Positions 1 through 64,000 of a stretch of 64,000 nucleotides of DNA are shown one piece after another (positions within the stretch are counted from its first letter, which is position 1; the number at the start of each line of letters is the position of its first letter). The DNA is taken from NCBI GenBank assembly GCA_928724745.1, contig CAKMXJ010000039.1:248001-312000 (forward strand). The letters run 5' to 3'. This DNA comes from Anthracocystis setariae (lineage: Eukaryota > Basidiomycota > Ustilaginomycetes > Ustilaginales > Ustilaginaceae). The translations under genes were made by a program, and so were the position numbers. Below the pieces are notes generated by a model, which saw only the letters and a list, made by a program, of their open reading frames with translations, was not told the origin of the DNA and ran no database searches.

Positions 1-2
1 CC

Positions 3-116
3 GACTGGTTCTGGCGTCTCGGAGGGGCCGAAGAGAAGGCAGCCAAGGGGTCGCTCATGGCGTTTCCAGTCGACCGAGCCAATTCACTCCGCTGTGGCTT
101 GAGCTATCCAGCCTGA
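3..116 (+). CDS. possible 3' end of an upstream gene (partial)
   Basis: A frame open from the left edge of the window ends in TGA at 114-116 and encodes about 37 residues beginning DWFWRLGGAEEKAAKGSL. Its composition looks more like protein than the other two forward frames, of which a second one is also open until about base 149. No family is recognisable from so short a piece. It could be the C-terminus of a gene lying to the left, or chance. Confidence 0.25.
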   Translation, partial: DWFWRLGGAEEKAAKGSLMAFPVDRANSLRCGLSYPA

Positions 117-546
117 TGCGCAACTTGACCGTGGGAAAGATGTGAGTGGATCAGAGGACAGCAGCACGATGGCGATGTAGTAAATGGGTCCGAGCAATGT
201 TAGCAGAGCAATTCAGCATGAAAAAAGTCCGTGCTCCTCGCTCGTCACCGAAAAAAAAAAAAAAAAAAAAAAACGCCTCCTGAAAAGGTGGAGTAGCTGC
301 AGTTCCGACGCGCCGCGTTCTGCAGACCAACACAAGAAGGTCGGATCCATCCGACAGAAGCAGGGTCTGGCAGCTTTTTCCTGGCGTAGCCTTCTTTCGG
401 ATGAACCCACCACCCTTTTGACCGATCACCACTACTAGCCACGAAGCTCGCAAGGATATTGCGAGAATGCTACTCGACAGCTGCATCGATGGCTCATAGT
501 GCCGTCTAATCGTCGTATCTTCAAGCATCGAGTCGAGGCAGCTACA
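117..546. other. intergenic region and TFIIIC gene leader
   Basis: No gene seen. It holds a run of 23 A at 251-273 and the presumed promoter and leader of the downstream gene. The coding frame of that gene stays open back to a GTG at 499, but the first ATG is at 547. Confidence 0.6.
251..273 (+). repeat. poly(A) homopolymer tract, 23 nt
   Basis: An uninterrupted run of 23 A in the spacer upstream of the TFIIIC subunit gene. It is one of six long A or T runs in spacers of this window (others at 16290, 17592, 45745, 49478 and 58140). Such tracts often keep nucleosomes out of fungal promoters. Confidence 0.9.
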
Positions 547-3062
547 ATGCACGACCCAACACAGCCGCTCCCAGGCCACGAGAGGATTAGGGCTTGCTCG
601 ATCGCCCTCTCGTCTGGCTCGCAGCTTCTTGGAAATCTCCAATGGTCAGAGCTAGGTCAGGCTCTGGTGGTTACGGATGAAGCTGTCGTCATCCTATCCC
701 CGCTCGCTGGGTTACATCCAACGTTAGCTGATCAGAGCCGTGCTCAAGATGTTGAATCGCATCCCGACTGGCAGGGCCACTTCCCACATACGGTCATCCA
801 GATCAATGTCAAGACCTTTCTCGAGGACGAGCACTGCATACGACGCAGAATGCTGCTCGAATCTGATCACTCGGCTGTGGATCCGAGGTTCGCCAACGTT
901 CAGTGGACTTCGGCCAGCTGGTCAAAAGCTGGCTTGGGACCCCACGGAAGCTGTCTGATCCTCGCTACCACCTCGGAATTCGACCTCTTCGTCCTTGGAG
1001 CACCTCGAAATGCGTGGACGGGTGAGTGGAAGCTGCTGCAATCGGTCGATCCGGGGCCTGTCGTCGATCTCACCGAACTCGACGAGTTTTCATCTGGTCA
1101 CAGTGGAGACAAGGAGGGCTTCAGTCGCGCACGTGCCCTGCTGCGGAAGAAGCAAATGGCAACGGAAGTCCTTTGCGCTGCTTTCATGGACCCTCCAGCA
1201 ACGAGCGATCAAGTCGGATCTTCCAAAAGGTCGGCCTCTCCTCCTCGCACCACTTCCACGTACATTGTTGCCGGCACACGATCCGGTCACATTGCCATTT
1301 GGGATTGTGACATCAGGCTAAATCGCTGCGTTTTCGTGACAGCCTCTTCGGTCAGTAGTACAGCCATCGAGAAGCTCTCCTTGACCACCCAAATTGAAGC
1401 TCGAGCCAAGGACGCACACGCTCGAATCGCCTTCCAAGATGCAAACGGCATCCGAACGTGCGATTTCTACCGCCTCAAGGATCAAGCTTACATCCAGCTT
1501 TCGGCAAGCCCACCCATTCTGGAGCGGTCCTGCTTGGTGTCTGCGTGGCATTGGTATCGCCAACAGCTCATCCTTGCCACCGTCGGCCAAGTCCACGTCT
1601 GCGATACCTGGTCTGGTCGCCGAACCATCTCTGAGCTGGTCACGGACCCAACCAGCGCCTACGATCCCTACTCGCTAGCGATCTGTATCGGTGAATGCTC
1701 TGATCCCCATGCGAGCGTCGATGTAGTCCTTCAGGATCTGCGCCAGTACCGTATACCCTTACAGCAACATACAGAGACCAAGGCAGCTTTGGAACGTCAT
1801 TCCCAATCCGCGACCTATCCGGCTGCTCTCAGCGGCTATCCGCCACTGACCGAGAAACTGCAGCAAAGACACGATCAGCACCAGAATTTCTTGGCTTATC
1901 AAACCGATCCCAGCTCAGACATCACGTCCGCGAGCCTCGTGGGTGCGGTTCTTACAGATGAAAGACTTGCCTTCCTGGGCTACAATGTCTCGGAGACGCT
2001 GCGCTACCAGATGGAGTTGATCAGAAAGCCCCGTGCGGCACCTGCAACGATACTCGATGAGGCACTCGGTCGTCTGCGCCATGACGATGGTGTCCGCACA
2101 TCTCCCTACCTCGTCGCTCGCCTCGTTCTTGCCCTCCGTTCTGCATCTGACGAGCCGGTCGAATTTAGATCCCAGCTTGCGTCTGCAGTCGAGCATCGCT
2201 GGCGCTCCCTGCTCGATGCCTCGTCCAATTCAAGGAACCAGACACCAGAGACCGCAGCTACACATCGTTCGCAGCAGCGCTTGCTGTACATCCTCGCACG
2301 TCGACTACAAGATCAGGATCAGCAACTCTCATCATCCGAGACGCTCATGAGACAGTACAAGGCAAGCGTTCTCTGCGATTGGCTTCACCTTTGGCTTCGA
2401 GAGCTCACAAAGGACATCGCCGGGTCGCAAACTTCGTCCGAAGATCGAAAGCTGCTTCGACGCTTGATGACCGCTGGCCTGATCATACCAAACCATAGCC
2501 GTGAGCTATCCGAAGCATGCAGAAAGGCCTCATCAGCGCTCGACTTGCCTCCACACGATTCGGAAGCAGGAGTAGGTAACGGAAGCATCTCTGTGCTGAC
2601 CGAAGAAACTTGTGTAGCCTGTGAGACCCAGCTGAGCATTTCATGGGATGACGATCAGCAAAACTTTGGATGGGCCAAGTGTCAAACTGGTCATGTTTGG
2701 CGTAAGTATCACCCTTTGACCCTTCAAATCATCGTGACCAGCGTTGATGCTTCGCAGTGCTTTCATCTTCGAAGCGCTGTGTAGCCTGCCGTCGATGATC
2801 GTTCCCCTTTCCATCCAGCGCGATCGGGCGCCGGCGGAGTCATCTCAACCTCTTACTGACCTCATCATTTTCTGTTCTTGACTCTGCAGCCCGCTGCTCG
2901 GTGACTCTGGCGACAGTGTCGGACCGCGAAGTGCGCGTGTGCACTGCCTGCTGGGCCAAGTCTTTAGCGCCCCACCCGTCTGGACAGAGCCCGTGGCAGA
3001 CATGGATGCTGGAAGATGCAACTCGGTGTCTGTATTGCGGGAGCTGTTGGATCCTCCGCTGA
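547..3062 (+). CDS. RNA polymerase III factor TFIIIC zinc-finger subunit (TFIIIC90/Sfc9-like)
   Basis: Exons 547-2701 and 2890-3062 give 775 residues; the intron has GTAAGT at 2702 and CTGCAG before 2890. The N-terminal two thirds resemble the WD-repeat-like delta domain of TFIIIC subunits. The C-terminus carries a Cys-rich zinc-finger region: a CVAC pair near residues 689-692, then GHVWPRC, VCTACW and CLYCGSCW at the very end. GHVWPRC only forms after splicing, because the W-P junction spans the intron; this supports the model. TFIIIC binds the A and B boxes of tRNA genes in the nucleus and recruits TFIIIB. The start is the first ATG in frame; the frame extends upstream only to non-ATG codons. 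The family call rests on the C-terminal finger and length. I am fairly sure of the family, less of the exact subunit name. Confidence 0.78.
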
Positions 3063-3609
3063 ATCTCGCGGCTCAACATCGTCCGGCGACGAACTTGCAA
3101 TGTGCACGCCGCCCGACATCGGACAGCGGCTAGGTATCAACCCAACATGGACACGAGGTTGGCGGACTGCACTGAGCTCGAGCCTGCGATTCCTACCAGT
3201 AGTACGGATTTCAGCCTAATTTGATTCTTTTGTTTTATTTTTCTCAACTTGTTCGGGGTCTTACCCGGCAGCCGTCATGTCACACGATCACAGCTTGTAT
3301 GCAATGTGTGTAAAGGCAGTGGATTCCAGGGAAGAGAGAGATCCGGCGATGACCTTGACTATATACATGAGGAGCGAAGCGACGAGTGTACGATGAGACA
3401 GAGGCCACGGAATAAGCTTGGCAGACGCTGACTAAGCGGTAGTCACGTCCACAAGTGACTCGTCACCTGAGGTGCAAGAGTCCACGCTAAGAACGTTTAA
3501 TATTACTCTGGCGTCGCTCGTTTCAAGATAAGGATCCGAGTTGCTGTTGCGTGCTACGCCAAGGCTCCACCTCTCTCACCATCAGCATCCTTTCCGATCA
3601 TCTGGCAAC
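3063..3609. other. intergenic region
   Basis: 3' flank of the TFIIIC gene and promoter of the glutamine amidotransferase. There is a T-rich patch at about 3221-3250 and no recognisable gene or RNA. Confidence 0.6.
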
Positions 3610-4584
3610 ATGGTGCAACAACCCAAGAAGAAGATTGTTTCGATCGCAGTGCTCGTCTGTGGTACACCGCCAGACAATGTGGTTGCGACCAAGGGAGACT
3701 ACACCAAGATCTACCCGCGCTTTCTGCAGGAGTCGCTCAATACGATCAAACGTCATCCATGGCAGCCTCACGTGGAGCTGCACGTTCGATGCTATGATGT
3801 GGTCGACAAGATGGAGTATCCGGACGAGGGACAGCTTGGAGATGGGCTTTGGGATGCGGTGATGATCACGGGTTCGGCGTCTTCGGCGTATCTTGATTTG
3901 GAGTGGACTGAGAAGCTTGCCGCTTTCCTGAGGCAGACAGCCGAGAACCATCCTCTGGTGAGGTTGATTGGAATCTGCTATGGACATCAGATCCTGTCGC
4001 GGGCTTTCGACGGTATCGTTCAGGCCAATCCCAAGGGTTGGGAACTGGGTACTACCTCCTGCAAGCTCACTGACCAGGGAAGAGAACTGCTCGGATACGA
4101 TGAACCGGAAGATGGCGATCAGATGGCTATCCAACAAGTCCACCGAGACCACGTCCTCGACCTGCCTCCCGACTTCAACGGTGAATCGTTTGAAAACCTC
4201 GCCTCGACCGACATCTCGCCCATCCAATCGCTCATCCTCCGATACCCAACCGAAGCACCCCCCCTCCCCTCCACCGCCCAAACTTCAGCCTACATGGCCT
4301 TCGACATCGAAGACTCCGGCACAGCCTCGTCCGGACCCAACCCGCTCCGATCTCTCCACGTCCTCACCTTCCAAGGCCATCCAGAATTCGACCGCGAAAT
4401 CGTCGAGGGCATCATCGAGGTCCGCTCGGTGAAAGGCATCGTCACGGGCGAACTCAGGGAGAGATCGCTGGAAAACGCAAAGAAACCCCACGATGGTCTC
4501 AAACTCGGCCGTGCCATCCTAGCCATGCTCGGCGTCGAACCAGCCCGCACCGAAACGGGAGAGGCCATGATCAACATCCAGTAA
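3610..4584 (+). CDS. class I glutamine amidotransferase-like protein
   Basis: Single exon, 324 residues. The nucleophile elbow GICYGHQ places the catalytic Cys at residue 123, and the His-Glu pair of the triad is in the motif FQGHPEF near residues 255-260. The whole protein is one GATase domain of the kind found in small fungal proteins related to yeast YLR126C and to the GMP-synthase amidotransferase domain. It has no synthetase domain attached, so its ammonia acceptor or its true substrate (possibly a gamma-glutamyl compound) is unknown. The protein is probably cytosolic; no signal peptide or membrane segment is visible. The ATG at 3610 was chosen because the longer frame begins with TTG at 3541 and its first 23 residues do not look like protein. 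The gene stands alone, with its own 0.5 kb upstream spacer. Confidence 0.85.
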   Translation: MVQQPKKKIVSIAVLVCGTPPDNVVATKGDYTKIYPRFLQESLNTIKRHPWQPHVELHVRCYDVVDKMEYPDEGQLGDGLWDAVMITGSASSAYLDLEWTEKLAAFLRQTAENHPLVRLIGICYGHQILSRAFDGIVQANPKGWELGTTSCKLTDQGRELLGYDEPEDGDQMAIQQVHRDHVLDLPPDFNGESFENLASTDISPIQSLILRYPTEAPPLPSTAQTSAYMAFDIEDSGTASSGPNPLRSLHVLTFQGHPEFDREIVEGIIEVRSVKGIVTGELRERSLENAKKPHDGLKLGRAILAMLGVEPARTETGEAMINIQ

Positions 4585-4890
4585 TCAGCATACAGTCACG
4601 AATAATGCACGCTTGAGACACTCGGGAATTTGCTCGAATCCATCTATTCAAAAGCGCTTACGAGGAAGGTTGACAAAGTCGATCACATGGGACAGTCAAA
4701 GTTGAGAGGGAGAAGCCTAGGTTCGGCACAGTCGGACTGGCCAGGTATCGGGCTGAGGATGGTATGAGGTCACGCACAGTCAGCGTGATGGGGTGATTGA
4801 AACGTCCAAAAGCCGGAAACGCAGGAGAATAGTGAGCACCGCAAACCGACTGTCGATGACAGGTGGGAATGGTTTGTGCAAAAAGGGTGC
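4585..4890. other. convergent 3' flanks
   Basis: Spacer between the converging amidotransferase and DnaJ genes. Nothing beyond presumed 3' untranslated sequence is seen. Confidence 0.6.
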
Positions 4891-6357
4891 TTAGGTCGAC
4901 GAAGTCGCATTTGGAGCAGGGGCAGCGCCTGAGCTTGGCGTAGTCGAACCGCCGGCCTTCTGCGCCTTCTTGCCCTTCTTCTTGTTCTTGCCCGCAGCTT
5001 CGGCAACAAGACGCTCGAGCTCGCGTCGCTCATCGTCGCCTTCGTCGGGCTGGACGGCCTTGTAGATCATACCGAGGAACAAGATGGCTTGAGCTCGGTT
5101 GAAGAGCACCTTGTCCGGTACGCCTTTCTCGTTGAGCACCTTATCGCATACCTGACGCAGGATGCCCGAGATCTCGAATCGAGTTCCTCTCCATGTGGCG
5201 AGCAGCATCTTGCCACTCATGTCCTGCTCGAGCGCGCGCAGCTCGTCCTCGGGGATTTCGCCCTTCTCCTGGCGGCGCGCCAGCTCGTCCATGGAGGCTT
5301 TGACGTTGAGAGCCGAGCCAAGCATACCCCACGTCTCCTTGACCACGGCTCCTCGCTCCTTCATGCGGCTCATGAACCCACCAAAGCCGAGAAGGCTGTG
5401 TTTCTTCGTCTTGATCCAGGTGGTCGCCTTCATGACGTAGATGTTGCCAATGGCATGCAGAAGCTCTACGCCGAAAGATTCGAGCTTGAGATCTTCGGCT
5501 TCTTCCTTCATCTTGCGCTCGAAGATTTGCGTTTCCGAGTCGTCCTTGTCGCCGGGCTTGCGAGCTTCGACAAAGGGTCGGATGCGGTCCTTGAGCTTCT
5601 GTGAAAGCTCTTCGACCCGTTTGCGCTCGTTTTCCTCCTTCTCCTTCTCGAGCTCCTCCAGCTTCGCCTTCTGCTCCGGCGTCAATTTCTGCTTCTGCTT
5701 TGCGTCCTCCTTGCGTTTTGCTTCCGCAGCTTCTTCGGGAGTGGCACCGGCTTCCTCTGCCTTCTGTGCGGCAGCTTTGCCGGCTGCAGCGGCTTCATAG
5801 TGTGGATCGGACTCGGAGTACACAGGAGCGGGATCGTCGGCATTGGCATTCGCCTTCTTGTGCTCGGCCTTCATCTGAGCCTCGAGCTCCTCCTTCTCCT
5901 CTTCCGTCATCATGATCTCGGATGCCTTTCCAAAGTCCTTGATGAGGCTGATCTCGCCGATGAGATCCATAAAGCGCTCGCCGCCAAAGAGACTGCCGAA
6001 CATGTCGGTCGCCTCCTTCAGACCGACTTCGTCTGTGGGCTTCTTTTTGCCATACTTGTCGTACTCCGCTCGCAGATGGTTATCGCTGAGAACGCGGTAA
6101 GCCTCGCCGATCATCTTGAACGTCTCCTCGTCGCCGCCCTTGTCGGGGTGGTTCTTGATCGCAGCTTTGCGGTACGCCTTTTTCAGTTCAAGGTCGGTAG
6201 CGTCGCCGCGAACGCCGAGGAGATCGTAGTACTCCATATCGACGATTTTGGCGCCATCTCGTGAGATTTCCCGAGGGGTGGTTGGCTCGTTTTTGGCTGG
6301 CTCGGCGCTGGCGGCATGCGACGGTGTCGGCATCGATGTTGAAGCTTCGTCCGCCAT
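4891..6357 (-). CDS. DnaJ protein with X-domain-like C-terminus (Caj1/Djp1 type)
   Basis: Single exon, 488 residues, ATG at 6357. A J domain covers roughly residues 41-105 with the HPD motif at residues 70-72, which stimulates Hsp70 ATPase. No glycine-rich or Cys-rich zinc region follows, so this is not a Ydj1-type DnaJ. Instead there is a long charged, probably coiled-coil stretch (about residues 145-265, rich in Glu, Lys and Ala) and then a conserved C-terminal region (about 270-450) like the X-domain of yeast Caj1 and Djp1. Djp1 assists peroxisomal and mitochondrial import and Caj1 is plasma-membrane associated, so a cytosolic cochaperone role in organelle targeting is likely but inferred. 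A second DnaJ gene of a different class lies at 34355-35686. Confidence 0.88.
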
Positions 6358-6652
6358 GATTGCTCGATCTGGTCTTGGTGTTGCTCGGTTGCTAAATGGC
6401 TGGTCCAGGGCAGCGATGGATCTGTGGGTGTTTGTGTTGGATACGATCTACTCTCTGGAGCGCTGCAGAGGCTGGTTGGATTGTGGATGGGATGTGTGGT
6501 CGTGAAGAAACAGGCGAAAGTCGGGTAAGGTCGACAGAATACTGTAGCCTGTCTTGGCAAGTCTAGTCCAAACCAACGAGCTATCTTTGGGCTACACTGA
6601 ATTTGTCTGGGTTGCGTGTTCCAATCGGGCTGTGCATCATTACTCTGGCAGC

Positions 6653-6669
6653 ACTGTACTGTACTGTAC
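6653..6669 (+). repeat. short TGTAC/CAGTA array
   Basis: ACTGTACTGTACTGTAC, three tandem copies of a 5-base unit. The same unit recurs in spacers at 15613, 15793, 17271, 17914, 30461 and 43618. Its role is unknown. Confidence 0.7.
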
Positions 6670-6886
6670 GATGAAATCACAGCTGAGCACCGCATGCAAA
6701 TCTGCCTCGGAAGTCGGCTGCCGTGTTGGTTCGCAAGCGGCCCGAGTTTTTTTTTGCAGCCCTTCAAAGTCGAAAAAATAGCAAAGTCGACTCCCTTCGA
6801 GGTCTTCGCAGGAAAATCGCAAATGAAGGTCGGATGTCCATGAATGTGCGCAAAAACAGCTTCCAGAAGCGCAGTCGTCGCCTGAG

Positions 6887-6894
6887 TATATATT
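6887..6894 (+). promoter_or_regulatory. TATA-like box of the U2 snRNA gene
   Basis: TATATATT lies about 30-40 bases upstream of the inferred U2 5' end, the distance expected for a TATA element. The assignment depends on the U2 call. Confidence 0.6.
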
Positions 6895-6925
6895 CCCAAG
6901 GTCCGCACGCCTCCCTTGGGCCGAA

Positions 6926-7192
6926 ACGTCACTCTTCTGGCCTATTGTAAGTCTGCCCCATAGCTCTGCGACAACGCTTTCCCTTCGAAGAAATTGGCTT
7001 CTGACTGTATTCGCATTCCTCTCTTTCACTGCCGCGATTCTCAATCATACAGGGCTTAGATCATGTGTAGTATCTGTTCTAAATAGATTGACATCTATTT
7101 CTCCTCGCTCCGGCGAGGAATCTATTGTCATACACTTTTTCCTTGCGGGGGGTCACCGCTCAGGTGCTTGCATCTCGGGACCTCGAGGATGT
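6926..7192 (+). ncRNA. U2: U2 spliceosomal snRNA gene, split by an intron
   Basis: Exon 2 begins at 7053 and carries the nearly invariant U2 segment GTGTAGTATCTGTTCT (7065-7080), including GUAGUA at 7067-7072, which pairs with intron branch points. It is followed by a perfect 8-bp stem IIa (7081-7088 with 7093-7100, loop TGAC) and a perfect 7-bp stem IIb (7102-7108 with 7113-7119). Next come a U-rich Sm-like site at about 7134-7142 and a stem IV candidate (7159-7165 with 7180-7187, loop containing UUGCA). The 5' part of U2 is missing directly upstream but is found 106 bases away: TCTTCTGGCCTATT ends at 6946 and is followed by GTAAGT. Joining 6946 to 7053 gives TCTGGCC-TATT-GGCTTAGA, the canonical stem-loop I with one bulged U. 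The 5' end (6926) and 3' end (7192) are estimates from structure and from the TATA position. Confidence 0.92.
6947..7052 (+). other. GT-AG intron inside the U2 snRNA gene
   Basis: It starts GTAAGT and ends ATACAG, 106 bases long, a size like the protein-gene introns here. A CTGAC branch-point candidate lies at 7001-7005 and a CTCAA at 7040-7044. It sits exactly between the UAUU loop and the 3' strand of U2 stem-loop I, and its removal restores the U2 sequence. Confidence 0.85.
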
Positions 7193-7864
7193 CCTTGGCC
7201 CTACACTTCCGCCTTGGGACGTCCGCCGTTCTCTTTTTTTCAATTCGCTTGGTTATGTAATCGTGTGTAATCATATGATTCGTGTAATCCTGGAAGCTGC
7301 GCATTCTTGTTTTGCGAGTCGATTTGGGTGGCTACTTTTTCGTGAATTGTGTTGAAATTGGCTAGAAATGATGGCCACAAAACGAAGACCAAAAATTTCA
7401 CCAGGCACGCGGACATGTATCAAAGTAGTGGCGCGTAAGCTTGCGACCCACATGCTAGCTCATTTGTAGCAACTGCCCAACATGACTTCAACAGACGCAA
7501 GCGTCATTGTGAATCGACATCCAGTCCCCTGATGGCCAAACAAACTGGTCCAGGGACGCCGGCGTGGTCTCAAAATCGCGCCAACTGAGCCTGGAAGAGC
7601 AGATCGGACTGTCGGTCGGACTTTGTTTTAGAGGCAATCCGACTCCACGAAACAAACACACACACCGCACGCGATTTGCGCCTTTCGCGTTGAGCCAAAT
7701 TCCTCGCGCAGCCAAATGTTACACTTTGAAGACTTTCTCAAGCCAGCCATGGTCCGCGCTCTTTTTGCAGCTTCGCAGCAAACTTCACGTCCTCATCAAC
7801 GCTCACCGACACCACCATCCCATCGGAACATCCGAACGTCTGTTCTGTCCGGATAAACGCAACG
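7193..7864. other. intergenic region, U2 3' flank and PIF1 promoter
   Basis: No gene seen. GGATGTCC at 7187-7194 can pair with GGGACGTCC just past 7215, so the U2 transcript could extend somewhat beyond the stated end. The rest is presumed promoter of the helicase gene. Confidence 0.55.
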
Positions 7865-10000
7865 ATGTATGCGAAAAGCAACACATACAGCGGGTCGAGC
7901 GAACGCCCTCAGGTGCGATCGGCGCTAGGTTCTCTCAAGCGATCGTGGTCCGGAAACCAGCATGACCTCGGATCTACTTCCACGGCGCCGGACAGCAAAG
8001 CAGCTCGAAGCAGCACCCTTCCGCAGTCTAGCCAAGAGGTCTTCTACGAGTGGTCTGACTCGCCCTCGCCGCCACCGACTCGAGCCAAGCTCAGCGACAC
8101 TCGGGCCGATTCTGACAAGGAGAATGCTGGCTCCGGACCATCAGACAAGAAGGCCAGAATAGATACGGTGCCTGTCGCGTCAAAGTCGTCGATCACCAAG
8201 ATCCAGTCTAGCAGTGGCTTTGTCCCCGCTTCGAGTATTCATCGAGCCAGCACATCCACCATGTCACACCGCACATCCTCCCATCCCTCCAACAGTTTCG
8301 ACCTTGCCACTCAGTTCTCCTACGATCGAGCTCAAGCCAAACACGGTCACAACGCCCAAGCGGCGACCAGCGCGAGCCACAGAGCTTCCAAGCAGCAGCA
8401 GAGTACTAGCACGCCATCCACATCGGCGCCTTCGTCGTCTAGACTGTCCGCACGCACCTCATCCGCACCGGCCATGCCATGGATGAAGACGGCGACCCAG
8501 CTTAAGAACGAGCGGCGTCAAGACCCCACCGCGTTCCGAGCCAGTGCGCTTGTGTCTCCAAGCGAGTCAAGCAGCGGCCGAAACTCGCCTTCAGCCCTGG
8601 ATCCAGCCAACAAAAAGAATGTCAACAAGATCTTCCTCTCTGCGGAGCAGCGCAAGGTGCTCGAAATGGTGGTCGAGGACAGCAAGAGTGTCTTTTTCAC
8701 AGGTTCGGCTGGTACAGGTAAATCCGTGCTACTGAGGGAGATCATTCGCGAGCTGCGTCGAAAGCATGCAAAGAGGCCAGAGTCGGTTGCCGTCACCGCA
8801 TCCACCGGTATTGCAGCATGCAACATCGGAGGTGTCACCATCCACAGCTTTGCCGGCATCGGACTAGGCAAAGAGACGGCTGCTCAGCTCGTCAACAAGG
8901 TCCGTAAGAACCGCAAGGCAGTGGCCCGCTGGCAACGTACCCAGGTGCTGATCATCGATGAGATCTCCATGGTCGATCCTGCGCTGCTGGACAAGTTGGA
9001 AGAGATTGCGAGGCTGTTGCGCAAAAAGCCCGACAAGCCCTTTGGTGGCATCCAAATTGTGATCACCGGCGACTTTTTCCAGCTGCCTCCCGTCAATCCA
9101 GGCGGAAGCGTCACCTTCGCATTCGATGCCCAATGTTGGAACAGGGTTGTGCAGCACAAAGTCAACCTGACCCAAGTCTTCCGACAAAAGGACGAGTCGT
9201 TTGTGACCATGCTCAACGAGATGCGCTTCGGCACCATCTCGCAAAAGACCATTGAAGCATTCAAGAGACTCGAACGCGCGCCACAGTACGACGCGGACAT
9301 CGTTCCAACCGAGCTCTTTCCCATTCGTACGCAGGTGGATCAAGCCAACATGGAGCGCCTCAACGCGCTTCAAACCGAGAGCCAGAGCTACCGTGCACAG
9401 GATGGGGGAACGCTCGTGGGCGAGGCGCGCGAGCGGGTGTTGCAGAACTCGATCGCCTTGCCTGTCTTGCACCTCAAGAAAGGTGCGCAGGTCATGCTGA
9501 TCAAGAACATCGACGACATGCTCGTCAACGGCTCCATTGGAAAGGTGATCGACTTTGTGGATGAGAACGAGTACGAGAAGTCCGTCAGCCTTATGGACAT
9601 GGCAGAGCCTCGAGACAAGGAGCGAGAGAAGACCGCCGCAATCTCGACACGCAAATTCCCTCTGGTCCGCTTGCATTTGCCCAACGGCGGCACGAGGGAC
9701 TACTATGCTCGACCTGAGACCTGGAAGACTGAGCTTCCAGATGGAGAGGTCCAGGCATCGAGGACGCAAGTTCCCCTCATTTTGGCGTGGGCCATGTCGA
9801 TTCACAAATCGCAGGGGCAGACGCTGCCCTGCTGCAAGATCAATCTGAATCGCGTCTTTGAGAAAGGCCAAGCATACGTCGCCTTGTCCCGAGCGACGTC
9901 CTTAGAAGGTTTGCAAGTGATTGGGTTTAGAGCGGACAAGGTGATGGCCCATCCGCGGGTGATTCAGTGGAGTCGGTCGTTGATGGCCTTGAGCAATTAG
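7865..10000 (+). CDS. PIF1: PIF1-family 5'-3' DNA helicase
   Basis: Single exon, 711 residues. About 255 N-terminal residues are Ser- and Pro-rich and probably disordered; a mitochondrial or nuclear targeting role of this part is possible but not shown. The helicase core follows: Walker A GSAGTGKS near residues 280-287, a TGIAACNIGG segment, Walker B LIIDEIS near 362, the GDFFQLPPV motif, and at the end HKSQGQT near 647 and YVALSRAT, both typical of superfamily 1B PIF1 proteins. PIF1 unwinds DNA 5' to 3', removes telomerase from ends, resolves G-quadruplexes and supports mitochondrial DNA upkeep. The core is complete and no catalytic motif is missing. The start is the first ATG of the frame. 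Confidence 0.95.
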   Translation: MYAKSNTYSGSSERPQVRSALGSLKRSWSGNQHDLGSTSTAPDSKAARSSTLPQSSQEVFYEWSDSPSPPPTRAKLSDTRADSDKENAGSGPSDKKARIDTVPVASKSSITKIQSSSGFVPASSIHRASTSTMSHRTSSHPSNSFDLATQFSYDRAQAKHGHNAQAATSASHRASKQQQSTSTPSTSAPSSSRLSARTSSAPAMPWMKTATQLKNERRQDPTAFRASALVSPSESSSGRNSPSALDPANKKNVNKIFLSAEQRKVLEMVVEDSKSVFFTGSAGTGKSVLLREIIRELRRKHAKRPESVAVTASTGIAACNIGGVTIHSFAGIGLGKETAAQLVNKVRKNRKAVARWQRTQVLIIDEISMVDPALLDKLEEIARLLRKKPDKPFGGIQIVITGDFFQLPPVNPGGSVTFAFDAQCWNRVVQHKVNLTQVFRQKDESFVTMLNEMRFGTISQKTIEAFKRLERAPQYDADIVPTELFPIRTQVDQANMERLNALQTESQSYRAQDGGTLVGEARERVLQNSIALPVLHLKKGAQVMLIKNIDDMLVNGSIGKVIDFVDENEYEKSVSLMDMAEPRDKEREKTAAISTRKFPLVRLHLPNGGTRDYYARPETWKTELPDGEVQASRTQVPLILAWAMSIHKSQGQTLPCCKINLNRVFEKGQAYVALSRATSLEGLQVIGFRADKVMAHPRVIQWSRSLMALSN

Positions 10001-10439
10001 GTTCTGCGATCGGCGGTCAAGGTGTCTTTATCATACCATTTATGCTCATAGGAGCAAATGCAATGCATAGCAAACCATCAGCACACGACTGAAGCAGTCC
10101 TGAGTAGACTTGGGTTGGCGACGAAAGAAGGTGCTTTATGAAATGAGAGCCAAGAAATCCGTCCGCATGAAGTGATAGAAACCGTGAAATTAGCCGTTGC
10201 AGAGTGTGACTCGGAAGTCAACCCGAACCAAGAATATAATTTACTTATATGAAGGCTGCAACCTTTTCAAAAATCCAATCGCAAACGGCGGCGTGCGAGC
10301 CCAGACGGATACATAGCCGCGCAGGCTCAGTTCTTCCCGAAGGCTCATCCGAATTTAAGTAGCTCCATCTGCTCAACCTCCCATCCTTTCTTGTCCTATC
10401 GCGTGTAGCATCCTTGCGAAACAGAGTGCCTTGTCCATC
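10001..10439. other. intergenic region
   Basis: Spacer between PIF1 and the PLP enzyme. A TATA-like AT-rich patch lies at about 10231-10250. No gene seen. Confidence 0.6.
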
Positions 10440-11789
10440 ATGTCTTCCAACGCAGGGCTCCCCACGCCCTCGCTCTCGACCCGAGCCCTCCACGCTGATC
10501 ATCCTGACCCCACCGTCAATGCCAACTACGCCGTCGCCCCCTCGATCTCGCTTTCTACCACCTTCCGCGCGCCTCATCCCTCTTCGGCCCACTCCAAGTT
10601 GCTCGACGATGTCGGCAAGGGTGAAGCAGTGTTTGACATGCAGGATCCCTCCTTCCACATCTACTCGCGATACTCGCAAGAAACCAACATCCGCGCCGAA
10701 AAGGTGTTGAGTCAAGTTCTGGGTGCAAATGCTTTGACGTACAGTTCGGGCCTGACAGCTGCGTATGCTGCGATACTCCACTATGCCCCTAGCGTCATTG
10801 CGATCAAACGTGGCTACCATGGTGTTCACATGTCCATCAAGCTCTATTCTCGCGGACGCAACGTCAAGATCATCGATTTGGACGACGACTACCAAGCCGC
10901 CATGCGATCTTCCACCGCTAGCAGCGCTGACCACGTCGACGCCGTCCAGCGAGGCGGTCTTCTCGTCTGGGTCGAGACCCCGCTCAACCCCTCTGGCGAA
11001 GCCCGCGACCTGGTCAAGTACGTCCAGAAAGCCAAAGCCGTCGCCGACGCGCACGTTGTGGTCGACTCCACTTTTGCACCGCCGCCTCTTCAAGACCCTT
11101 TCGTCCAGGGCGTAGATATGGTCATGCATTCCGGAACCAAGTACTTTGGCGGTCACTCCGACCTCCTCTGCGGCGTCCTTGCTGTCAAGGACAAGAAGCA
11201 ATGGGACAGTCTGTGGAGCGACCGCACCTATCTTGGGGCCAACCTCGGCAGTATGGAGGCCTACTTGTTGTTGAGGTCCTTGCGTACACTCACCGTGAGG
11301 GTGAAGAAGCAGTCCGAGACCGCAACGCTGCTGGCCAAGTGGTTGCACTCGCTCACCACCTCTACTTCAGGCGTCGCTAAGGAAGACGCAGAACTGGCCG
11401 GAGGAAAGGTCGTCGCTCGGACGTATCACTCTTCTCTTCAGCCTCGATCTGACCTCGATGACGTGGTGACCAAGGGGGCTACACCCGAAGATCCGACTTT
11501 TGATCCATCGGCCCAGATGCCAGGTGGACACGCCCCCACGTTTGCCTTCCGCACCACCAAGCCGGAATACGCCACGTTTGTTCCACACGTCACCACCTAC
11601 TTCACCCCAGCCACCTCGCTCGGTGGAGTCGAGAGTCTGCTCGAGCACAGAGTCAAGAGCGACGCCACTGAGGATCCTAGGATCATCCGCATCTCGGTCG
11701 GTCTAGAGGAGTTTGAGGATCTCAGGGCCGATCTCAGAGCAGCTTTCCACGAGGTCCTCGCAAGGGAGAAGAACGGCCAGCTGCAGTAG
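10440..11789 (+). CDS. PLP-dependent Cys/Met metabolism enzyme (cystathionine gamma-synthase/lyase family)
   Basis: Single exon, 449 residues. The fold-type I PLP signature SGTKYFGGHSD places the Schiff-base lysine at about residue 234. Upstream are YSRYSQETN, which in this family binds substrate and phosphate, TYSSGLTAAYAAIL, the cofactor ring-stacking region, and VVDSTFAPP with the conserved Asp. The family catalyses trans-sulfuration reactions (cystathionine synthesis or cleavage, homocysteine formation). Fungi have several paralogues, and this one resembles the less-studied group that includes yeast YHR112C, so the exact reaction is not determined. It is probably cytosolic. The ATG at 10440 was preferred over a TTG three codons earlier. 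Confidence 0.85.
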   Translation: MSSNAGLPTPSLSTRALHADHPDPTVNANYAVAPSISLSTTFRAPHPSSAHSKLLDDVGKGEAVFDMQDPSFHIYSRYSQETNIRAEKVLSQVLGANALTYSSGLTAAYAAILHYAPSVIAIKRGYHGVHMSIKLYSRGRNVKIIDLDDDYQAAMRSSTASSADHVDAVQRGGLLVWVETPLNPSGEARDLVKYVQKAKAVADAHVVVDSTFAPPPLQDPFVQGVDMVMHSGTKYFGGHSDLLCGVLAVKDKKQWDSLWSDRTYLGANLGSMEAYLLLRSLRTLTVRVKKQSETATLLAKWLHSLTTSTSGVAKEDAELAGGKVVARTYHSSLQPRSDLDDVVTKGATPEDPTFDPSAQMPGGHAPTFAFRTTKPEYATFVPHVTTYFTPATSLGGVESLLEHRVKSDATEDPRIIRISVGLEEFEDLRADLRAAFHEVLAREKNGQLQ

Positions 11790-12090
11790 ATAGAGCGCAT
11801 AGAATGTGTACATCAAGTCCATGTTAGTCGATCGGGTTCGAAGCTTGCCTGTACGAAGATAGCAGGTCTGGAGTGACAACGACGCGATTTTCACTCGCAG
11901 CCGGGAGAAAACTCGTAACGAATATGATTAAGATAAAGCAAAGCGTCGTTGCCTACTGGTAGTACAAGATGAGTGAGATTACGAAACCGAAGCGAGAGAG
12001 AAGGAGCCCAATGTTTACTATATGGTTGCGCTGGAAAGTAGGACCGACCAAATGAGGGGGAAATTAATGGAGAACGGGGGAGAGGGGGAA
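11790..12090. other. convergent 3' flanks
   Basis: Spacer between the converging PLP enzyme and the Con7-like gene. No structure of note was seen. Confidence 0.6.
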
Positions 12091-13968
12091 TTAGACGCTT
12101 CCGCGATGGGCGGAGAGGTAAGCGTTGATACTGTTGTAGTGCGCGTTGGGGGTTGTGGATGAGGTTGGGTAGGGAAGTCTATTATTATCGTTCGTATATT
12201 GAAGCGAGGGATTGGTATGGGAGTGGTCGTGATGAGCCTGGGATGATGGATCTGCGGACGCGCTGTTGAGGTAAAATCCGTGAGAAACGCCAGGAGCAGA
12301 CGAGACGGACGACATGCTGTACCTTCCCAGGGTCGCCATGGGTGTAGGGAGGTGAGCGAGACCAGGGAGAGTGGAGCCAAACCCACCCATTGCGGCCGGT
12401 GGGCCGATGGGCAGTGTCGATGGACCTGCACCTTCACCATGACCGACGGTGGCATCGGCATAACCAGCACCACTGAAGTTGGCACGATGTGTTTGCTGTT
12501 CACTCATGCTCGACTGTCTCGCTTGCCTCCTCTGTTCCTCCTCCTTCTTCTGCTTGCGCCACGCCTTGCGCATATCCTTGAACTCACCGGGCGATCGTTT
12601 GGGTCCATGCTTCTGCATCGCCACATGCGCATTGAGATGATTCAGTGTCCCGTAACTCTTGGTGCAACCTGGCCAGCTGCAAGGGTAGAGTCGTTCGATC
12701 TCATCGTATCGTCGACGCGGACGTTTCTTGCTCGCACTGCCGGCGTAGTTGCCACCAAAGTAATGACCACCGTAGCTGTGCGATGGCATCCCCATCCCGG
12801 ACGACAGAGGGTTGCCATCATTGCCTGACGCCATGTACGAAAACACCTTGCCCGTACCGGTAGCGGTGGGATCGGGCATCGACATGCGTCGATGCTGGTA
12901 GAACGGATCGACACCAGCAGCATGTCCACCCGCACCCGCACCCGCACCCGCGCCGCCAGCCGCAGGCGTGTAGGCACGCGAACTTGAACCAGCCGAATGA
13001 CCCACCTCGGACCCCTCGGCAGATCCCTCGTGCGCAGCCAAACCAACACCAAACTGACTGAACATCCCATCGGCCGTATGTGGTCGCGCAGAACCGGACG
13101 AGTTCTCCCACGCCGCCAAACCATGCACGCGAGGCGGCGCCGGCGTGCCAGCAGTACGCTCCGAATACGCTGCCGACTCCAACAGCGGACCCGAGATCGA
13201 AGCACGGTGTTGTTGGAAGTATTGCGCCATGCCGGTGGGATGGGCCTGATAGTCGGGCTCGTGGAAGTAGCCGCCGCTGGCCGGATGAGCATGGTGCGAC
13301 TGCTGGTGAGACCCAGTGGTGGCGGCCGATTCGTGCGACGGATATTCGTTTGGGCTTTCCACCATTGCTGCTGACTTTCGATGGTGTGTGCTGTGGTTCC
13401 AGCTCGGCTCGTGATGCGATGGGGACGTCTGTCCACTATCCGCCTCGACCGTGCCAACGCTGGCGACGGTGGGCGAAGATGTCGAAAACGGTTGGGACAG
13501 TGCCGACACCTGATGCAGAGACGGTGTGCCGAAGTTGTAGCTGCTTCCTGCGCTCATTTCTGGTGAAGATCCGCCACCGGAACCAACGGATGTTTCCAAA
13601 GTGTTGCTGTCCGAGCCGCTTGCAGACAGGGTAAGAGCAGATTGCGACGCAGCAGTAGCGGGGCCGGGTTCGGAATCGAGATTGGACGAGAGACCTGCTT
13701 GGACGAGGTCGGCCGACGAGTTTGCTTGGACGTGGTCGAGGAAGAGCTGGGAGAAGGTTTTGGGGGTGGAGTCGAACTCGAACGAGGAGATCGAACTTTT
13801 GGAGGTAAGATGTTCAGGGCTCGTGTCTGTTGTAACGCAAGAGTTCCAGAATATCGAATGGTCCGAGTGATAAGCGTTCAAGTCGATCCCTGAAGGGACG
13901 TGGGTTTGCTCGTTAACGCGCTGGAGCCAAGTGTGTGCCTGCGCGGGTCCTTGCTGAGACCGAAGCAT
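12091..13968 (-). CDS. C2H2 zinc-finger transcription factor, Con7-like
   Basis: 625 residues from the ATG at 13968. A C2H2 finger (YPCSWPGCTKSYGTLNHLN and the following HVAMQKH) lies near residues 426-452. It is followed by a highly basic helix beginning GPKRSPGEFKDMRKAWRKQK, the arrangement of Con7, the Magnaporthe regulator needed for conidial shape, appressorium formation and cell-wall gene expression. The N-terminal 420 residues are rich in Ser, His, Gly and Pro and low in complexity, with a Gly-Ala run near residues 345-355. The frame stays open upstream to a TTG at 14103, and the extra 45 codons look protein-like, so an upstream exon joined by an acceptor near 14082 or 14095 is possible. 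The gene has a leader or promoter region of 1 kb or more rich in pyrimidines on its own strand. It probably acts in the nucleus in development or cell-wall control. Confidence 0.82.
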   Translation of the reverse strand: MLRSQQGPAQAHTWLQRVNEQTHVPSGIDLNAYHSDHSIFWNSCVTTDTSPEHLTSKSSISSFEFDSTPKTFSQLFLDHVQANSSADLVQAGLSSNLDSEPGPATAASQSALTLSASGSDSNTLETSVGSGGGSSPEMSAGSSYNFGTPSLHQVSALSQPFSTSSPTVASVGTVEADSGQTSPSHHEPSWNHSTHHRKSAAMVESPNEYPSHESAATTGSHQQSHHAHPASGGYFHEPDYQAHPTGMAQYFQQHRASISGPLLESAAYSERTAGTPAPPRVHGLAAWENSSGSARPHTADGMFSQFGVGLAAHEGSAEGSEVGHSAGSSSRAYTPAAGGAGAGAGAGGHAAGVDPFYQHRRMSMPDPTATGTGKVFSYMASGNDGNPLSSGMGMPSHSYGGHYFGGNYAGSASKKRPRRRYDEIERLYPCSWPGCTKSYGTLNHLNAHVAMQKHGPKRSPGEFKDMRKAWRKQKKEEEQRRQARQSSMSEQQTHRANFSGAGYADATVGHGEGAGPSTLPIGPPAAMGGFGSTLPGLAHLPTPMATLGRYSMSSVSSAPGVSHGFYLNSASADPSSQAHHDHSHTNPSLQYTNDNNRLPYPTSSTTPNAHYNSINAYLSAHRGSV

Positions 13969-15250
13969 GCGTGCGAACGAGGCAGCTGGACAGCCAACCA
14001 AAGCTGCTTCAGGGGGGGCGACGAAGGGAAAGGAATCTTGACCGTCGAAGACTATAGATCGGCTCGACAATGCTGCAGAATGAGCGAACCTGTCAACACC
14101 CAAGGCAGCTAGCGGAGAGTATTAGGAGCAGACGTGCAACAACAAACAAGATCTCACGAGGCTCGTGGAGACAATGGGAGGCAAGCTAGTGGCGCTGAAA
14201 AGCAAAGGAGCAAGGCGTTTGCGGCTGACAAGACTTCGTTTGTAGAGTTTCACGTTTGTTTGTGGCTTGACCTGGGTCTTGAGCCGCTGTTCGAGGAGAA
14301 GCCAGGGCTGCGATCCAAGCGCTAGTGTCGTCGAGGCGGATCCAGTGGGTGCGAGAATGCAACAGAGCGTTGATGAAGATTCAAGCTGCACGAGATGCCG
14401 TTAGTGGGCATGCAACGGAAGCGATCCGAGCGCCGATATGTATCCAAGCTGAGGATCGAGCAGGGGCGAGCAGGGCGTACTGATTGCCGAATGGAAGGGG
14501 TCCGAGTGGTGGCGTCGATATCACCGGTGAAGACGTTAGGTGTAGAAAAAGCGTGAGCCGGGGTCAGACGTGTAGGGAAGAAGCGGTTAGGATCTAGGTG
14601 GTGAAAGTTATATGATGGAAGGCTTGTCAAGACATGAGTACAAGGGGGGACCAAAAGGGAAAGACACTTGACTTTATGGATGAGAGCAGCCGGGGTTGAG
14701 GTTTGGGGTGAACAGAGACAGCACCCCGAAGCATGACAGCATGACCGGAAGCGAGCTGCGCATCTGTACTCTGTACAATCATGGGATGGGTTTGTGAGCC
14801 GCGGGGATGTCGGATTGAATGAGCAAGCGCTTGGTCGAGATAGAGTTGCGCATGAAGCGAATCAACTGGAACCGCATCGCAACTCAGACTGGCTTGGCAA
14901 CCTGCGGCCAAGGTGCGGCATCGAAGCAGACACTGAATCAGACAATCCAAAGACTGGCACAGAGACGAAGCCGCACAAGAAGGGTCAAAAGGGGTCACAA
15001 GCCGAAGTGAGACGGGTAAGGTAGGAGCACAGATCCCAAGCGAGAAGAGAGGTCGAAGGCAAAGACTAGACGTTGCCGAGACGATAATGCATACACGAAC
15101 GCAGAGCTTGCAGCACCAAGCTTGCAAGTCAAACAGCGCGGGTGCAATTACTCGACAGCAGCAGTTCACCATCGCTCTCGTTTTCACCAATAAAAAGATA
15201 AAAGAAGAAAAAAAAAAAGAGAAAAAAAAAAGAAAAAAAAGGAGGCAGTC
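13969..15250 (-). other. leader and promoter region of the Con7-like gene
   Basis: No convincing gene. The plus strand is purine-rich over much of this stretch, so the minus strand reads as the long pyrimidine-rich leader typical of regulatory genes in these fungi. A strong polypurine block lies at 15191-15242. Confidence 0.5.
15191..15242 (-). promoter_or_regulatory. polypyrimidine tract on the minus strand
   Basis: About 52 bases are almost purely A with a few G on the plus strand, that is T and C on the coding strand of the Con7-like gene. It lies 1.2 kb upstream of its ATG. Such CT-rich blocks often precede transcription starts in filamentous fungi; the link here is inferred. Confidence 0.45.
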
Positions 15251-16289
15251 GGGTTAGTTTAGGAAAGAGTGTGCTGTACTGAATGAACTGTGATACTGTA
15301 TTGTCTGTCCTTTACCTCGGTAGAGCGCGTCATTGCAGGTCGCCTCGGCGTATAACGTATTACACACTGTGTGTGCATCTGCGATTGCCAGACATCGCGT
15401 GCGCATTGCAAAGGTTTCCTATCGGCAGCACTATGCAAATGCTGGGCAGTGAAGATCCATGGTGGATCATCGAGACCAGTGGGGTATCAGCGCAAGGCTA
15501 CAGAGTATCTGCGTGCAGAGCAAGTGTCGAAAAGGATCGATGATTGTGACAAGGCAAAGCGCGTTACGACCAGATCCCAAGCTCAACTGGACACTGTGTC
15601 GATGGGCTGTTCCACAGTACAGTGCAGGAAAGATGAGCAGGAAGCGAGATGGTCGGGCGACGTCTATTGCCAATTCATCAACTCGAGTTACTCGCAACGG
15701 AATAATAACCCTGATGCAGAAATCTGCGAACAATGCCTGGCGTGCCAACTTGGATGCAGTACCGGTAGCGGTAGACAATGCAAGAGATTGCCAAGTACAG
15801 TACCAGAACAGCCATGAAGTGGGTCCTCCTTTCCGTGAGGTCTGTGATGCCTTAGCTCGTGCGTGACGGCCCTACCGGCATGAGAAGATGCCTTCGAAGC
15901 TGGCACAGAAAGTGCGTCACCGAAGCGCCCGAGCCACCAACGCGGCAGCTTGTCGTCGTGAAACCATCGATGGGAACAATGAAGCATGTCGAACGTTCCT
16001 ACAGGAGAGGCATCCTTTGGCAACGAATTCAGAAGTCTGGTGAGGCGTTGTTTGGTCACGCTGGCGACGATGCGTTCATGTACCGTAATTCCCTCGACAG
16101 GCCGATGATCATTCTCACAGGACGGTGGCGATTGTCTGATCCGCAGTCCATAGCACTTCAATACTACTCCTGAGAAAGCCCGCCTTGCTGAAAGCCGCAG
16201 CGAGGGTCGGAGGCACTTGGACTGTTATGGAGCAATGTATCAGACAAGTTTTAAAATATATAAAATAATTGTATTTATTTCTCGGGGGG

Positions 16290-16307
16290 TTTTTTTTTTT
16301 TTTTTTT
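16290..16307 (+). repeat. poly(T) tract, 18 nt
   Basis: An uninterrupted T18 directly after GGGGGG in the gene-poor interval. Confidence 0.9.
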
Positions 16308-17591
16308 CGATGGGCGGAACACGGGAACCGCTCTGTTTCTAGAAAAGGGAAAGGCAGCAACAACAGCAGCTGCTGCTCATGCAGATGGTCAATAATCATG
16401 GTCAGCCCCGGTAGCAAAGCAAAGCAAAAGAAAGCAACAAGCGATCCTTTGCAGACCTTGGACCATCTTTGTCGGATGCAGTGCTTGGGTCGCGATGAGG
16501 CCGGACACTGGTCGAGTGCGCTCTTTTGTGAGGTGGGGCGTCCAAGTCCGGTCGATTGAGCCGAATTCGCTTGCTGCTGGCATCGATGATTCGATGAGTT
16601 CTAACGATACTGCTGGAGCAGCGTGTACTTTAGCTGTCCTGTTCCCTTTTTTATTTTTTATGTTTTATTTGTTTAGGACTTCCTTGGTGCTCAGTGCGGC
16701 TGCATTGCGTTCTCTGCCTCACTTTCTTCTGCGGGCTTGGTCAAATTAGACTATGAATGTGCGGGTTGGCATGTAGCAGAACTGTACAACACAGTATAAT
16801 ACAGTATGTAGCTGAGAGGAGTTGAGGCAATCGCTGATTGGATCTACCAAACCTAGCCTACCCAAGGAACGCGCCCAAGGATGCCATCGTCGAAGCTCAA
16901 TTGCCTCTATCAACTGGGATACTCTCTCTGCCTGAGCCCAAGATACTGTCAGATCAATTGCGACGGGCAACATGCCCCGTCGAAGAACTCTTCAATTCTG
17001 CTTGGTCCAATCGGTGGCACGTTCAAGCCATATCCGGCAGGCAATCAGCGGATGAGGGTCGACTGACTTGGTTCTGTCTAGGGATTGAGGCTCGACGAGC
17101 TTGCAAAGGCGCATTCAAAGCAATGCAATGGTAAGGGGAACATCGACGCCGACGCTTATCTCAACAGAGTGATGCCGAGAAACCAAACAGCATCCAACCC
17201 CTCACGCAAGTACTGCACCATAGTATAATACGCGCAAGCACGACAAGTCATAAGCACCCCCTAGCAGCGACAGTACAGTACAGGATAGATTCGCGGCGCG
17301 GGTGTCTTGAGCTTGGTTGAATTTGGGCGGCGGCTACACGGCTCTGGTACGCATGATTCCAATAACTGCTCAGCTGAACCTCCGCAGGCTCGCTTAATCG
17401 AGGCGAAGCAATGTGGTGCATCTACGGCATACCAAAGGTCTCGAACGTGCGGACGGTAAGTAGCTCAGCACTTTCAACCCGAAATCACCCTACCGGTTCA
17501 TGGCGAGTCGCTGATGGATACGCTCACGCTCGATTTCAATGCCAAAAGGGAAAAGGCGTGCTTGCGATCGCATCTTGGTCGGGCTGACTTG

Positions 17592-17620
17592 TTTTTTTTT
17601 TTTTTTTTTTTTTTTTTTTT
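17592..17620 (+). repeat. poly(T) tract, 29 nt
   Basis: An uninterrupted T29, the longest homopolymer in the window, in the gene-poor interval. Its exact length may be affected by sequencing error. Confidence 0.9.
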
Positions 17621-17913
17621 GGCACTCACTCTTGAATGATACGGTGGATGTCTTTTCTGTCGATGTACTGGTATTGTTCTGCTCGCTCTTGATCCTCTCG
17701 AAGCTCGGCTGCATGGATTGCAGATTGCTGGCTACGATCATATTTCATTCCATTTTCTCCAAAAATGACGGGAATCGCTCGAGTTCCAGACTATCAGATG
17801 ATCACTCTTTGAGACAGACACAATTCAAGCGGAGCTTGATTGGCTGGGCTGCATAATGGACAGCCAACTACCAATTAAATAACGTTTGCTACGCTCTCCA
17901 TCACAGTGTACCA

Positions 17914-17935
17914 TACAGTACAGTACAATGCAGTA
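17914..17935 (+). repeat. CAGTA array
   Basis: TACAGTACAGTACAATGCAGTA, a degenerate tandem array of the same 5-base unit as at 6653 and 30461. Confidence 0.65.
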
Positions 17936-19452
17936 CTTGAAAGGGACACCTCGATTTTCCCACCATGCCAGCATCCCTTTCTTTGATGCCGATCTCAAGA
18001 GGTTGAACCAAATCGTTCAACCGGTGAGGCGCAACGAGACGATTCAGCATACGCTTGTCATGAGACTCAGTATGCTGGGTCTGGTCTGGCGTGGAGATCA
18101 TCCAAACTCGCTGACCTTGCCTCTCTTTCAGCACAGACCGACGCGCATAAATCAATGCTTTCGGTCTCGGCTCTCTTGCCATTTTGGCACAGCTGATCTC
18201 GTTCTGCATTTGCCTGAGCGTGGTGACTTTGGCTGTTGATGAAAGCCAGCAAGCAGCAGCGGGATACGCGCTCACAAAGTTGTGCTTTCTGTTCATGAGG
18301 CGGAATTCATTCCAGTCTCTGCTATCGGCCGTCACTTCCGTACTGCTTCAGACCTACACTCCCGAGACATTCAGGATGCCGGCTCATCACCAGGTGATAT
18401 CTCATCTCGAAACACCACCAAACTGCCCATCGGCTTCCGCCTTTGGTTGACTGAACCCTTTCTTTGGCCATCAATGTAGAATGACAAAATGTACGCAGCA
18501 GACGATGCTTATTGTTTGGACGCTCCGTCTAAACCCAAATCACTTGCGAGACGGGACTCGAACGCTAATTCATAGCCGCCACAGCATCCACGTCGTTCGG
18601 GGGCTTCGGTGCCCAGATGCATCTGAAATCTCACACCGGGGCTGGTTGGTACAAGAGGGATACTATGAACTAGCAACATGGTATGAAGACTTGCGCTCCT
18701 TGATTAGATTCGTCCTTTCTCCAAATAACTCGGCGAATTCAGAAAGAGAACCCTGGATTTTCCTACGCGAGCAGCGAAGAGCTCCTGTCAAGCCTCTTGC
18801 GATCTCGACTTGTTCGCACAGTACGGTCGTCAAACTCTTGCGTGGGTATTCTAGACTGATCTCAATTAGTCGATAGATCTCGATCTCTTGTCGTGGTCAT
18901 CAACTCGAAAGAACAGTCGGGTTGGTTCTACCTCCGACGCGAACCGTTAATGTGTTAGAAAAAAAGGCTCCGACTCAGGAATAGCTCTCGATTTTGCCCT
19001 TTCTCCAACAAAATTGCACATCGACTCTCTGTTTTTATCGGTGCTGCGACTGTAGCCGAACGGCTATCCGAGTCAGATGATAAGCATTGTCATTACGGCA
19101 TTGATTGGCGGCTCCGCGGGCTTTCAACAGATTCGTGCATCTTGCTACAGAGCGAGACCGACTGTCGGGGATTGGGGTGTATTGTGCCAGTCGTCAACTG
19201 CGTCCGTCGTCGCCGACAGGGTTGTGACTTTTGCGGGGAAAGAAAAGCTTGCTGCAGCGTCAAAAGACTCGTCGGGAGCTTTTTGACATTTCGAATTGCG
19301 CCATCGCATTCTAAATCACCAAAACATCAGATCCACCTTGCCACCGACCGCCGGCTGCAATAGGCTACCGATAGGCCATCATTAGCCCACCGAGACTTTG
19401 TCTCGAACTGCTCCACGGTAGAGTCAGTCTCGGTGTCCGAATCACACAACCC

Positions 19453-19459
19453 TATAAAT
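19453..19459 (+). promoter_or_regulatory. TATA-like box without a clear gene
   Basis: CCTATAAAT lies in the gene-poor interval, about 80 bases upstream of a small 44-codon frame at 19537-19671. Either it drives that frame or a non-coding transcript, or it is chance. Confidence 0.3.
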
Positions 19460-19536
19460 TCGTTCGTTAGGTGGAGTTGATTCCTATAGATTGACTTATC
19501 GCTCCAAGTGGAACGAATCCAAGGCCGTACGCGACG

Positions 19537-19671
19537 ATGCCGTGGATCTCAAGTGTACGTAACGCCATCCCATCTGAGCTCGCTAGTTTGTCCAACAGTG
19601 CCGAGACCACTTCTTGGCATTCCAAACTCAACTCAACCGACCCCGAGTCCAGCCCCCCTACCCCCCCCTAA
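19537..19671 (+). CDS. small hypothetical ORF, 44 residues
   Basis: ATG at 19537, TAA at 19669-19671. The product starts MPWISSVRNAIPSELASLSN and ends in a proline-rich tail made by a C-rich DNA stretch. No family is recognised, and there is no signal peptide or other motif. The only support is a TATA-like box about 80 bases upstream and its isolation in a gene-poor region, so it may well be chance. Confidence 0.15.
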   Translation: MPWISSVRNAIPSELASLSNSAETTSWHSKLNSTDPESSPPTPP

Positions 19672-20321
19672 CCCCTCCGGCAGATGATGATGTTCTTAAC
19701 CCACACTAATGCACAACCAGACCCTGCGCGCATCCAAGATGAAGCCACACCCTGAATGCCGGATCGCAGAAACCCAACCCTGTCGCCCACACCCGATGCC
19801 ACCCCATCACAACAGCTCCATCGTACCCAACGACCAACTCGCTGCCCAAAACCAGAACAGACATGACATTGCAAAAGCCAGATACAAGTCGAGACTCAGT
19901 GGTCACCAGTGTGAGGAAATGCAAAGAATTGGCTATCGATTTTGTGATCATCAAACCGAGTTGATCGTATCGACGCACTGATTCTCATCGATCGACCGCG
20001 GCAGGTTCTCAAAAGCGTCAGTAAACGAGCACGACTGTTGGATCTTGACTCACCGCTGAGAATGCGACAACGTTCTTGCTCCCATGGACGTTGTACTTGC
20101 ACCGTTTTTGATGGGTAGCTCTTGGAAAAGGAACCGGATCTGACACGTCTGTCGCCCTGCAAATCTGGAGTCATATCCACTATTGAGCTCCATCTCGATA
20201 CTTTCTCTCGGATGAGGAGTTACGGTTGGGGGCTTTCAATGTCGGGCCGTATCAGATGGGTGACCGGAAAAGGGATTGCTGCTGCGAGGCGAGACTGCGC
20301 AAGGATGCGTGGGCGGTCGCA

Positions 20322-22727
20322 TCAATCGACTTTAGCGCGCTTGCTTTCCGCTTCCTGGTCTTCTTCCCCATCCTGTGCGACATGTTCGTCTTCGACAAGA
20401 CCGCGCTTGCGCTGAATGCCCGACTGAAGCGTTGCAGAGGCCGCTAAAGATGGTGACTCGTGGTCAATGCTGTCTTCAGGCTCCTCAGTGTACTCGATGA
20501 CCTGCTCGTCTGCTCCATCTGATGGCACGGGGGGTACGTTCGTATCAAAGGTGGGGGCAAGGTCGTCAGTATACATCCATGTCAAGTCAGTTGCGTCTTG
20601 TGATGTGAACATACCTTGCCAATCCAGCTCGTCGTTTGCATCGACATCGTACTCGTACGTGGCCTCGTACGTTTCTTCGTGGTGGTCAACGGGAGGCCCA
20701 TCTGCCTCGCCTTCGGCTCCGATCCAATCTTCTCCTGGCTCCTCCAATTCGTCCACTTCGCCATCGTATCCTTCGTTGACAGTGGTGTAGAAAGTTTGCT
20801 CACCGTCCTCTTCGAAACCACCCGTTTCTTCTTCGTATTCTTCTTCCACCGCACCCGAGTCTGCATCACCACCTTCAGCAACCTTGTGCATTCCTTCCTC
20901 GCCAAGTTCGTCCACTTCGTCTTGGCCTTCTCCCTCCTTGGCGTCCGCAGCCTTTCTCTCCTTCACTTCTGCGATTGTTTCCACGTCCGGTTTGGCATCT
21001 GCATCTTCCTCTGGCTCTGCTTTTACTTCCTCTTCTTCCCAATCGTCTGCATCGCCACCGCCGAGCTCATACCCTTCGTCCTCGCCCGCTTGCTCCTCGC
21101 CTTCTGAAGGGTGCACTTCGTCGTCAGCATCAGCCGTGAAGGCTCGTGCACCATCCGACTCTGCATTGCTCTCATCCAGCTGAGGCTGACCCTGTTGTCG
21201 ATCGAGCTCGGCATCATGTCCTTCCTCACCGCCCTCTGTTTCCCTAGCAATGCCTTCTTTTTCAACGTCGTACTGAGTGTCTGAGACCTCGTCTTCTTCG
21301 TTCTGTGCGACATTTTGAGGAGACGCTTTGTCGGTCTGTTCATTGACTCCCGAGTCTTGCGAGGCGAGTGGCTGGTCGCCATGATGCTTTGTAAGCTCAG
21401 TTCGCGCATCATGCTGTGTCGACGAGCCCGAAGCTTGCTCGAAGGATGGCGCCCCGTTCGGTTCGTGGGGTGCCTGTGTGCTCGGAGGCGATCCGTTCCG
21501 ACGTGTTTCGTTCCAAGCCTGCTCCTCCTCTTCGGAGTCCTCGCTGCTGTGCTGCAGATGATTTCCGAGGAGCCCAGCGACGTGTTGAGCAAGTTCATTG
21601 TACTTTGTGATGAATCTGGGACGTTCAAGCACTTGAACGTGCAAGCTCGAGGAAAGTCCAAGGCCGTGGTGAAGTTGGTAGAGGTCCTCGAGAGTGATGT
21701 CTCGACAGTAGAGATTGTCTTCGGACACATCCAGTTCCAGATCTGGGAATACGAGATGGAGCTCGTACGACTCTTCGAGGAATTCGCCCAGCGCTTTCTT
21801 CTCCCTAAGACTGGAGAAGAAGCTGTCAAGGGGTTGCCAGAGTACGTCGTGCTGGACATCAAGGGCTGGCGCCTCCACCTCCATCGCCTCGGTTCCGCCG
21901 TTGGCGTCTCCACTCTCTGCGCCTGTATCGGGAAGTGCAAGGTAAGTCGGAATGTCCGATCGAGACCACATCACAAATTCTTGTTCGTTGAACGACACAC
22001 GAACGGTCGGAACTTCGTGAACTTCCGAGCCATAGTAGGCATGGTCTTGCGTACCCTGGTCTTCCGCATTCTCATGAGATGATTCGATTGGTTCACCTTC
22101 AAGCTGATCTTCTTCGGGCGTAAACGCGGTCGCCGATGCGATCCTCTGCCGTTCGGCAGCGTATTCCTCCTCGGTCGGTTCGTACTCTTCCGTTTCCGCC
22201 TCCTGCCCGTAAGCGTTGAACTCGGGAGCATCTCCCTGCTCGAAGATCTTCTGATGGTCATCCTGGACCTCCGCCACACCGAGTCCCTCCTTGCCCATAA
22301 TCATGGATGGCGGATCGTGCTTTGTGGCTGTATCATCGAGGTAGGACGGCGCTCCTCCATGACTCTCGTAATTCTCGGCCTGATATGTTGCTGGCCCAGG
22401 TCTGTCGCTAGCCTCATCAATTGCTTCAAGTTCGTATTCATCGTGTGCGGAATGTCCATTGACGTGTCCCTCCTCGACATATGCCATCATCGGTTCTGAA
22501 GCTTGCAGCATCGAAGGATGTGTGATGCTCTCGTCGTGAGCGCTTGCGGAGTCCTGGAAGTCCACATCGATCCCAACCTTGTCATTGGGACCCATGGGCG
22601 CGACAGCATCAGACATGACCATGCCGTCGCTGCGTACATCGTCCATCATCTCCTCGGCGCTTCCATGCAATTCAGCATATGCAGCTGAAGGGTCCATCTC
22701 ATAATCAAAGCTGGCGTCCTCGTCCAT
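20322..22727 (-). CDS. large acidic protein of unknown function, probably nuclear
   Basis: 801 residues from the ATG at 22727, single exon. Residues about 240-390 form an ordered, hydrophobic-containing region (for example EFVMWSRSDIPTYLAL, LVFPDLELDVSEDNLYCRDI and LERPRFITKYNELAQHVAGL) that looks like a conserved domain; I recall similar sequences in other fungi but cannot name the family. Both flanks are extremely rich in Glu and Asp, especially about 395-770. The C-terminus is basic (GIQRKRG and SKRAKVD), suggesting nuclear import signals. Long acidic tails with a small domain are seen in histone chaperones and chromatin or transcription factors, but that function is only a guess. The frame stays open to an ATG at 22922, which would add 65 residues of Arg- and Ser-rich sequence; I judge that part to be leader. 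Confidence 0.8.
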   Translation of the reverse strand: MDEDASFDYEMDPSAAYAELHGSAEEMMDDVRSDGMVMSDAVAPMGPNDKVGIDVDFQDSASAHDESITHPSMLQASEPMMAYVEEGHVNGHSAHDEYELEAIDEASDRPGPATYQAENYESHGGAPSYLDDTATKHDPPSMIMGKEGLGVAEVQDDHQKIFEQGDAPEFNAYGQEAETEEYEPTEEEYAAERQRIASATAFTPEEDQLEGEPIESSHENAEDQGTQDHAYYGSEVHEVPTVRVSFNEQEFVMWSRSDIPTYLALPDTGAESGDANGGTEAMEVEAPALDVQHDVLWQPLDSFFSSLREKKALGEFLEESYELHLVFPDLELDVSEDNLYCRDITLEDLYQLHHGLGLSSSLHVQVLERPRFITKYNELAQHVAGLLGNHLQHSSEDSEEEEQAWNETRRNGSPPSTQAPHEPNGAPSFEQASGSSTQHDARTELTKHHGDQPLASQDSGVNEQTDKASPQNVAQNEEDEVSDTQYDVEKEGIARETEGGEEGHDAELDRQQGQPQLDESNAESDGARAFTADADDEVHPSEGEEQAGEDEGYELGGGDADDWEEEEVKAEPEEDADAKPDVETIAEVKERKAADAKEGEGQDEVDELGEEGMHKVAEGGDADSGAVEEEYEEETGGFEEDGEQTFYTTVNEGYDGEVDELEEPGEDWIGAEGEADGPPVDHHEETYEATYEYDVDANDELDWQGMFTSQDATDLTWMYTDDLAPTFDTNVPPVPSDGADEQVIEYTEEPEDSIDHESPSLAASATLQSGIQRKRGLVEDEHVAQDGEEDQEAESKRAKVD

Positions 22728-23283
22728 GGTCGAATACCCGGTCTCTAAGGACACGGTATCAGTCTTGCCCCAGCTCCGATTTTGAACGCGGTAATGGCGA
22801 AGTGCAGTACAGAGTCGATAAGAGTCTCGAGAGGGTCGAAGTGTCGAGAAGGTCGAAGGATGATCGAATGCAACGGGTCGGATGGAGGCCGAGAGGCAGT
22901 ACAGACGGGAGGGTGGTAGCATAGAGAGGAAGAAAGTGGGTTGGTCCAGCCACCACGCAACTTGGCAATTTGCCTTTGCTGCTCAGCCAACGCGCTCAAA
23001 ATCAGAATTGCCTCCTCAGAAATGTAGGCTTGGCACACGCAGTTTGTTGAGAGCGCGTGGCGCTGGGCGTGCTGCTTCGCTTCCGGTACCTTGTCCTAGC
23101 TTCTCGTTCTTCTTGCAGAGAAGCTGGTATCCAACATATCGACAGGTTTGACGGAGACAGCCTGCACAGGTCTGGGACAAGATGGAAAGCTTGATGAAGC
23201 TTGCTACAGCATTGAGCGAGAATCTAAATTACAAACATGAAAGGGGCAGCATGCAAGGGCTGTTCCTCCTGCAGTCCACACGA
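22728..23283. other. intergenic region
   Basis: Leader of the acidic-protein gene (22728 to about 22950) and 3' flank of the thiolase gene. No separate gene seen. Confidence 0.55.
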
Positions 23284-24596
23284 TCAGGCCGAAACAATGA
23301 GAGAGGCGCAGCCCATACCAGTGCCGACGCACATGGAGGTGACAATAAGCTTCTTGCCGCCCTGGCGCTTCGCCTCGGCGAGAGCGGTGGCGATCTGTCG
23401 GGCACCGGTGGCACCGAGGGGGTGACCCATAGCAATGGCACCGCCGACAGGGTTGACCTTCTTCTTGTCGATGCCGAGGTGCTCGACGGAGAAGAGAGCC
23501 TGCGAGGCGAACGCCTCGTTGATCTCGTAGATGTCAATGTCATCCTTGGAGAGACCGGTGAGCTCAAACAGACGGGGGATGGCGTAGGCGGGACCGACAC
23601 CCATGATGTTGGGAGGAACACCGACGACGGCGCAAGTGACAAACTTGCCGAGGATGGGCAAGCCGTGCTTCTTGGCGGCGCTGCGACGAGCGAGCAGAAC
23701 CGAGGCGGCGCCGTCACTGACTTGCGAGGCGTTACCGGCGTGAGTGAAACCGTCCTTGGCGAACGCGGGCTTGAGCTTAGCGAGCGACTCGACAGTGACG
23801 CCCTCACGGATTCCATCATCGGCGTCCACGGTGCGCTCGTTGCCGTCATCATCCACGTACTTGACGGTGACGATCTCGCTCTTGAACTTGCCAGCCTTCT
23901 GGGCAGCGGCAGCACGGGCGAACGACTCGGCAGCAAAGGTGTCCTGCTTGGTTCGGTCGATGTTGTACTTCTTGGCGACATTCTCCGAAGTGATACCCAT
24001 GGGCATGAGGCAGTCGGCCGCCTCTTCGTTCTCCATGACAGCATCCGACATCTTGGCGGGCATGACACCGGCACCGTAGTTGAGGGTCATCGACTCAACA
24101 CCCGAGCCAATACCGATGTCAATCTGGCCGAGGGCGATCTGGTTGGCGATCTGGTTGACCGCAGCCAGACCCGACGAGCACTGTCGGTTCAAGCTGTTGC
24201 ATCCAGCCGTGTTGGGGATGCCGGCCCACAGGGAACCCATACGGGCCTGGGTCGAACCACCACCGGGGGCAAGGACGGTACCCACAGCCACATCTTCGAT
24301 CAGTTTGGGGTCGATCTTGGACTCGGCGATGACACCCTTGAGCGTCCAGCCGAGCATCTCTTCGGGAGCGCACTGCGCCAGACCGCCCTTCTTGGCCTTG
24401 GTGATGGGCGTTCGGAGGGCCGAGACAATGACGACTGTGGGAGCAGCAGAGATAACATCAAAAAAGCGGTCAGCCTCTATACGCATTTACGGGAATGTAG
24501 CCTCGTGAGGCTCGAATGCCATGATGTGGACTCACCATCGTCGTCGTGCTCGGCGAGGATGTTCTTCTTTCCGTTACGCAGCTGGAAGGCGGACAT
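23284..24596 (-). CDS. 3-ketoacyl-CoA thiolase (acetyl-CoA acyltransferase, Pot1 type)
   Basis: Exons 24536-24596 and 23284-24434 give 403 residues. The intron has GTGAGT at 24535 and CCACAG ending at 24435, and splicing yields the normal DDVVIVSALRTPI start of the fold. The catalytic Cys106 lies in LNRQCSSGL; the His motif GGAIAMGHPLGATGAR and the second Cys in TSMCVGTGMG are present. The sequence matches the beta-oxidation thiolases (NEAFASQAL, VGVPPNIMGVGPAYAIP) rather than the Erg10 acetyl-CoA acetyltransferases. The enzyme cleaves 3-ketoacyl-CoA to acetyl-CoA and a shortened acyl-CoA, the last step of fatty-acid oxidation. It is expected in peroxisomes, yet the C-terminus (IVSA) is not a PTS1 and the N-terminus only faintly resembles a PTS2, so its location is open. 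Confidence 0.95.
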
Positions 24597-25589
24597 TGTG
24601 GGCGATGAATATGTTTTCCTTGGAAGGGAGGCGTGCACAAGGGAATTGGGAGTGATGGTGAACGGATAAGGAGCGATCGAGCCTCTCACAGCACTTAAGA
24701 AGGTTGGCGTATCTGCGGGGGAAGGCGAGCCTGAGTGGGGGCCGGCTCAAGTTTCAAAGCTACGACCGGCTCAGTCGCCTGAATTCGGCGAGGTTCACTC
24801 TTCTGGCAACCCAGCAACTCAACCTGGGACAGTTGCGCGCTCTCCAGGCAGGCTCGGTAATAGTGTCAACCTGGCTGAATGCTGCACTGCACCGGTACCG
24901 AGCGAAGTTTGTGTGGCACAGGCCTCTGCAGGACGCATACAGCGTTGCTGGCTGAGGTGGAGTTTCAGCCGGAATTTCAGCCGAATACACCTCTGACGCA
25001 GCGTGTGTGTCTCTCGATCGAGACCGAATGTTGCGTGAAAGCCCGGCTATGCCCAACTCGCCCGGTCCAAGTCAGGGGAAAATTGGCCCGACCGAATTGA
25101 GTCAACCCGATTTAAATCTGAGTTGTAGTCCACAATTGTACCAAGATCGCCGATCGATTCAACAACACGACACGCAACAAGCAGTCATGCTGTTGACCAC
25201 ACCACCTTTTTGTCTGAACTAGAGTTGTATGCTTACGATCTGGAGGTACAAGGAGCTTGGCGTCCCTGCGCAACGGAACAGCCCCCTGATCAGGCTGCTG
25301 ATGCCTGAACAAAAGCGCATCGCTTTGCCTTTCTGAGGTTGTCTCCACCGAAAAGATGCGATTCACTCGATATGGAGACAACACGCTGTGGATCGGTTAA
25401 CCAGATAGCATTCGACTATAGGAACCAGTATGGACACTAGAAGTACAAGGGAAAGGAAGAAAAAGCCACAACAATAAAAGGGTGAAGGGGGAATGAACCA
25501 GGGCTAGCTACCAGCAACATGAAAGCGCATATCGGCGATCAAAGGGGGGATGAGGTTGAGGAGGATGGAGGTCAAGAAAGCGCGACCGT
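24597..25589. other. intergenic region
   Basis: Thiolase promoter side and histone H3 3' flank, about 1 kb. No gene or RNA recognised. Confidence 0.6.
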
Positions 25590-28516
<2,927 letters not shown>

Positions 28517-30271
28517 ACTGCATAGAAGCAGTCCCATCTATTCCCCACTATTGTCTTGTCCCTGGCGTTGCCTCTTGTACTTCTAGCATTTCCGATGTGC
28601 CTCTGTCGTTGTGGCTGTCCCTCTATTTGACGCCCAGCCAGTCCATGGTAATTTCGATTTTTTACACCCTGTACATGCTCAGTTGCGAGTTTGTGTGCTC
28701 AAGTTTGCACTGGTTTGGTTAGTGTTTGCCACTTGAATACGGGCTGCGTCTCCTTGGTGTAGCATTTCTGGTGACTCGGCCCTTTGCCACACTGATAGGT
28801 TGCGTCGCTCGGTTCAGTCAAGAAAGGGGTCGTGTATGTCAGTCCGTCCGAAGATGATCTTTAGGGGTGGAAATGGTGGTCGCGACGCTAACCTAGACCT
28901 TGGAACCTCTCAACGCTATCCGTGCTATGGTAACGGTCAGCAAGTGGCTGCATGTGGGATATTGAGAGAAGGAAGCGGAGACGGAGCAAGGCGAATGATA
29001 TTCACGCACGAGTGTTGGTCATGGATGGCATGTCGAATCTAGTGCCCTTGTCGCTTCGAGCCCCAGGGGATGTGGTGGACGACTTGGGGTCAACGATGGA
29101 TGAGCAGAAGAAGTGCTCTCTCATTTGTGCGAAGGAACTTCCATCCATGTCGGTGAGAATCCATCAGCCCTATTACGATAGCGACGTCATGGGCCTGTAC
29201 AGCGAGATTAGCACCTGTCGAGCAGATCACACGGATATCAATTTAGGGATGGACAGGACTCGTCAACTCAACAATCTCACGAAGGATGCAAGAGTGGCAG
29301 CTGGAATCTGAATTCGCTGGTAGGTAGATATTGAGTGATGCAACTGGAGGAGGAGAATTGGGACGAAGTGAATGGCAGAATTACCGTCGGTAGAGGCAGG
29401 TCAACGCGATGGCGAGAAACTCAGACTGGCAAACGCAATCGAGACAAGGCGACCACCATGACGTGCAACGACGTTCTATCCGACGACGCAACTCTGGCTA
29501 GACTCGAGTGGACTTGTTGGCGTTGTCATCGGGCTTGTGGTTCACAGACGGTTGGGATTGAGTATGACGATAATGTTGCATGATCGGGTGCGACGATCGG
29601 CGGCGTGCGATGCGTGCAATACACCTGTGGATCCAAGGATGCATCACTCACTGCTATTACTGTAAGAGGGGCGGTGCTGAGGGTTTGTCGCGCACTTCTT
29701 GGCAAAAAATTGTCGGAAGCCTCCGGTTGGCTCATTTGCGCAGTCGAGCTGAGGTTTTCGAAACGTCGACAGAGGTTGCCATGCGTGTGCGTTTGCTGTA
29801 GTGTGTGGCAGCTGGGACGGCGGCCAAGAGGTGGCAGCTATGCTTTGCCAGTCACACTTGAAATCATGCTGTGTTCTGCCAGGATCGAAGGATGAAACTG
29901 AAACTGAATGGTGTGTTACTACGCCCATCGATGCCTGGACGGTGCAAATTTGTCCCCCGCAATCGACCTGATCTGCAGCGTCTCAGCGTACGCCGCATCG
30001 AATTTACACATATAATTATATATTATAATACACTGAATTCAGTCTGTCGTTCGATCAGGTAAATTCCACCACCCGAACACTCAAAATACCCAAATTGCAC
30101 AACATGCACAGAAATGCACAGAATACACCATTTGACCTGTCCAAGGCACCCGCTCGCAGCATTCCCACAACACCAACAACACCAGCTGGCATCGACTTGG
30201 CAGCGTGGTCTTGATGCCGTGCTTGTCGTTGATCGTTGTGATTGCCCAGCGTTGTTGTCTCGGACGCAGAC

Positions 30272-30291
30272 GCAGCAGCAGCAGCAGCAGC
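30272..30291 (+). repeat. (CAG)n microsatellite
   Basis: About six or seven tandem GCA/CAG units in the spacer upstream of the ADAM protease gene. Confidence 0.8.
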
Positions 30292-30460
30292 GCCGCGCAC
30301 AGACGAGCCGGAACAGGACCCTGAATGGAGCAAGCAGGAAAATGCGGATGGCTGCTGAAGCGGGATCCTATGTAAGAAAAAAATAAAATAAAAAAAAGCC
30401 AAGACCTGGTGTCACTTTGAGTACTGCCTCGCGAGTTCAATGCCCCTGCAGCATTACGCC

Positions 30461-30485
30461 TGTACAGTACAGTACAGTACAGTAC
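30461..30485 (+). repeat. tandem (TGTAC/AGTAC) array, five units
   Basis: 25 bases made of five near-perfect copies of a 5-base unit, beginning TGTACAGTACAGTAC. It lies about 0.6 kb upstream of the ADAM gene and is the most regular of the dispersed arrays of this unit. Confidence 0.85.
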
Positions 30486-31098
30486 GGTGCAAGAGTGACC
30501 GCAAGCGGAGAAAATGTCAGCGAGTTGGGTGTGAATTTGCGGTACCGTGGCTCATTGCCCAACTGAATCGTTCCTTGACCACTTTCCATCTCCGCGGCCA
30601 CCACCGCAAACCGCAAGCATCGCACCGTTCGCTTTCGCTTCATCGACATCGCCTTCTTGCCAAGAACCTGCTCCACAACCATTTCGCCTTGGCTTTGTCA
30701 CCGCTTCACCCCGCCTCTGCTCAACTTCTCTCGACTCGATCCTGTTCCGCTCCTTCTTCCGACCTTCCTCTCCTTCCACAATGTCATGTCATGGCCCATC
30801 TCGCTTCCGTCTTAACGCTACAACCTAGCTCTGCCATTCCATTGCCAACATCCTACCGAGTCAGCCCTGCTTCACTTCAGCAGCCCCAGCCTCCAGCTGA
30901 CGTAACGGGCAGTGCCATCTTTCGTCTTGGTATCGCCGACCCATTGGTCGAGCTCAAGCCTTGCGTCCACGCCCTCCACACCTTCCCGCCACCGTCTTGA
31001 TCCCATTCAAATCCACTTAAGAGCTCGATCTTACAAGGCGATCTCGCTCCTGGTCCAACTCAAGACCGTCCATACGTCTCCGAACTCGAGTCAAGGCC

Positions 31099-33777
31099 AT
31101 GCGCTCGATCGTAGCGTCCACATGGTTGGCAGCATGGCTGCTCGCCCTCCTTTTCACAGCAAAACCTATCACAGCTCGAAGTCGTCAGAATGGTCCGCTC
31201 CAGCGAGTCGCCAGGACAACCAATGTCAAGGTCGACTTATTGCCTCCAACCACCTCATCTTTGCATCATGCTCATCTGCAATCACGCTCAGATGTCGCCG
31301 ACCAGCCGCCTATCCGCCTAAGCTTCCGTGCTTTCCACCAAGATTTTTACTTGCATCTTTTGCCAAACGATCACCTCTTACATCCCGACGGCACCCGCGT
31401 CAACTACTATGACTACAACCAAACTTCCGGCCAAACCTACCTGCGCACCACAGAGACCCTCTTCCCGGGCGACGTATCTGCTTATCATGGCGTCGTTGTC
31501 CATCCGTCCCACTCGTCTCGCAGATTCGAAGAGGACCGCGTCGGCGTGTTCCGAAACATCTACCAGGACCGCGACGTTGGCATCGTCGGCCGAGCCTCCA
31601 TCCTTCTTCACGACGATGGCTCCCTATCCGGAACGCCGTCCTTCGAAGGAAGCTTTGATTGGTTCGGCAACGTGCACCACATCGACACACCCCGCAGTTA
31701 CATGGCCAAGCGCCAAGTCGGCGATCCCACGCTTGAGCCACGCTCCCAGCAAGTCGGCTCCATGGTGGTTCACCGAGACTCGGACATCACCCTGCAGCCT
31801 AGAGACGAGCCTTCCTTTTCCAACGTCACCCTTGCTCAGCCATCGTCCGCCGCTACTGCATGCTCCTCCGACGCGCTTTCCTACAATTCCCACAATCCAC
31901 TCGTGCTTAGCCAGGACAACAACGTTGCCAGCAGTCAGTCGGTCTACTCGTTCTTTCAGCTACCCACCCCGGCTCGCTTGACTCGCAGAGATCTCTTCTC
32001 GGGCTGGAACGACCTCTTCGTCCGATCCGAGCCACACGACGTCGTTGAGGGTCCTTTGGCCTCCCCCGATGGCTTCGTTTACCACGACGAACTCGACGAC
32101 TATCTTGCACCCACCTTCCGCAAAAGGCAGGCCACCGGCAACGATGTCGGTAACGGTGGCAATCAGAACAACAGCTTCAGCAACGTCATCGGTTCCACCG
32201 CCGGCTGTCCCAACAGTGCGCGCGTCGTCTACGCCGGCATCGCCTCCGACTGTGCCTACACCCAGCGTTGGGGCAACCGGGACGACGCACGTACACAGAT
32301 CCTCAACAACATGAATTCCGTCTCGAACCTGTATCGTTCCACGTTCAACATCTCGATCGGTGTCGTGGAGCTCGATGTTCGCGCAGGCGACTGCCCCACC
32401 ACCGCCTCGAGCGATGCGCCCTGGAACATTGGTTGCGGCACCTTGAGCATCGACGAGCGTCTAAGCGCCTTTTCACAATGGCGATCGCAGCAGCCTGCCA
32501 ACGGCATTGGTCTGTGGCATCTGATGACCGCATGCAATTCCGGCAGTGAGATCGGTGTCGCTTGGTTAGGAACAGTGTGTACCACCACCGCTGCCACGAG
32601 CGGTGGACAGTCGGTCAGTGGTACGGGTGTCAGCTCCATTACGCAGCAACAGTGGCAAGTCATGGCCCACGAGATCGGTCACAACTTTGGCGCCATTCAC
32701 GACTGCACCACAGGATGCTCCAGCAACTCCAACTATGCTGTCCAGGCAGGCGGCGCCCCATGCTGCCCGCTGTCCACTTCGACATGCGACGCCAATGCAG
32801 CCTACATCATGAATCCATCCTCACGCGCCAACATCCAAAGTTTCAGCCAGTGCACCGTCGGCAACATCTGTTCCATGATCGGTCGGGGCCTCAACTCTTC
32901 CTGCATCCAAACGCCTGGCACCCGCAGCACGCTCAGCACCAATCAGTGCGGAAACGGCATCCTCGAGCCCGGTGAGGAGTGCGATGCTGGGCCTAACGGC
33001 TCGCAGTGTTGCACATCCCAGTGCAAGCTCACTACAGGGGCGCAATGCGACCCTAGCACAAGCCCATGTTGCACGAGCTCGTGTAGCTTTGCACCGTCAT
33101 CGCAGGTCTGTCGCCCGGCGGTGGATGTTCGTTGCGATACCGCAGAGTACTGCTCCGGCACTTCTGCCACATGTCCCAACAATGTCGTCAAGCAGGACGG
33201 CCAGTCGTGCGGAGACGGCCTTTCCTGCGCCAATGGCTACTGCACCTCGCGCGATTTGCAATGCCGGCAAGCCTCGACGGGTTCGGTGTCGTTCCGATCC
33301 GCCTGCTCGGCTTCCAACGCCAACTCTTGCCAGCTTACTTGCCAGAGTCCTACTTCGAGCAACCAGTGTCTCATCCTCCAGCAGCCCTTCATCGATGGAA
33401 CCAGCTGCGGCTATGGAGGCCGATGTCGCAACGGTTCGTGTCAATCCGGCTCATGGCAGACCACCTTCCGAAACCTGTACCTGGATAATCTGCGGATTGC
33501 CATCCCAGTGACGATCATCGTGGGCATCATCGTGCTCGTGATTCTATATGCCATGGTTCGTCGATGCTGCTTCTCGCGGCGCAGTAGGGGAGCAACCCAC
33601 GCCGGTCCAGGTGGCAGGCGGGTCAACGGATCCGCCTTTGCCGTGCCCAAGCCACCAGGGACGCCGCAGAGTAGCAATGCTCCGATTCCTCCGCCACCTG
33701 CGCACGAATCGTATCGCGCCTCGCGCACCTCGAACTGGGTAGACCCAACAGCATATAACGGGCCGAACCGAAGGTAA
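31099..33777 (+). CDS. ADAM-type membrane-anchored zinc metalloprotease
   Basis: Single exon, 892 residues. An N-terminal signal peptide (about 1-26) is followed by a long prodomain with several dibasic sites (for example MAKRQVG, LTRRDLF and FRKRQATG), which a Kex2/furin-like protease may cut. The reprolysin catalytic site HEIGHNFGAIHD covers residues 524-535, with the three zinc His and the catalytic Glu525 present. Next comes a disintegrin-like region with CGNGILEPGEECD and many Cys, then a Cys-rich segment, a transmembrane helix near 797-817 (IPVTIIVGIIVLVILYAMV) and a short basic then Pro-rich cytosolic tail (PIPPPPAHESY). This is the full ADAM order found in a few fungal proteins such as S. 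pombe Mde10. It probably sheds cell-surface proteins; substrates are unknown. Confidence 0.95.
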   Translation: MRSIVASTWLAAWLLALLFTAKPITARSRQNGPLQRVARTTNVKVDLLPPTTSSLHHAHLQSRSDVADQPPIRLSFRAFHQDFYLHLLPNDHLLHPDGTRVNYYDYNQTSGQTYLRTTETLFPGDVSAYHGVVVHPSHSSRRFEEDRVGVFRNIYQDRDVGIVGRASILLHDDGSLSGTPSFEGSFDWFGNVHHIDTPRSYMAKRQVGDPTLEPRSQQVGSMVVHRDSDITLQPRDEPSFSNVTLAQPSSAATACSSDALSYNSHNPLVLSQDNNVASSQSVYSFFQLPTPARLTRRDLFSGWNDLFVRSEPHDVVEGPLASPDGFVYHDELDDYLAPTFRKRQATGNDVGNGGNQNNSFSNVIGSTAGCPNSARVVYAGIASDCAYTQRWGNRDDARTQILNNMNSVSNLYRSTFNISIGVVELDVRAGDCPTTASSDAPWNIGCGTLSIDERLSAFSQWRSQQPANGIGLWHLMTACNSGSEIGVAWLGTVCTTTAATSGGQSVSGTGVSSITQQQWQVMAHEIGHNFGAIHDCTTGCSSNSNYAVQAGGAPCCPLSTSTCDANAAYIMNPSSRANIQSFSQCTVGNICSMIGRGLNSSCIQTPGTRSTLSTNQCGNGILEPGEECDAGPNGSQCCTSQCKLTTGAQCDPSTSPCCTSSCSFAPSSQVCRPAVDVRCDTAEYCSGTSATCPNNVVKQDGQSCGDGLSCANGYCTSRDLQCRQASTGSVSFRSACSASNANSCQLTCQSPTSSNQCLILQQPFIDGTSCGYGGRCRNGSCQSGSWQTTFRNLYLDNLRIAIPVTIIVGIIVLVILYAMVRRCCFSRRSRGATHAGPGGRRVNGSAFAVPKPPGTPQSSNAPIPPPPAHESYRASRTSNWVDPTAYNGPNRR

Positions 33778-34354
33778 ATGCGACCCATTTTTTCCCTTTT
33801 TTAGCACGGACCTTGGTTACTTGTGCTTTCTCGCACATCTGTCCCTTTTTGTTTTGCCTAGATCGTCTCTGTACGAGAAATGATTGCATTGTATTTTATC
33901 AGAAGTTTTCAGGTGAGAGAATGGGTGTGGTTTGGTGTGAGAAACACTGGTATTGGGTTGAGGCGGAAGGTTTGTCTGCGTGTGCAGACTGGAAGCGGGA
34001 GGAGGGGATTGAGCGATGGAGAACATCGTCATCCAAGTCACGTTGGAAGTTACATTTGTCCCGGGAGGCGGGAGATGGTGGTAGCAGGAGAGAGCACCAA
34101 ACGGGTCGGCTTGAAGGCGCCATGGACTAACTTAAGAGGATGTCTGATATTCTCTGGCCTTTCTGGTGCCAGAAAGAAGTTTGATGCTTGTATCTCAACA
34201 TACACTGTTACACGCAACTATCGAAGCAAAGCCTTTCTACATTGCAGAACAGAAATGACGACAACAACGGGACGTAGACTAGTGGAGAGACTCGAATCAG
34301 ACGCAGAAAAAAGTGTAGGGAGAGCTATCGGCGGTGGACGAGATCGAAGCATGT
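33778..34354. other. convergent 3' flanks
   Basis: Spacer between the converging ADAM and DnaJ genes. No gene seen. Confidence 0.6.
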
Positions 34355-35686
34355 TTATGCATTTGCACACTGGACGCCGGGCTGACCGCCCTCTTCATCG
34401 TCATCGTCCATACCATTGTGCTGACCAGCGCCGTTGGGCTTGGCGTTACGAGTCTCGCGCTCATCGAGTTCGTCCATCTGAACATCCTCGACATCGATTT
34501 CCTTCTTGGTCTTGGGCAGCGCCCTACGTGGTGGAAGTGCCTTTTCGAGCAGAGGAATGTGAGCCACGTCGATAGACTCAGGGAACGCAACGGTGAGGTT
34601 GACATACAGATCCCCCAATTCATGGTGACGGTAGCTGGGCATACCCTGACCACGCAACACCTTGACATCGCCCGGCTTGATCACCTCACCCGCCGGGATC
34701 TCCACCGACAGAGCATGATCGTCAAGATGCTCGATCAGAATCTTACCACCGGCAAGCGCAGTGAGAAGATCCACCTCGACATCGATGAACAGGTCGTTCT
34801 TCCTGCGCTTGAAACGCGGGTGTGGCTTCTCGTCAATCACAATGATCACATCTCCAGGAATCGTGTTGGGTGCCTGATCCGCCTCCTCCTTAAACGTGAT
34901 CTGCTGTCCATCTTCCATACCCTTGTCGATGCGCACTTCGAGCACCTTGCGCTCCTGGTTGATCTTCTTACCGTTGCACTCCTTGCAGCGATCCTTGGGG
35001 TTGATGATCTCACCGAGACCCTGACATTCGGGACACGTCTGTTGCATTTGCTGCACCATGGGTCCGAGTTGACGCAGAACCACCTTGATACCCTGACCAT
35101 TGCATCCACCACATGTCTTGACCGCTCCCTCCTTACCACCGCGACCGTCGCACTTGCTGCAGAGCACGTGCTTCTGCAGAGCGAGCTTGGTGACCTTGCC
35201 GATGTAAAGCTCTTCGAGCGAGACTTTGACGCGGTGAACGAGGTCCTTGCCCTTGCGAGGACCGCGAGGACGTCCGCCAGAGCCACCGAAGAAGCCTCCT
35301 CCTCCGCCACCGAAGAGTTGGGAGAAGAGATCCTGTGGGTCCATACCGCCACCCATTCCTCCACCTTCGAGGCCTTGCTCGCCGAATCGGTCGTAGAGGT
35401 CACGTTTTTCTGGGTCGGAAAGGATCTCGTACGCTGCAGTGATCGCCTTGAACTTTTCGGGGTCACCGCCCTTGTCCGGATGCTCCTTCAACGCCTTCTT
35501 ACGATAGGCTCTGATGCGAGTCGATAGAAAATATGGGAGGGGGTTTTGCGATGTCAGCATACATCGTCCGCATGTCAAGTCAAAGATACAGGAAGTGAAT
35601 GCGGAGTGCACTTACTTTTTGAGCTCTGCCTCGGAGGCATTGGGTTGGATCTCGAGGAGATCGTAGAACTTTGTCTCCTTGACCAT
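34355..35686 (-). CDS. type I DnaJ/Hsp40, Ydj1-like, with CaaX box
   Basis: Exons 35616-35686 and 34355-35510 give 408 residues. The intron (GTAAGT at 35615, acceptor CATCAG before 35510) splits the J domain between ELKK and AYRKK; splicing restores the standard helix. HPD is at residues 34-36. A Gly-rich linker ([12 protein letters not shown]) follows, then four CxxCxGxx zinc repeats (about residues 139-200) and the substrate-binding C-terminal domains. The protein ends in CANA, a CaaX box that predicts farnesylation and membrane attachment as in yeast Ydj1. It delivers unfolded clients to cytosolic Hsp70 and helps organelle import. It differs in class from the DnaJ gene at 4891-6357. Confidence 0.96.
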
Positions 35687-36950
35687 GATGGATGTGTTAT
35701 GATGCGATCGAGTCGAGTAGCCTTGTCGAAATGACTAGCCAGCGTAGACGGGAAAAGGGGCCAGAAGAGGTAGCTTGCGGGCAGAAGGTGTCTGTCGTGG
35801 ATCGAAGTTGCGGGATGTGCACGACGCCACGGTTGGATTTGAGCGTGGTATGCGAGTCGGATGTAATGGCTTGATGATGGCACTGCTGATCTGTGTATGA
35901 CGGAGGTGTCCAATAGCGAGAAGCAAGCTCGTTGTCCGTTGTGATGGTAGGAGTAGTAGGTGAAGAGCGGGTGCAAAGAGCTCAAGTATGAAGTCAATGG
36001 AACGAAGCGCAAACAGTCGAGCGACAGACACTCTGCTGCGTCGATTGATCCTAACTCAACCAACCAAGAAATCCAAAAAATTCAAAGGCAGCAGTTCGAG
36101 TGTCGTGCGCTACACATCGCTGCGCTCTCACGCCTCTGAGTCTGCACGTCAAGAAATTTCTCAATTACCCGACATTTCAAGCGGACCTTCCGAAAGCTGC
36201 TCAGCCTGTTGGTTCATCCAAAGAGCGACGCCTTCTTAGCCTTTGTGCCAGTGTGCTTTGCTTTGCTTTGCACTGAAGGCTCTAGCTGCCTGATTGCAGT
36301 TTCGATGCAGCCTTCTAGTCACATGTCGAAAGAGCTGCTCCTGAATACTTGACTGCGCTACCACCTCGGCTTGCTTGACAGTGCAGCCGCCACATCCGGG
36401 ATCCGGACTTTGGACATGTTCCATCCTGTTCCATGCGAAATTTGTTGAAACTTCCAAGAATTTCTTCCGTTCTTCGCCCGATCCCGATAAGGAAGATGGT
36501 GCGTACCAAGGATCAGATCTGAAATCAAACATAGGAGTAGATGAATCGGCACGGCTGCCACGTCCTCGCTTCTTGCACTCCACACCCGCATGCAGCTCTA
36601 CGTGCTAAATGCATGTCACGCCGCGATTCTTCTCGCATTCAAGAAGAACAACACAAGCCCGGATCGATCGCTATGCATGCTTGACAGCATCCCTTTGCAC
36701 GCATCTTCCTACCTCTCGGTCAGATACCTAACTCTGCATTCGGCTGTCTTTTTGTCTTGCTCTCAGGGACGTAAAGTCAGGTTCAGTCCCAGAACAACGT
36801 CAAGTATCTTGCACAGACTGGGTGTGACAACATCCGGTTCGAGCCTCGATTTCATTTGGACACGTCAGCCATCGCCGCACTTCAAGATTGCATTTGGCGA
36901 CGTACCGTTCTGTCTCTCCTCCTCTGCTTCTTTCTTCTCGCCCAGCAATC
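35687..36950. other. divergent spacer
   Basis: 1.26 kb between the DnaJ and signal peptide peptidase genes, containing both promoters. No perfect heat-shock element was found on reading (a GAA/TTC-rich patch at 36450-36475 has wrong spacing). No gene seen. Confidence 0.55.
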
Positions 36951-38174
36951 ATGTCGAACGACAGGGACCTCTTCCTCGCCTATGGCGTGTTGATGGCCGG
37001 TGCCGTTACACCCATCTACTTTGGATCGTTCTCGTCGCTCAAGACACCCAAAACCACGCGCGAGCTCATCAAGAAGAAGAAACGTTCGCGCAAGGGCGAT
37101 GACTCGGACACCTCCGATTCCGAGTCCGACTCGGATTCCGATGACGACGAGGCCTTGGACAAGGTCACCTCCGCTGACGCTATGTGGTTCCCCATCATGG
37201 GCTCGGCGGTCTTGTTCGGTCTCTTTTTGGTCTTCAAATACCTGGACAAGAAGTACGTCAACCTGCTCCTCAGCTTCTATTTTGGCTTTGTCGGCTGCCT
37301 CGCTCTTGCACAAGCCCTCGGCTCCACCTCTCGTGGCATCGTGGGTCGCCAAATCTGGAGCAAGCTTCCTCGATTCTGTCTTCAGCTCGATCAACGCGGA
37401 CAGGGTCGCCTCTTCAAAATGTCGTTTACCACGGTCGATATAGCCCTCGTCGGTGTCTCGATGGTGTTGGTCGGCGTCTATCTCGTCACCAAAAACTGGA
37501 TCGTCAGCAACATGCTCGCTCTTTCCCTTTCGTTGAACGCCATCGCTCTCATGTCGCTCGATTCTTTCCGCACCGGTGCCATCATGCTGGGAGGGCTGTT
37601 CTTCTACGACATCTTCTGGGTATTTGCCACGCCTGTCATGGTCTCGGTCGCACGCAACTTTGACGCACCCATCAAGATTGTGTGGCCTAAGAACATCCTC
37701 GAGGCGATCGTCGCGCTTCAAGCGCGTCAACCTGTGCCCAAGCTTCAGTTCACCATGCTGGGTCTGGGCGACATTGTGATTCCCGGTATCTTTGTGGCGC
37801 TCGCGTTGAGATACGATCAGCTGGTCGCGAGCCAAGCCAAGCCATCCATCGGCTTCACCAAGTCGTATACGCGCTTCGCTAAGCCCTACTTTACCGCCAC
37901 GCTGGCTGCCTACGTAGCTGGTCTCGCCACCACAATGGGCGTCATGCACTTTTTCAAGGCGGCACAGCCTGCTCTGCTGTACCTGAGCCCCGCATGTACT
38001 GGCGCCGTCTTTCTCACTGCAGCACTGCGCGGCGAATTCAAACAGGTATGGTCCTGGACCGACGGCGAGGACGATGAAAAGAAGAAGAAGGAGGCAGACG
38101 ACAAAGACGATGCGAAAGCTGCCAAACCTGCCACCAGGCGCTCCACTCGCAAGTCGAGCGCTAAGAAAGATTGA
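36951..38174 (+). CDS. signal peptide peptidase-like intramembrane aspartyl protease
   Basis: Single exon, 407 residues, about nine transmembrane segments. The catalytic pair is visible: YD in FFYDIFWVF (about residue 217) and GLGD in MLGLGDIVIPG (about 270), with the PAL motif of the ninth helix in QPALLYLSP (about 340). A charged Ser/Asp/Lys-rich loop lies at about 37-70 and a lysine-rich cytosolic tail ends the protein. The family cleaves leftover signal peptides and other type II membrane segments in the ER membrane. In fungi it also takes part in ER-associated degradation and sterol regulation in some species. The frame extends upstream only to a TTG at 36888; the ATG at 36951 begins MSNDRDLFLAYG. 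Confidence 0.95.
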   Translation: MSNDRDLFLAYGVLMAGAVTPIYFGSFSSLKTPKTTRELIKKKKRSRKGDDSDTSDSESDSDSDDDEALDKVTSADAMWFPIMGSAVLFGLFLVFKYLDKKYVNLLLSFYFGFVGCLALAQALGSTSRGIVGRQIWSKLPRFCLQLDQRGQGRLFKMSFTTVDIALVGVSMVLVGVYLVTKNWIVSNMLALSLSLNAIALMSLDSFRTGAIMLGGLFFYDIFWVFATPVMVSVARNFDAPIKIVWPKNILEAIVALQARQPVPKLQFTMLGLGDIVIPGIFVALALRYDQLVASQAKPSIGFTKSYTRFAKPYFTATLAAYVAGLATTMGVMHFFKAAQPALLYLSPACTGAVFLTAALRGEFKQVWSWTDGEDDEKKKKEADDKDDAKAAKPATRRSTRKSSAKKD

Positions 38175-39613
38175 ACCTGTTCTCATGTCGACCGTCACCT
38201 TTGAATGACTGAATCAAAATACACTGCAGGCGTTTCGATCGGTCATTTTCAAAAGAGTGGCACGATCGGATGTGATCGTGTCGAACAGCTTTTCAGCGGC
38301 TTGCCGACGATGCTTCCGCCCAACCAACATAAGGGACCCCAAATGCGAGTATATGCGAGTGTGAAGTCATTCTGCAATCTGTCTTCCTGATCCGGCTCAG
38401 AAGGTTGAGAGCACGCACTCGAGTCAACGTCTTACCGTCCCATATAGCACATCGATTCGGATATGCAGGCAGCCCTGATTTTGAGCGCAGAAGCGAGTTC
38501 GACGGTGTTGGCGCATCTCCGGTTCCTCTGCATACTGTTACGGCACAAGCCGTCGCCAAATGGACTGTGTTCTTCGATCCTTGCGAGCAACCCGTACAAA
38601 TGATATGAAAGAAACGGTTCCCTTCCTGTCATCGGTATGGTCCGGGTAGGAATGCTGTGCTACAACAGGGTGACCATACGTTTCGGCCCCAAAAAAAGGG
38701 GGTCCTGAGCTGCGCGGACGCGCGTTGAGAAATCCAAACGGTGGCATAGCACGGCATGACCAAATTGTGGGAAGCCATGAGTAGTCAAGACTACTCTAAG
38801 TGAAATTCTTGGCACTCGGGTTTCAGCGAAGCTGCACCGCGGCATCCAATTTTTGAAGTCCCGATTAAAAACCCGTGTGCCTCGCGCTAAGCCTGTTGCA
38901 ACTCGACAGACTGTGCTTCGCTGCGCTGTACTAGGGACCGAGTCCCCCGCTCGGACATTAGGCCGTCGAGGTGACACAGCTACCCTTCGGCCTTGCATAC
39001 AGCATTGGGCTTGGCCATCATCGCACTTCTCTTCTCGACCACTGCCCTCAAAAGCGCTTCCACTTAGGCGGCCGTTGCTTCCTCGACGACTTGGAACATA
39101 TAGACGCACCTCCTTGGCCATAGTTCCATCCCCAGTCGATCCCCCTCGCCATCTTCGACGTCCTCGCTGGATGCGCTACGCTCCGCTTCGGATTCTTGAC
39201 CACCACCTCCGATCCTCAGCATCCTTCAAGCTTCTGTTGGAACTCTCCCTACACCCCTTTTCACTGCCTCACGGGCCGCAACCGAAAGTGTCTCGCTGGA
39301 TTGCAGCATCCATACCCATTTCGCTGTACGGCTCGTACCATCTCTCGGCATCGGATCTGCCCGTCACCATTGCGGCATTGTCAAGGCTCGGCTTGCACCG
39401 ATAAGCTCGCAGTGTTTCGTGACACGCCCCTGTCCAACGGAGCAATGAAGTGATCTCCTCGACCCAGCCTGCCAACCCAGCCCGAGATTCGACCCTTCTT
39501 GGATGCCGACGTCAGCTCAGCTCGACCCATTCCTCGGCAGATCTCTTCGTAGCGGCAACGTCGTCCCTTTCCACCTCACCGATCCGCTCTGACCGACTCA
39601 GGCCTTCTTCAAC
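38175..39613. other. intergenic region with perfect palindrome
   Basis: 1.4 kb without a supportable gene. It contains an 18-base inverted repeat at 38779-38796, a C-run/A7/G-run hairpin candidate at about 38685-38704, and a CT-rich leader toward the ferric reductase gene. Confidence 0.55.
38779..38796. repeat. perfect inverted repeat, 8-bp arms
   Basis: GAGTAGTC-AA-GACTACTC. It could bind a dimeric regulator or form a small hairpin. Function unknown. Confidence 0.75.
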
Positions 39614-42600
39614 ATGTCGTCAGCGGGAGCCTACTCTCCGGGAGTGGGCTCGTCACCAGCTGGAGGCGCCTATTCCCCAGGTGTAGCAGGCAATTCGGAC
39701 TCAGGCTCGGGAGGCAGCTGCTCTGGCTCTTGCTTCGACCCTACACAGCTCAAGTATCAATATCTGCAAGGCTACTTTGGCGCTCACATGCTTCCCGCAC
39801 CCTCCTACCGCTACGTCTACCTGCTGTGGTTCATCACCATCGTTGTCTGTCTGGTGCTTGGCGCATTCCACATGCTCGGCGTAGGCGACAGCTCCTACAT
39901 CGGTGCCAAATGGAAGCGATGGGCCACCAAGAATCGCGTCTACAAGCTCGGCAAACGTCTTGATATCCACGGAAACCCAGCTCACAAGGATACAAAGGGC
40001 TTCACCACCGCGCCACTCCGCCCACGCAAGATCCTCACCTTTCCTAGCTTCGGTCGACTCGTGCTCGCTTTCTTTCTGCTCGCCGTCCCCATCGTTCTGA
40101 CGCTCGTCGGCGCCGACTTTATCGGTCCCAACGTCGGTGTATTCGATTTCTCTCAGAGTTGGCCACAGCAAACCACCAACACCGTCGGTCTCTCCAGACG
40201 TGCAGTCCGCTTGTTTCCGAGGAGTATACAGTGGGGCCAGGGCTCCTATCCGTCCGTGACCACCTATCCACCCACCCGCACATTACCGTATCGCACCTGG
40301 TGGACCACCGGCGATCGTACAGGTGACATCACCATGGGCCTCGTCCCTATCGTGCTCATCATGGCCCTCAAGCAGGTTCCTTTTGCGCTCCTCTCGACGC
40401 GCTTCTTTGGCGCTTATGCCTTTGACCGACTCTCCTTTCTTCACAAATGGGGTGGTCGTATCATCTGGCTCTTTGGTACCGCCCATCTCGTCACCTGGTG
40501 CATCCAGCTTAACAACGATACTCGCATCGGCGAATCCGTCTTCAGCTTCGCCTTCATGTGGACCAAGTTTAGGTGGGGGTGGGCCTCGTACGGCTTCCTC
40601 ACAGCCATGACCGTTCTCTCCATAGGACCCATCCGCAATCGATTCTACGAGTGCTTCTACGTTGCCCACGTCGTCACCGTCGCCGGCTTCATCATCACTG
40701 CCATGCTTCACCATCCTCCCCTCGCGCAATGGATGTACATTCCGCTTGCTTGGTGGATCGCCGAGCGACTAACGAGAGCACTCAAGGTGGCTTGGATCAA
40801 CGGTCTCGGTTTCGCTGGACGCAAGCCCCAGTTCGCTCTGGCACCCAAGCCTCCTGGGCCGCTACTTCAAAGTCGATCCTGGCACGATGGGCCGCAATAT
40901 CATCACCAGCGACCCGGGCCGTCCCCGCATGACCCGAGGCCATCCTACGCCACACAGTCTTACAACAGCCTTCAACGTCATCGCATGGAGCCAGGCAGAC
41001 TTGCAGAGTCTTACGACTCCGTCGCCCATGCCCCTTTCCCATCCATCGACGCATCCATGCGCAGTCACGGGACCGTCGCTAGCTCTTCCTCGTCGCACAA
41101 GGTCGAAAGCGAATACGAGCAAACACTGGTGGGGTCCGTACGAGATGGAGAGGCACGCAAACTGGGCAGCCCATCCATGATCGAGAAGGCGCGCGAGCCG
41201 TCTCACCCTCTGGCCGACTCCGGTCCGGAGCGACGAGAAGTAGAACGAAGAGCCACTCGCCACAGTGCGCGATACGATCCGGTCAACGATCTGATCGAGG
41301 GGTACATTCCGTCACGCCATTCGAATGCGGACATTTACCCACCATCCTCCATCGACTCGCTGCCATCGCTGCCTCACCAATACGCGGCGAAGCACAACGG
41401 TAACCCATACTCCACGTTTTCTCCTCAGGATTCAGAGGCGACTCGATCTTTGTCGCCTCCTGGCGCCCCTTTCCATCCGTTTCCGCCACACAACGACCGA
41501 GCTCGGAGCCACTCTGCGGTCTCAGCGTCATCTGCCAGACCAGCCACCGCTCACAGTACGTCGTCGAGTGTGTTTCCACGCCAGCTTCGGCCCCGTCCCG
41601 CCATGCCCGCCGACGTGGCTGCCGTCATTCGCCCGGGCTTTGCTTTCGTTCAACTTTTGCCCGGCAAGACGTTGCGTCTGACGTTGCGAACACCGAACAA
41701 GATGTCCTGGAAGCCCGGTCAGTGGGTCTATCTCAACATTCCCAGCGTTCGCTTCTGGGAGTCCCATCCCTTTACGATCGCATCCGCCCACGACGCCGAC
41801 TTCCCCGTCGCCACCGAGTTTGTCGATGCCGACGAAGAGAAGGGGTTGGCGCATGCCCAGAGGGCAAACGGCGAGGAGCGCACCATGGTGCTTCTTGTCA
41901 GGTGCCGACAAGGCTTCACACGTCACCTCTGGAACCATGTCAAGGACAAGCGGCAGTTGCAGATTCAAGCCGCCGCCGATGCACAGCACGGTGCATCCAT
42001 GTATGGCATGCCTGGCACGGCCATGGTGCCTGCCATCGGCAAAGATACGACCGGCGTCCATCTCCGAGCCATCGTTGATGGACCGTACGGCTCTGCCGAT
42101 CGGACTCAATGGAAGATCCACTCGTCCGTCGTCATCGTCTGTGGTGGATCTGGTGTCACCTTCGGTATGTCGGTGCTGGAACACCTTTGTGCCTGTATGG
42201 TGGGTGCCATGAAGCTGGGCAAAGAAGGAAAGGGCGGCAAGAACTTCTTGACGAGGAGGGTTCGCTTCGTGTGGATCATGCGCGAATTCTCCCATCTGCA
42301 ATGGGTCGCATCGGCACTGCGAAGGTGTATTGAAATGGTGCCACCCGAGTATCTTCAGGTGGATCTCTACGTGACGCATTTCAATCATCAGTCCGCCTTG
42401 CACCCGGGCCCTCGCAGCGGCAGCAACGTACGGTCGCAGAGTAGCTACGGAGGGTCCAATAACGACGGCCGACTCGGTACTGTTTCGAGCGCAGCTTCTT
42501 ACTCCATGGCCGCTCGCTTTACTGACGGGCCCGAGCAAGACGAATTGGACCTCACCGCCTACGATCTGACCCACTTTGACGGCGAAGATCAGAGCGCACC

Positions 42601-43603
42601 CACCGCACTGGAGGAAGAGATGAACAAGCGCATTCGCTCCGAGGGCAAGTTGCGACGAGCCAACACCCGACGCGTCACCATCAAACGCAAAGGCGGTCGA
42701 GGCCAAGCGCCACTGGTTGATCGAGAGGAGGAGGTGCGAGAAGCGCAGCGAGCCATGTATGAAGAGAGCCACGGCATGCGTAGGCCACAGCCATTTGGGT
42801 CGGGACGGCGACCGTCTGGTGGCCTGTCATCCTTTGCCAGCGCGTCTTCCGGACCGCACGCACACAGGCCCTCGCTGCCGCACTCGGTTGAGATGCAAGG
42901 ATGGGGCGAGCAACAAGGCAGGATGCGCCGTAGTGATGGTTCCGACGAGGATGCATGGCACGCTTCGCCGGTGGATCGCACAAGCATGTTGAACGATCCT
43001 TCCTCGGCCTCGAGCACAGTTGGTCAGCGGACTTGGTACAACACCACAGACTCAGCTGTAGCTCCCTTGGCTGCCTTCGTCTCACCCAGTCCTTCGCGTC
43101 CGGGCTCATCGCACAACGAGCTTGGTCCTCCGCCTGCCTTCGGTAGCGTGTCTGGCGCCAGCACGCCTCGTTTTGCCCCGTCGCCCCTCGGCAAGGCGTA
43201 TGGCGGGGACCTCACTCCTTCTGGCTCGAGCTACCTCCTTCCGTTTGAATCGAGCGGACGCACTTCCTCCACCCTCCACTTGCTCAACACCGCGGTGACT
43301 CCAGCTGAATCGCTCAAGTCGCCGCTCGACAATGCTCCGATCGACTTGGATGGGGAAGAGGATCGGGATCTTCGTGTAGTAGCCGAGTTGGCTCAACCGG
43401 GCCATCCCAAGCTCGATCGGATCATCCGTTCCGAAGTGGAGAACAGTCAAGGAAGGACACTGGTGGCCGGCTGTGGACCGAAGTCGCTGGATATCGTGCT
43501 GCGCAGCATTGTCAGCAAACAGATCGATCCAGTCAAAGTGAGGAAGGGGGATCACCGCGGAGTGGTCAACGTGGTGAGTGAGTGTTTCGAATGGGGAGGC
43601 TAG
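39614..43603 (+). CDS. ferric reductase/NADPH-oxidase-type flavocytochrome with long inserts
   Basis: Single exon, 1329 residues, almost twice the usual fungal ferric reductase length. The membrane part has about six helices (residues 65-390). The two heme pairs are His277/His291 and His352/His366, each spaced HX13H as the family requires. The FAD site ESHPFTIAS lies near 715 and the nucleotide-binding motif CGGSGVTFG near 840; the terminal VAGCGPKSL lies near 1283. The extra length is a Ser/Pro/His-rich segment of about 300 residues between the last helix and the FAD domain (400-690), and one of about 320 residues inside the NAD(P)H domain (945-1265). Both are probably disordered and cytosolic. 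The enzyme would pass electrons from NADPH across the membrane to ferric iron or another acceptor; which one is not clear. Confidence 0.9.
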   Translation: MSSAGAYSPGVGSSPAGGAYSPGVAGNSDSGSGGSCSGSCFDPTQLKYQYLQGYFGAHMLPAPSYRYVYLLWFITIVVCLVLGAFHMLGVGDSSYIGAKWKRWATKNRVYKLGKRLDIHGNPAHKDTKGFTTAPLRPRKILTFPSFGRLVLAFFLLAVPIVLTLVGADFIGPNVGVFDFSQSWPQQTTNTVGLSRRAVRLFPRSIQWGQGSYPSVTTYPPTRTLPYRTWWTTGDRTGDITMGLVPIVLIMALKQVPFALLSTRFFGAYAFDRLSFLHKWGGRIIWLFGTAHLVTWCIQLNNDTRIGESVFSFAFMWTKFRWGWASYGFLTAMTVLSIGPIRNRFYECFYVAHVVTVAGFIITAMLHHPPLAQWMYIPLAWWIAERLTRALKVAWINGLGFAGRKPQFALAPKPPGPLLQSRSWHDGPQYHHQRPGPSPHDPRPSYATQSYNSLQRHRMEPGRLAESYDSVAHAPFPSIDASMRSHGTVASSSSSHKVESEYEQTLVGSVRDGEARKLGSPSMIEKAREPSHPLADSGPERREVERRATRHSARYDPVNDLIEGYIPSRHSNADIYPPSSIDSLPSLPHQYAAKHNGNPYSTFSPQDSEATRSLSPPGAPFHPFPPHNDRARSHSAVSASSARPATAHSTSSSVFPRQLRPRPAMPADVAAVIRPGFAFVQLLPGKTLRLTLRTPNKMSWKPGQWVYLNIPSVRFWESHPFTIASAHDADFPVATEFVDADEEKGLAHAQRANGEERTMVLLVRCRQGFTRHLWNHVKDKRQLQIQAAADAQHGASMYGMPGTAMVPAIGKDTTGVHLRAIVDGPYGSADRTQWKIHSSVVIVCGGSGVTFGMSVLEHLCACMVGAMKLGKEGKGGKNFLTRRVRFVWIMREFSHLQWVASALRRCIEMVPPEYLQVDLYVTHFNHQSALHPGPRSGSNVRSQSSYGGSNNDGRLGTVSSAASYSMAARFTDGPEQDELDLTAYDLTHFDGEDQSAPTALEEEMNKRIRSEGKLRRANTRRVTIKRKGGRGQAPLVDREEEVREAQRAMYEESHGMRRPQPFGSGRRPSGGLSSFASASSGPHAHRPSLPHSVEMQGWGEQQGRMRRSDGSDEDAWHASPVDRTSMLNDPSSASSTVGQRTWYNTTDSAVAPLAAFVSPSPSRPGSSHNELGPPPAFGSVSGASTPRFAPSPLGKAYGGDLTPSGSSYLLPFESSGRTSSTLHLLNTAVTPAESLKSPLDNAPIDLDGEEDRDLRVVAELAQPGHPKLDRIIRSEVENSQGRTLVAGCGPKSLDIVLRSIVSKQIDPVKVRKGDHRGVVNVVSECFEWGG

Positions 43604-44735
43604 GCGTTTTGCCACTTTGTACAGTATTTCAGATGGACAATTGCATCACAACTTTCTAACATGAAGCCGCGTGTATGTGCTCACGAATAGCGTACACCAG
43701 AGTCACATCCGAAGCCTGTGGCTCAGCAACGGCTAGCTGGACAGTTGCCATACCGTGGAGAGCAGTCGAATGGGACAGGCGATTGGGTTCTCTCACTAGC
43801 GGGCGGCCCTACTCTTTAGGACTAGTGTCGAAGTAAACTCCTACTCCCCAGCCGGTAGAGCTGGGTCATCGCTGGTCGCTAGACTGGAAGATGAACGTAC
43901 ATTACTGAAGTGGGCGACGCTGTCGCCTAGTAAGCTGAGGTTTCCGCCATCCGAGCGTGAATGTTTTGTTGCAAGCTGATGTCAAATGCAGAAACGTGGT
44001 GGTTGCATCTAGTCGATACAGTCCAAGTGAGGATTCTGGTTTTCGAGCTGCTCGACGTGGACTAGCTGCAACGTGCTGGCTCGCTTGGCCCCCACCCCCC
44101 ACGCCGATTCGTTGAAACTACCGCGAAGCTTGCATGGACAGATGGAAGACGCTCTTCCGAATCTCGTTCGACCGAGTCGTGATAGCGGCACGCGTACTTC
44201 GCTTCTGATACGGACCCATCTCAGCCGGAACAAGCTACGATCGGATCGATACTTCATTACGTGGTTTTCGTTCTTGCCACCCTGATTGACATGGCGAGAG
44301 CATCAACAAGCTTCCTTATTTCATCGAGCAACAGAATCCACATTGCGAAGAAGCGAAAACTAGATTCGTGAGAACGTGACAAAAGCTTGCCTACTGACTT
44401 GGTATTGTCTGCTTCAATGGAATGAGAGACGGCTTGAATAGCCTTGACAAACAGAGTCAACCGAATGGCTCGCTTCGGCTTCAGAGTATGACCATCGTTG
44501 AAACGAGAAGTTCGGCAGCAGTCGCTTCGTGGTTTTAGTTCTCGGCTAGCGGCGGTGCCCGTGTTCCGACGAGTTGAGCATGCCAATATGCTAGGCAGAC
44601 ACAGCGTCGTTGGTCGCTGCCAAAGACAGAACTAAGCTAGAGTTCATGGGAAAACTTGATCGCCCGGAAAGCATAAATAGAAAGGGCCTCCCACTATCCC
44701 GAACAGTCCAAACCCTCACAACGCTTGTAGACAAA
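43604..44735. other. intergenic region
   Basis: 3' flank of the flavocytochrome gene (with one CAGTA motif near 43618) and promoter of the lysozyme gene. An inverted CACTAG/CTAGTG pair lies at about 43795-43828. No gene seen. Confidence 0.6.
44673..44680 (+). promoter_or_regulatory. TATA-like box of the GH25 gene
   Basis: ATAAATAG, 56 bases upstream of the ATG at 44736. The short distance implies a very short leader. Confidence 0.6.
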
Positions 44736-45440
44736 ATGAAGCTGACCGCCTTTGCAACGACGATCGCCACTGTTGCCGGGCTGGCGCACTCGGCGCCTGT
44801 CGAGAAGCGCCAGTCGGGCGTGCAGGGATTTGATATTTCCGGCTATCAACCCAACCCTGACTTCTCGTCGGCTGTCGCCAACGGAGCGCAGTTTGTCATC
44901 ATCAAGGCGACCGAAGGGACCTCGTACACGTCTTCCTCCTTCTCTTCGCAGTACGAGGGAGCCACCAACGCGGGCCTGATCCGCGGCGCCTACCACTTTG
45001 CTCATCCCGACAGTTCGTCGGGCGCAGATCAGGCCAACTTCTTCCTGTCGAATGGCGGAGGTTGGACCAACGACGGGATCACGCTGCCAGGGATGATCGA
45101 TCTCGAGAGTGTCAGCGGTAGCCCCACATGCTATGGTCTCTCGAGCGACGATCTGGTGAGCTGGATTCAGGATTTCGGTAACACGTACCAGGCCAGCACA
45201 GGACGATACCCGATGATCTACACCAATGCAGGTTGGTGGAACCAGTGCGTTGCCAGCAGCGCTTTTGCCGCCAACTACCCGCTCGTGGTGGCCAACTATG
45301 GCGTCAGCAGCCCCCGCATCCCATCGGGCTTCCAGTACTACTCGTTCTGGCAGTACGCCGACTCAGGCACCTTCCCCGGTGACCAGGACGTCTGGAACGG
45401 CGACTACGCCAGTCTGCAGACCTTTGCTAGCGGTAGTTGA
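44736..45440 (+). CDS. secreted GH25 lysozyme (Chalaropsis-type muramidase)
   Basis: Single exon, 234 residues. A signal peptide (about 1-19) is followed by a short propeptide ending in a Kex2 site (VEKRQ, residues 22-26). The GH25 barrel begins GVQGFDISGYQ with Asp33, and the catalytic DxE motif is in MIDLESVSG (Asp122, Glu124). The closing motif FWQYADSGTFPG is also present. The enzyme hydrolyses the beta-1,4 bond between N-acetylmuramic acid and N-acetylglucosamine in bacterial peptidoglycan. Fungi lack this polymer, so the target is other microbes or food. A secreted GH25 of the smut-related yeast Moesziomyces has been shown to suppress the oomycete Albugo, so a role in competition on plant surfaces is plausible. 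The longer frame upstream starts at GTG and was rejected. Confidence 0.95.
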   Translation: MKLTAFATTIATVAGLAHSAPVEKRQSGVQGFDISGYQPNPDFSSAVANGAQFVIIKATEGTSYTSSSFSSQYEGATNAGLIRGAYHFAHPDSSSGADQANFFLSNGGGWTNDGITLPGMIDLESVSGSPTCYGLSSDDLVSWIQDFGNTYQASTGRYPMIYTNAGWWNQCVASSAFAANYPLVVANYGVSSPRIPSGFQYYSFWQYADSGTFPGDQDVWNGDYASLQTFASGS

Positions 45441-46186
45441 AAGAGTGTAGATCCTCTGTATATAATACTCTCCGCCATGCTTGACAAGGTGAGATTTGAA
45501 TCTAACATTGAGAATGGGTGCCAGACGAGATGTGCATGAAAACTTGGGAAGGCTGCAGGAGTGGATTGAGCACGTTACACCCTCTGCTGGATTGCAAGGG
45601 TGAGCACGTTCTGCCCGTCAATTCAAAATGCACAATTGCTATGCAAGCACGGACTCATTTTTCTTTTTCTTTTTTCCTCTTTTTTTGGCGTTAAAGCTCA
45701 GCACAGCAGCACAGCGATTCAGCGCTGGTCTCGGTGAAATTGCGAAAAAAAAAAAAAAAACCCCCAATGGCAGCACTCGTGCCGTTGCTCATTTGCTTTG
45801 TCCACCTCAGTCGATTTGTCACCTACCTTTGTGTGCAGACTGAGCGACGGCCTTCTTCATCACTTTCCACCACCCCCTACACCATCGCATCCTTGCCGGT
45901 CGACTCTTCCGCTTTCCCCGCCGTCGACCGTGCATTCGCGCGCGATACACTGCATCATCTGGTCTCGTGTGCTTTCTAAACAGAAGCACAGCTCTGTTGC
46001 GCGTCGCGTATTTCCATCGTGCATCCTCGTCCTGCCCGTACTCTACGCTCGGCACCGTTTCTCGGAAGCATCATCTCGTTCCATTTCTAGCATAAGGCCA
46101 AGACCCCTCCGCATTTATCTCTACGACCAGCTCGCCGTCACTGCAACCCCCACTTCGGCATTTGCAGCGTCACTGTGCACAGAACC
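45441..46186. other. intergenic region
   Basis: Lysozyme 3' flank and cyclin leader. It contains a T-rich patch (45658-45687), A16 at 45745-45760 followed by CCCCC, and a CT-rich leader before 46187. No gene seen. Confidence 0.6.
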
Positions 46187-48274
46187 ATGCTCGAGGCTAG
46201 TCCAGAGTGTTCTTCCGCTGCCTCACCACCAGCATCTTCACAGTCCTCTTCTGTGGGGTCTTGCTACACCTCCACCTCTTCCCAAGCTGCCCTCCACGCC
46301 CGATCAGCCCTCTCCGACCCTTCCTCCAACGCAACTAGTCCAGCCAGCGCCTACGACCGATCGTCCAACCACCCTCACGCCGCTGACCTCGCCAAGCGAC
46401 TTCCACACTCGGCTGAAGCTAGATCTGCTCGCCCTCTCCAAGCCAATACATCAGCAAGCAGCCCTCATACAGCTTTTTCCAACAACCCAGCTTCGTTTGC
46501 TTGGACCACCTCTCCTCGCGACCCTTACACACGCCCCACCCCAATGACCTCTCCTTCCAACGCCACCTACTCGTCCTACGATTCTCGTGACTTTAACCGG
46601 GTCGGTCCATCGCACACCACAGCGATCAGCTACCTGTCTCAGTCACCCCATCTCTACCAGCCCGGCGGAAGTCCAGACAACAACCGTGGACCTGCGCCCA
46701 AAGCGCGACGTACCAGCCCCGGTGGTTCGCGCGCCTCTGGCAATCTGTACCCGACACCCACGTCGACTACCCGCAAAGAAAGTCATTCGTCGCAACACCA
46801 TACCGCTGCATCCCATCCCCTGCCGTCGGCTTCGAGGTCGCCCTACTCGAGCACCAGCGTTCCCTCGAGCACGCACACTTCTTCCTCCGATACAGCCACC
46901 ATGTCGCAGCCAGCCATGCACGCGGCAGGCGAATGGCGCTCAGAGAACACAGCCATCGATACTGGCTCCTTCCGATCCACAGATCACTCCGCTGGCGGAC
47001 CTAGTGGCTGGCAGAGTGCCCGGCATCCGCACGAGCCGGTCGCAGCCACATCCTCTTCTTCCAACATGCTTTCGCCGCGCACGAGAGGCGATGGTAGCCA
47101 TCTTGGCTCTGCTGTTGCTATCCGACGCCCTTCGATCCCCTCTCCTGCGGTGTCGTCGAGCTCTTCCAAGGACCACAGCGCATTCAGCAAATCCAAGCCG
47201 CCATCATCGCTGCCCAAGATGGATCTTGCCACCTTTCCGTCCCAGGACCTGCTCAAAATCCTCGCCGCTCTGCTTTCCGAGATCGCCACCGCCAACGATG
47301 ACTTTCAGCCAGATGGAAGCCACGATGCTTCGCGAAGCAGAAAGGGAGCCCGCAGCCGAGACCGTTCCGGTCAGACCACTCCCGCCGAATCGAGCGACGT
47401 TTCCATGCATAACTACGCAGCTCCTCCAGGGTCGCATCTCTCCTTCAGTGACGCGCGACGACCTTCTGTGACCACAGCAGCTTTGGGCGCGCTCGCGACC
47501 CCTTCGAGTACCTTGTGCTTTCATGCCCGCAATGTGCCGAGCATCAGCATCGAGTCGTACCTTTTGCGTATTCTCAAGTACTGCCCGACTACCAACGAAG
47601 TCTTCTTGAGCTTGCTCGTCTACTTTGACCGCATGAGCAGGATGGGCACCGGAGCCAAGCCTGGCGCCAACGGAGAGGGAGGACAAGTTGCCGGCGAAGC
47701 GGCAGGTTTGCCTCGCGCCGTGGAGAGAGCCACTGGTCATTCGGACGCCGGACACGATGCAGCTACCAGACAAGCTGACCCGGGTGCTTCCTCTTTGTCG
47801 GCCAAGCAAGAGCAGACGCATACGCATCCAGGCATTCGTGGTTTCGCCATCGATAGCTACAATGTCCATCGACTCGTGATCGCAGGCGTGACCGTAGCCA
47901 GCAAGTTTTTCAGCGATGTCTTTTACACCAACAGTCGGTACGCCAAAGTGGGAGGTTTGCCTCCGCACGAGCTCAACCAGCTCGAGCTGCAGTTTCTGCT
48001 GCTCAACGACTTTCGCCTGACCATCGCGCTCGAAGAGATGCAGCGGTATGCTGACCAGTTGCTCATGTACGGAAGCGGCCGACCGGAGATGGTCAAGATG
48101 ACCAAAAGTCTGTCGCCTGTCGTCGCCGCCTCGAGCAGTGGGGCAGACCACCGAGCTGCCACAGGCGAAGCCAAGGCGGATGGTGCCTCAACCATGCCTT
48201 CGACGAGCTCCAACGGTGCCGATCGTGCGCAGACCGATGCCCAAGGCGATGTCAACATGTCGGACACACAGTGA
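46187..48274 (+). CDS. Pho80-like cyclin with long disordered N-terminus
   Basis: Single exon, 695 residues from the ATG at 46187 (the longer frame starts GTG). The first 440 residues are Ser/Thr/His/Pro-rich and probably disordered. The cyclin fold starts near 448 with VPSISIESYLLRILKYCP and continues LLVYFDRMSRMG. A Gly/Ala-rich insert of about 65 residues then interrupts the box before GFAIDSYNVHRLVIAGVTVA, SKFFSDVFYTNSRYAKVGGL and LEFL-type LQFLLLNDFRL near 615. These features match Pho80/Pcl6/Pcl7 cyclins, which bind the Pho85 kinase and act in phosphate sensing, glycogen control or polarity. Which branch this one serves cannot be told from sequence. Confidence 0.9.
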   Translation: MLEASPECSSAASPPASSQSSSVGSCYTSTSSQAALHARSALSDPSSNATSPASAYDRSSNHPHAADLAKRLPHSAEARSARPLQANTSASSPHTAFSNNPASFAWTTSPRDPYTRPTPMTSPSNATYSSYDSRDFNRVGPSHTTAISYLSQSPHLYQPGGSPDNNRGPAPKARRTSPGGSRASGNLYPTPTSTTRKESHSSQHHTAASHPLPSASRSPYSSTSVPSSTHTSSSDTATMSQPAMHAAGEWRSENTAIDTGSFRSTDHSAGGPSGWQSARHPHEPVAATSSSSNMLSPRTRGDGSHLGSAVAIRRPSIPSPAVSSSSSKDHSAFSKSKPPSSLPKMDLATFPSQDLLKILAALLSEIATANDDFQPDGSHDASRSRKGARSRDRSGQTTPAESSDVSMHNYAAPPGSHLSFSDARRPSVTTAALGALATPSSTLCFHARNVPSISIESYLLRILKYCPTTNEVFLSLLVYFDRMSRMGTGAKPGANGEGGQVAGEAAGLPRAVERATGHSDAGHDAATRQADPGASSLSAKQEQTHTHPGIRGFAIDSYNVHRLVIAGVTVASKFFSDVFYTNSRYAKVGGLPPHELNQLELQFLLLNDFRLTIALEEMQRYADQLLMYGSGRPEMVKMTKSLSPVVAASSSGADHRAATGEAKADGASTMPSTSSNGADRAQTDAQGDVNMSDTQ

Positions 48275-49477
48275 TTGCTGCGGCCCACCCACTACGCACT
48301 CGATACCCATGGAGAAGATCACTATTTATCGATACCCTCCCATCACATGCTGCCATTCATAGTACAGTCCCGTCGGTGCGTGCTGAGCTGATTGTAGCAC
48401 ACTCATCCCAGACCTACCTGGCTCTGGATTCGTCTCACTTTGTATTTCTGCATTTTAGCAACTACGCCAATTGAACCGTATCTTTGTGCAAGGGATGAGG
48501 ATTCACGCGGTTGAGCATCCTAGCGGAGCCGGCCCGTCTCTGGTAGCAGTACGTTGCGAGGGTCGAGGCAGAACGCGAATCGCGGGGGTGGGGGCTACTG
48601 GCGCAGGTTGGGATGTGTGTGTGCCTTCTGCTTGTTCGATTTCAAAGGAAGTGCTGCGCAAGATAAGGGTAAGACGGTCGGAAGATAGCGTCAGAGGCAG
48701 GATCGTCTTTTGGCGATGGGATTTGTTTGGATGCGCTTGAACGTGGTCCCTGGAGTGCGCACGGCGGGAACACACAATGGATTCCGCATATTGGGGATGC
48801 ACCGACGCAGTCATCGTTCCCACGCTATTGTGCCACTTCCAACATCGTCACAGTGTGAGCCGCTGCTGTTGAAAACGGCTGCCCAACGGTGTTGATCGGG
48901 TCCTGCAAGCAGATAAGAACAAAGAGAGAAAAAAAGGGGAAAAATAAAAATAAAATAAAACAATGTTTTGGAACCGAATGTATAAATAAATGCACTTGTC
49001 AACAGACTGCTGCTCTGTCCATACGCTCGTCCGTTCTTGTCTCTTGGCTGGTCGGTGTCCGAGACGTCGAGAACGCCGAATTCACAATCGCTCGCCATCA
49101 CCACGGATCGTCTTCCAAACCGGAACCACGCTCCCGGTGCCACTCGGAAGCCAAAGATCATGTCAGTACATCGTAGTAATCGTGCACGTTGACTTGCCAA
49201 GACCCCGACGGCTGGTACAAACCATCTCCCCAAGTCGGGTACCGTTCAGCGCTGTACCGTACTTTCGCCTCTTCCAGAACAACGGAAAACTTTGGAGCTG
49301 CCGCGTTGCAGAGTTCGACACGGTGGATGGACCGATCCGTGGCTCGGACGATGCCAAACGCTCGGCAAGCCTACTGACGGCTGCAGCCTGTCCTTGTCGA
49401 CCCGCCTTCTCTGATTGGGTCGACTGGAGCTCGTAGCATCGGAGTGGGAACGGTCATGCAGCGGGGCGCTAGTATCG

Positions 49478-49499
49478 AAAAAAAAAAAAAAAAAAAAAA
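49478..49499 (+). repeat. poly(A) tract, 22 nt
   Basis: An uninterrupted A22 in the spacer between the cyclin and HMG-box genes, close to a CTG repeat at 49514. Confidence 0.9.
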
Positions 49500-49513
49500 T
49501 TGCCGAACCGAAC

Positions 49514-49532
49514 CTGCTGCTGCTGCTGCTGC
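49514..49532 (+). repeat. (CTG)n microsatellite
   Basis: Six tandem CTG units in the spacer upstream of the HMG-box gene. Confidence 0.8.
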
Positions 49533-50065
49533 AGGTGCCGTTTGCGCTGCTCTTGTTCCATTGTATTTGTAGCGATGGCATCCGGCAATGTCAGTCCACC
49601 GGTCAATCTGTCGCGCTTCTGCATTGTCGACTCCCCGTGTCCATTGTTCTTTTGCTGCAACTGAAACACCGTTTCGCAGAGCGATTTCACTCAGTGCACC
49701 CGTCATGCTTCTGATTTCACAGACTGCCCCTCAGATTTTGATTTCATAGAATAACCCTCCTATCCCTGCCAAACACGTCAACTCTGGCCATTTTTGCAAT
49801 AAAATTGTTTTTTCTTTTTCTTTTTTTTTCCATCTATTTCCTGGGCAGACTGTGCAATACCACCTGCATGGGGTGCACCGAGTGAAATCGCTCCCGTTTC
49901 GCAACTTATCGATCCGACTTGTCTCGGAATCGGACCATTGTTCTGTGACCTGAAAATCGGTTCGGTCTTGCGCAGAACCCCTTGACGCTAAGGAGTGCAG
50001 TTCGTCACCATGTAGGGACGTTCCATTCTTGTCGTTTTCCTTGACCCACCTTGCTGAAATCACGC

Positions 50066-50074
50066 CCCCTTTGT
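50066..50074 (-). promoter_or_regulatory. PRE-like site
   Basis: CCCCTTTGT on the plus strand, ACAAAGGGG on the minus strand: one mismatch to the smut pheromone response element ACAAAGGGA. Confidence 0.45.
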
Positions 50075-50373
50075 GCGCACAAAGCATTCAACGGCACAAA
50101 CGGGCTTGTCGTCTCCCCACCTTCATAAGTTGGGTTCTCACATCTTGCCGTGGCGCTTTCGGTCCCCATCGACGTTCCGACCCGTTCGAGCCGATTGAGA
50201 GCGCGCCACCGAAAGTCTACCCTACCAAGGCGGTTTCATGGCGACCTGAGTGCGCATGGCAGCATGAATTCTACGTCCAATTTGGACCTGCAGCATCTTT
50301 TGGCTTCTTATTGTTCAGGCCGGTCAAGTGCCGAATCGTTTGCCTTTCGTCGCATGGCTGCATTGGAATTGGG

Positions 50374-50382
50374 TCCCTTTGT
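50374..50382 (-). promoter_or_regulatory. perfect pheromone response element match
   Basis: TCCCTTTGT on the plus strand is ACAAAGGGA on the minus strand, identical to the U. maydis PRE bound by the HMG-box protein Prf1. It lies 675 bases upstream of the HMG-box gene ATG. Confidence 0.6.
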
Positions 50383-50390
50383 CTCGGTTG

Positions 50391-50399
50391 CCCCTTTGT
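50391..50399 (-). promoter_or_regulatory. PRE-like site
   Basis: ACAAAGGGG on the minus strand, 17 bases from the perfect PRE and in the same orientation. Confidence 0.5.
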
Positions 50400-50868
50400 C
50401 TGCCGGCTTGCTCGAGCGCATTGGTTCGTTCCATTGTTTCGACGACGGTGTGGCGCGGATTCCTAAGTTTGCAACTAGCTCCTGCAGATCCAATGGTTGT
50501 GGTTGCGGGGCTGCGGGGCTATCTCTGCAGGCAGCTCGAGCCAAGGCGAGTGGAGAGCGTCTCCTGCCATCCGCTTTCGCTCCATCGTCGGGAGGCGCAT
50601 CGTCATTGCTTGTAAAGAGAGATCCGCTTTCTCTCTCAACGCCCATCTATCTTCATTGATGCATTGACCTTGCAACTCGATCGCATTGTTTGTACTTCGA
50701 ATTCATGCTCGTATGCATCGAAAAGAGTTGTGCCTCCATGCGTCGTCTCAAGGTTATGGTTGCGCCCACTTTTGACTCGAACATGGTCCCAAGGCACCCT
50801 TTCCACTTCATTTGTGCCTTGAATGTCGAGCAAAGCTTGGGCATGTGTCAAGCGCTCTGACCCCTTCT

Positions 50869-50877
50869 CCCCTTTGT
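50869..50877 (-). promoter_or_regulatory. PRE-like site
   Basis: ACAAAGGGG on the minus strand, about 180 bases upstream of the HMG-box gene ATG. Confidence 0.45.
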
Positions 50878-51056
50878 CTTGGCTGATTGTCTCGAATACC
50901 AACCGCTTTGTGTACTTATTGACAGCTCCATGGTCCAGGCGTAGCCCCAATGTCCATCTCTTCGTCTTTCCTGCCAGCGTCTCCCCTTTCGCTGCTTTCA
51001 AAGAAACGTAGCAGCAGTTACTTGCTTTCTTTTCGATCAAAATCAACGCCGTCACC

Positions 51057-53495
51057 ATGCGCAGCCACCCTAGGCAGGCCGGTGCAACGTCTCAGAGGAT
51101 GGCGGGCAACACGATCACCTCGAAGGCCACTCAGGAGCGTGGTGCCATGGACCTCTTCCATGGCTGGACACCAGCCTCCTCTACGGCTGTGGCTTCAGAA
51201 GAAGACAGCGCCTTCGCCACTCCCATCAAGCGATCCTGTTCCCAAGAGGCATTCGATTGCGACGTACCACCTCGATTTCAATCCATCGCCTTCCCAAAGC
51301 GAGACACGGCGTCGGCCGTCTCACTCGACCAGGCTGTCAAGGACGATGGCCAAGTCTATCTCAAGAACGGCAAGCGCGTCCCTCCTTCTAAGCGGCCAGG
51401 CGTTTCGCATGCCAAAAAGACGCCACCCAATCACATCAAGCGACCGCGCAACGCCTACATCATCTTCCGGTCTCACACTGTGTCACAAAAGCTGATCCCC
51501 AAGGAGATCGAGCACGATCATCGCAACATCAGTCGTATCATCGCCCACATGTGGAAGAGTCTGTCCTCGGAAGACCGCGCCCACTACGAGCAGATCGCAA
51601 AGGACGAGAAAGAGCAGCACAAGGCGCTCTATCCCGATTACCGCTATCAACCTACCACGCGTCGGACCAATGTCTGCAAACGCAACGTCAAGAAGCTCGA
51701 AAACGGAGAGGAAGAGTGCCAAGAGATCGCCGACATCATCCTCAAGGCCCAAGGAAAGCAAGGCGTAGTGCTCCGACGCGAAGCTTCTCCGCCCAGCAAG
51801 CGAGCCAGAGAAGATGCTCAGCCTCGACCTCGAAAGCGCACCAAGAAGCCAGCCAATTCCGCGTCTCCTGGTGCCGAGCCATCGCTCCCCGCCGTCTTCC
51901 TGCATCCCTCGCCTTCGTCCTCGCCAGGCGGCGATGGTCACCGAGGCAATCATACGCCTTCGCCAGAGCCTTTGCGACTGGAATCCCGAACTCCTCCGGC
52001 GGAGGATGCCAGGGCTTTTGCTTCCAACGCACCCAGCCCAGTCTCAGGGGAACGCAGAGCTTCTTCGGCCCCTGTGTTGCGAGCTTGCTCGCCTCCGCCG
52101 CCTTTCGAAATGGCGTCGGAACAGCCGATGATCGGCGAATCCGATGGTGGATCGCTTGCTTCGTCTGGACCCGTCGGCTTCTCTTCGGGCATTCCCACCG
52201 GCAGTTCGGAGGACGCCGTCATGCCAGCCCCGACCTGGAGGGCCAGACGGCCGCAACCGCTTCCGCTCTCGCATTCCTGGGAGCCATGCTCGTATGACGA
52301 TCAATCGCTGCCTTCGCCTCGTTCTTTCGACCCTTTCGGGCTCGCCAAGCAAGCCATGGTGCGTCCTCGTACCGCCATGCCCTCGACGCCCAGCTCGGGT
52401 TCTTTCCGAGGCTTCTTCCATCCATGGGCCTACGAGCACGCCAACGAGACCATGCTCGTCTCGCCGATGACCGCCTCGTTCCTCGATATCCGAAGGCGCA
52501 GCTCTCTCGCCCGTTCCGGTCTGGTCGCTAGCCGTCATCATGCATCCACCGCTCCGGAGTCAGCCAGCCATGCTGCTACCAGGGACATGGCTGTGGACGG
52601 ATCTCTTGTTCCGATGGGCGCCACAGCTGCGCATGAGGATCCGCTGTTCGAGCAAGCGGCTCGAGCTGCCGAGATGAGTCTGGAAGCGGATGGACCCACC
52701 AGCCATCTCGACGAGGCTCCCGTCTTTGCGTTCGATCCGGCCCTCGAGGGCGAGGGAGGAGGGCCGATCCCTTCCTCGGGCCACGAAGTGCAGTCGGCAT
52801 CCCAGACGCTTCCGCCCCCTTCGGCTTGGCAGAGCCACCACAACATCAGCCCTCGTCCGTCGTTCTCGGGCAGCACGCTTGCAGCCGCCGCGCGGGATTG
52901 GGCCAGCATCAAGAGGCGTCGAGGCAGGCACGAGGCTCGAAGCGGGATCGAAGCGGTGGACGAATCGACCGAGGCGTGGTCGCAGAATGCGGTCCACTGT
53001 TCAGAATCGAAGAGCGAGGCGTCTCAGCATGACACGGACAAGCCGATGCTGTCCACGCTTCAAGAATCGGTCGAACGAGCGGTGACGCTGGCGCTTGGAA
53101 AAGAGGATGGGTCCGGCGCCGATGCAGAGCGCAATGCGATTGTGCAGCAGATCCTGTCGTCGTTGAGCGCGGATCTCTTACCGCATCGACCCACGTATAG
53201 CGATGCGCAAGAAGCAGAAACAACTCCTCACGGCTATAGCGAGCCTCGGAGAGTGTCGTTCTCAAGGGGAGGCGAGCGTTTCAAGAGCAAAGCTCCATCA
53301 CCGAGAGGCGAGTCCCATCGTAAGGGAGCGCTGCGCGCGCCATACGCGTCTACATCGCAGTTCCATGTCGCTACGGACGGACACAAGGGTCTCAAACCTT
53401 TGCCTTCGCCGCTGCAGCTCGTCCTGTCGAATCATCGTGATATGCCCTCCGATTTCTATCCCCACCACTACCCTTCGTCCCAGCATTGCAGTTAG
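51057..53495 (+). CDS. Ste11-like HMG-box transcription factor, possible Prf1
   Basis: Single exon, 812 residues. One HMG box at about residues 126-200 (IKRPRNAYIIFRSH, then ISRIIAHMWKSL and a basic YRYQPTTRRT tail) is of the mating-type/Ste11 class, which binds DNA sequence-specifically. The remaining 600 residues are Ser/Pro-rich with many SP and TP dipeptides, possible MAP-kinase sites, and basic patches such as SPPSKRARE and RPRKRTKKP that could be nuclear signals. In U. maydis, Prf1 is an HMG-box protein of similar size. It binds ACAAAGGGA elements, including in its own promoter, and activates mating-type genes under MAPK and PKA control. The long upstream spacer with four PRE-like sites fits that. 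Rop1 or another HMG paralogue is the main alternative, so no symbol is given. Confidence 0.85.
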   Translation: MRSHPRQAGATSQRMAGNTITSKATQERGAMDLFHGWTPASSTAVASEEDSAFATPIKRSCSQEAFDCDVPPRFQSIAFPKRDTASAVSLDQAVKDDGQVYLKNGKRVPPSKRPGVSHAKKTPPNHIKRPRNAYIIFRSHTVSQKLIPKEIEHDHRNISRIIAHMWKSLSSEDRAHYEQIAKDEKEQHKALYPDYRYQPTTRRTNVCKRNVKKLENGEEECQEIADIILKAQGKQGVVLRREASPPSKRAREDAQPRPRKRTKKPANSASPGAEPSLPAVFLHPSPSSSPGGDGHRGNHTPSPEPLRLESRTPPAEDARAFASNAPSPVSGERRASSAPVLRACSPPPPFEMASEQPMIGESDGGSLASSGPVGFSSGIPTGSSEDAVMPAPTWRARRPQPLPLSHSWEPCSYDDQSLPSPRSFDPFGLAKQAMVRPRTAMPSTPSSGSFRGFFHPWAYEHANETMLVSPMTASFLDIRRRSSLARSGLVASRHHASTAPESASHAATRDMAVDGSLVPMGATAAHEDPLFEQAARAAEMSLEADGPTSHLDEAPVFAFDPALEGEGGGPIPSSGHEVQSASQTLPPPSAWQSHHNISPRPSFSGSTLAAAARDWASIKRRRGRHEARSGIEAVDESTEAWSQNAVHCSESKSEASQHDTDKPMLSTLQESVERAVTLALGKEDGSGADAERNAIVQQILSSLSADLLPHRPTYSDAQEAETTPHGYSEPRRVSFSRGGERFKSKAPSPRGESHRKGALRAPYASTSQFHVATDGHKGLKPLPSPLQLVLSNHRDMPSDFYPHHYPSSQHCS

Positions 53496-54215
53496 ATAGT
53501 ACACCATAGAAAGCCTCTTTCCTTCACCATCACAGTCATCGATGTCTCTCTAATTTTCTTTATTTACGTCGTTTTAATCTTTGTGGTTTCTTACAAAGCT
53601 TTCCAAGAGCTGTCTAAGCCCGTCTTTGGCGGCCAACGGATTGTGCCAGCAGATGCAGATGCGAAGCTTCATTGAATGGGCTCGTCGATGGGCCAGCAAC
53701 GATTTGGTTTGCTGTTTGAATGTCCAGCCAGGTATCAGGGTTCAAGACCGTTCTCGCTGGTCATGGTTTGACGCTTGTGCAACTAAGGCTCACACCGAGC
53801 TTTGAGCTGCAGGACTTTTGAGTTCTTGACAGGTGTCAAGAATTTTAAATTGAGTGTTACGTTGAAAGGATCTTTTTCCTTTGGGCCAGTATGTTAGACC
53901 GCATGAGAGCAGGCGGGGCTGTCAGCAGATCACGTGCAAGTGATTTAAAACTGTAAAAAAAAGATCATTGACCGAAACAGAGCCAAATCGAATGCGTGGT
54001 CGAGAATTTCGAATCGCAGCCAAGCCGAGCCAACGCCCTGTCGAATCAACGCGGTCAGAGCAGGCAGAGAAGGCAGAGGTGGGTAGGCATCCATTCGACA
54101 TAGCAGACACTCGACTCCGTGTGCCGGAGACAGTTGGAGCCGCACCCAGTGTTCATCCTCTCGCGATCCACCTTGACACCGACATCCATCAAGATCATAT
54201 CGCATATCCCTCAAG
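53496..54215. other. intergenic region
   Basis: HMG-box gene 3' flank and RPS4 promoter with its non-coding first exon. A perfect 20-base palindrome lies at 53823-53842. No gene seen. Confidence 0.6.
53823..53842. repeat. perfect inverted repeat, 9-bp arms
   Basis: TTCTTGACA-GG-TGTCAAGAA followed by TTTTAAAT. It may be a regulator site or a small terminator-like hairpin in the 3' flank of the HMG-box gene. Function unknown. Confidence 0.75.
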
Positions 54216-55797
54216 AGTAAGTAGTAGCCACTCAGCATAGCATCATCGGCAGTCTCGACACGGCATCACGGCATCGGCATTGCAGCATAGTCACAACAGC
54301 ATCATCGTTGGAAAGAGGAGGATTGAACACGATCGCATCGAATTCGAAACCAGATGGCGACACAGCACGACCAGCCTAACGATGCCGTGGTCGTGATACG
54401 ATGATGATCGATGGAACGACACCAGTATTGCCGCAACATGACACTAACCATCCTTGAAACGTTTCTCTCGACAACAACAACCTGCATCTCGAATTCGACG
54501 ATCACCCCTATCACCAATCTGTCTCGTTCAACGCATCTTCATGACTTACAGTGGTTCGCGGCCCCAAACACCACCTTAAGCGCCTGAACGCTCCCTCCTC
54601 GTGGATGCTGGACAAGCTGTCCGGTACCTACGCCCCTCGACCTTCCAACGGTCCCCACAAGCTTCGTGAGGCCCTTCCTCTGGTCGTAAGTATCTTGGCA
54701 CTCTGCAGGCAGTCGGGTTCGAATGGCGCATCATGCAGGGCAATCGCAGTAGGATGGACATCAGCAGCAGCAGCACTTGTACAGGATTTGGAAACATAAA
54801 AGCACTAGAATGGCATGGATTGCACAAGGCACAGGACTTTCTCGGTGATGCTTTCAACGAGGCTGGATCATGATCAAATTGGCGGGCCAGCTTCAGCAAC
54901 AGAGAGTACGGTGTTGCAAGGAAATCGGAGGCAGGCACGAGATCAGGATTGCAGGAAGATCGGAGACGCCAGGTCGTTCTCACATGGGGGATGAGGTGTA
55001 AACAGGATATCTTGGCGGTATCTTGGATGTCCACTCTCCGCTAAGGATCATCGACAAGCTACCTCCCAACCCGACTTGCCACATCTGCTGTGTCTCGGGA
55101 CAATTTGCTCACCCATGTTCCCTTTCCTCCCCAACAGATCCTCCTCCGCAACCGTTTGAAGTACGCCCTTACCGGTCGTGAGGTCAACGCCATCACTGCC
55201 CAGCGTCTCATCAAGATTGACGGCAAGGTCCGCACCGACCCCACCTACCCTACCGGTTTCCAGGATGTTGTCTCGATCGAGAAGTCCGGCGAGCACTTCC
55301 GTATCCTTTACGACGTCAAGGGTCGTTTCATCGTCCACCGCATCACTGCCGAGGAGGCCACCTACAAGCTGCTCAAGGTGAAGAAGGTGCAGCTCGGTGC
55401 TCGTGGTGTTCCCCACATCGTCACCCACGACGGCCGCACCATCCGATACCCTGACCCGGCCATCAAGGTCAACGACACGGTCCGATTCGACATTGAGTCG
55501 CAGAAGATCCTCGACTTTGTCACCTTCGACACTGGCGCCACCGTCATGGTCACCGGTGGTCGTAACCAGGGTCGTGCCGGTGTCATCACCGGTAAGGAGC
55601 GTCACCTCGGTGGCTTCGACATCGTCCACATCCGCGATGTTCTTGGCCGTGACTTCTCCACCCGACTCTCCAACGTTTTCGTCATTGGCTCCGAGGGCAA
55701 GCCCATGATCTCGATGCCCCGTGGCGGTGGTGTTAAGCTCACCATCACCGAGGAGCGTGACCAGCGCCGACGCCAGAAGGAGGCCCGTGGCCAGTAA
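54216..55797 (+). CDS. RPS4: 40S ribosomal protein S4 (eS4), start codon split by an intron
   Basis: Coding exons 54216, 54552-54685 and 55138-55797 give 264 residues, the usual family length. Exon 2 encodes [20 protein letters not shown] onward and exon 3 begins [16 protein letters not shown]. Exon 2 has no in-frame ATG before VRGPK; it opens TG-GTT after the acceptor TTACAG. Upstream, CTCAAGA is followed by GTAAGT at 54217, so joining the A at 54216 to the TG at 54552 makes the ATG. Intron 1 is then 335 bases and intron 2 is 452 bases, long for this window. No C/D-box snoRNA was found in either. eS4 is an RNA-binding protein on the back of the small subunit and contains S4, KOW and RS4 domains ([17 protein letters not shown] is the KOW part). 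Confidence 0.93.
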
Positions 55798-57278
55798 TTG
55801 CATCGCATTCCTTGCATTCCTTTACTGTCTCCTGCCATCCTCGTCCCGTTGTCATTCCCCCCAAAATTAGTCTGTGAGATGTTTGCTCTACGTCTTCAGG
55901 CGACTCACTCGCTCCGATGATGGCTTGCATGTGCTAGCATTCGGTCGTTGGTGATTCCGGCATTCCATAGGGCGCTTGGCGCCCATCCTTCTTCTCATAC
56001 AAAAAAAGCCTTTCCCACTGTTGTTGCGCTTTCTCATTTCATCACCGCGTACATGTCGCTTCAATGCCAAAAAAACTTGTATTCTTCTCTCAACTGTAAC
56101 TGTTGTGGTCGCGATTGTGGTCTCGTCGAACTGGAAGGCAGCGAGCGATGGCGTTGGCGTTTTCAGGCTTTCAGAGGTGAGGTTGTGTCGGGAACGTTTT
56201 GGAGCGGAACAGGTCTTGGCGGAATAGTGTCGTCTTGGTTCTTTGGCGTTCTTTTTCAGGGCTCTGCGGCGCATCCCACGCCTACAATAGGGTCACAGGA
56301 TGATAGATTGCGGCGAGCACGGTGAGTTAACCAGATGCATGGATTCATTGCGCGGTAGAGGGGTCAGGTTGGGCGCGATCGCGACAAGCGAATCCATCGC
56401 GGGTAGAAAAGATACATTGATAGGCCATTTGGAGTGACGATGGTACGGAATTCAGGATTGCAACAGTCGAGATGAGGTGGATCGTATCGAGATACGAGAC
56501 GGTGTCGTCGTTTCCGGAACGAGTAGCATGCCTGCGTTATCAACTCCTCGTCATCGTCAGTGACGCAAATCCACTACGTCCTGCATTCATCACTTTTTTT
56601 TGCGGTCGAAGTCTGCAAGGATGAGAATATTCTTGTGGGTCCATAAGACTCACTTGTGTTAGTAGTCGATGGCTGGTGTGTTTGCACTTGAAAATTCTCG
56701 CGGGGACTTGCATGCGTGGGCGATAAGTGTTTGCGTCATCTTTATCAAGGCATGTGGTCAAGCTGACCTGACTTACGACCGGTGGTTACTCCCCTTTGAG
56801 ATAGATTGCGGCATAGCAAGATATCGATACAGAGTTGGATGGTATCGTCCAACGCCACCTAGCAACGCCATCCATATGCCATCTTGCATACCGTGACCCG
56901 ACTACTAGCGATTGTTGGGCGCTGCCAAAGAACCTCAGCACACACGCTATCAATCCCACAATGGTCACATCGTTACTCTATCTCAACTGAATTGTAGGCC
57001 TAGCCAACCTAAAGGTTGATCGGACTATACAACAAAAGATGCAGCAAGAAAGAACAAAATGATGACTGCATTCAGATACGGTACTCCGTCGTCTGCAATG
57101 AAAATCACAACTTCTCAAGCGTGCACAGGGCTCAGGTACGACAACATGCTCACGTTTATTGAGAAGTGGCTTGCATTTTGGGAACGTCTAAAATCAAACA
57201 ACGTACGTATCGCATGGATGGCGTATTGAAACGAATGGGTTCAACCTATCGTCGGGGAGGAAAGAGTCGTGCGTCGAC
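55798..57278. other. convergent spacer
   Basis: 1.5 kb between the converging RPS4 and cytochrome c genes. Some minus-strand frames near 56540-56760 have splice-like signals but no recognisable product. Nothing further is supported. Confidence 0.5.
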
Positions 57279-57803
<525 letters not shown>

Positions 57804-59005
57804 GTTGAACGTTGATATGGACGAGGGGAGGAGGGGCGGGGAGCAATTAGTGATTTGAGATCGTGGTGGCGAGGAAGAAGGTGTCAGAGGTGGATGGTAT
57901 CACTATAGTGACAGGAGGTTTTCGGGAGGGCGCTGTGAATTCTTCGCTAAGCCTCCAGCGGTAGAGCGCTTGTGGAACCCTTGCTCTGACCCTGGCAGTG
58001 CCATCGGGTCAGCCAGCTGACAAATTTCAGCTTGGTCGGCAGGTCTACTTGACCGCTTGGCAGTGGCACGCTAGGTGTTTGGGCAGCTCAAACAGCCAAT
58101 GGCCTCGCAGCAATTTGAGCAGAAGATCGAAACTTTTTCAAAAAAAAAAAAACATCGCGTTCTGCAACCATTTCGGAATTTTCTTCTTCCCGTCTCATCC
58201 ATGGTTGAGATTCCGAAAAATTTGAAAGCCTGCAGTTGGCGATCTACACCGACGTGCGTCATCGTCCTCGCGCCGCTTGAAATTTTCGAAACCCACCCGA
58301 TCCGAAGCTTTCCGGCCTGCCCCAATTAATCACGGCCGGATTTGTACCCAAAGCGATCGCATCGGGCACGCAAAATCGGCCGTTCCGACAATGTCTCAAC
58401 ACCTCCTTGAAGAGCTTCCGCTTGCCAGAGTGTGCCACTACCATGCCAAGGCCGTTCCGGTGCCCGTGTAGCTCCTACGACAAGCATGGTGGGATGCTCG
58501 TACTGGCCGAGACCTGTGAGACGCTCGTCCTCCACAACAGCAATTTGTATCATCCGGTGCCGAAGAAATGTAGCTTTGCCTACCTTGTCAGGCTACCCGA
58601 TCCAACAACTGTCTCGACCCCATTTGGCTCCGTGCAGGGAGGGCACTTACACGCCGTTTCTGAGCGACTATCACAGACTATGCATACGACATGACAACAC
58701 CGTCAATGGATCGAGTATGTTTTGATTAGCGAAAGCAGAGAGCAAAGGTAGAGTATACAGTGAATCGCATCAGCACGGATTGGGAAAGAACGACGCGAAA
58801 GTCCATCGTTCCAACTCAGGTTTGACAGCGAAGGAGGTATCGCCCTACGAGGGATAATACCGTTAGAAAGCAAAACGATCAAGCTGAGAATCTTCTCGGA
58901 TGGCACTGCGATTGGAAAGTGGTATCATCGAAGCGATTGCATGGATGGAAGATGCGAAAGAGGAGAATGAATTTTGGCGCGATTGTCGAGCTGGGTGAGG
59001 TGCGC
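57804..59005. other. intergenic region
   Basis: Cytochrome c promoter and MARVEL gene 3' flank, with A14 at 58140-58153. A GGTAGAGCGC string at 57960-57969 resembles a tRNA A box but has no matching B box. No gene seen. Confidence 0.55.
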
Positions 59006-59509
59006 TTATGCGAGCGACTCCTTGACGGAGCGGCCACCACGGAAGGCACCAGCACCGATAGCAATGACGACAGCAAGCATCAAGGTGAGGATGATCCAGC
59101 CGATCCAGGCAAACGCAATGAGGGCTTTAGTCGAGTGGCAGTAAGGGAAGGCGAAGTCCTTGTGACTGCAACTCGAGCCACCAGTTCGGTCGGTCAGAGC
59201 GGCGGCACCAGACAGCCAGAAGACCCAAGTCAAGAAAAGAGCGATACCGTGCCCGGCGATCGAAGTGATCACACCACCAACGCTAGCGAGGAAGAGACCC
59301 GTGTATGCGATGCCGACGAGGAAGCCCCACCAGCCGGCAAAGAGGAGGAATCGAGTAGCGTTGTTGATCCCTCTGGTAGGAGCATTGTTGTTGCTGTTGT
59401 AGTCCGATACGAGCACCGAAGCGATGACAGCAACAATGAAAGCAACAAAGGTGAAGATGAGGAAGGTGATGGGGTGGCCCCGGCGGATGGCAGCGGAAGT
59501 GTCAACCAT
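59006..59509 (-). CDS. MARVEL-domain four-helix membrane protein
   Basis: Single exon, 167 residues. Four hydrophobic helices lie at about 13-36, 48-72, 74-98 and 128-158, with a small Cys-containing loop (TGGSSCSHKDFAFPYCHSTK) between helices 3 and 4. The size and pattern match fungal MARVEL proteins related to Nce102, which organise eisosomes and membrane compartments or help non-classical export. The exact subgroup is not clear. A TATATAT box lies 155 bases upstream of the ATG. The opposite strand also has a long frame, but its composition is that of a shadow. Confidence 0.85.
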   Translation of the reverse strand: MVDTSAAIRRGHPITFLIFTFVAFIVAVIASVLVSDYNSNNNAPTRGINNATRFLLFAGWWGFLVGIAYTGLFLASVGGVITSIAGHGIALFLTWVFWLSGAAALTDRTGGSSCSHKDFAFPYCHSTKALIAFAWIGWIILTLMLAVVIAIGAGAFRGGRSVKESLA

Positions 59510-61159
59510 GATAAGAAAGATGGTTCGAGGAGGTGAAGGTCTTGGCTACAGATGCGTCGGTGCGATGGAGGTTGTCTTGAGTAGGGTTAGAGCTTTGCCA
59601 ACTGTGAGAGAGGCGGAGGGAAAGATGGGTGGTGTCAAGTTGGCACGTCTTGGGAAGCGGGCGTATATATTTCATCTGCTCAGCCTGTGTCCACAGGAAC
59701 AAAGCGGACGCCGCCTGTCGTCACTGAGCTTTCTTTTCTTTTTCTTTTTTTTTTCTCCTTGCGGAAAGCCCCATAAAACTCCGCTCGGTGGCTTGAGGCG
59801 GGCATCCCAAACGTCACCAGAAGCCAATTACTTGGGTACAATGCAGTAAGATGACCTGACTTTGGCACCTAATTCGCCTAAGTTTGGGCTTGTGACGAAT
59901 TTAGACGTGAATGGCTCACGGATGCCGAGATCATGTCGTCGACTCAACCATCAGTCCACTCAGCAGATCTGTAGACGGCCTTAGCGTGCCTGCCGCCGCC
60001 CGAACACAGCCCACTTCGTCATCGGACCTTTGTTCCGTCTACAGTACTGCTAGATTACAGCTACATCAGTGTGCTGCCTTCTTACCGTGCACCGCAATTT
60101 CAGTTGGCCGTTAGAGGCGGCCCAGCAGACCAGCTTCTTTGAGGTAAAAGTGAGTTGGGACCGCTGACGATGTCATTGCCCGAACAAATCAATGGTCGGG
60201 TTGCATCACCTGGGCTAGGGTCCAAAAATCATCCTAAGCTTCCAAAAGGTTCACTTGGAGTCGTGCAACCGCTTGCGTCGCCGCTTGCGTCGTCGCCGCC
60301 TATGATGCCAACTGAGTCCATATATTGGTTTCTACATGGGACGTATCGACAACTGCAGAGGCTTTCATCACGAGGTCCTTCGGCAGTTGGCTCGCTTTGC
60401 ACTGAGTCGTCCTGAGGCATAGAGAGAGGCCGGGGGTCCAGGGTAACGAAGGTTCTCTATCCGTTACTCGCCAAGCTCGCTTTGCAGCGGGTGGAGGTCT
60501 GCAGAATTCAGAGCTACGGATTTTCTGTCGGATTTCGTCATCCGTGCAGATCATTTCTTCGTTTGTCTACCGTCATTCGACTGCTCAGGCGCCTCCGACC
60601 TTCGAATCGTCCGACGCGACGTGATGCATTTAGCGGCCGGCTCAGTTGCATCGCCAACAAGGTCGCCCAAGGTTAGCTAACGAGAAAGTTCCTACCGGCT
60701 ACGGCACGTTCAGACGCCTTTTTATAGCAGCAATGCAGGTTGGCTAGCTTATCCTCGGCAGCCACACTTTCCTTTCAGCGACAATGACATGCACCTCCGA
60801 GCAAGGTCACACAAGCAATGACGAGGTCTACAGCATGGCTATCAAACCTTGAATGACGCCCGCTCAACTTCTGCGACAAGGGTCTCGACAGCGTCATCTT
60901 GATGGGATGGGATCCGCCGAGCCACGTTCTGCTGGGATTGAGTTCGCTTGTATCGCCATCTTGGAGGATGAACTCTCTCCTGCTGTGCCTCTGACGTTTC
61001 GGTGCTCACCCGAACTTGCTTCCACCATGGCTTCAGACCCTTGGATGCTGCACGACATTTGTACTGTAAGATGAACAAGCTTGTATTGGAGCGCAACTGG
61101 TGTCGTATTGATCGCTGAAGATTGTCACCGGACGTTTGTGTGGGACTTCGATCTAGACT
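59510..61159. other. intergenic region
   Basis: MARVEL promoter and MFS transporter 3' flank. It contains a T-rich patch at 59729-59753 and a short direct repeat of GCTTGCGTCG at 60271-60300. No gene or tRNA recognised. Confidence 0.55.
59664..59670 (-). promoter_or_regulatory. TATA box of the MARVEL gene
   Basis: TATATAT (minus strand reads ATATATA) lies 155 bases upstream of the ATG at 59509. Confidence 0.5.
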
Positions 61160-63205
61160 CTACTGTAAAGCACCTTTGGTTCGGACCATGGCCAGCAGCA
61201 CGAAGGAGAGGATGTAGCCGGCGGTAGGAATCAGGAAGCACGTGGAAGGCAATGCGGTCTCAATCGTCAGGCTATACACTATGCTAATCAGGATCGGACT
61301 GACGCCGTTGACAATGTTGTCCGAGACCGAGAGCGCTGCAAGCCAATCGTCTGTCGGGGACGGATGAAGGGTAGGGTGGAGTGAAGGATGACCGTCCGCC
61401 TGCATATCTTGGATGATGGCAATGGCAGCCGAGGCCACAGCTGGGCCTGCGCCTGCTCCGAACGAGAGAAACAAGGTTCCGAAAATCATGGCCCCAGCGT
61501 TGGAGAAGCTTGCTGATACGAATACCACGGTGTATCCGATGATGTCGGCAAAGTAGGATAGTCTGGCAATGGCCACATCGATGGCTGTGCGCCAAAGCAC
61601 GACCGCCCGCATCGCCTGCTTCGAATGGTCGCCTTGGTGAGTGGAGGTCGACAGTTCTGCCTCTGGATTTTGCGCAAGGCCTTGATCGCCAATCTCCTCA
61701 TTCAAATGACCCGGTGTTCGACGAAGATTGCGATCCTTGAGACCCGCTTTGGCAAGCGTCTCGAGCTCTTCCGCAGACAGCATCGCGATCGTGGAGGGTT
61801 TACGGATGGTGCGTTCAAGGAAGAGCACGAGTAGAGGAATCGCAAAGATCAGCCAGATAGCACGTGTTGCACCTATCAACCCGAGAAGAAGCCCGATGGC
61901 ATCAGGAGTAAAATCGAACCGGTATCCTGCAAACACGGCCACCATCTGTAGGGCATTGGTGCCGATGTTGGCAAAGGCGCCCGCGAGAGCGAGCCAAGTC
62001 AGCCGATAATCTTTGCGACCATCTTGTGCAATCTGTGGAAGGTAGATCGACAACGGACCCAAGACCCTGTTTGCGCGCAGCCTGGCGGAAGAGAGGGTGG
62101 CCTGAGATGCATCGGTATCATCCTCACCATCGAGAGCCGCGTTGTCGTTGATGGTCTCAGCTCTTTCAGTCCCATCGCAAGCGTTTGTTGTCGTGGAGGG
62201 ATGGGCCGAAGCATCGTCGATCGCTACTGGCTTGGTCTCGGGAACAAGAAGCATCGACCAGACGATGGCAAGAAAGAAGACCCAGCAACAAGCAACAAGC
62301 GCTGCAGGATTGCCGTGCTTCGACGGCATACCGGGTGCTCCAGGAATGGGGGATGGGATCGTCGGGTCAGACGGCAACTCCAAGGCAGCAAAGGGGTTAT
62401 CGGGGAAAAGCTGCAACACTCGAGGGGAGCGAGCTTTGATCGAGGTTCTGAGAGCCCATGCGGCCAGAAGGGGGCCAAAGAAGGCTCCACACAAGGTGGC
62501 GCTGATGAGCCAATTGAGATACACTGTGCGTCTGGTAGGAGGGGCAACATCGACGATCATCACGCGTAGAACGCAGAGGAGTAGGCCCGTGAACCCTCCG
62601 AGGCCAGTGAGGAAGCTGCAGAGGAGCAGGATGACCAAGGATGCCAACGGCGAGATGGAAAGTTGGGACGGAATGTCACCGAAAGGGTAACCGAGTGGAA
62701 GCAGCGCAAAAGGAACATAGTTGATGACGTTGGATGCGAGCGCAATGAGTAGCATGGGTTTGCGACCCCACTTGGACAGCCGAGGGCCATAAAAGAGCAT
62801 GCTGCCGCTGGACACAACAAAGCTGAGCATGGTAGCCATGGCTACGACCAGTCCAACTTTGCTTTCCACCCCAGAGACTGCGCACGGTCGATCCCGATCG
62901 CGAGGAAGCTGGGGATGCGGCTGCACGGGAAGCAACTCAGGATGTGTGCTATAGTGATAGCTGCACGTATATGCTCTGAGACCATCGAGGTAGGAAGGCG
63001 CCGCTCCGAAGTTGCCTGCTCCCCACAATACAGCGACGATTAGGATACGCAATACTGGCCACAGTCGCTGGGCTCGGGAAACGATGACGGTGAATCGGGT
63101 TTCTGGCTTTCGAGATCCCGCTTCGGGTTCGGAAGAGGCGACATCAACTCGGGTGGTGCGAGACGATCCCAGAAGCGGGCGGGTTTCTTGATCGGATGGC
63201 TGCAT
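61160..63205 (-). CDS. major facilitator superfamily (MFS) transporter
   Basis: 681 residues from the ATG at 63205, single exon. About twelve hydrophobic helices are visible, with a typical loop 2-3 motif in YGPRLSKWGRKPMLL (the G-x-x-x-D/S-R-x-G-R-R/K signature). Large hydrophilic loops lie between the helix 1 and 2 region (about residues 70-110), in the centre (about 330-390) and again near 475-520. The N-terminus QPSDQETRPLLGSS resembles those of vacuolar or plasma-membrane MFS proteins with an acidic dileucine-like signal. The substrate is not evident. The frame continues upstream to an ATG at 63355 (50 more residues) and a TTG at 63388; the shorter form is preferred because the extra part is not MFS-like. 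Confidence 0.85.
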   Translation of the reverse strand: MQPSDQETRPLLGSSRTTRVDVASSEPEAGSRKPETRFTVIVSRAQRLWPVLRILIVAVLWGAGNFGAAPSYLDGLRAYTCSYHYSTHPELLPVQPHPQLPRDRDRPCAVSGVESKVGLVVAMATMLSFVVSSGSMLFYGPRLSKWGRKPMLLIALASNVINYVPFALLPLGYPFGDIPSQLSISPLASLVILLLCSFLTGLGGFTGLLLCVLRVMIVDVAPPTRRTVYLNWLISATLCGAFFGPLLAAWALRTSIKARSPRVLQLFPDNPFAALELPSDPTIPSPIPGAPGMPSKHGNPAALVACCWVFFLAIVWSMLLVPETKPVAIDDASAHPSTTTNACDGTERAETINDNAALDGEDDTDASQATLSSARLRANRVLGPLSIYLPQIAQDGRKDYRLTWLALAGAFANIGTNALQMVAVFAGYRFDFTPDAIGLLLGLIGATRAIWLIFAIPLLVLFLERTIRKPSTIAMLSAEELETLAKAGLKDRNLRRTPGHLNEEIGDQGLAQNPEAELSTSTHQGDHSKQAMRAVVLWRTAIDVAIARLSYFADIIGYTVVFVSASFSNAGAMIFGTLFLSFGAGAGPAVASAAIAIIQDMQADGHPSLHPTLHPSPTDDWLAALSVSDNIVNGVSPILISIVYSLTIETALPSTCFLIPTAGYILSFVLLAMVRTKGALQ

Positions 63206-64000
63206 CGCGGCTGGTGTTCCTCTGGGTAGGGTCGTTTGCGCTTGAGATGGACCAAGAGCGGCCACCAACAGCCCAACGTGCTTGAAAGAGAGCCGTGGCA
63301 ATAGGAGACGGGATGTAAGGATGTGTTGGGAGAAGACCTCAAGCAGGAGCGACATGCAACACGCAAACGGAGTCAGCACGGGCAGCAACAGGGTCTGGCT
63401 GCAAGGGGCCGCGGCTAATCATGCATACGATTTTGGGAAAGAATGTAAGATCTAGCACTACTGCACGCGAATAATTCGAGGGATGATCTGAGGCTATACC
63501 CCAAATCGGGAAAGCACCAACGTTGAATCGCCTGCCAGGGTCTGAGGCAAGAGTGCGAAAAGGCGCGAAGCGCAAATCCACACTCTACTACTCTACCTAC
63601 AACTCTCTGTGTCTGTGTGGTTTGATTTTCGCGCTTCGGCCAACGAGGCTGGAGTTCATCTTCTGCGAGAGTTGGCTCTTCCGCCCGCGACATCGCTCTT
63701 CTGCCATCCGCACTCTGGACCGGTTCCGATGGCATCTTGAATCATTTCAGCCGCGTTTCCTCCTTTCCTCCGCACCGCACCATCCTCGGCACCCTTCCTC
63801 TTCCCTCTTCACTCACCCTTCGCGCGTCTTTGAGCTCGTCTCACTACGCTTCCCTTCTCGCTGGCGACACATTCCGCTGCGCTTTCGACTTGCTACGTTG
63901 CAGCCAACAGCTTGCTCGGTCCCCGCATTTCATTCTTTCGTATCTTGTCTGCTAAAGCTGCGAAGCTGCGGCTCGACGCGGTGACTTTTCCTCCAGCCTT
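63206..64000. other. right-edge spacer, probable leader of a gene beyond the window
   Basis: MFS promoter, then a strongly CT-rich plus-strand stretch (about 63755-63830) like the leaders seen before other genes here. A plus-strand gene probably starts to the right of the window. No gene is supported inside it. Confidence 0.5.

Follow-up and report, generated by a model that had tools for sequence, protein, structure and literature searches.

The sole U2 snRNA gene detected in the smut Anthracocystis setariae (Ustilaginaceae) very probably carries a 106-nt U2-type intron, positioned in stem-loop I at the point where the loop passes into the 3' arm. The gene is situated on the forward strand of a 64,000-nt stretch of genomic DNA, termed here the window, in which the Rfam U2 model RF00004 matches positions 7019-7231 (+) with 106.4 bits (gathering threshold 46; E = 1.8e-20 over the window) and the alignment covers all 192 model positions. 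Exon 1 (6926..6946, +, start approximate) comprises the 5' end, the U2/U6 helix II strand, and the 5' arm and loop of stem-loop I. It is separated by the predicted spliceosomal intron (6947..7052, +, GTAAGT...ATACAG) from exon 2 (7053..7231, +), to which RF00004 assigns the 3' arm of stem-loop I with the helix I strand, GTAGTA, stems IIa and IIb, the Sm-like site, and stem-loops III and IV.

The diagnostic features of U2, namely GUAGUA, stems IIa and IIb, the GCUUGC loop, and stem-loop IV, are present in the sequence and in the Rfam alignment. The branch-site-pairing GUAGUA occupies 7067..7072 (+), and stems IIa and IIb, each of which is fully paired, occupy 7081..7118 (+); AAATAGAT and ATCTATTT form IIa around a TGAC loop, and CCTCGC and GCGAGG form IIb around a TCCG loop. 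The Sm-like site, placed by the Rfam alignment at 7134..7142 (+), reads ACTTTTTCC and deviates from the usual Sm site form, A-U(5-6)-G. The start region of the gene given in the original prediction, which spanned 6926..7192, is retained, the 5' end being estimated near 6926-6931 and known to within a few bases; the 3' end had been placed too early, as the RF00004 match extends through stem-loop IV to ~7231, beyond 7192.

The U4 gene also appears, from its sequence, to be split by an intron, and we lean towards a scheme in which the spliceosome of this smut must splice its own U2 and U4. Each intron would split or abut a U6-pairing strand, the precursors would be inert, and the resulting loop would be self-sustaining; no earlier case of an intron in a U4 gene would then be known, and snRNA introns would extend beyond the catalytic-core RNAs. 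On the strongly favoured reading of the U2 gene, a TATA-driven precursor, presumably made by RNA polymerase II, would start near 6926-6931, existing U2-containing spliceosomes would excise 6947-7052 via the branch site at 7004, and splicing would join the helix II strand of exon 1 to the helix I/branch-recognition strand of exon 2, upon which stem-loop I would fold. Here we infer that the U2 gene is transcribed and that its precursor is actually spliced. Removal of a U2-type intron needs both U2 and U4. Since the U2 precursor is without the normal stem-loop I and the U4 precursor would be without an intact stem II strand, both should be inert until spliced. Unspliced U2, which lacks the normal stem-loop I, is probably inert, and the supply would depend on U2 that the cell already contains or has inherited. 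The putative U4 intron would interrupt the U4 strand of U4/U6 stem II, and U4 seems to be subject to the same self-dependence. The earlier proposal that the maturation of U2 needs U2 is well supported at the level of sequence by the mRNA-type intron in stem-loop I.

A further reading, which concerns purpose and is compatible with the self-splicing scheme, is that the introns are kept as a report on spliceosome capacity, with the U2 and U4 precursors serving as a positive-feedback check on snRNP supply. Two of the four snRNA genes found look split, at places where the precursor should fail to pair or fold normally, but sequence cannot tell regulation from neutral retention, and we consider this reading unlikely.

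Splice signals and the joined stem-loop I

The quoted strings of the original prediction were confirmed in place: TCTGGCCTATT ends at 6946, GTAAGT runs from 6947, ATACAG ends at 7052, and GGCTTAGATC starts at 7053, leaving a gap of 106 nt. Once 6946 is joined to 7053, the sequence regains the universal U2 5' end together with stem-loop I, UCUGGCC-UAUU-GGCU(U)AGA, in which all seven of the seven pairs are formed around the UAUU loop with one bulge (-6.5 kcal/mol). The canonical stem-loop I with its 4-nt loop and the U2 5' end appear only after this joining. The joined U2 aligns with two real U2 genes from other contigs (L066 and L091) through CTTCT-GGCCTATTGGCTTAGATCA, with scores of 62 and 60, whereas the unspliced U2 aligns with the same two genes only from GGCT onward, with scores of 46 and 46. 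An mRNA-type (U2-type) spliceosomal intron at 6947-7052 in U2 stem-loop I is thus well supported by the sequence, in agreement with the original prediction.

The features expected of a U2-type intron, that is, a 5' splice site, a branch-site candidate, an AG-free tract, and a 3' splice site, are all present. The best branch-site candidate is CTGAC at 7001..7005 (+), whose A (7004) lies 48 nt upstream of the 3' splice site, and the sequence from there to ATACAG is free of AG; AGs are located at intron positions 4, 16, 43, and 105 only. The intron also contains a second yUnAy, with an A 24 nt upstream of the same splice site. Position 6947 is the sole GTRAGT within the upstream kilobase, and among the 74 GT dinucleotides of that kilobase the best preceding match to exon 1 is also at 6947 (score 9; next 3). 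When the upstream kilobase was shuffled 2000 times with dinucleotides preserved, a score of 9 occurred ahead of any GT in 2 shuffles and ahead of GTRAGT in 0. The junction had been chosen in the original prediction before testing, and the rank tests are checks on that earlier choice.

Pairing with U6 provides a further comparison. The stretch CTCTTCTG (6932-6939) of exon 1 is perfectly complementary to CAGAAGAG of the U6 from the same genome, which sits between the U6 internal stem-loop and the 3' hairpin, a stretch that we take to be the expected place of U2/U6 helix II. Exon 1 pairs with U6 at -12.8 kcal/mol, whereas the unspliced 5' end does so at -6.3 kcal/mol; the exon 1 value is the third best among 72 GT sites, and 101 of 5000 shuffles attain it. 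When the U6 stretch is lengthened to take in the 3' hairpin, exon 1 drops to fifth of 72 and 122 of 2000 shuffles attain its energy. The U6 pairing gives moderate support to exon 1 and is supporting rather than decisive.

Promoter and start of the U2 gene

A TATA box, TATATATT, is located at 6887..6894 (+), 47 nt before CTTCTGGCC in exon 1 and roughly 39-44 nt upstream of the estimated 5' end. No other TATAWA is present in 6700-7100, and there is no TATA inside the U2 intron. The contiguous U5 gene carries TGAGTATATAAG, in which the TATA precedes the first Rfam-aligned base, GCACTCTC, by 45 nt, a spacing close to that at U2, the 5' end of U5 being approximate as well. Further upstream, the element GCAGCCCTTCAAAGTCGAAAA is located at 6756..6776 (+); within it, the best 21-base stretch has 19 of 21 bases matching the U5 upstream region and 16 of 21 matching the U6 upstream region. 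The match to U5 exceeds those of all 500 shuffles, and the match to U6 is reached by 7 of 500. Upstream of U4 no standout element was observed, the best match of 14/21 being reached by 335 of 500 shuffles. The pattern CCCTTCAANNTCG has its sole match in the window at the element upstream of U2 (6756-6776), and the element is found 170, 156, and 63 nt before the approximate starts of U2, U5 (L141), and U6 (L002), respectively; it is perhaps an snRNA promoter element common to Pol II and Pol III genes. The spacing of the TATA box, together with the upstream element in common with U5, argues for a U2 start at exon 1 and not at 7019.

A likeness between U2 and U4, CAAGG(N)CCGCAC, was considered as a promoter motif and set aside; it has 44 sites genome-wide, and 130 nt from each, read by eye, contained no further snRNA gene. 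The motif alone is no evidence because it was drawn from the U2 and U4 genes themselves.

These observations bear on the alternative that there is no intron, with U2 starting near 7019 in a contiguous stem-loop I with a large loop and with 6926-6946 as a chance look-alike. The contiguous stretch 7019-7231 does score 106.4 bits over all 192 model positions, and free folding of the unspliced 5' end (7019-7090) gives -10.9 kcal/mol, as low as the -10.6 kcal/mol of the joined 5' 52 nt; stem-loop I is formed in the joined molecule and the unspliced one adopts a different fold, the energies themselves not separating the two. In the contiguous version, however, the 5' end is built from intron bases 7019-7052, with TCACTGCC as the 5' arm, and the resulting stem-loop I has a loop of 19 nt vs 4 nt in the consensus, five standard pairs of seven by manual count (one of the two others is flagged as broken by cmscan), and an energy of -3.0 kcal/mol. 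This poor stem-loop I is drawn from the intron tail because a covariance model cannot skip introns. The lack of a TATA in the intron, the box at 6887 standing 47 nt before CTTCTGGCC of exon 1, the canonical splice signals, an exon 1 match attained in just 2 of 2000 shuffles, and the weaker U6 pairing of the unspliced 5' end also stand against a contiguous gene, which we regard as highly improbable.

Copy number and the other snRNA genes

One RF00004 match was found in the 21.5-Mb, 36-contig assembly in a family search that scored 46 of 185 first-look candidates, and the 15-base U2 core GTGTAGTATCTGTTC occurs once in the assembly, even when one mismatch is allowed. The original prediction had named a second intact, expressed U2 gene, with this copy silent, as a finding that would count against it; as far as searched, with those 46 of 185 candidates scored, no other match emerged. 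It is highly improbable that this copy is a pseudogene or otherwise inactive and that a working U2 elsewhere was missed: the share of candidates scored and the off-consensus Sm site speak for it, and against it stand the single match by both covariance model and core, the intact stems I (joined), IIa, and IIb, and the TATA box and element in common with U5.

The U5 gene (L141) is contiguous and scores 36.6 bits (E 0.003), below the gathering threshold of 40; it is absent at E <= 0.001 and was recovered by a relaxed family search. The U5 loop pattern has 22 sites in the genome, the true U5 gene (L011) being among them. The U6 gene (L002; G000:C36:310882-310985, minus strand) matches RF00026 with 40.2 bits, below the gathering threshold of 44, and its internal stem-loop is divergent (ATTGTCCCAGAAGTTATGGATGACA). 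Both the U5 and U6 genes look uninterrupted. For U1, the family search returned nothing at E <= 0.001. A U1 candidate at E 0.16 (18.5 bits) was rejected, the cmscan of its locus not reaching E 0.1, and among 10 exact ATACTTACCTG sites none was followed within 700 nt by any of the Sm-like patterns tried and none was U1-like by eye. U1 was not found by these searches, which does not amount to absence.

Comparison sequences were obtained with GTGTAGTATCTGTTCT, which occurs in 39 stretches of the genome contigs searched, with real U2 genes in L066, L087, L090, and L091 (the last two on one contig), and in 20 stretches of the viral contigs, none with U2-like flanks by eye. The comparison contigs searched included no smut relative. 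The four U2 genes are eukaryotic, and their presence in contigs assigned to bacterial MAGs points to contamination.

Apparent intron in U4, precedents and origin

The U4 gene (L003; G000:C3, minus strand) scores 56.8 bits in the Rfam search. Its candidate intron of 270 nt (GTAAGT...CTACAG; G000:C3 1163003-1162734, minus strand), identified from the sequence and from the pairing with U6, has the junctions ATCCATCTTC|GTAAGT and, 270 nt later, CTACAG|TGAGGCAGG. The Rfam 5' end of U4 is built from ATCTACAG, which we read from its sequence as the tail of the intron. A CTGAC within TTACTGACC places its A 127 nt before the acceptor, and the interval is AG-free. Pairing with U6 reaches -20.6 kcal/mol for the joined 5' end of U4 vs -6.4 kcal/mol for the unspliced form, and U4/U6 stem II is rebuilt. 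The like architecture of this second snRNA gene also speaks for the intron in U2. This splice is the best of 36 GT sites for U6 pairing, the next being -15.9 kcal/mol at GTTCTG. The junction was noticed by eye, through GTAAGT and the U6 pairing, before testing, and the rank test is a check on that earlier choice. Because the U6 internal stem-loop is itself divergent here, the complementarity between U4 and U6 is a specific check, which the spliced form passes. A GATATC 44 nt before the U4 ATCC is a weak TATA-like candidate. Comparison of the U2 and U4 introns gave a likeness score of 18, against a mean of 17.3 and a maximum of 30 for 300 shuffles; the two introns are thus alike no more than chance, and a common recent source is unsupported.

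Rhodotorula hasegawae is a basidiomycete yeast, and introns in U1, U5, and U6 are known from R. hasegawae or Rhodosporidium. Introns have been reported for U1, U2, U5, and U6 but are not known for U4. The U2 intron described here resembles that of R. hasegawae in being an mRNA-type intron within a U2 snRNA gene, as indicated by the title of Takahashi et al. (1993), cited in PMC2586383; among the R. hasegawae snRNA introns listed in the original prediction, the title bears out that of U2. The present case differs in its host, a member of the Ustilaginaceae, in the apparent splitting of U4 as well, and in U5 and U6 genes that seem uninterrupted. The named hits to one protein encoded in the window place the host in this family, the best of them (80% identity across 97% of the first 500 residues) coming from Ustilago trichophora. 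According to a 2017 paper on U3 introns (PMC5832005), frequent interruption is known among small structured RNAs for U3 and U6 alone, and U3 snoRNA introns are removed by the pre-mRNA splicing machinery. The present genes resemble the intron-containing U6 genes of fission yeast and other fungi and the U3 snoRNA genes in that introns occur in small structured RNA genes. In contrast to those cases, U2 and U4, with a TATA or TATA-like sequence upstream, are the genes that look split, and U6 is contiguous. No report of a U4 snRNA intron was found in the literature searched, most subscription papers being outside its coverage. The U2 intron belongs to a kind already known, here in a new lineage, and the apparent U4 intron beside it makes it a variant; to our knowledge, a U4 intron and a smut host are new.

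The original prediction proposed that the intron may have come from reverse splicing into an snRNA near its catalytic helices. The U2 insertion site, one base before a GCU that is presumably the U2/U6 helix Ib strand, fits such an origin, and the putative U4 intron weakens it. U4 is released from the spliceosome before catalysis, and the U4 site is therefore a misfit for reverse splicing at the active site. The insertion contexts are ATT|GGC in U2 and TTC|TGA in U4, neither of which we take to be a classical proto-splice site. With U2 and apparently U4 split while U5 and U6 seem uninterrupted, the idea of active-site insertion can be put to the test, because the active spliceosome does not contain U4. 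More generally, snRNA introns render the splicing machine dependent on itself and bear on the origin of introns in RNAs that are never translated. The U2 and U4 genes also serve as a warning that a contiguous covariance-model search puts the 5' end of a split gene in the wrong place, both having been assigned one built from what we read as intron sequence.

Elsewhere in the window, an open reading frame at 31099-33774 (+) contains M12B metallopeptidase (reprolysin) and disintegrin domains, an ADAM-like arrangement in a fungus.
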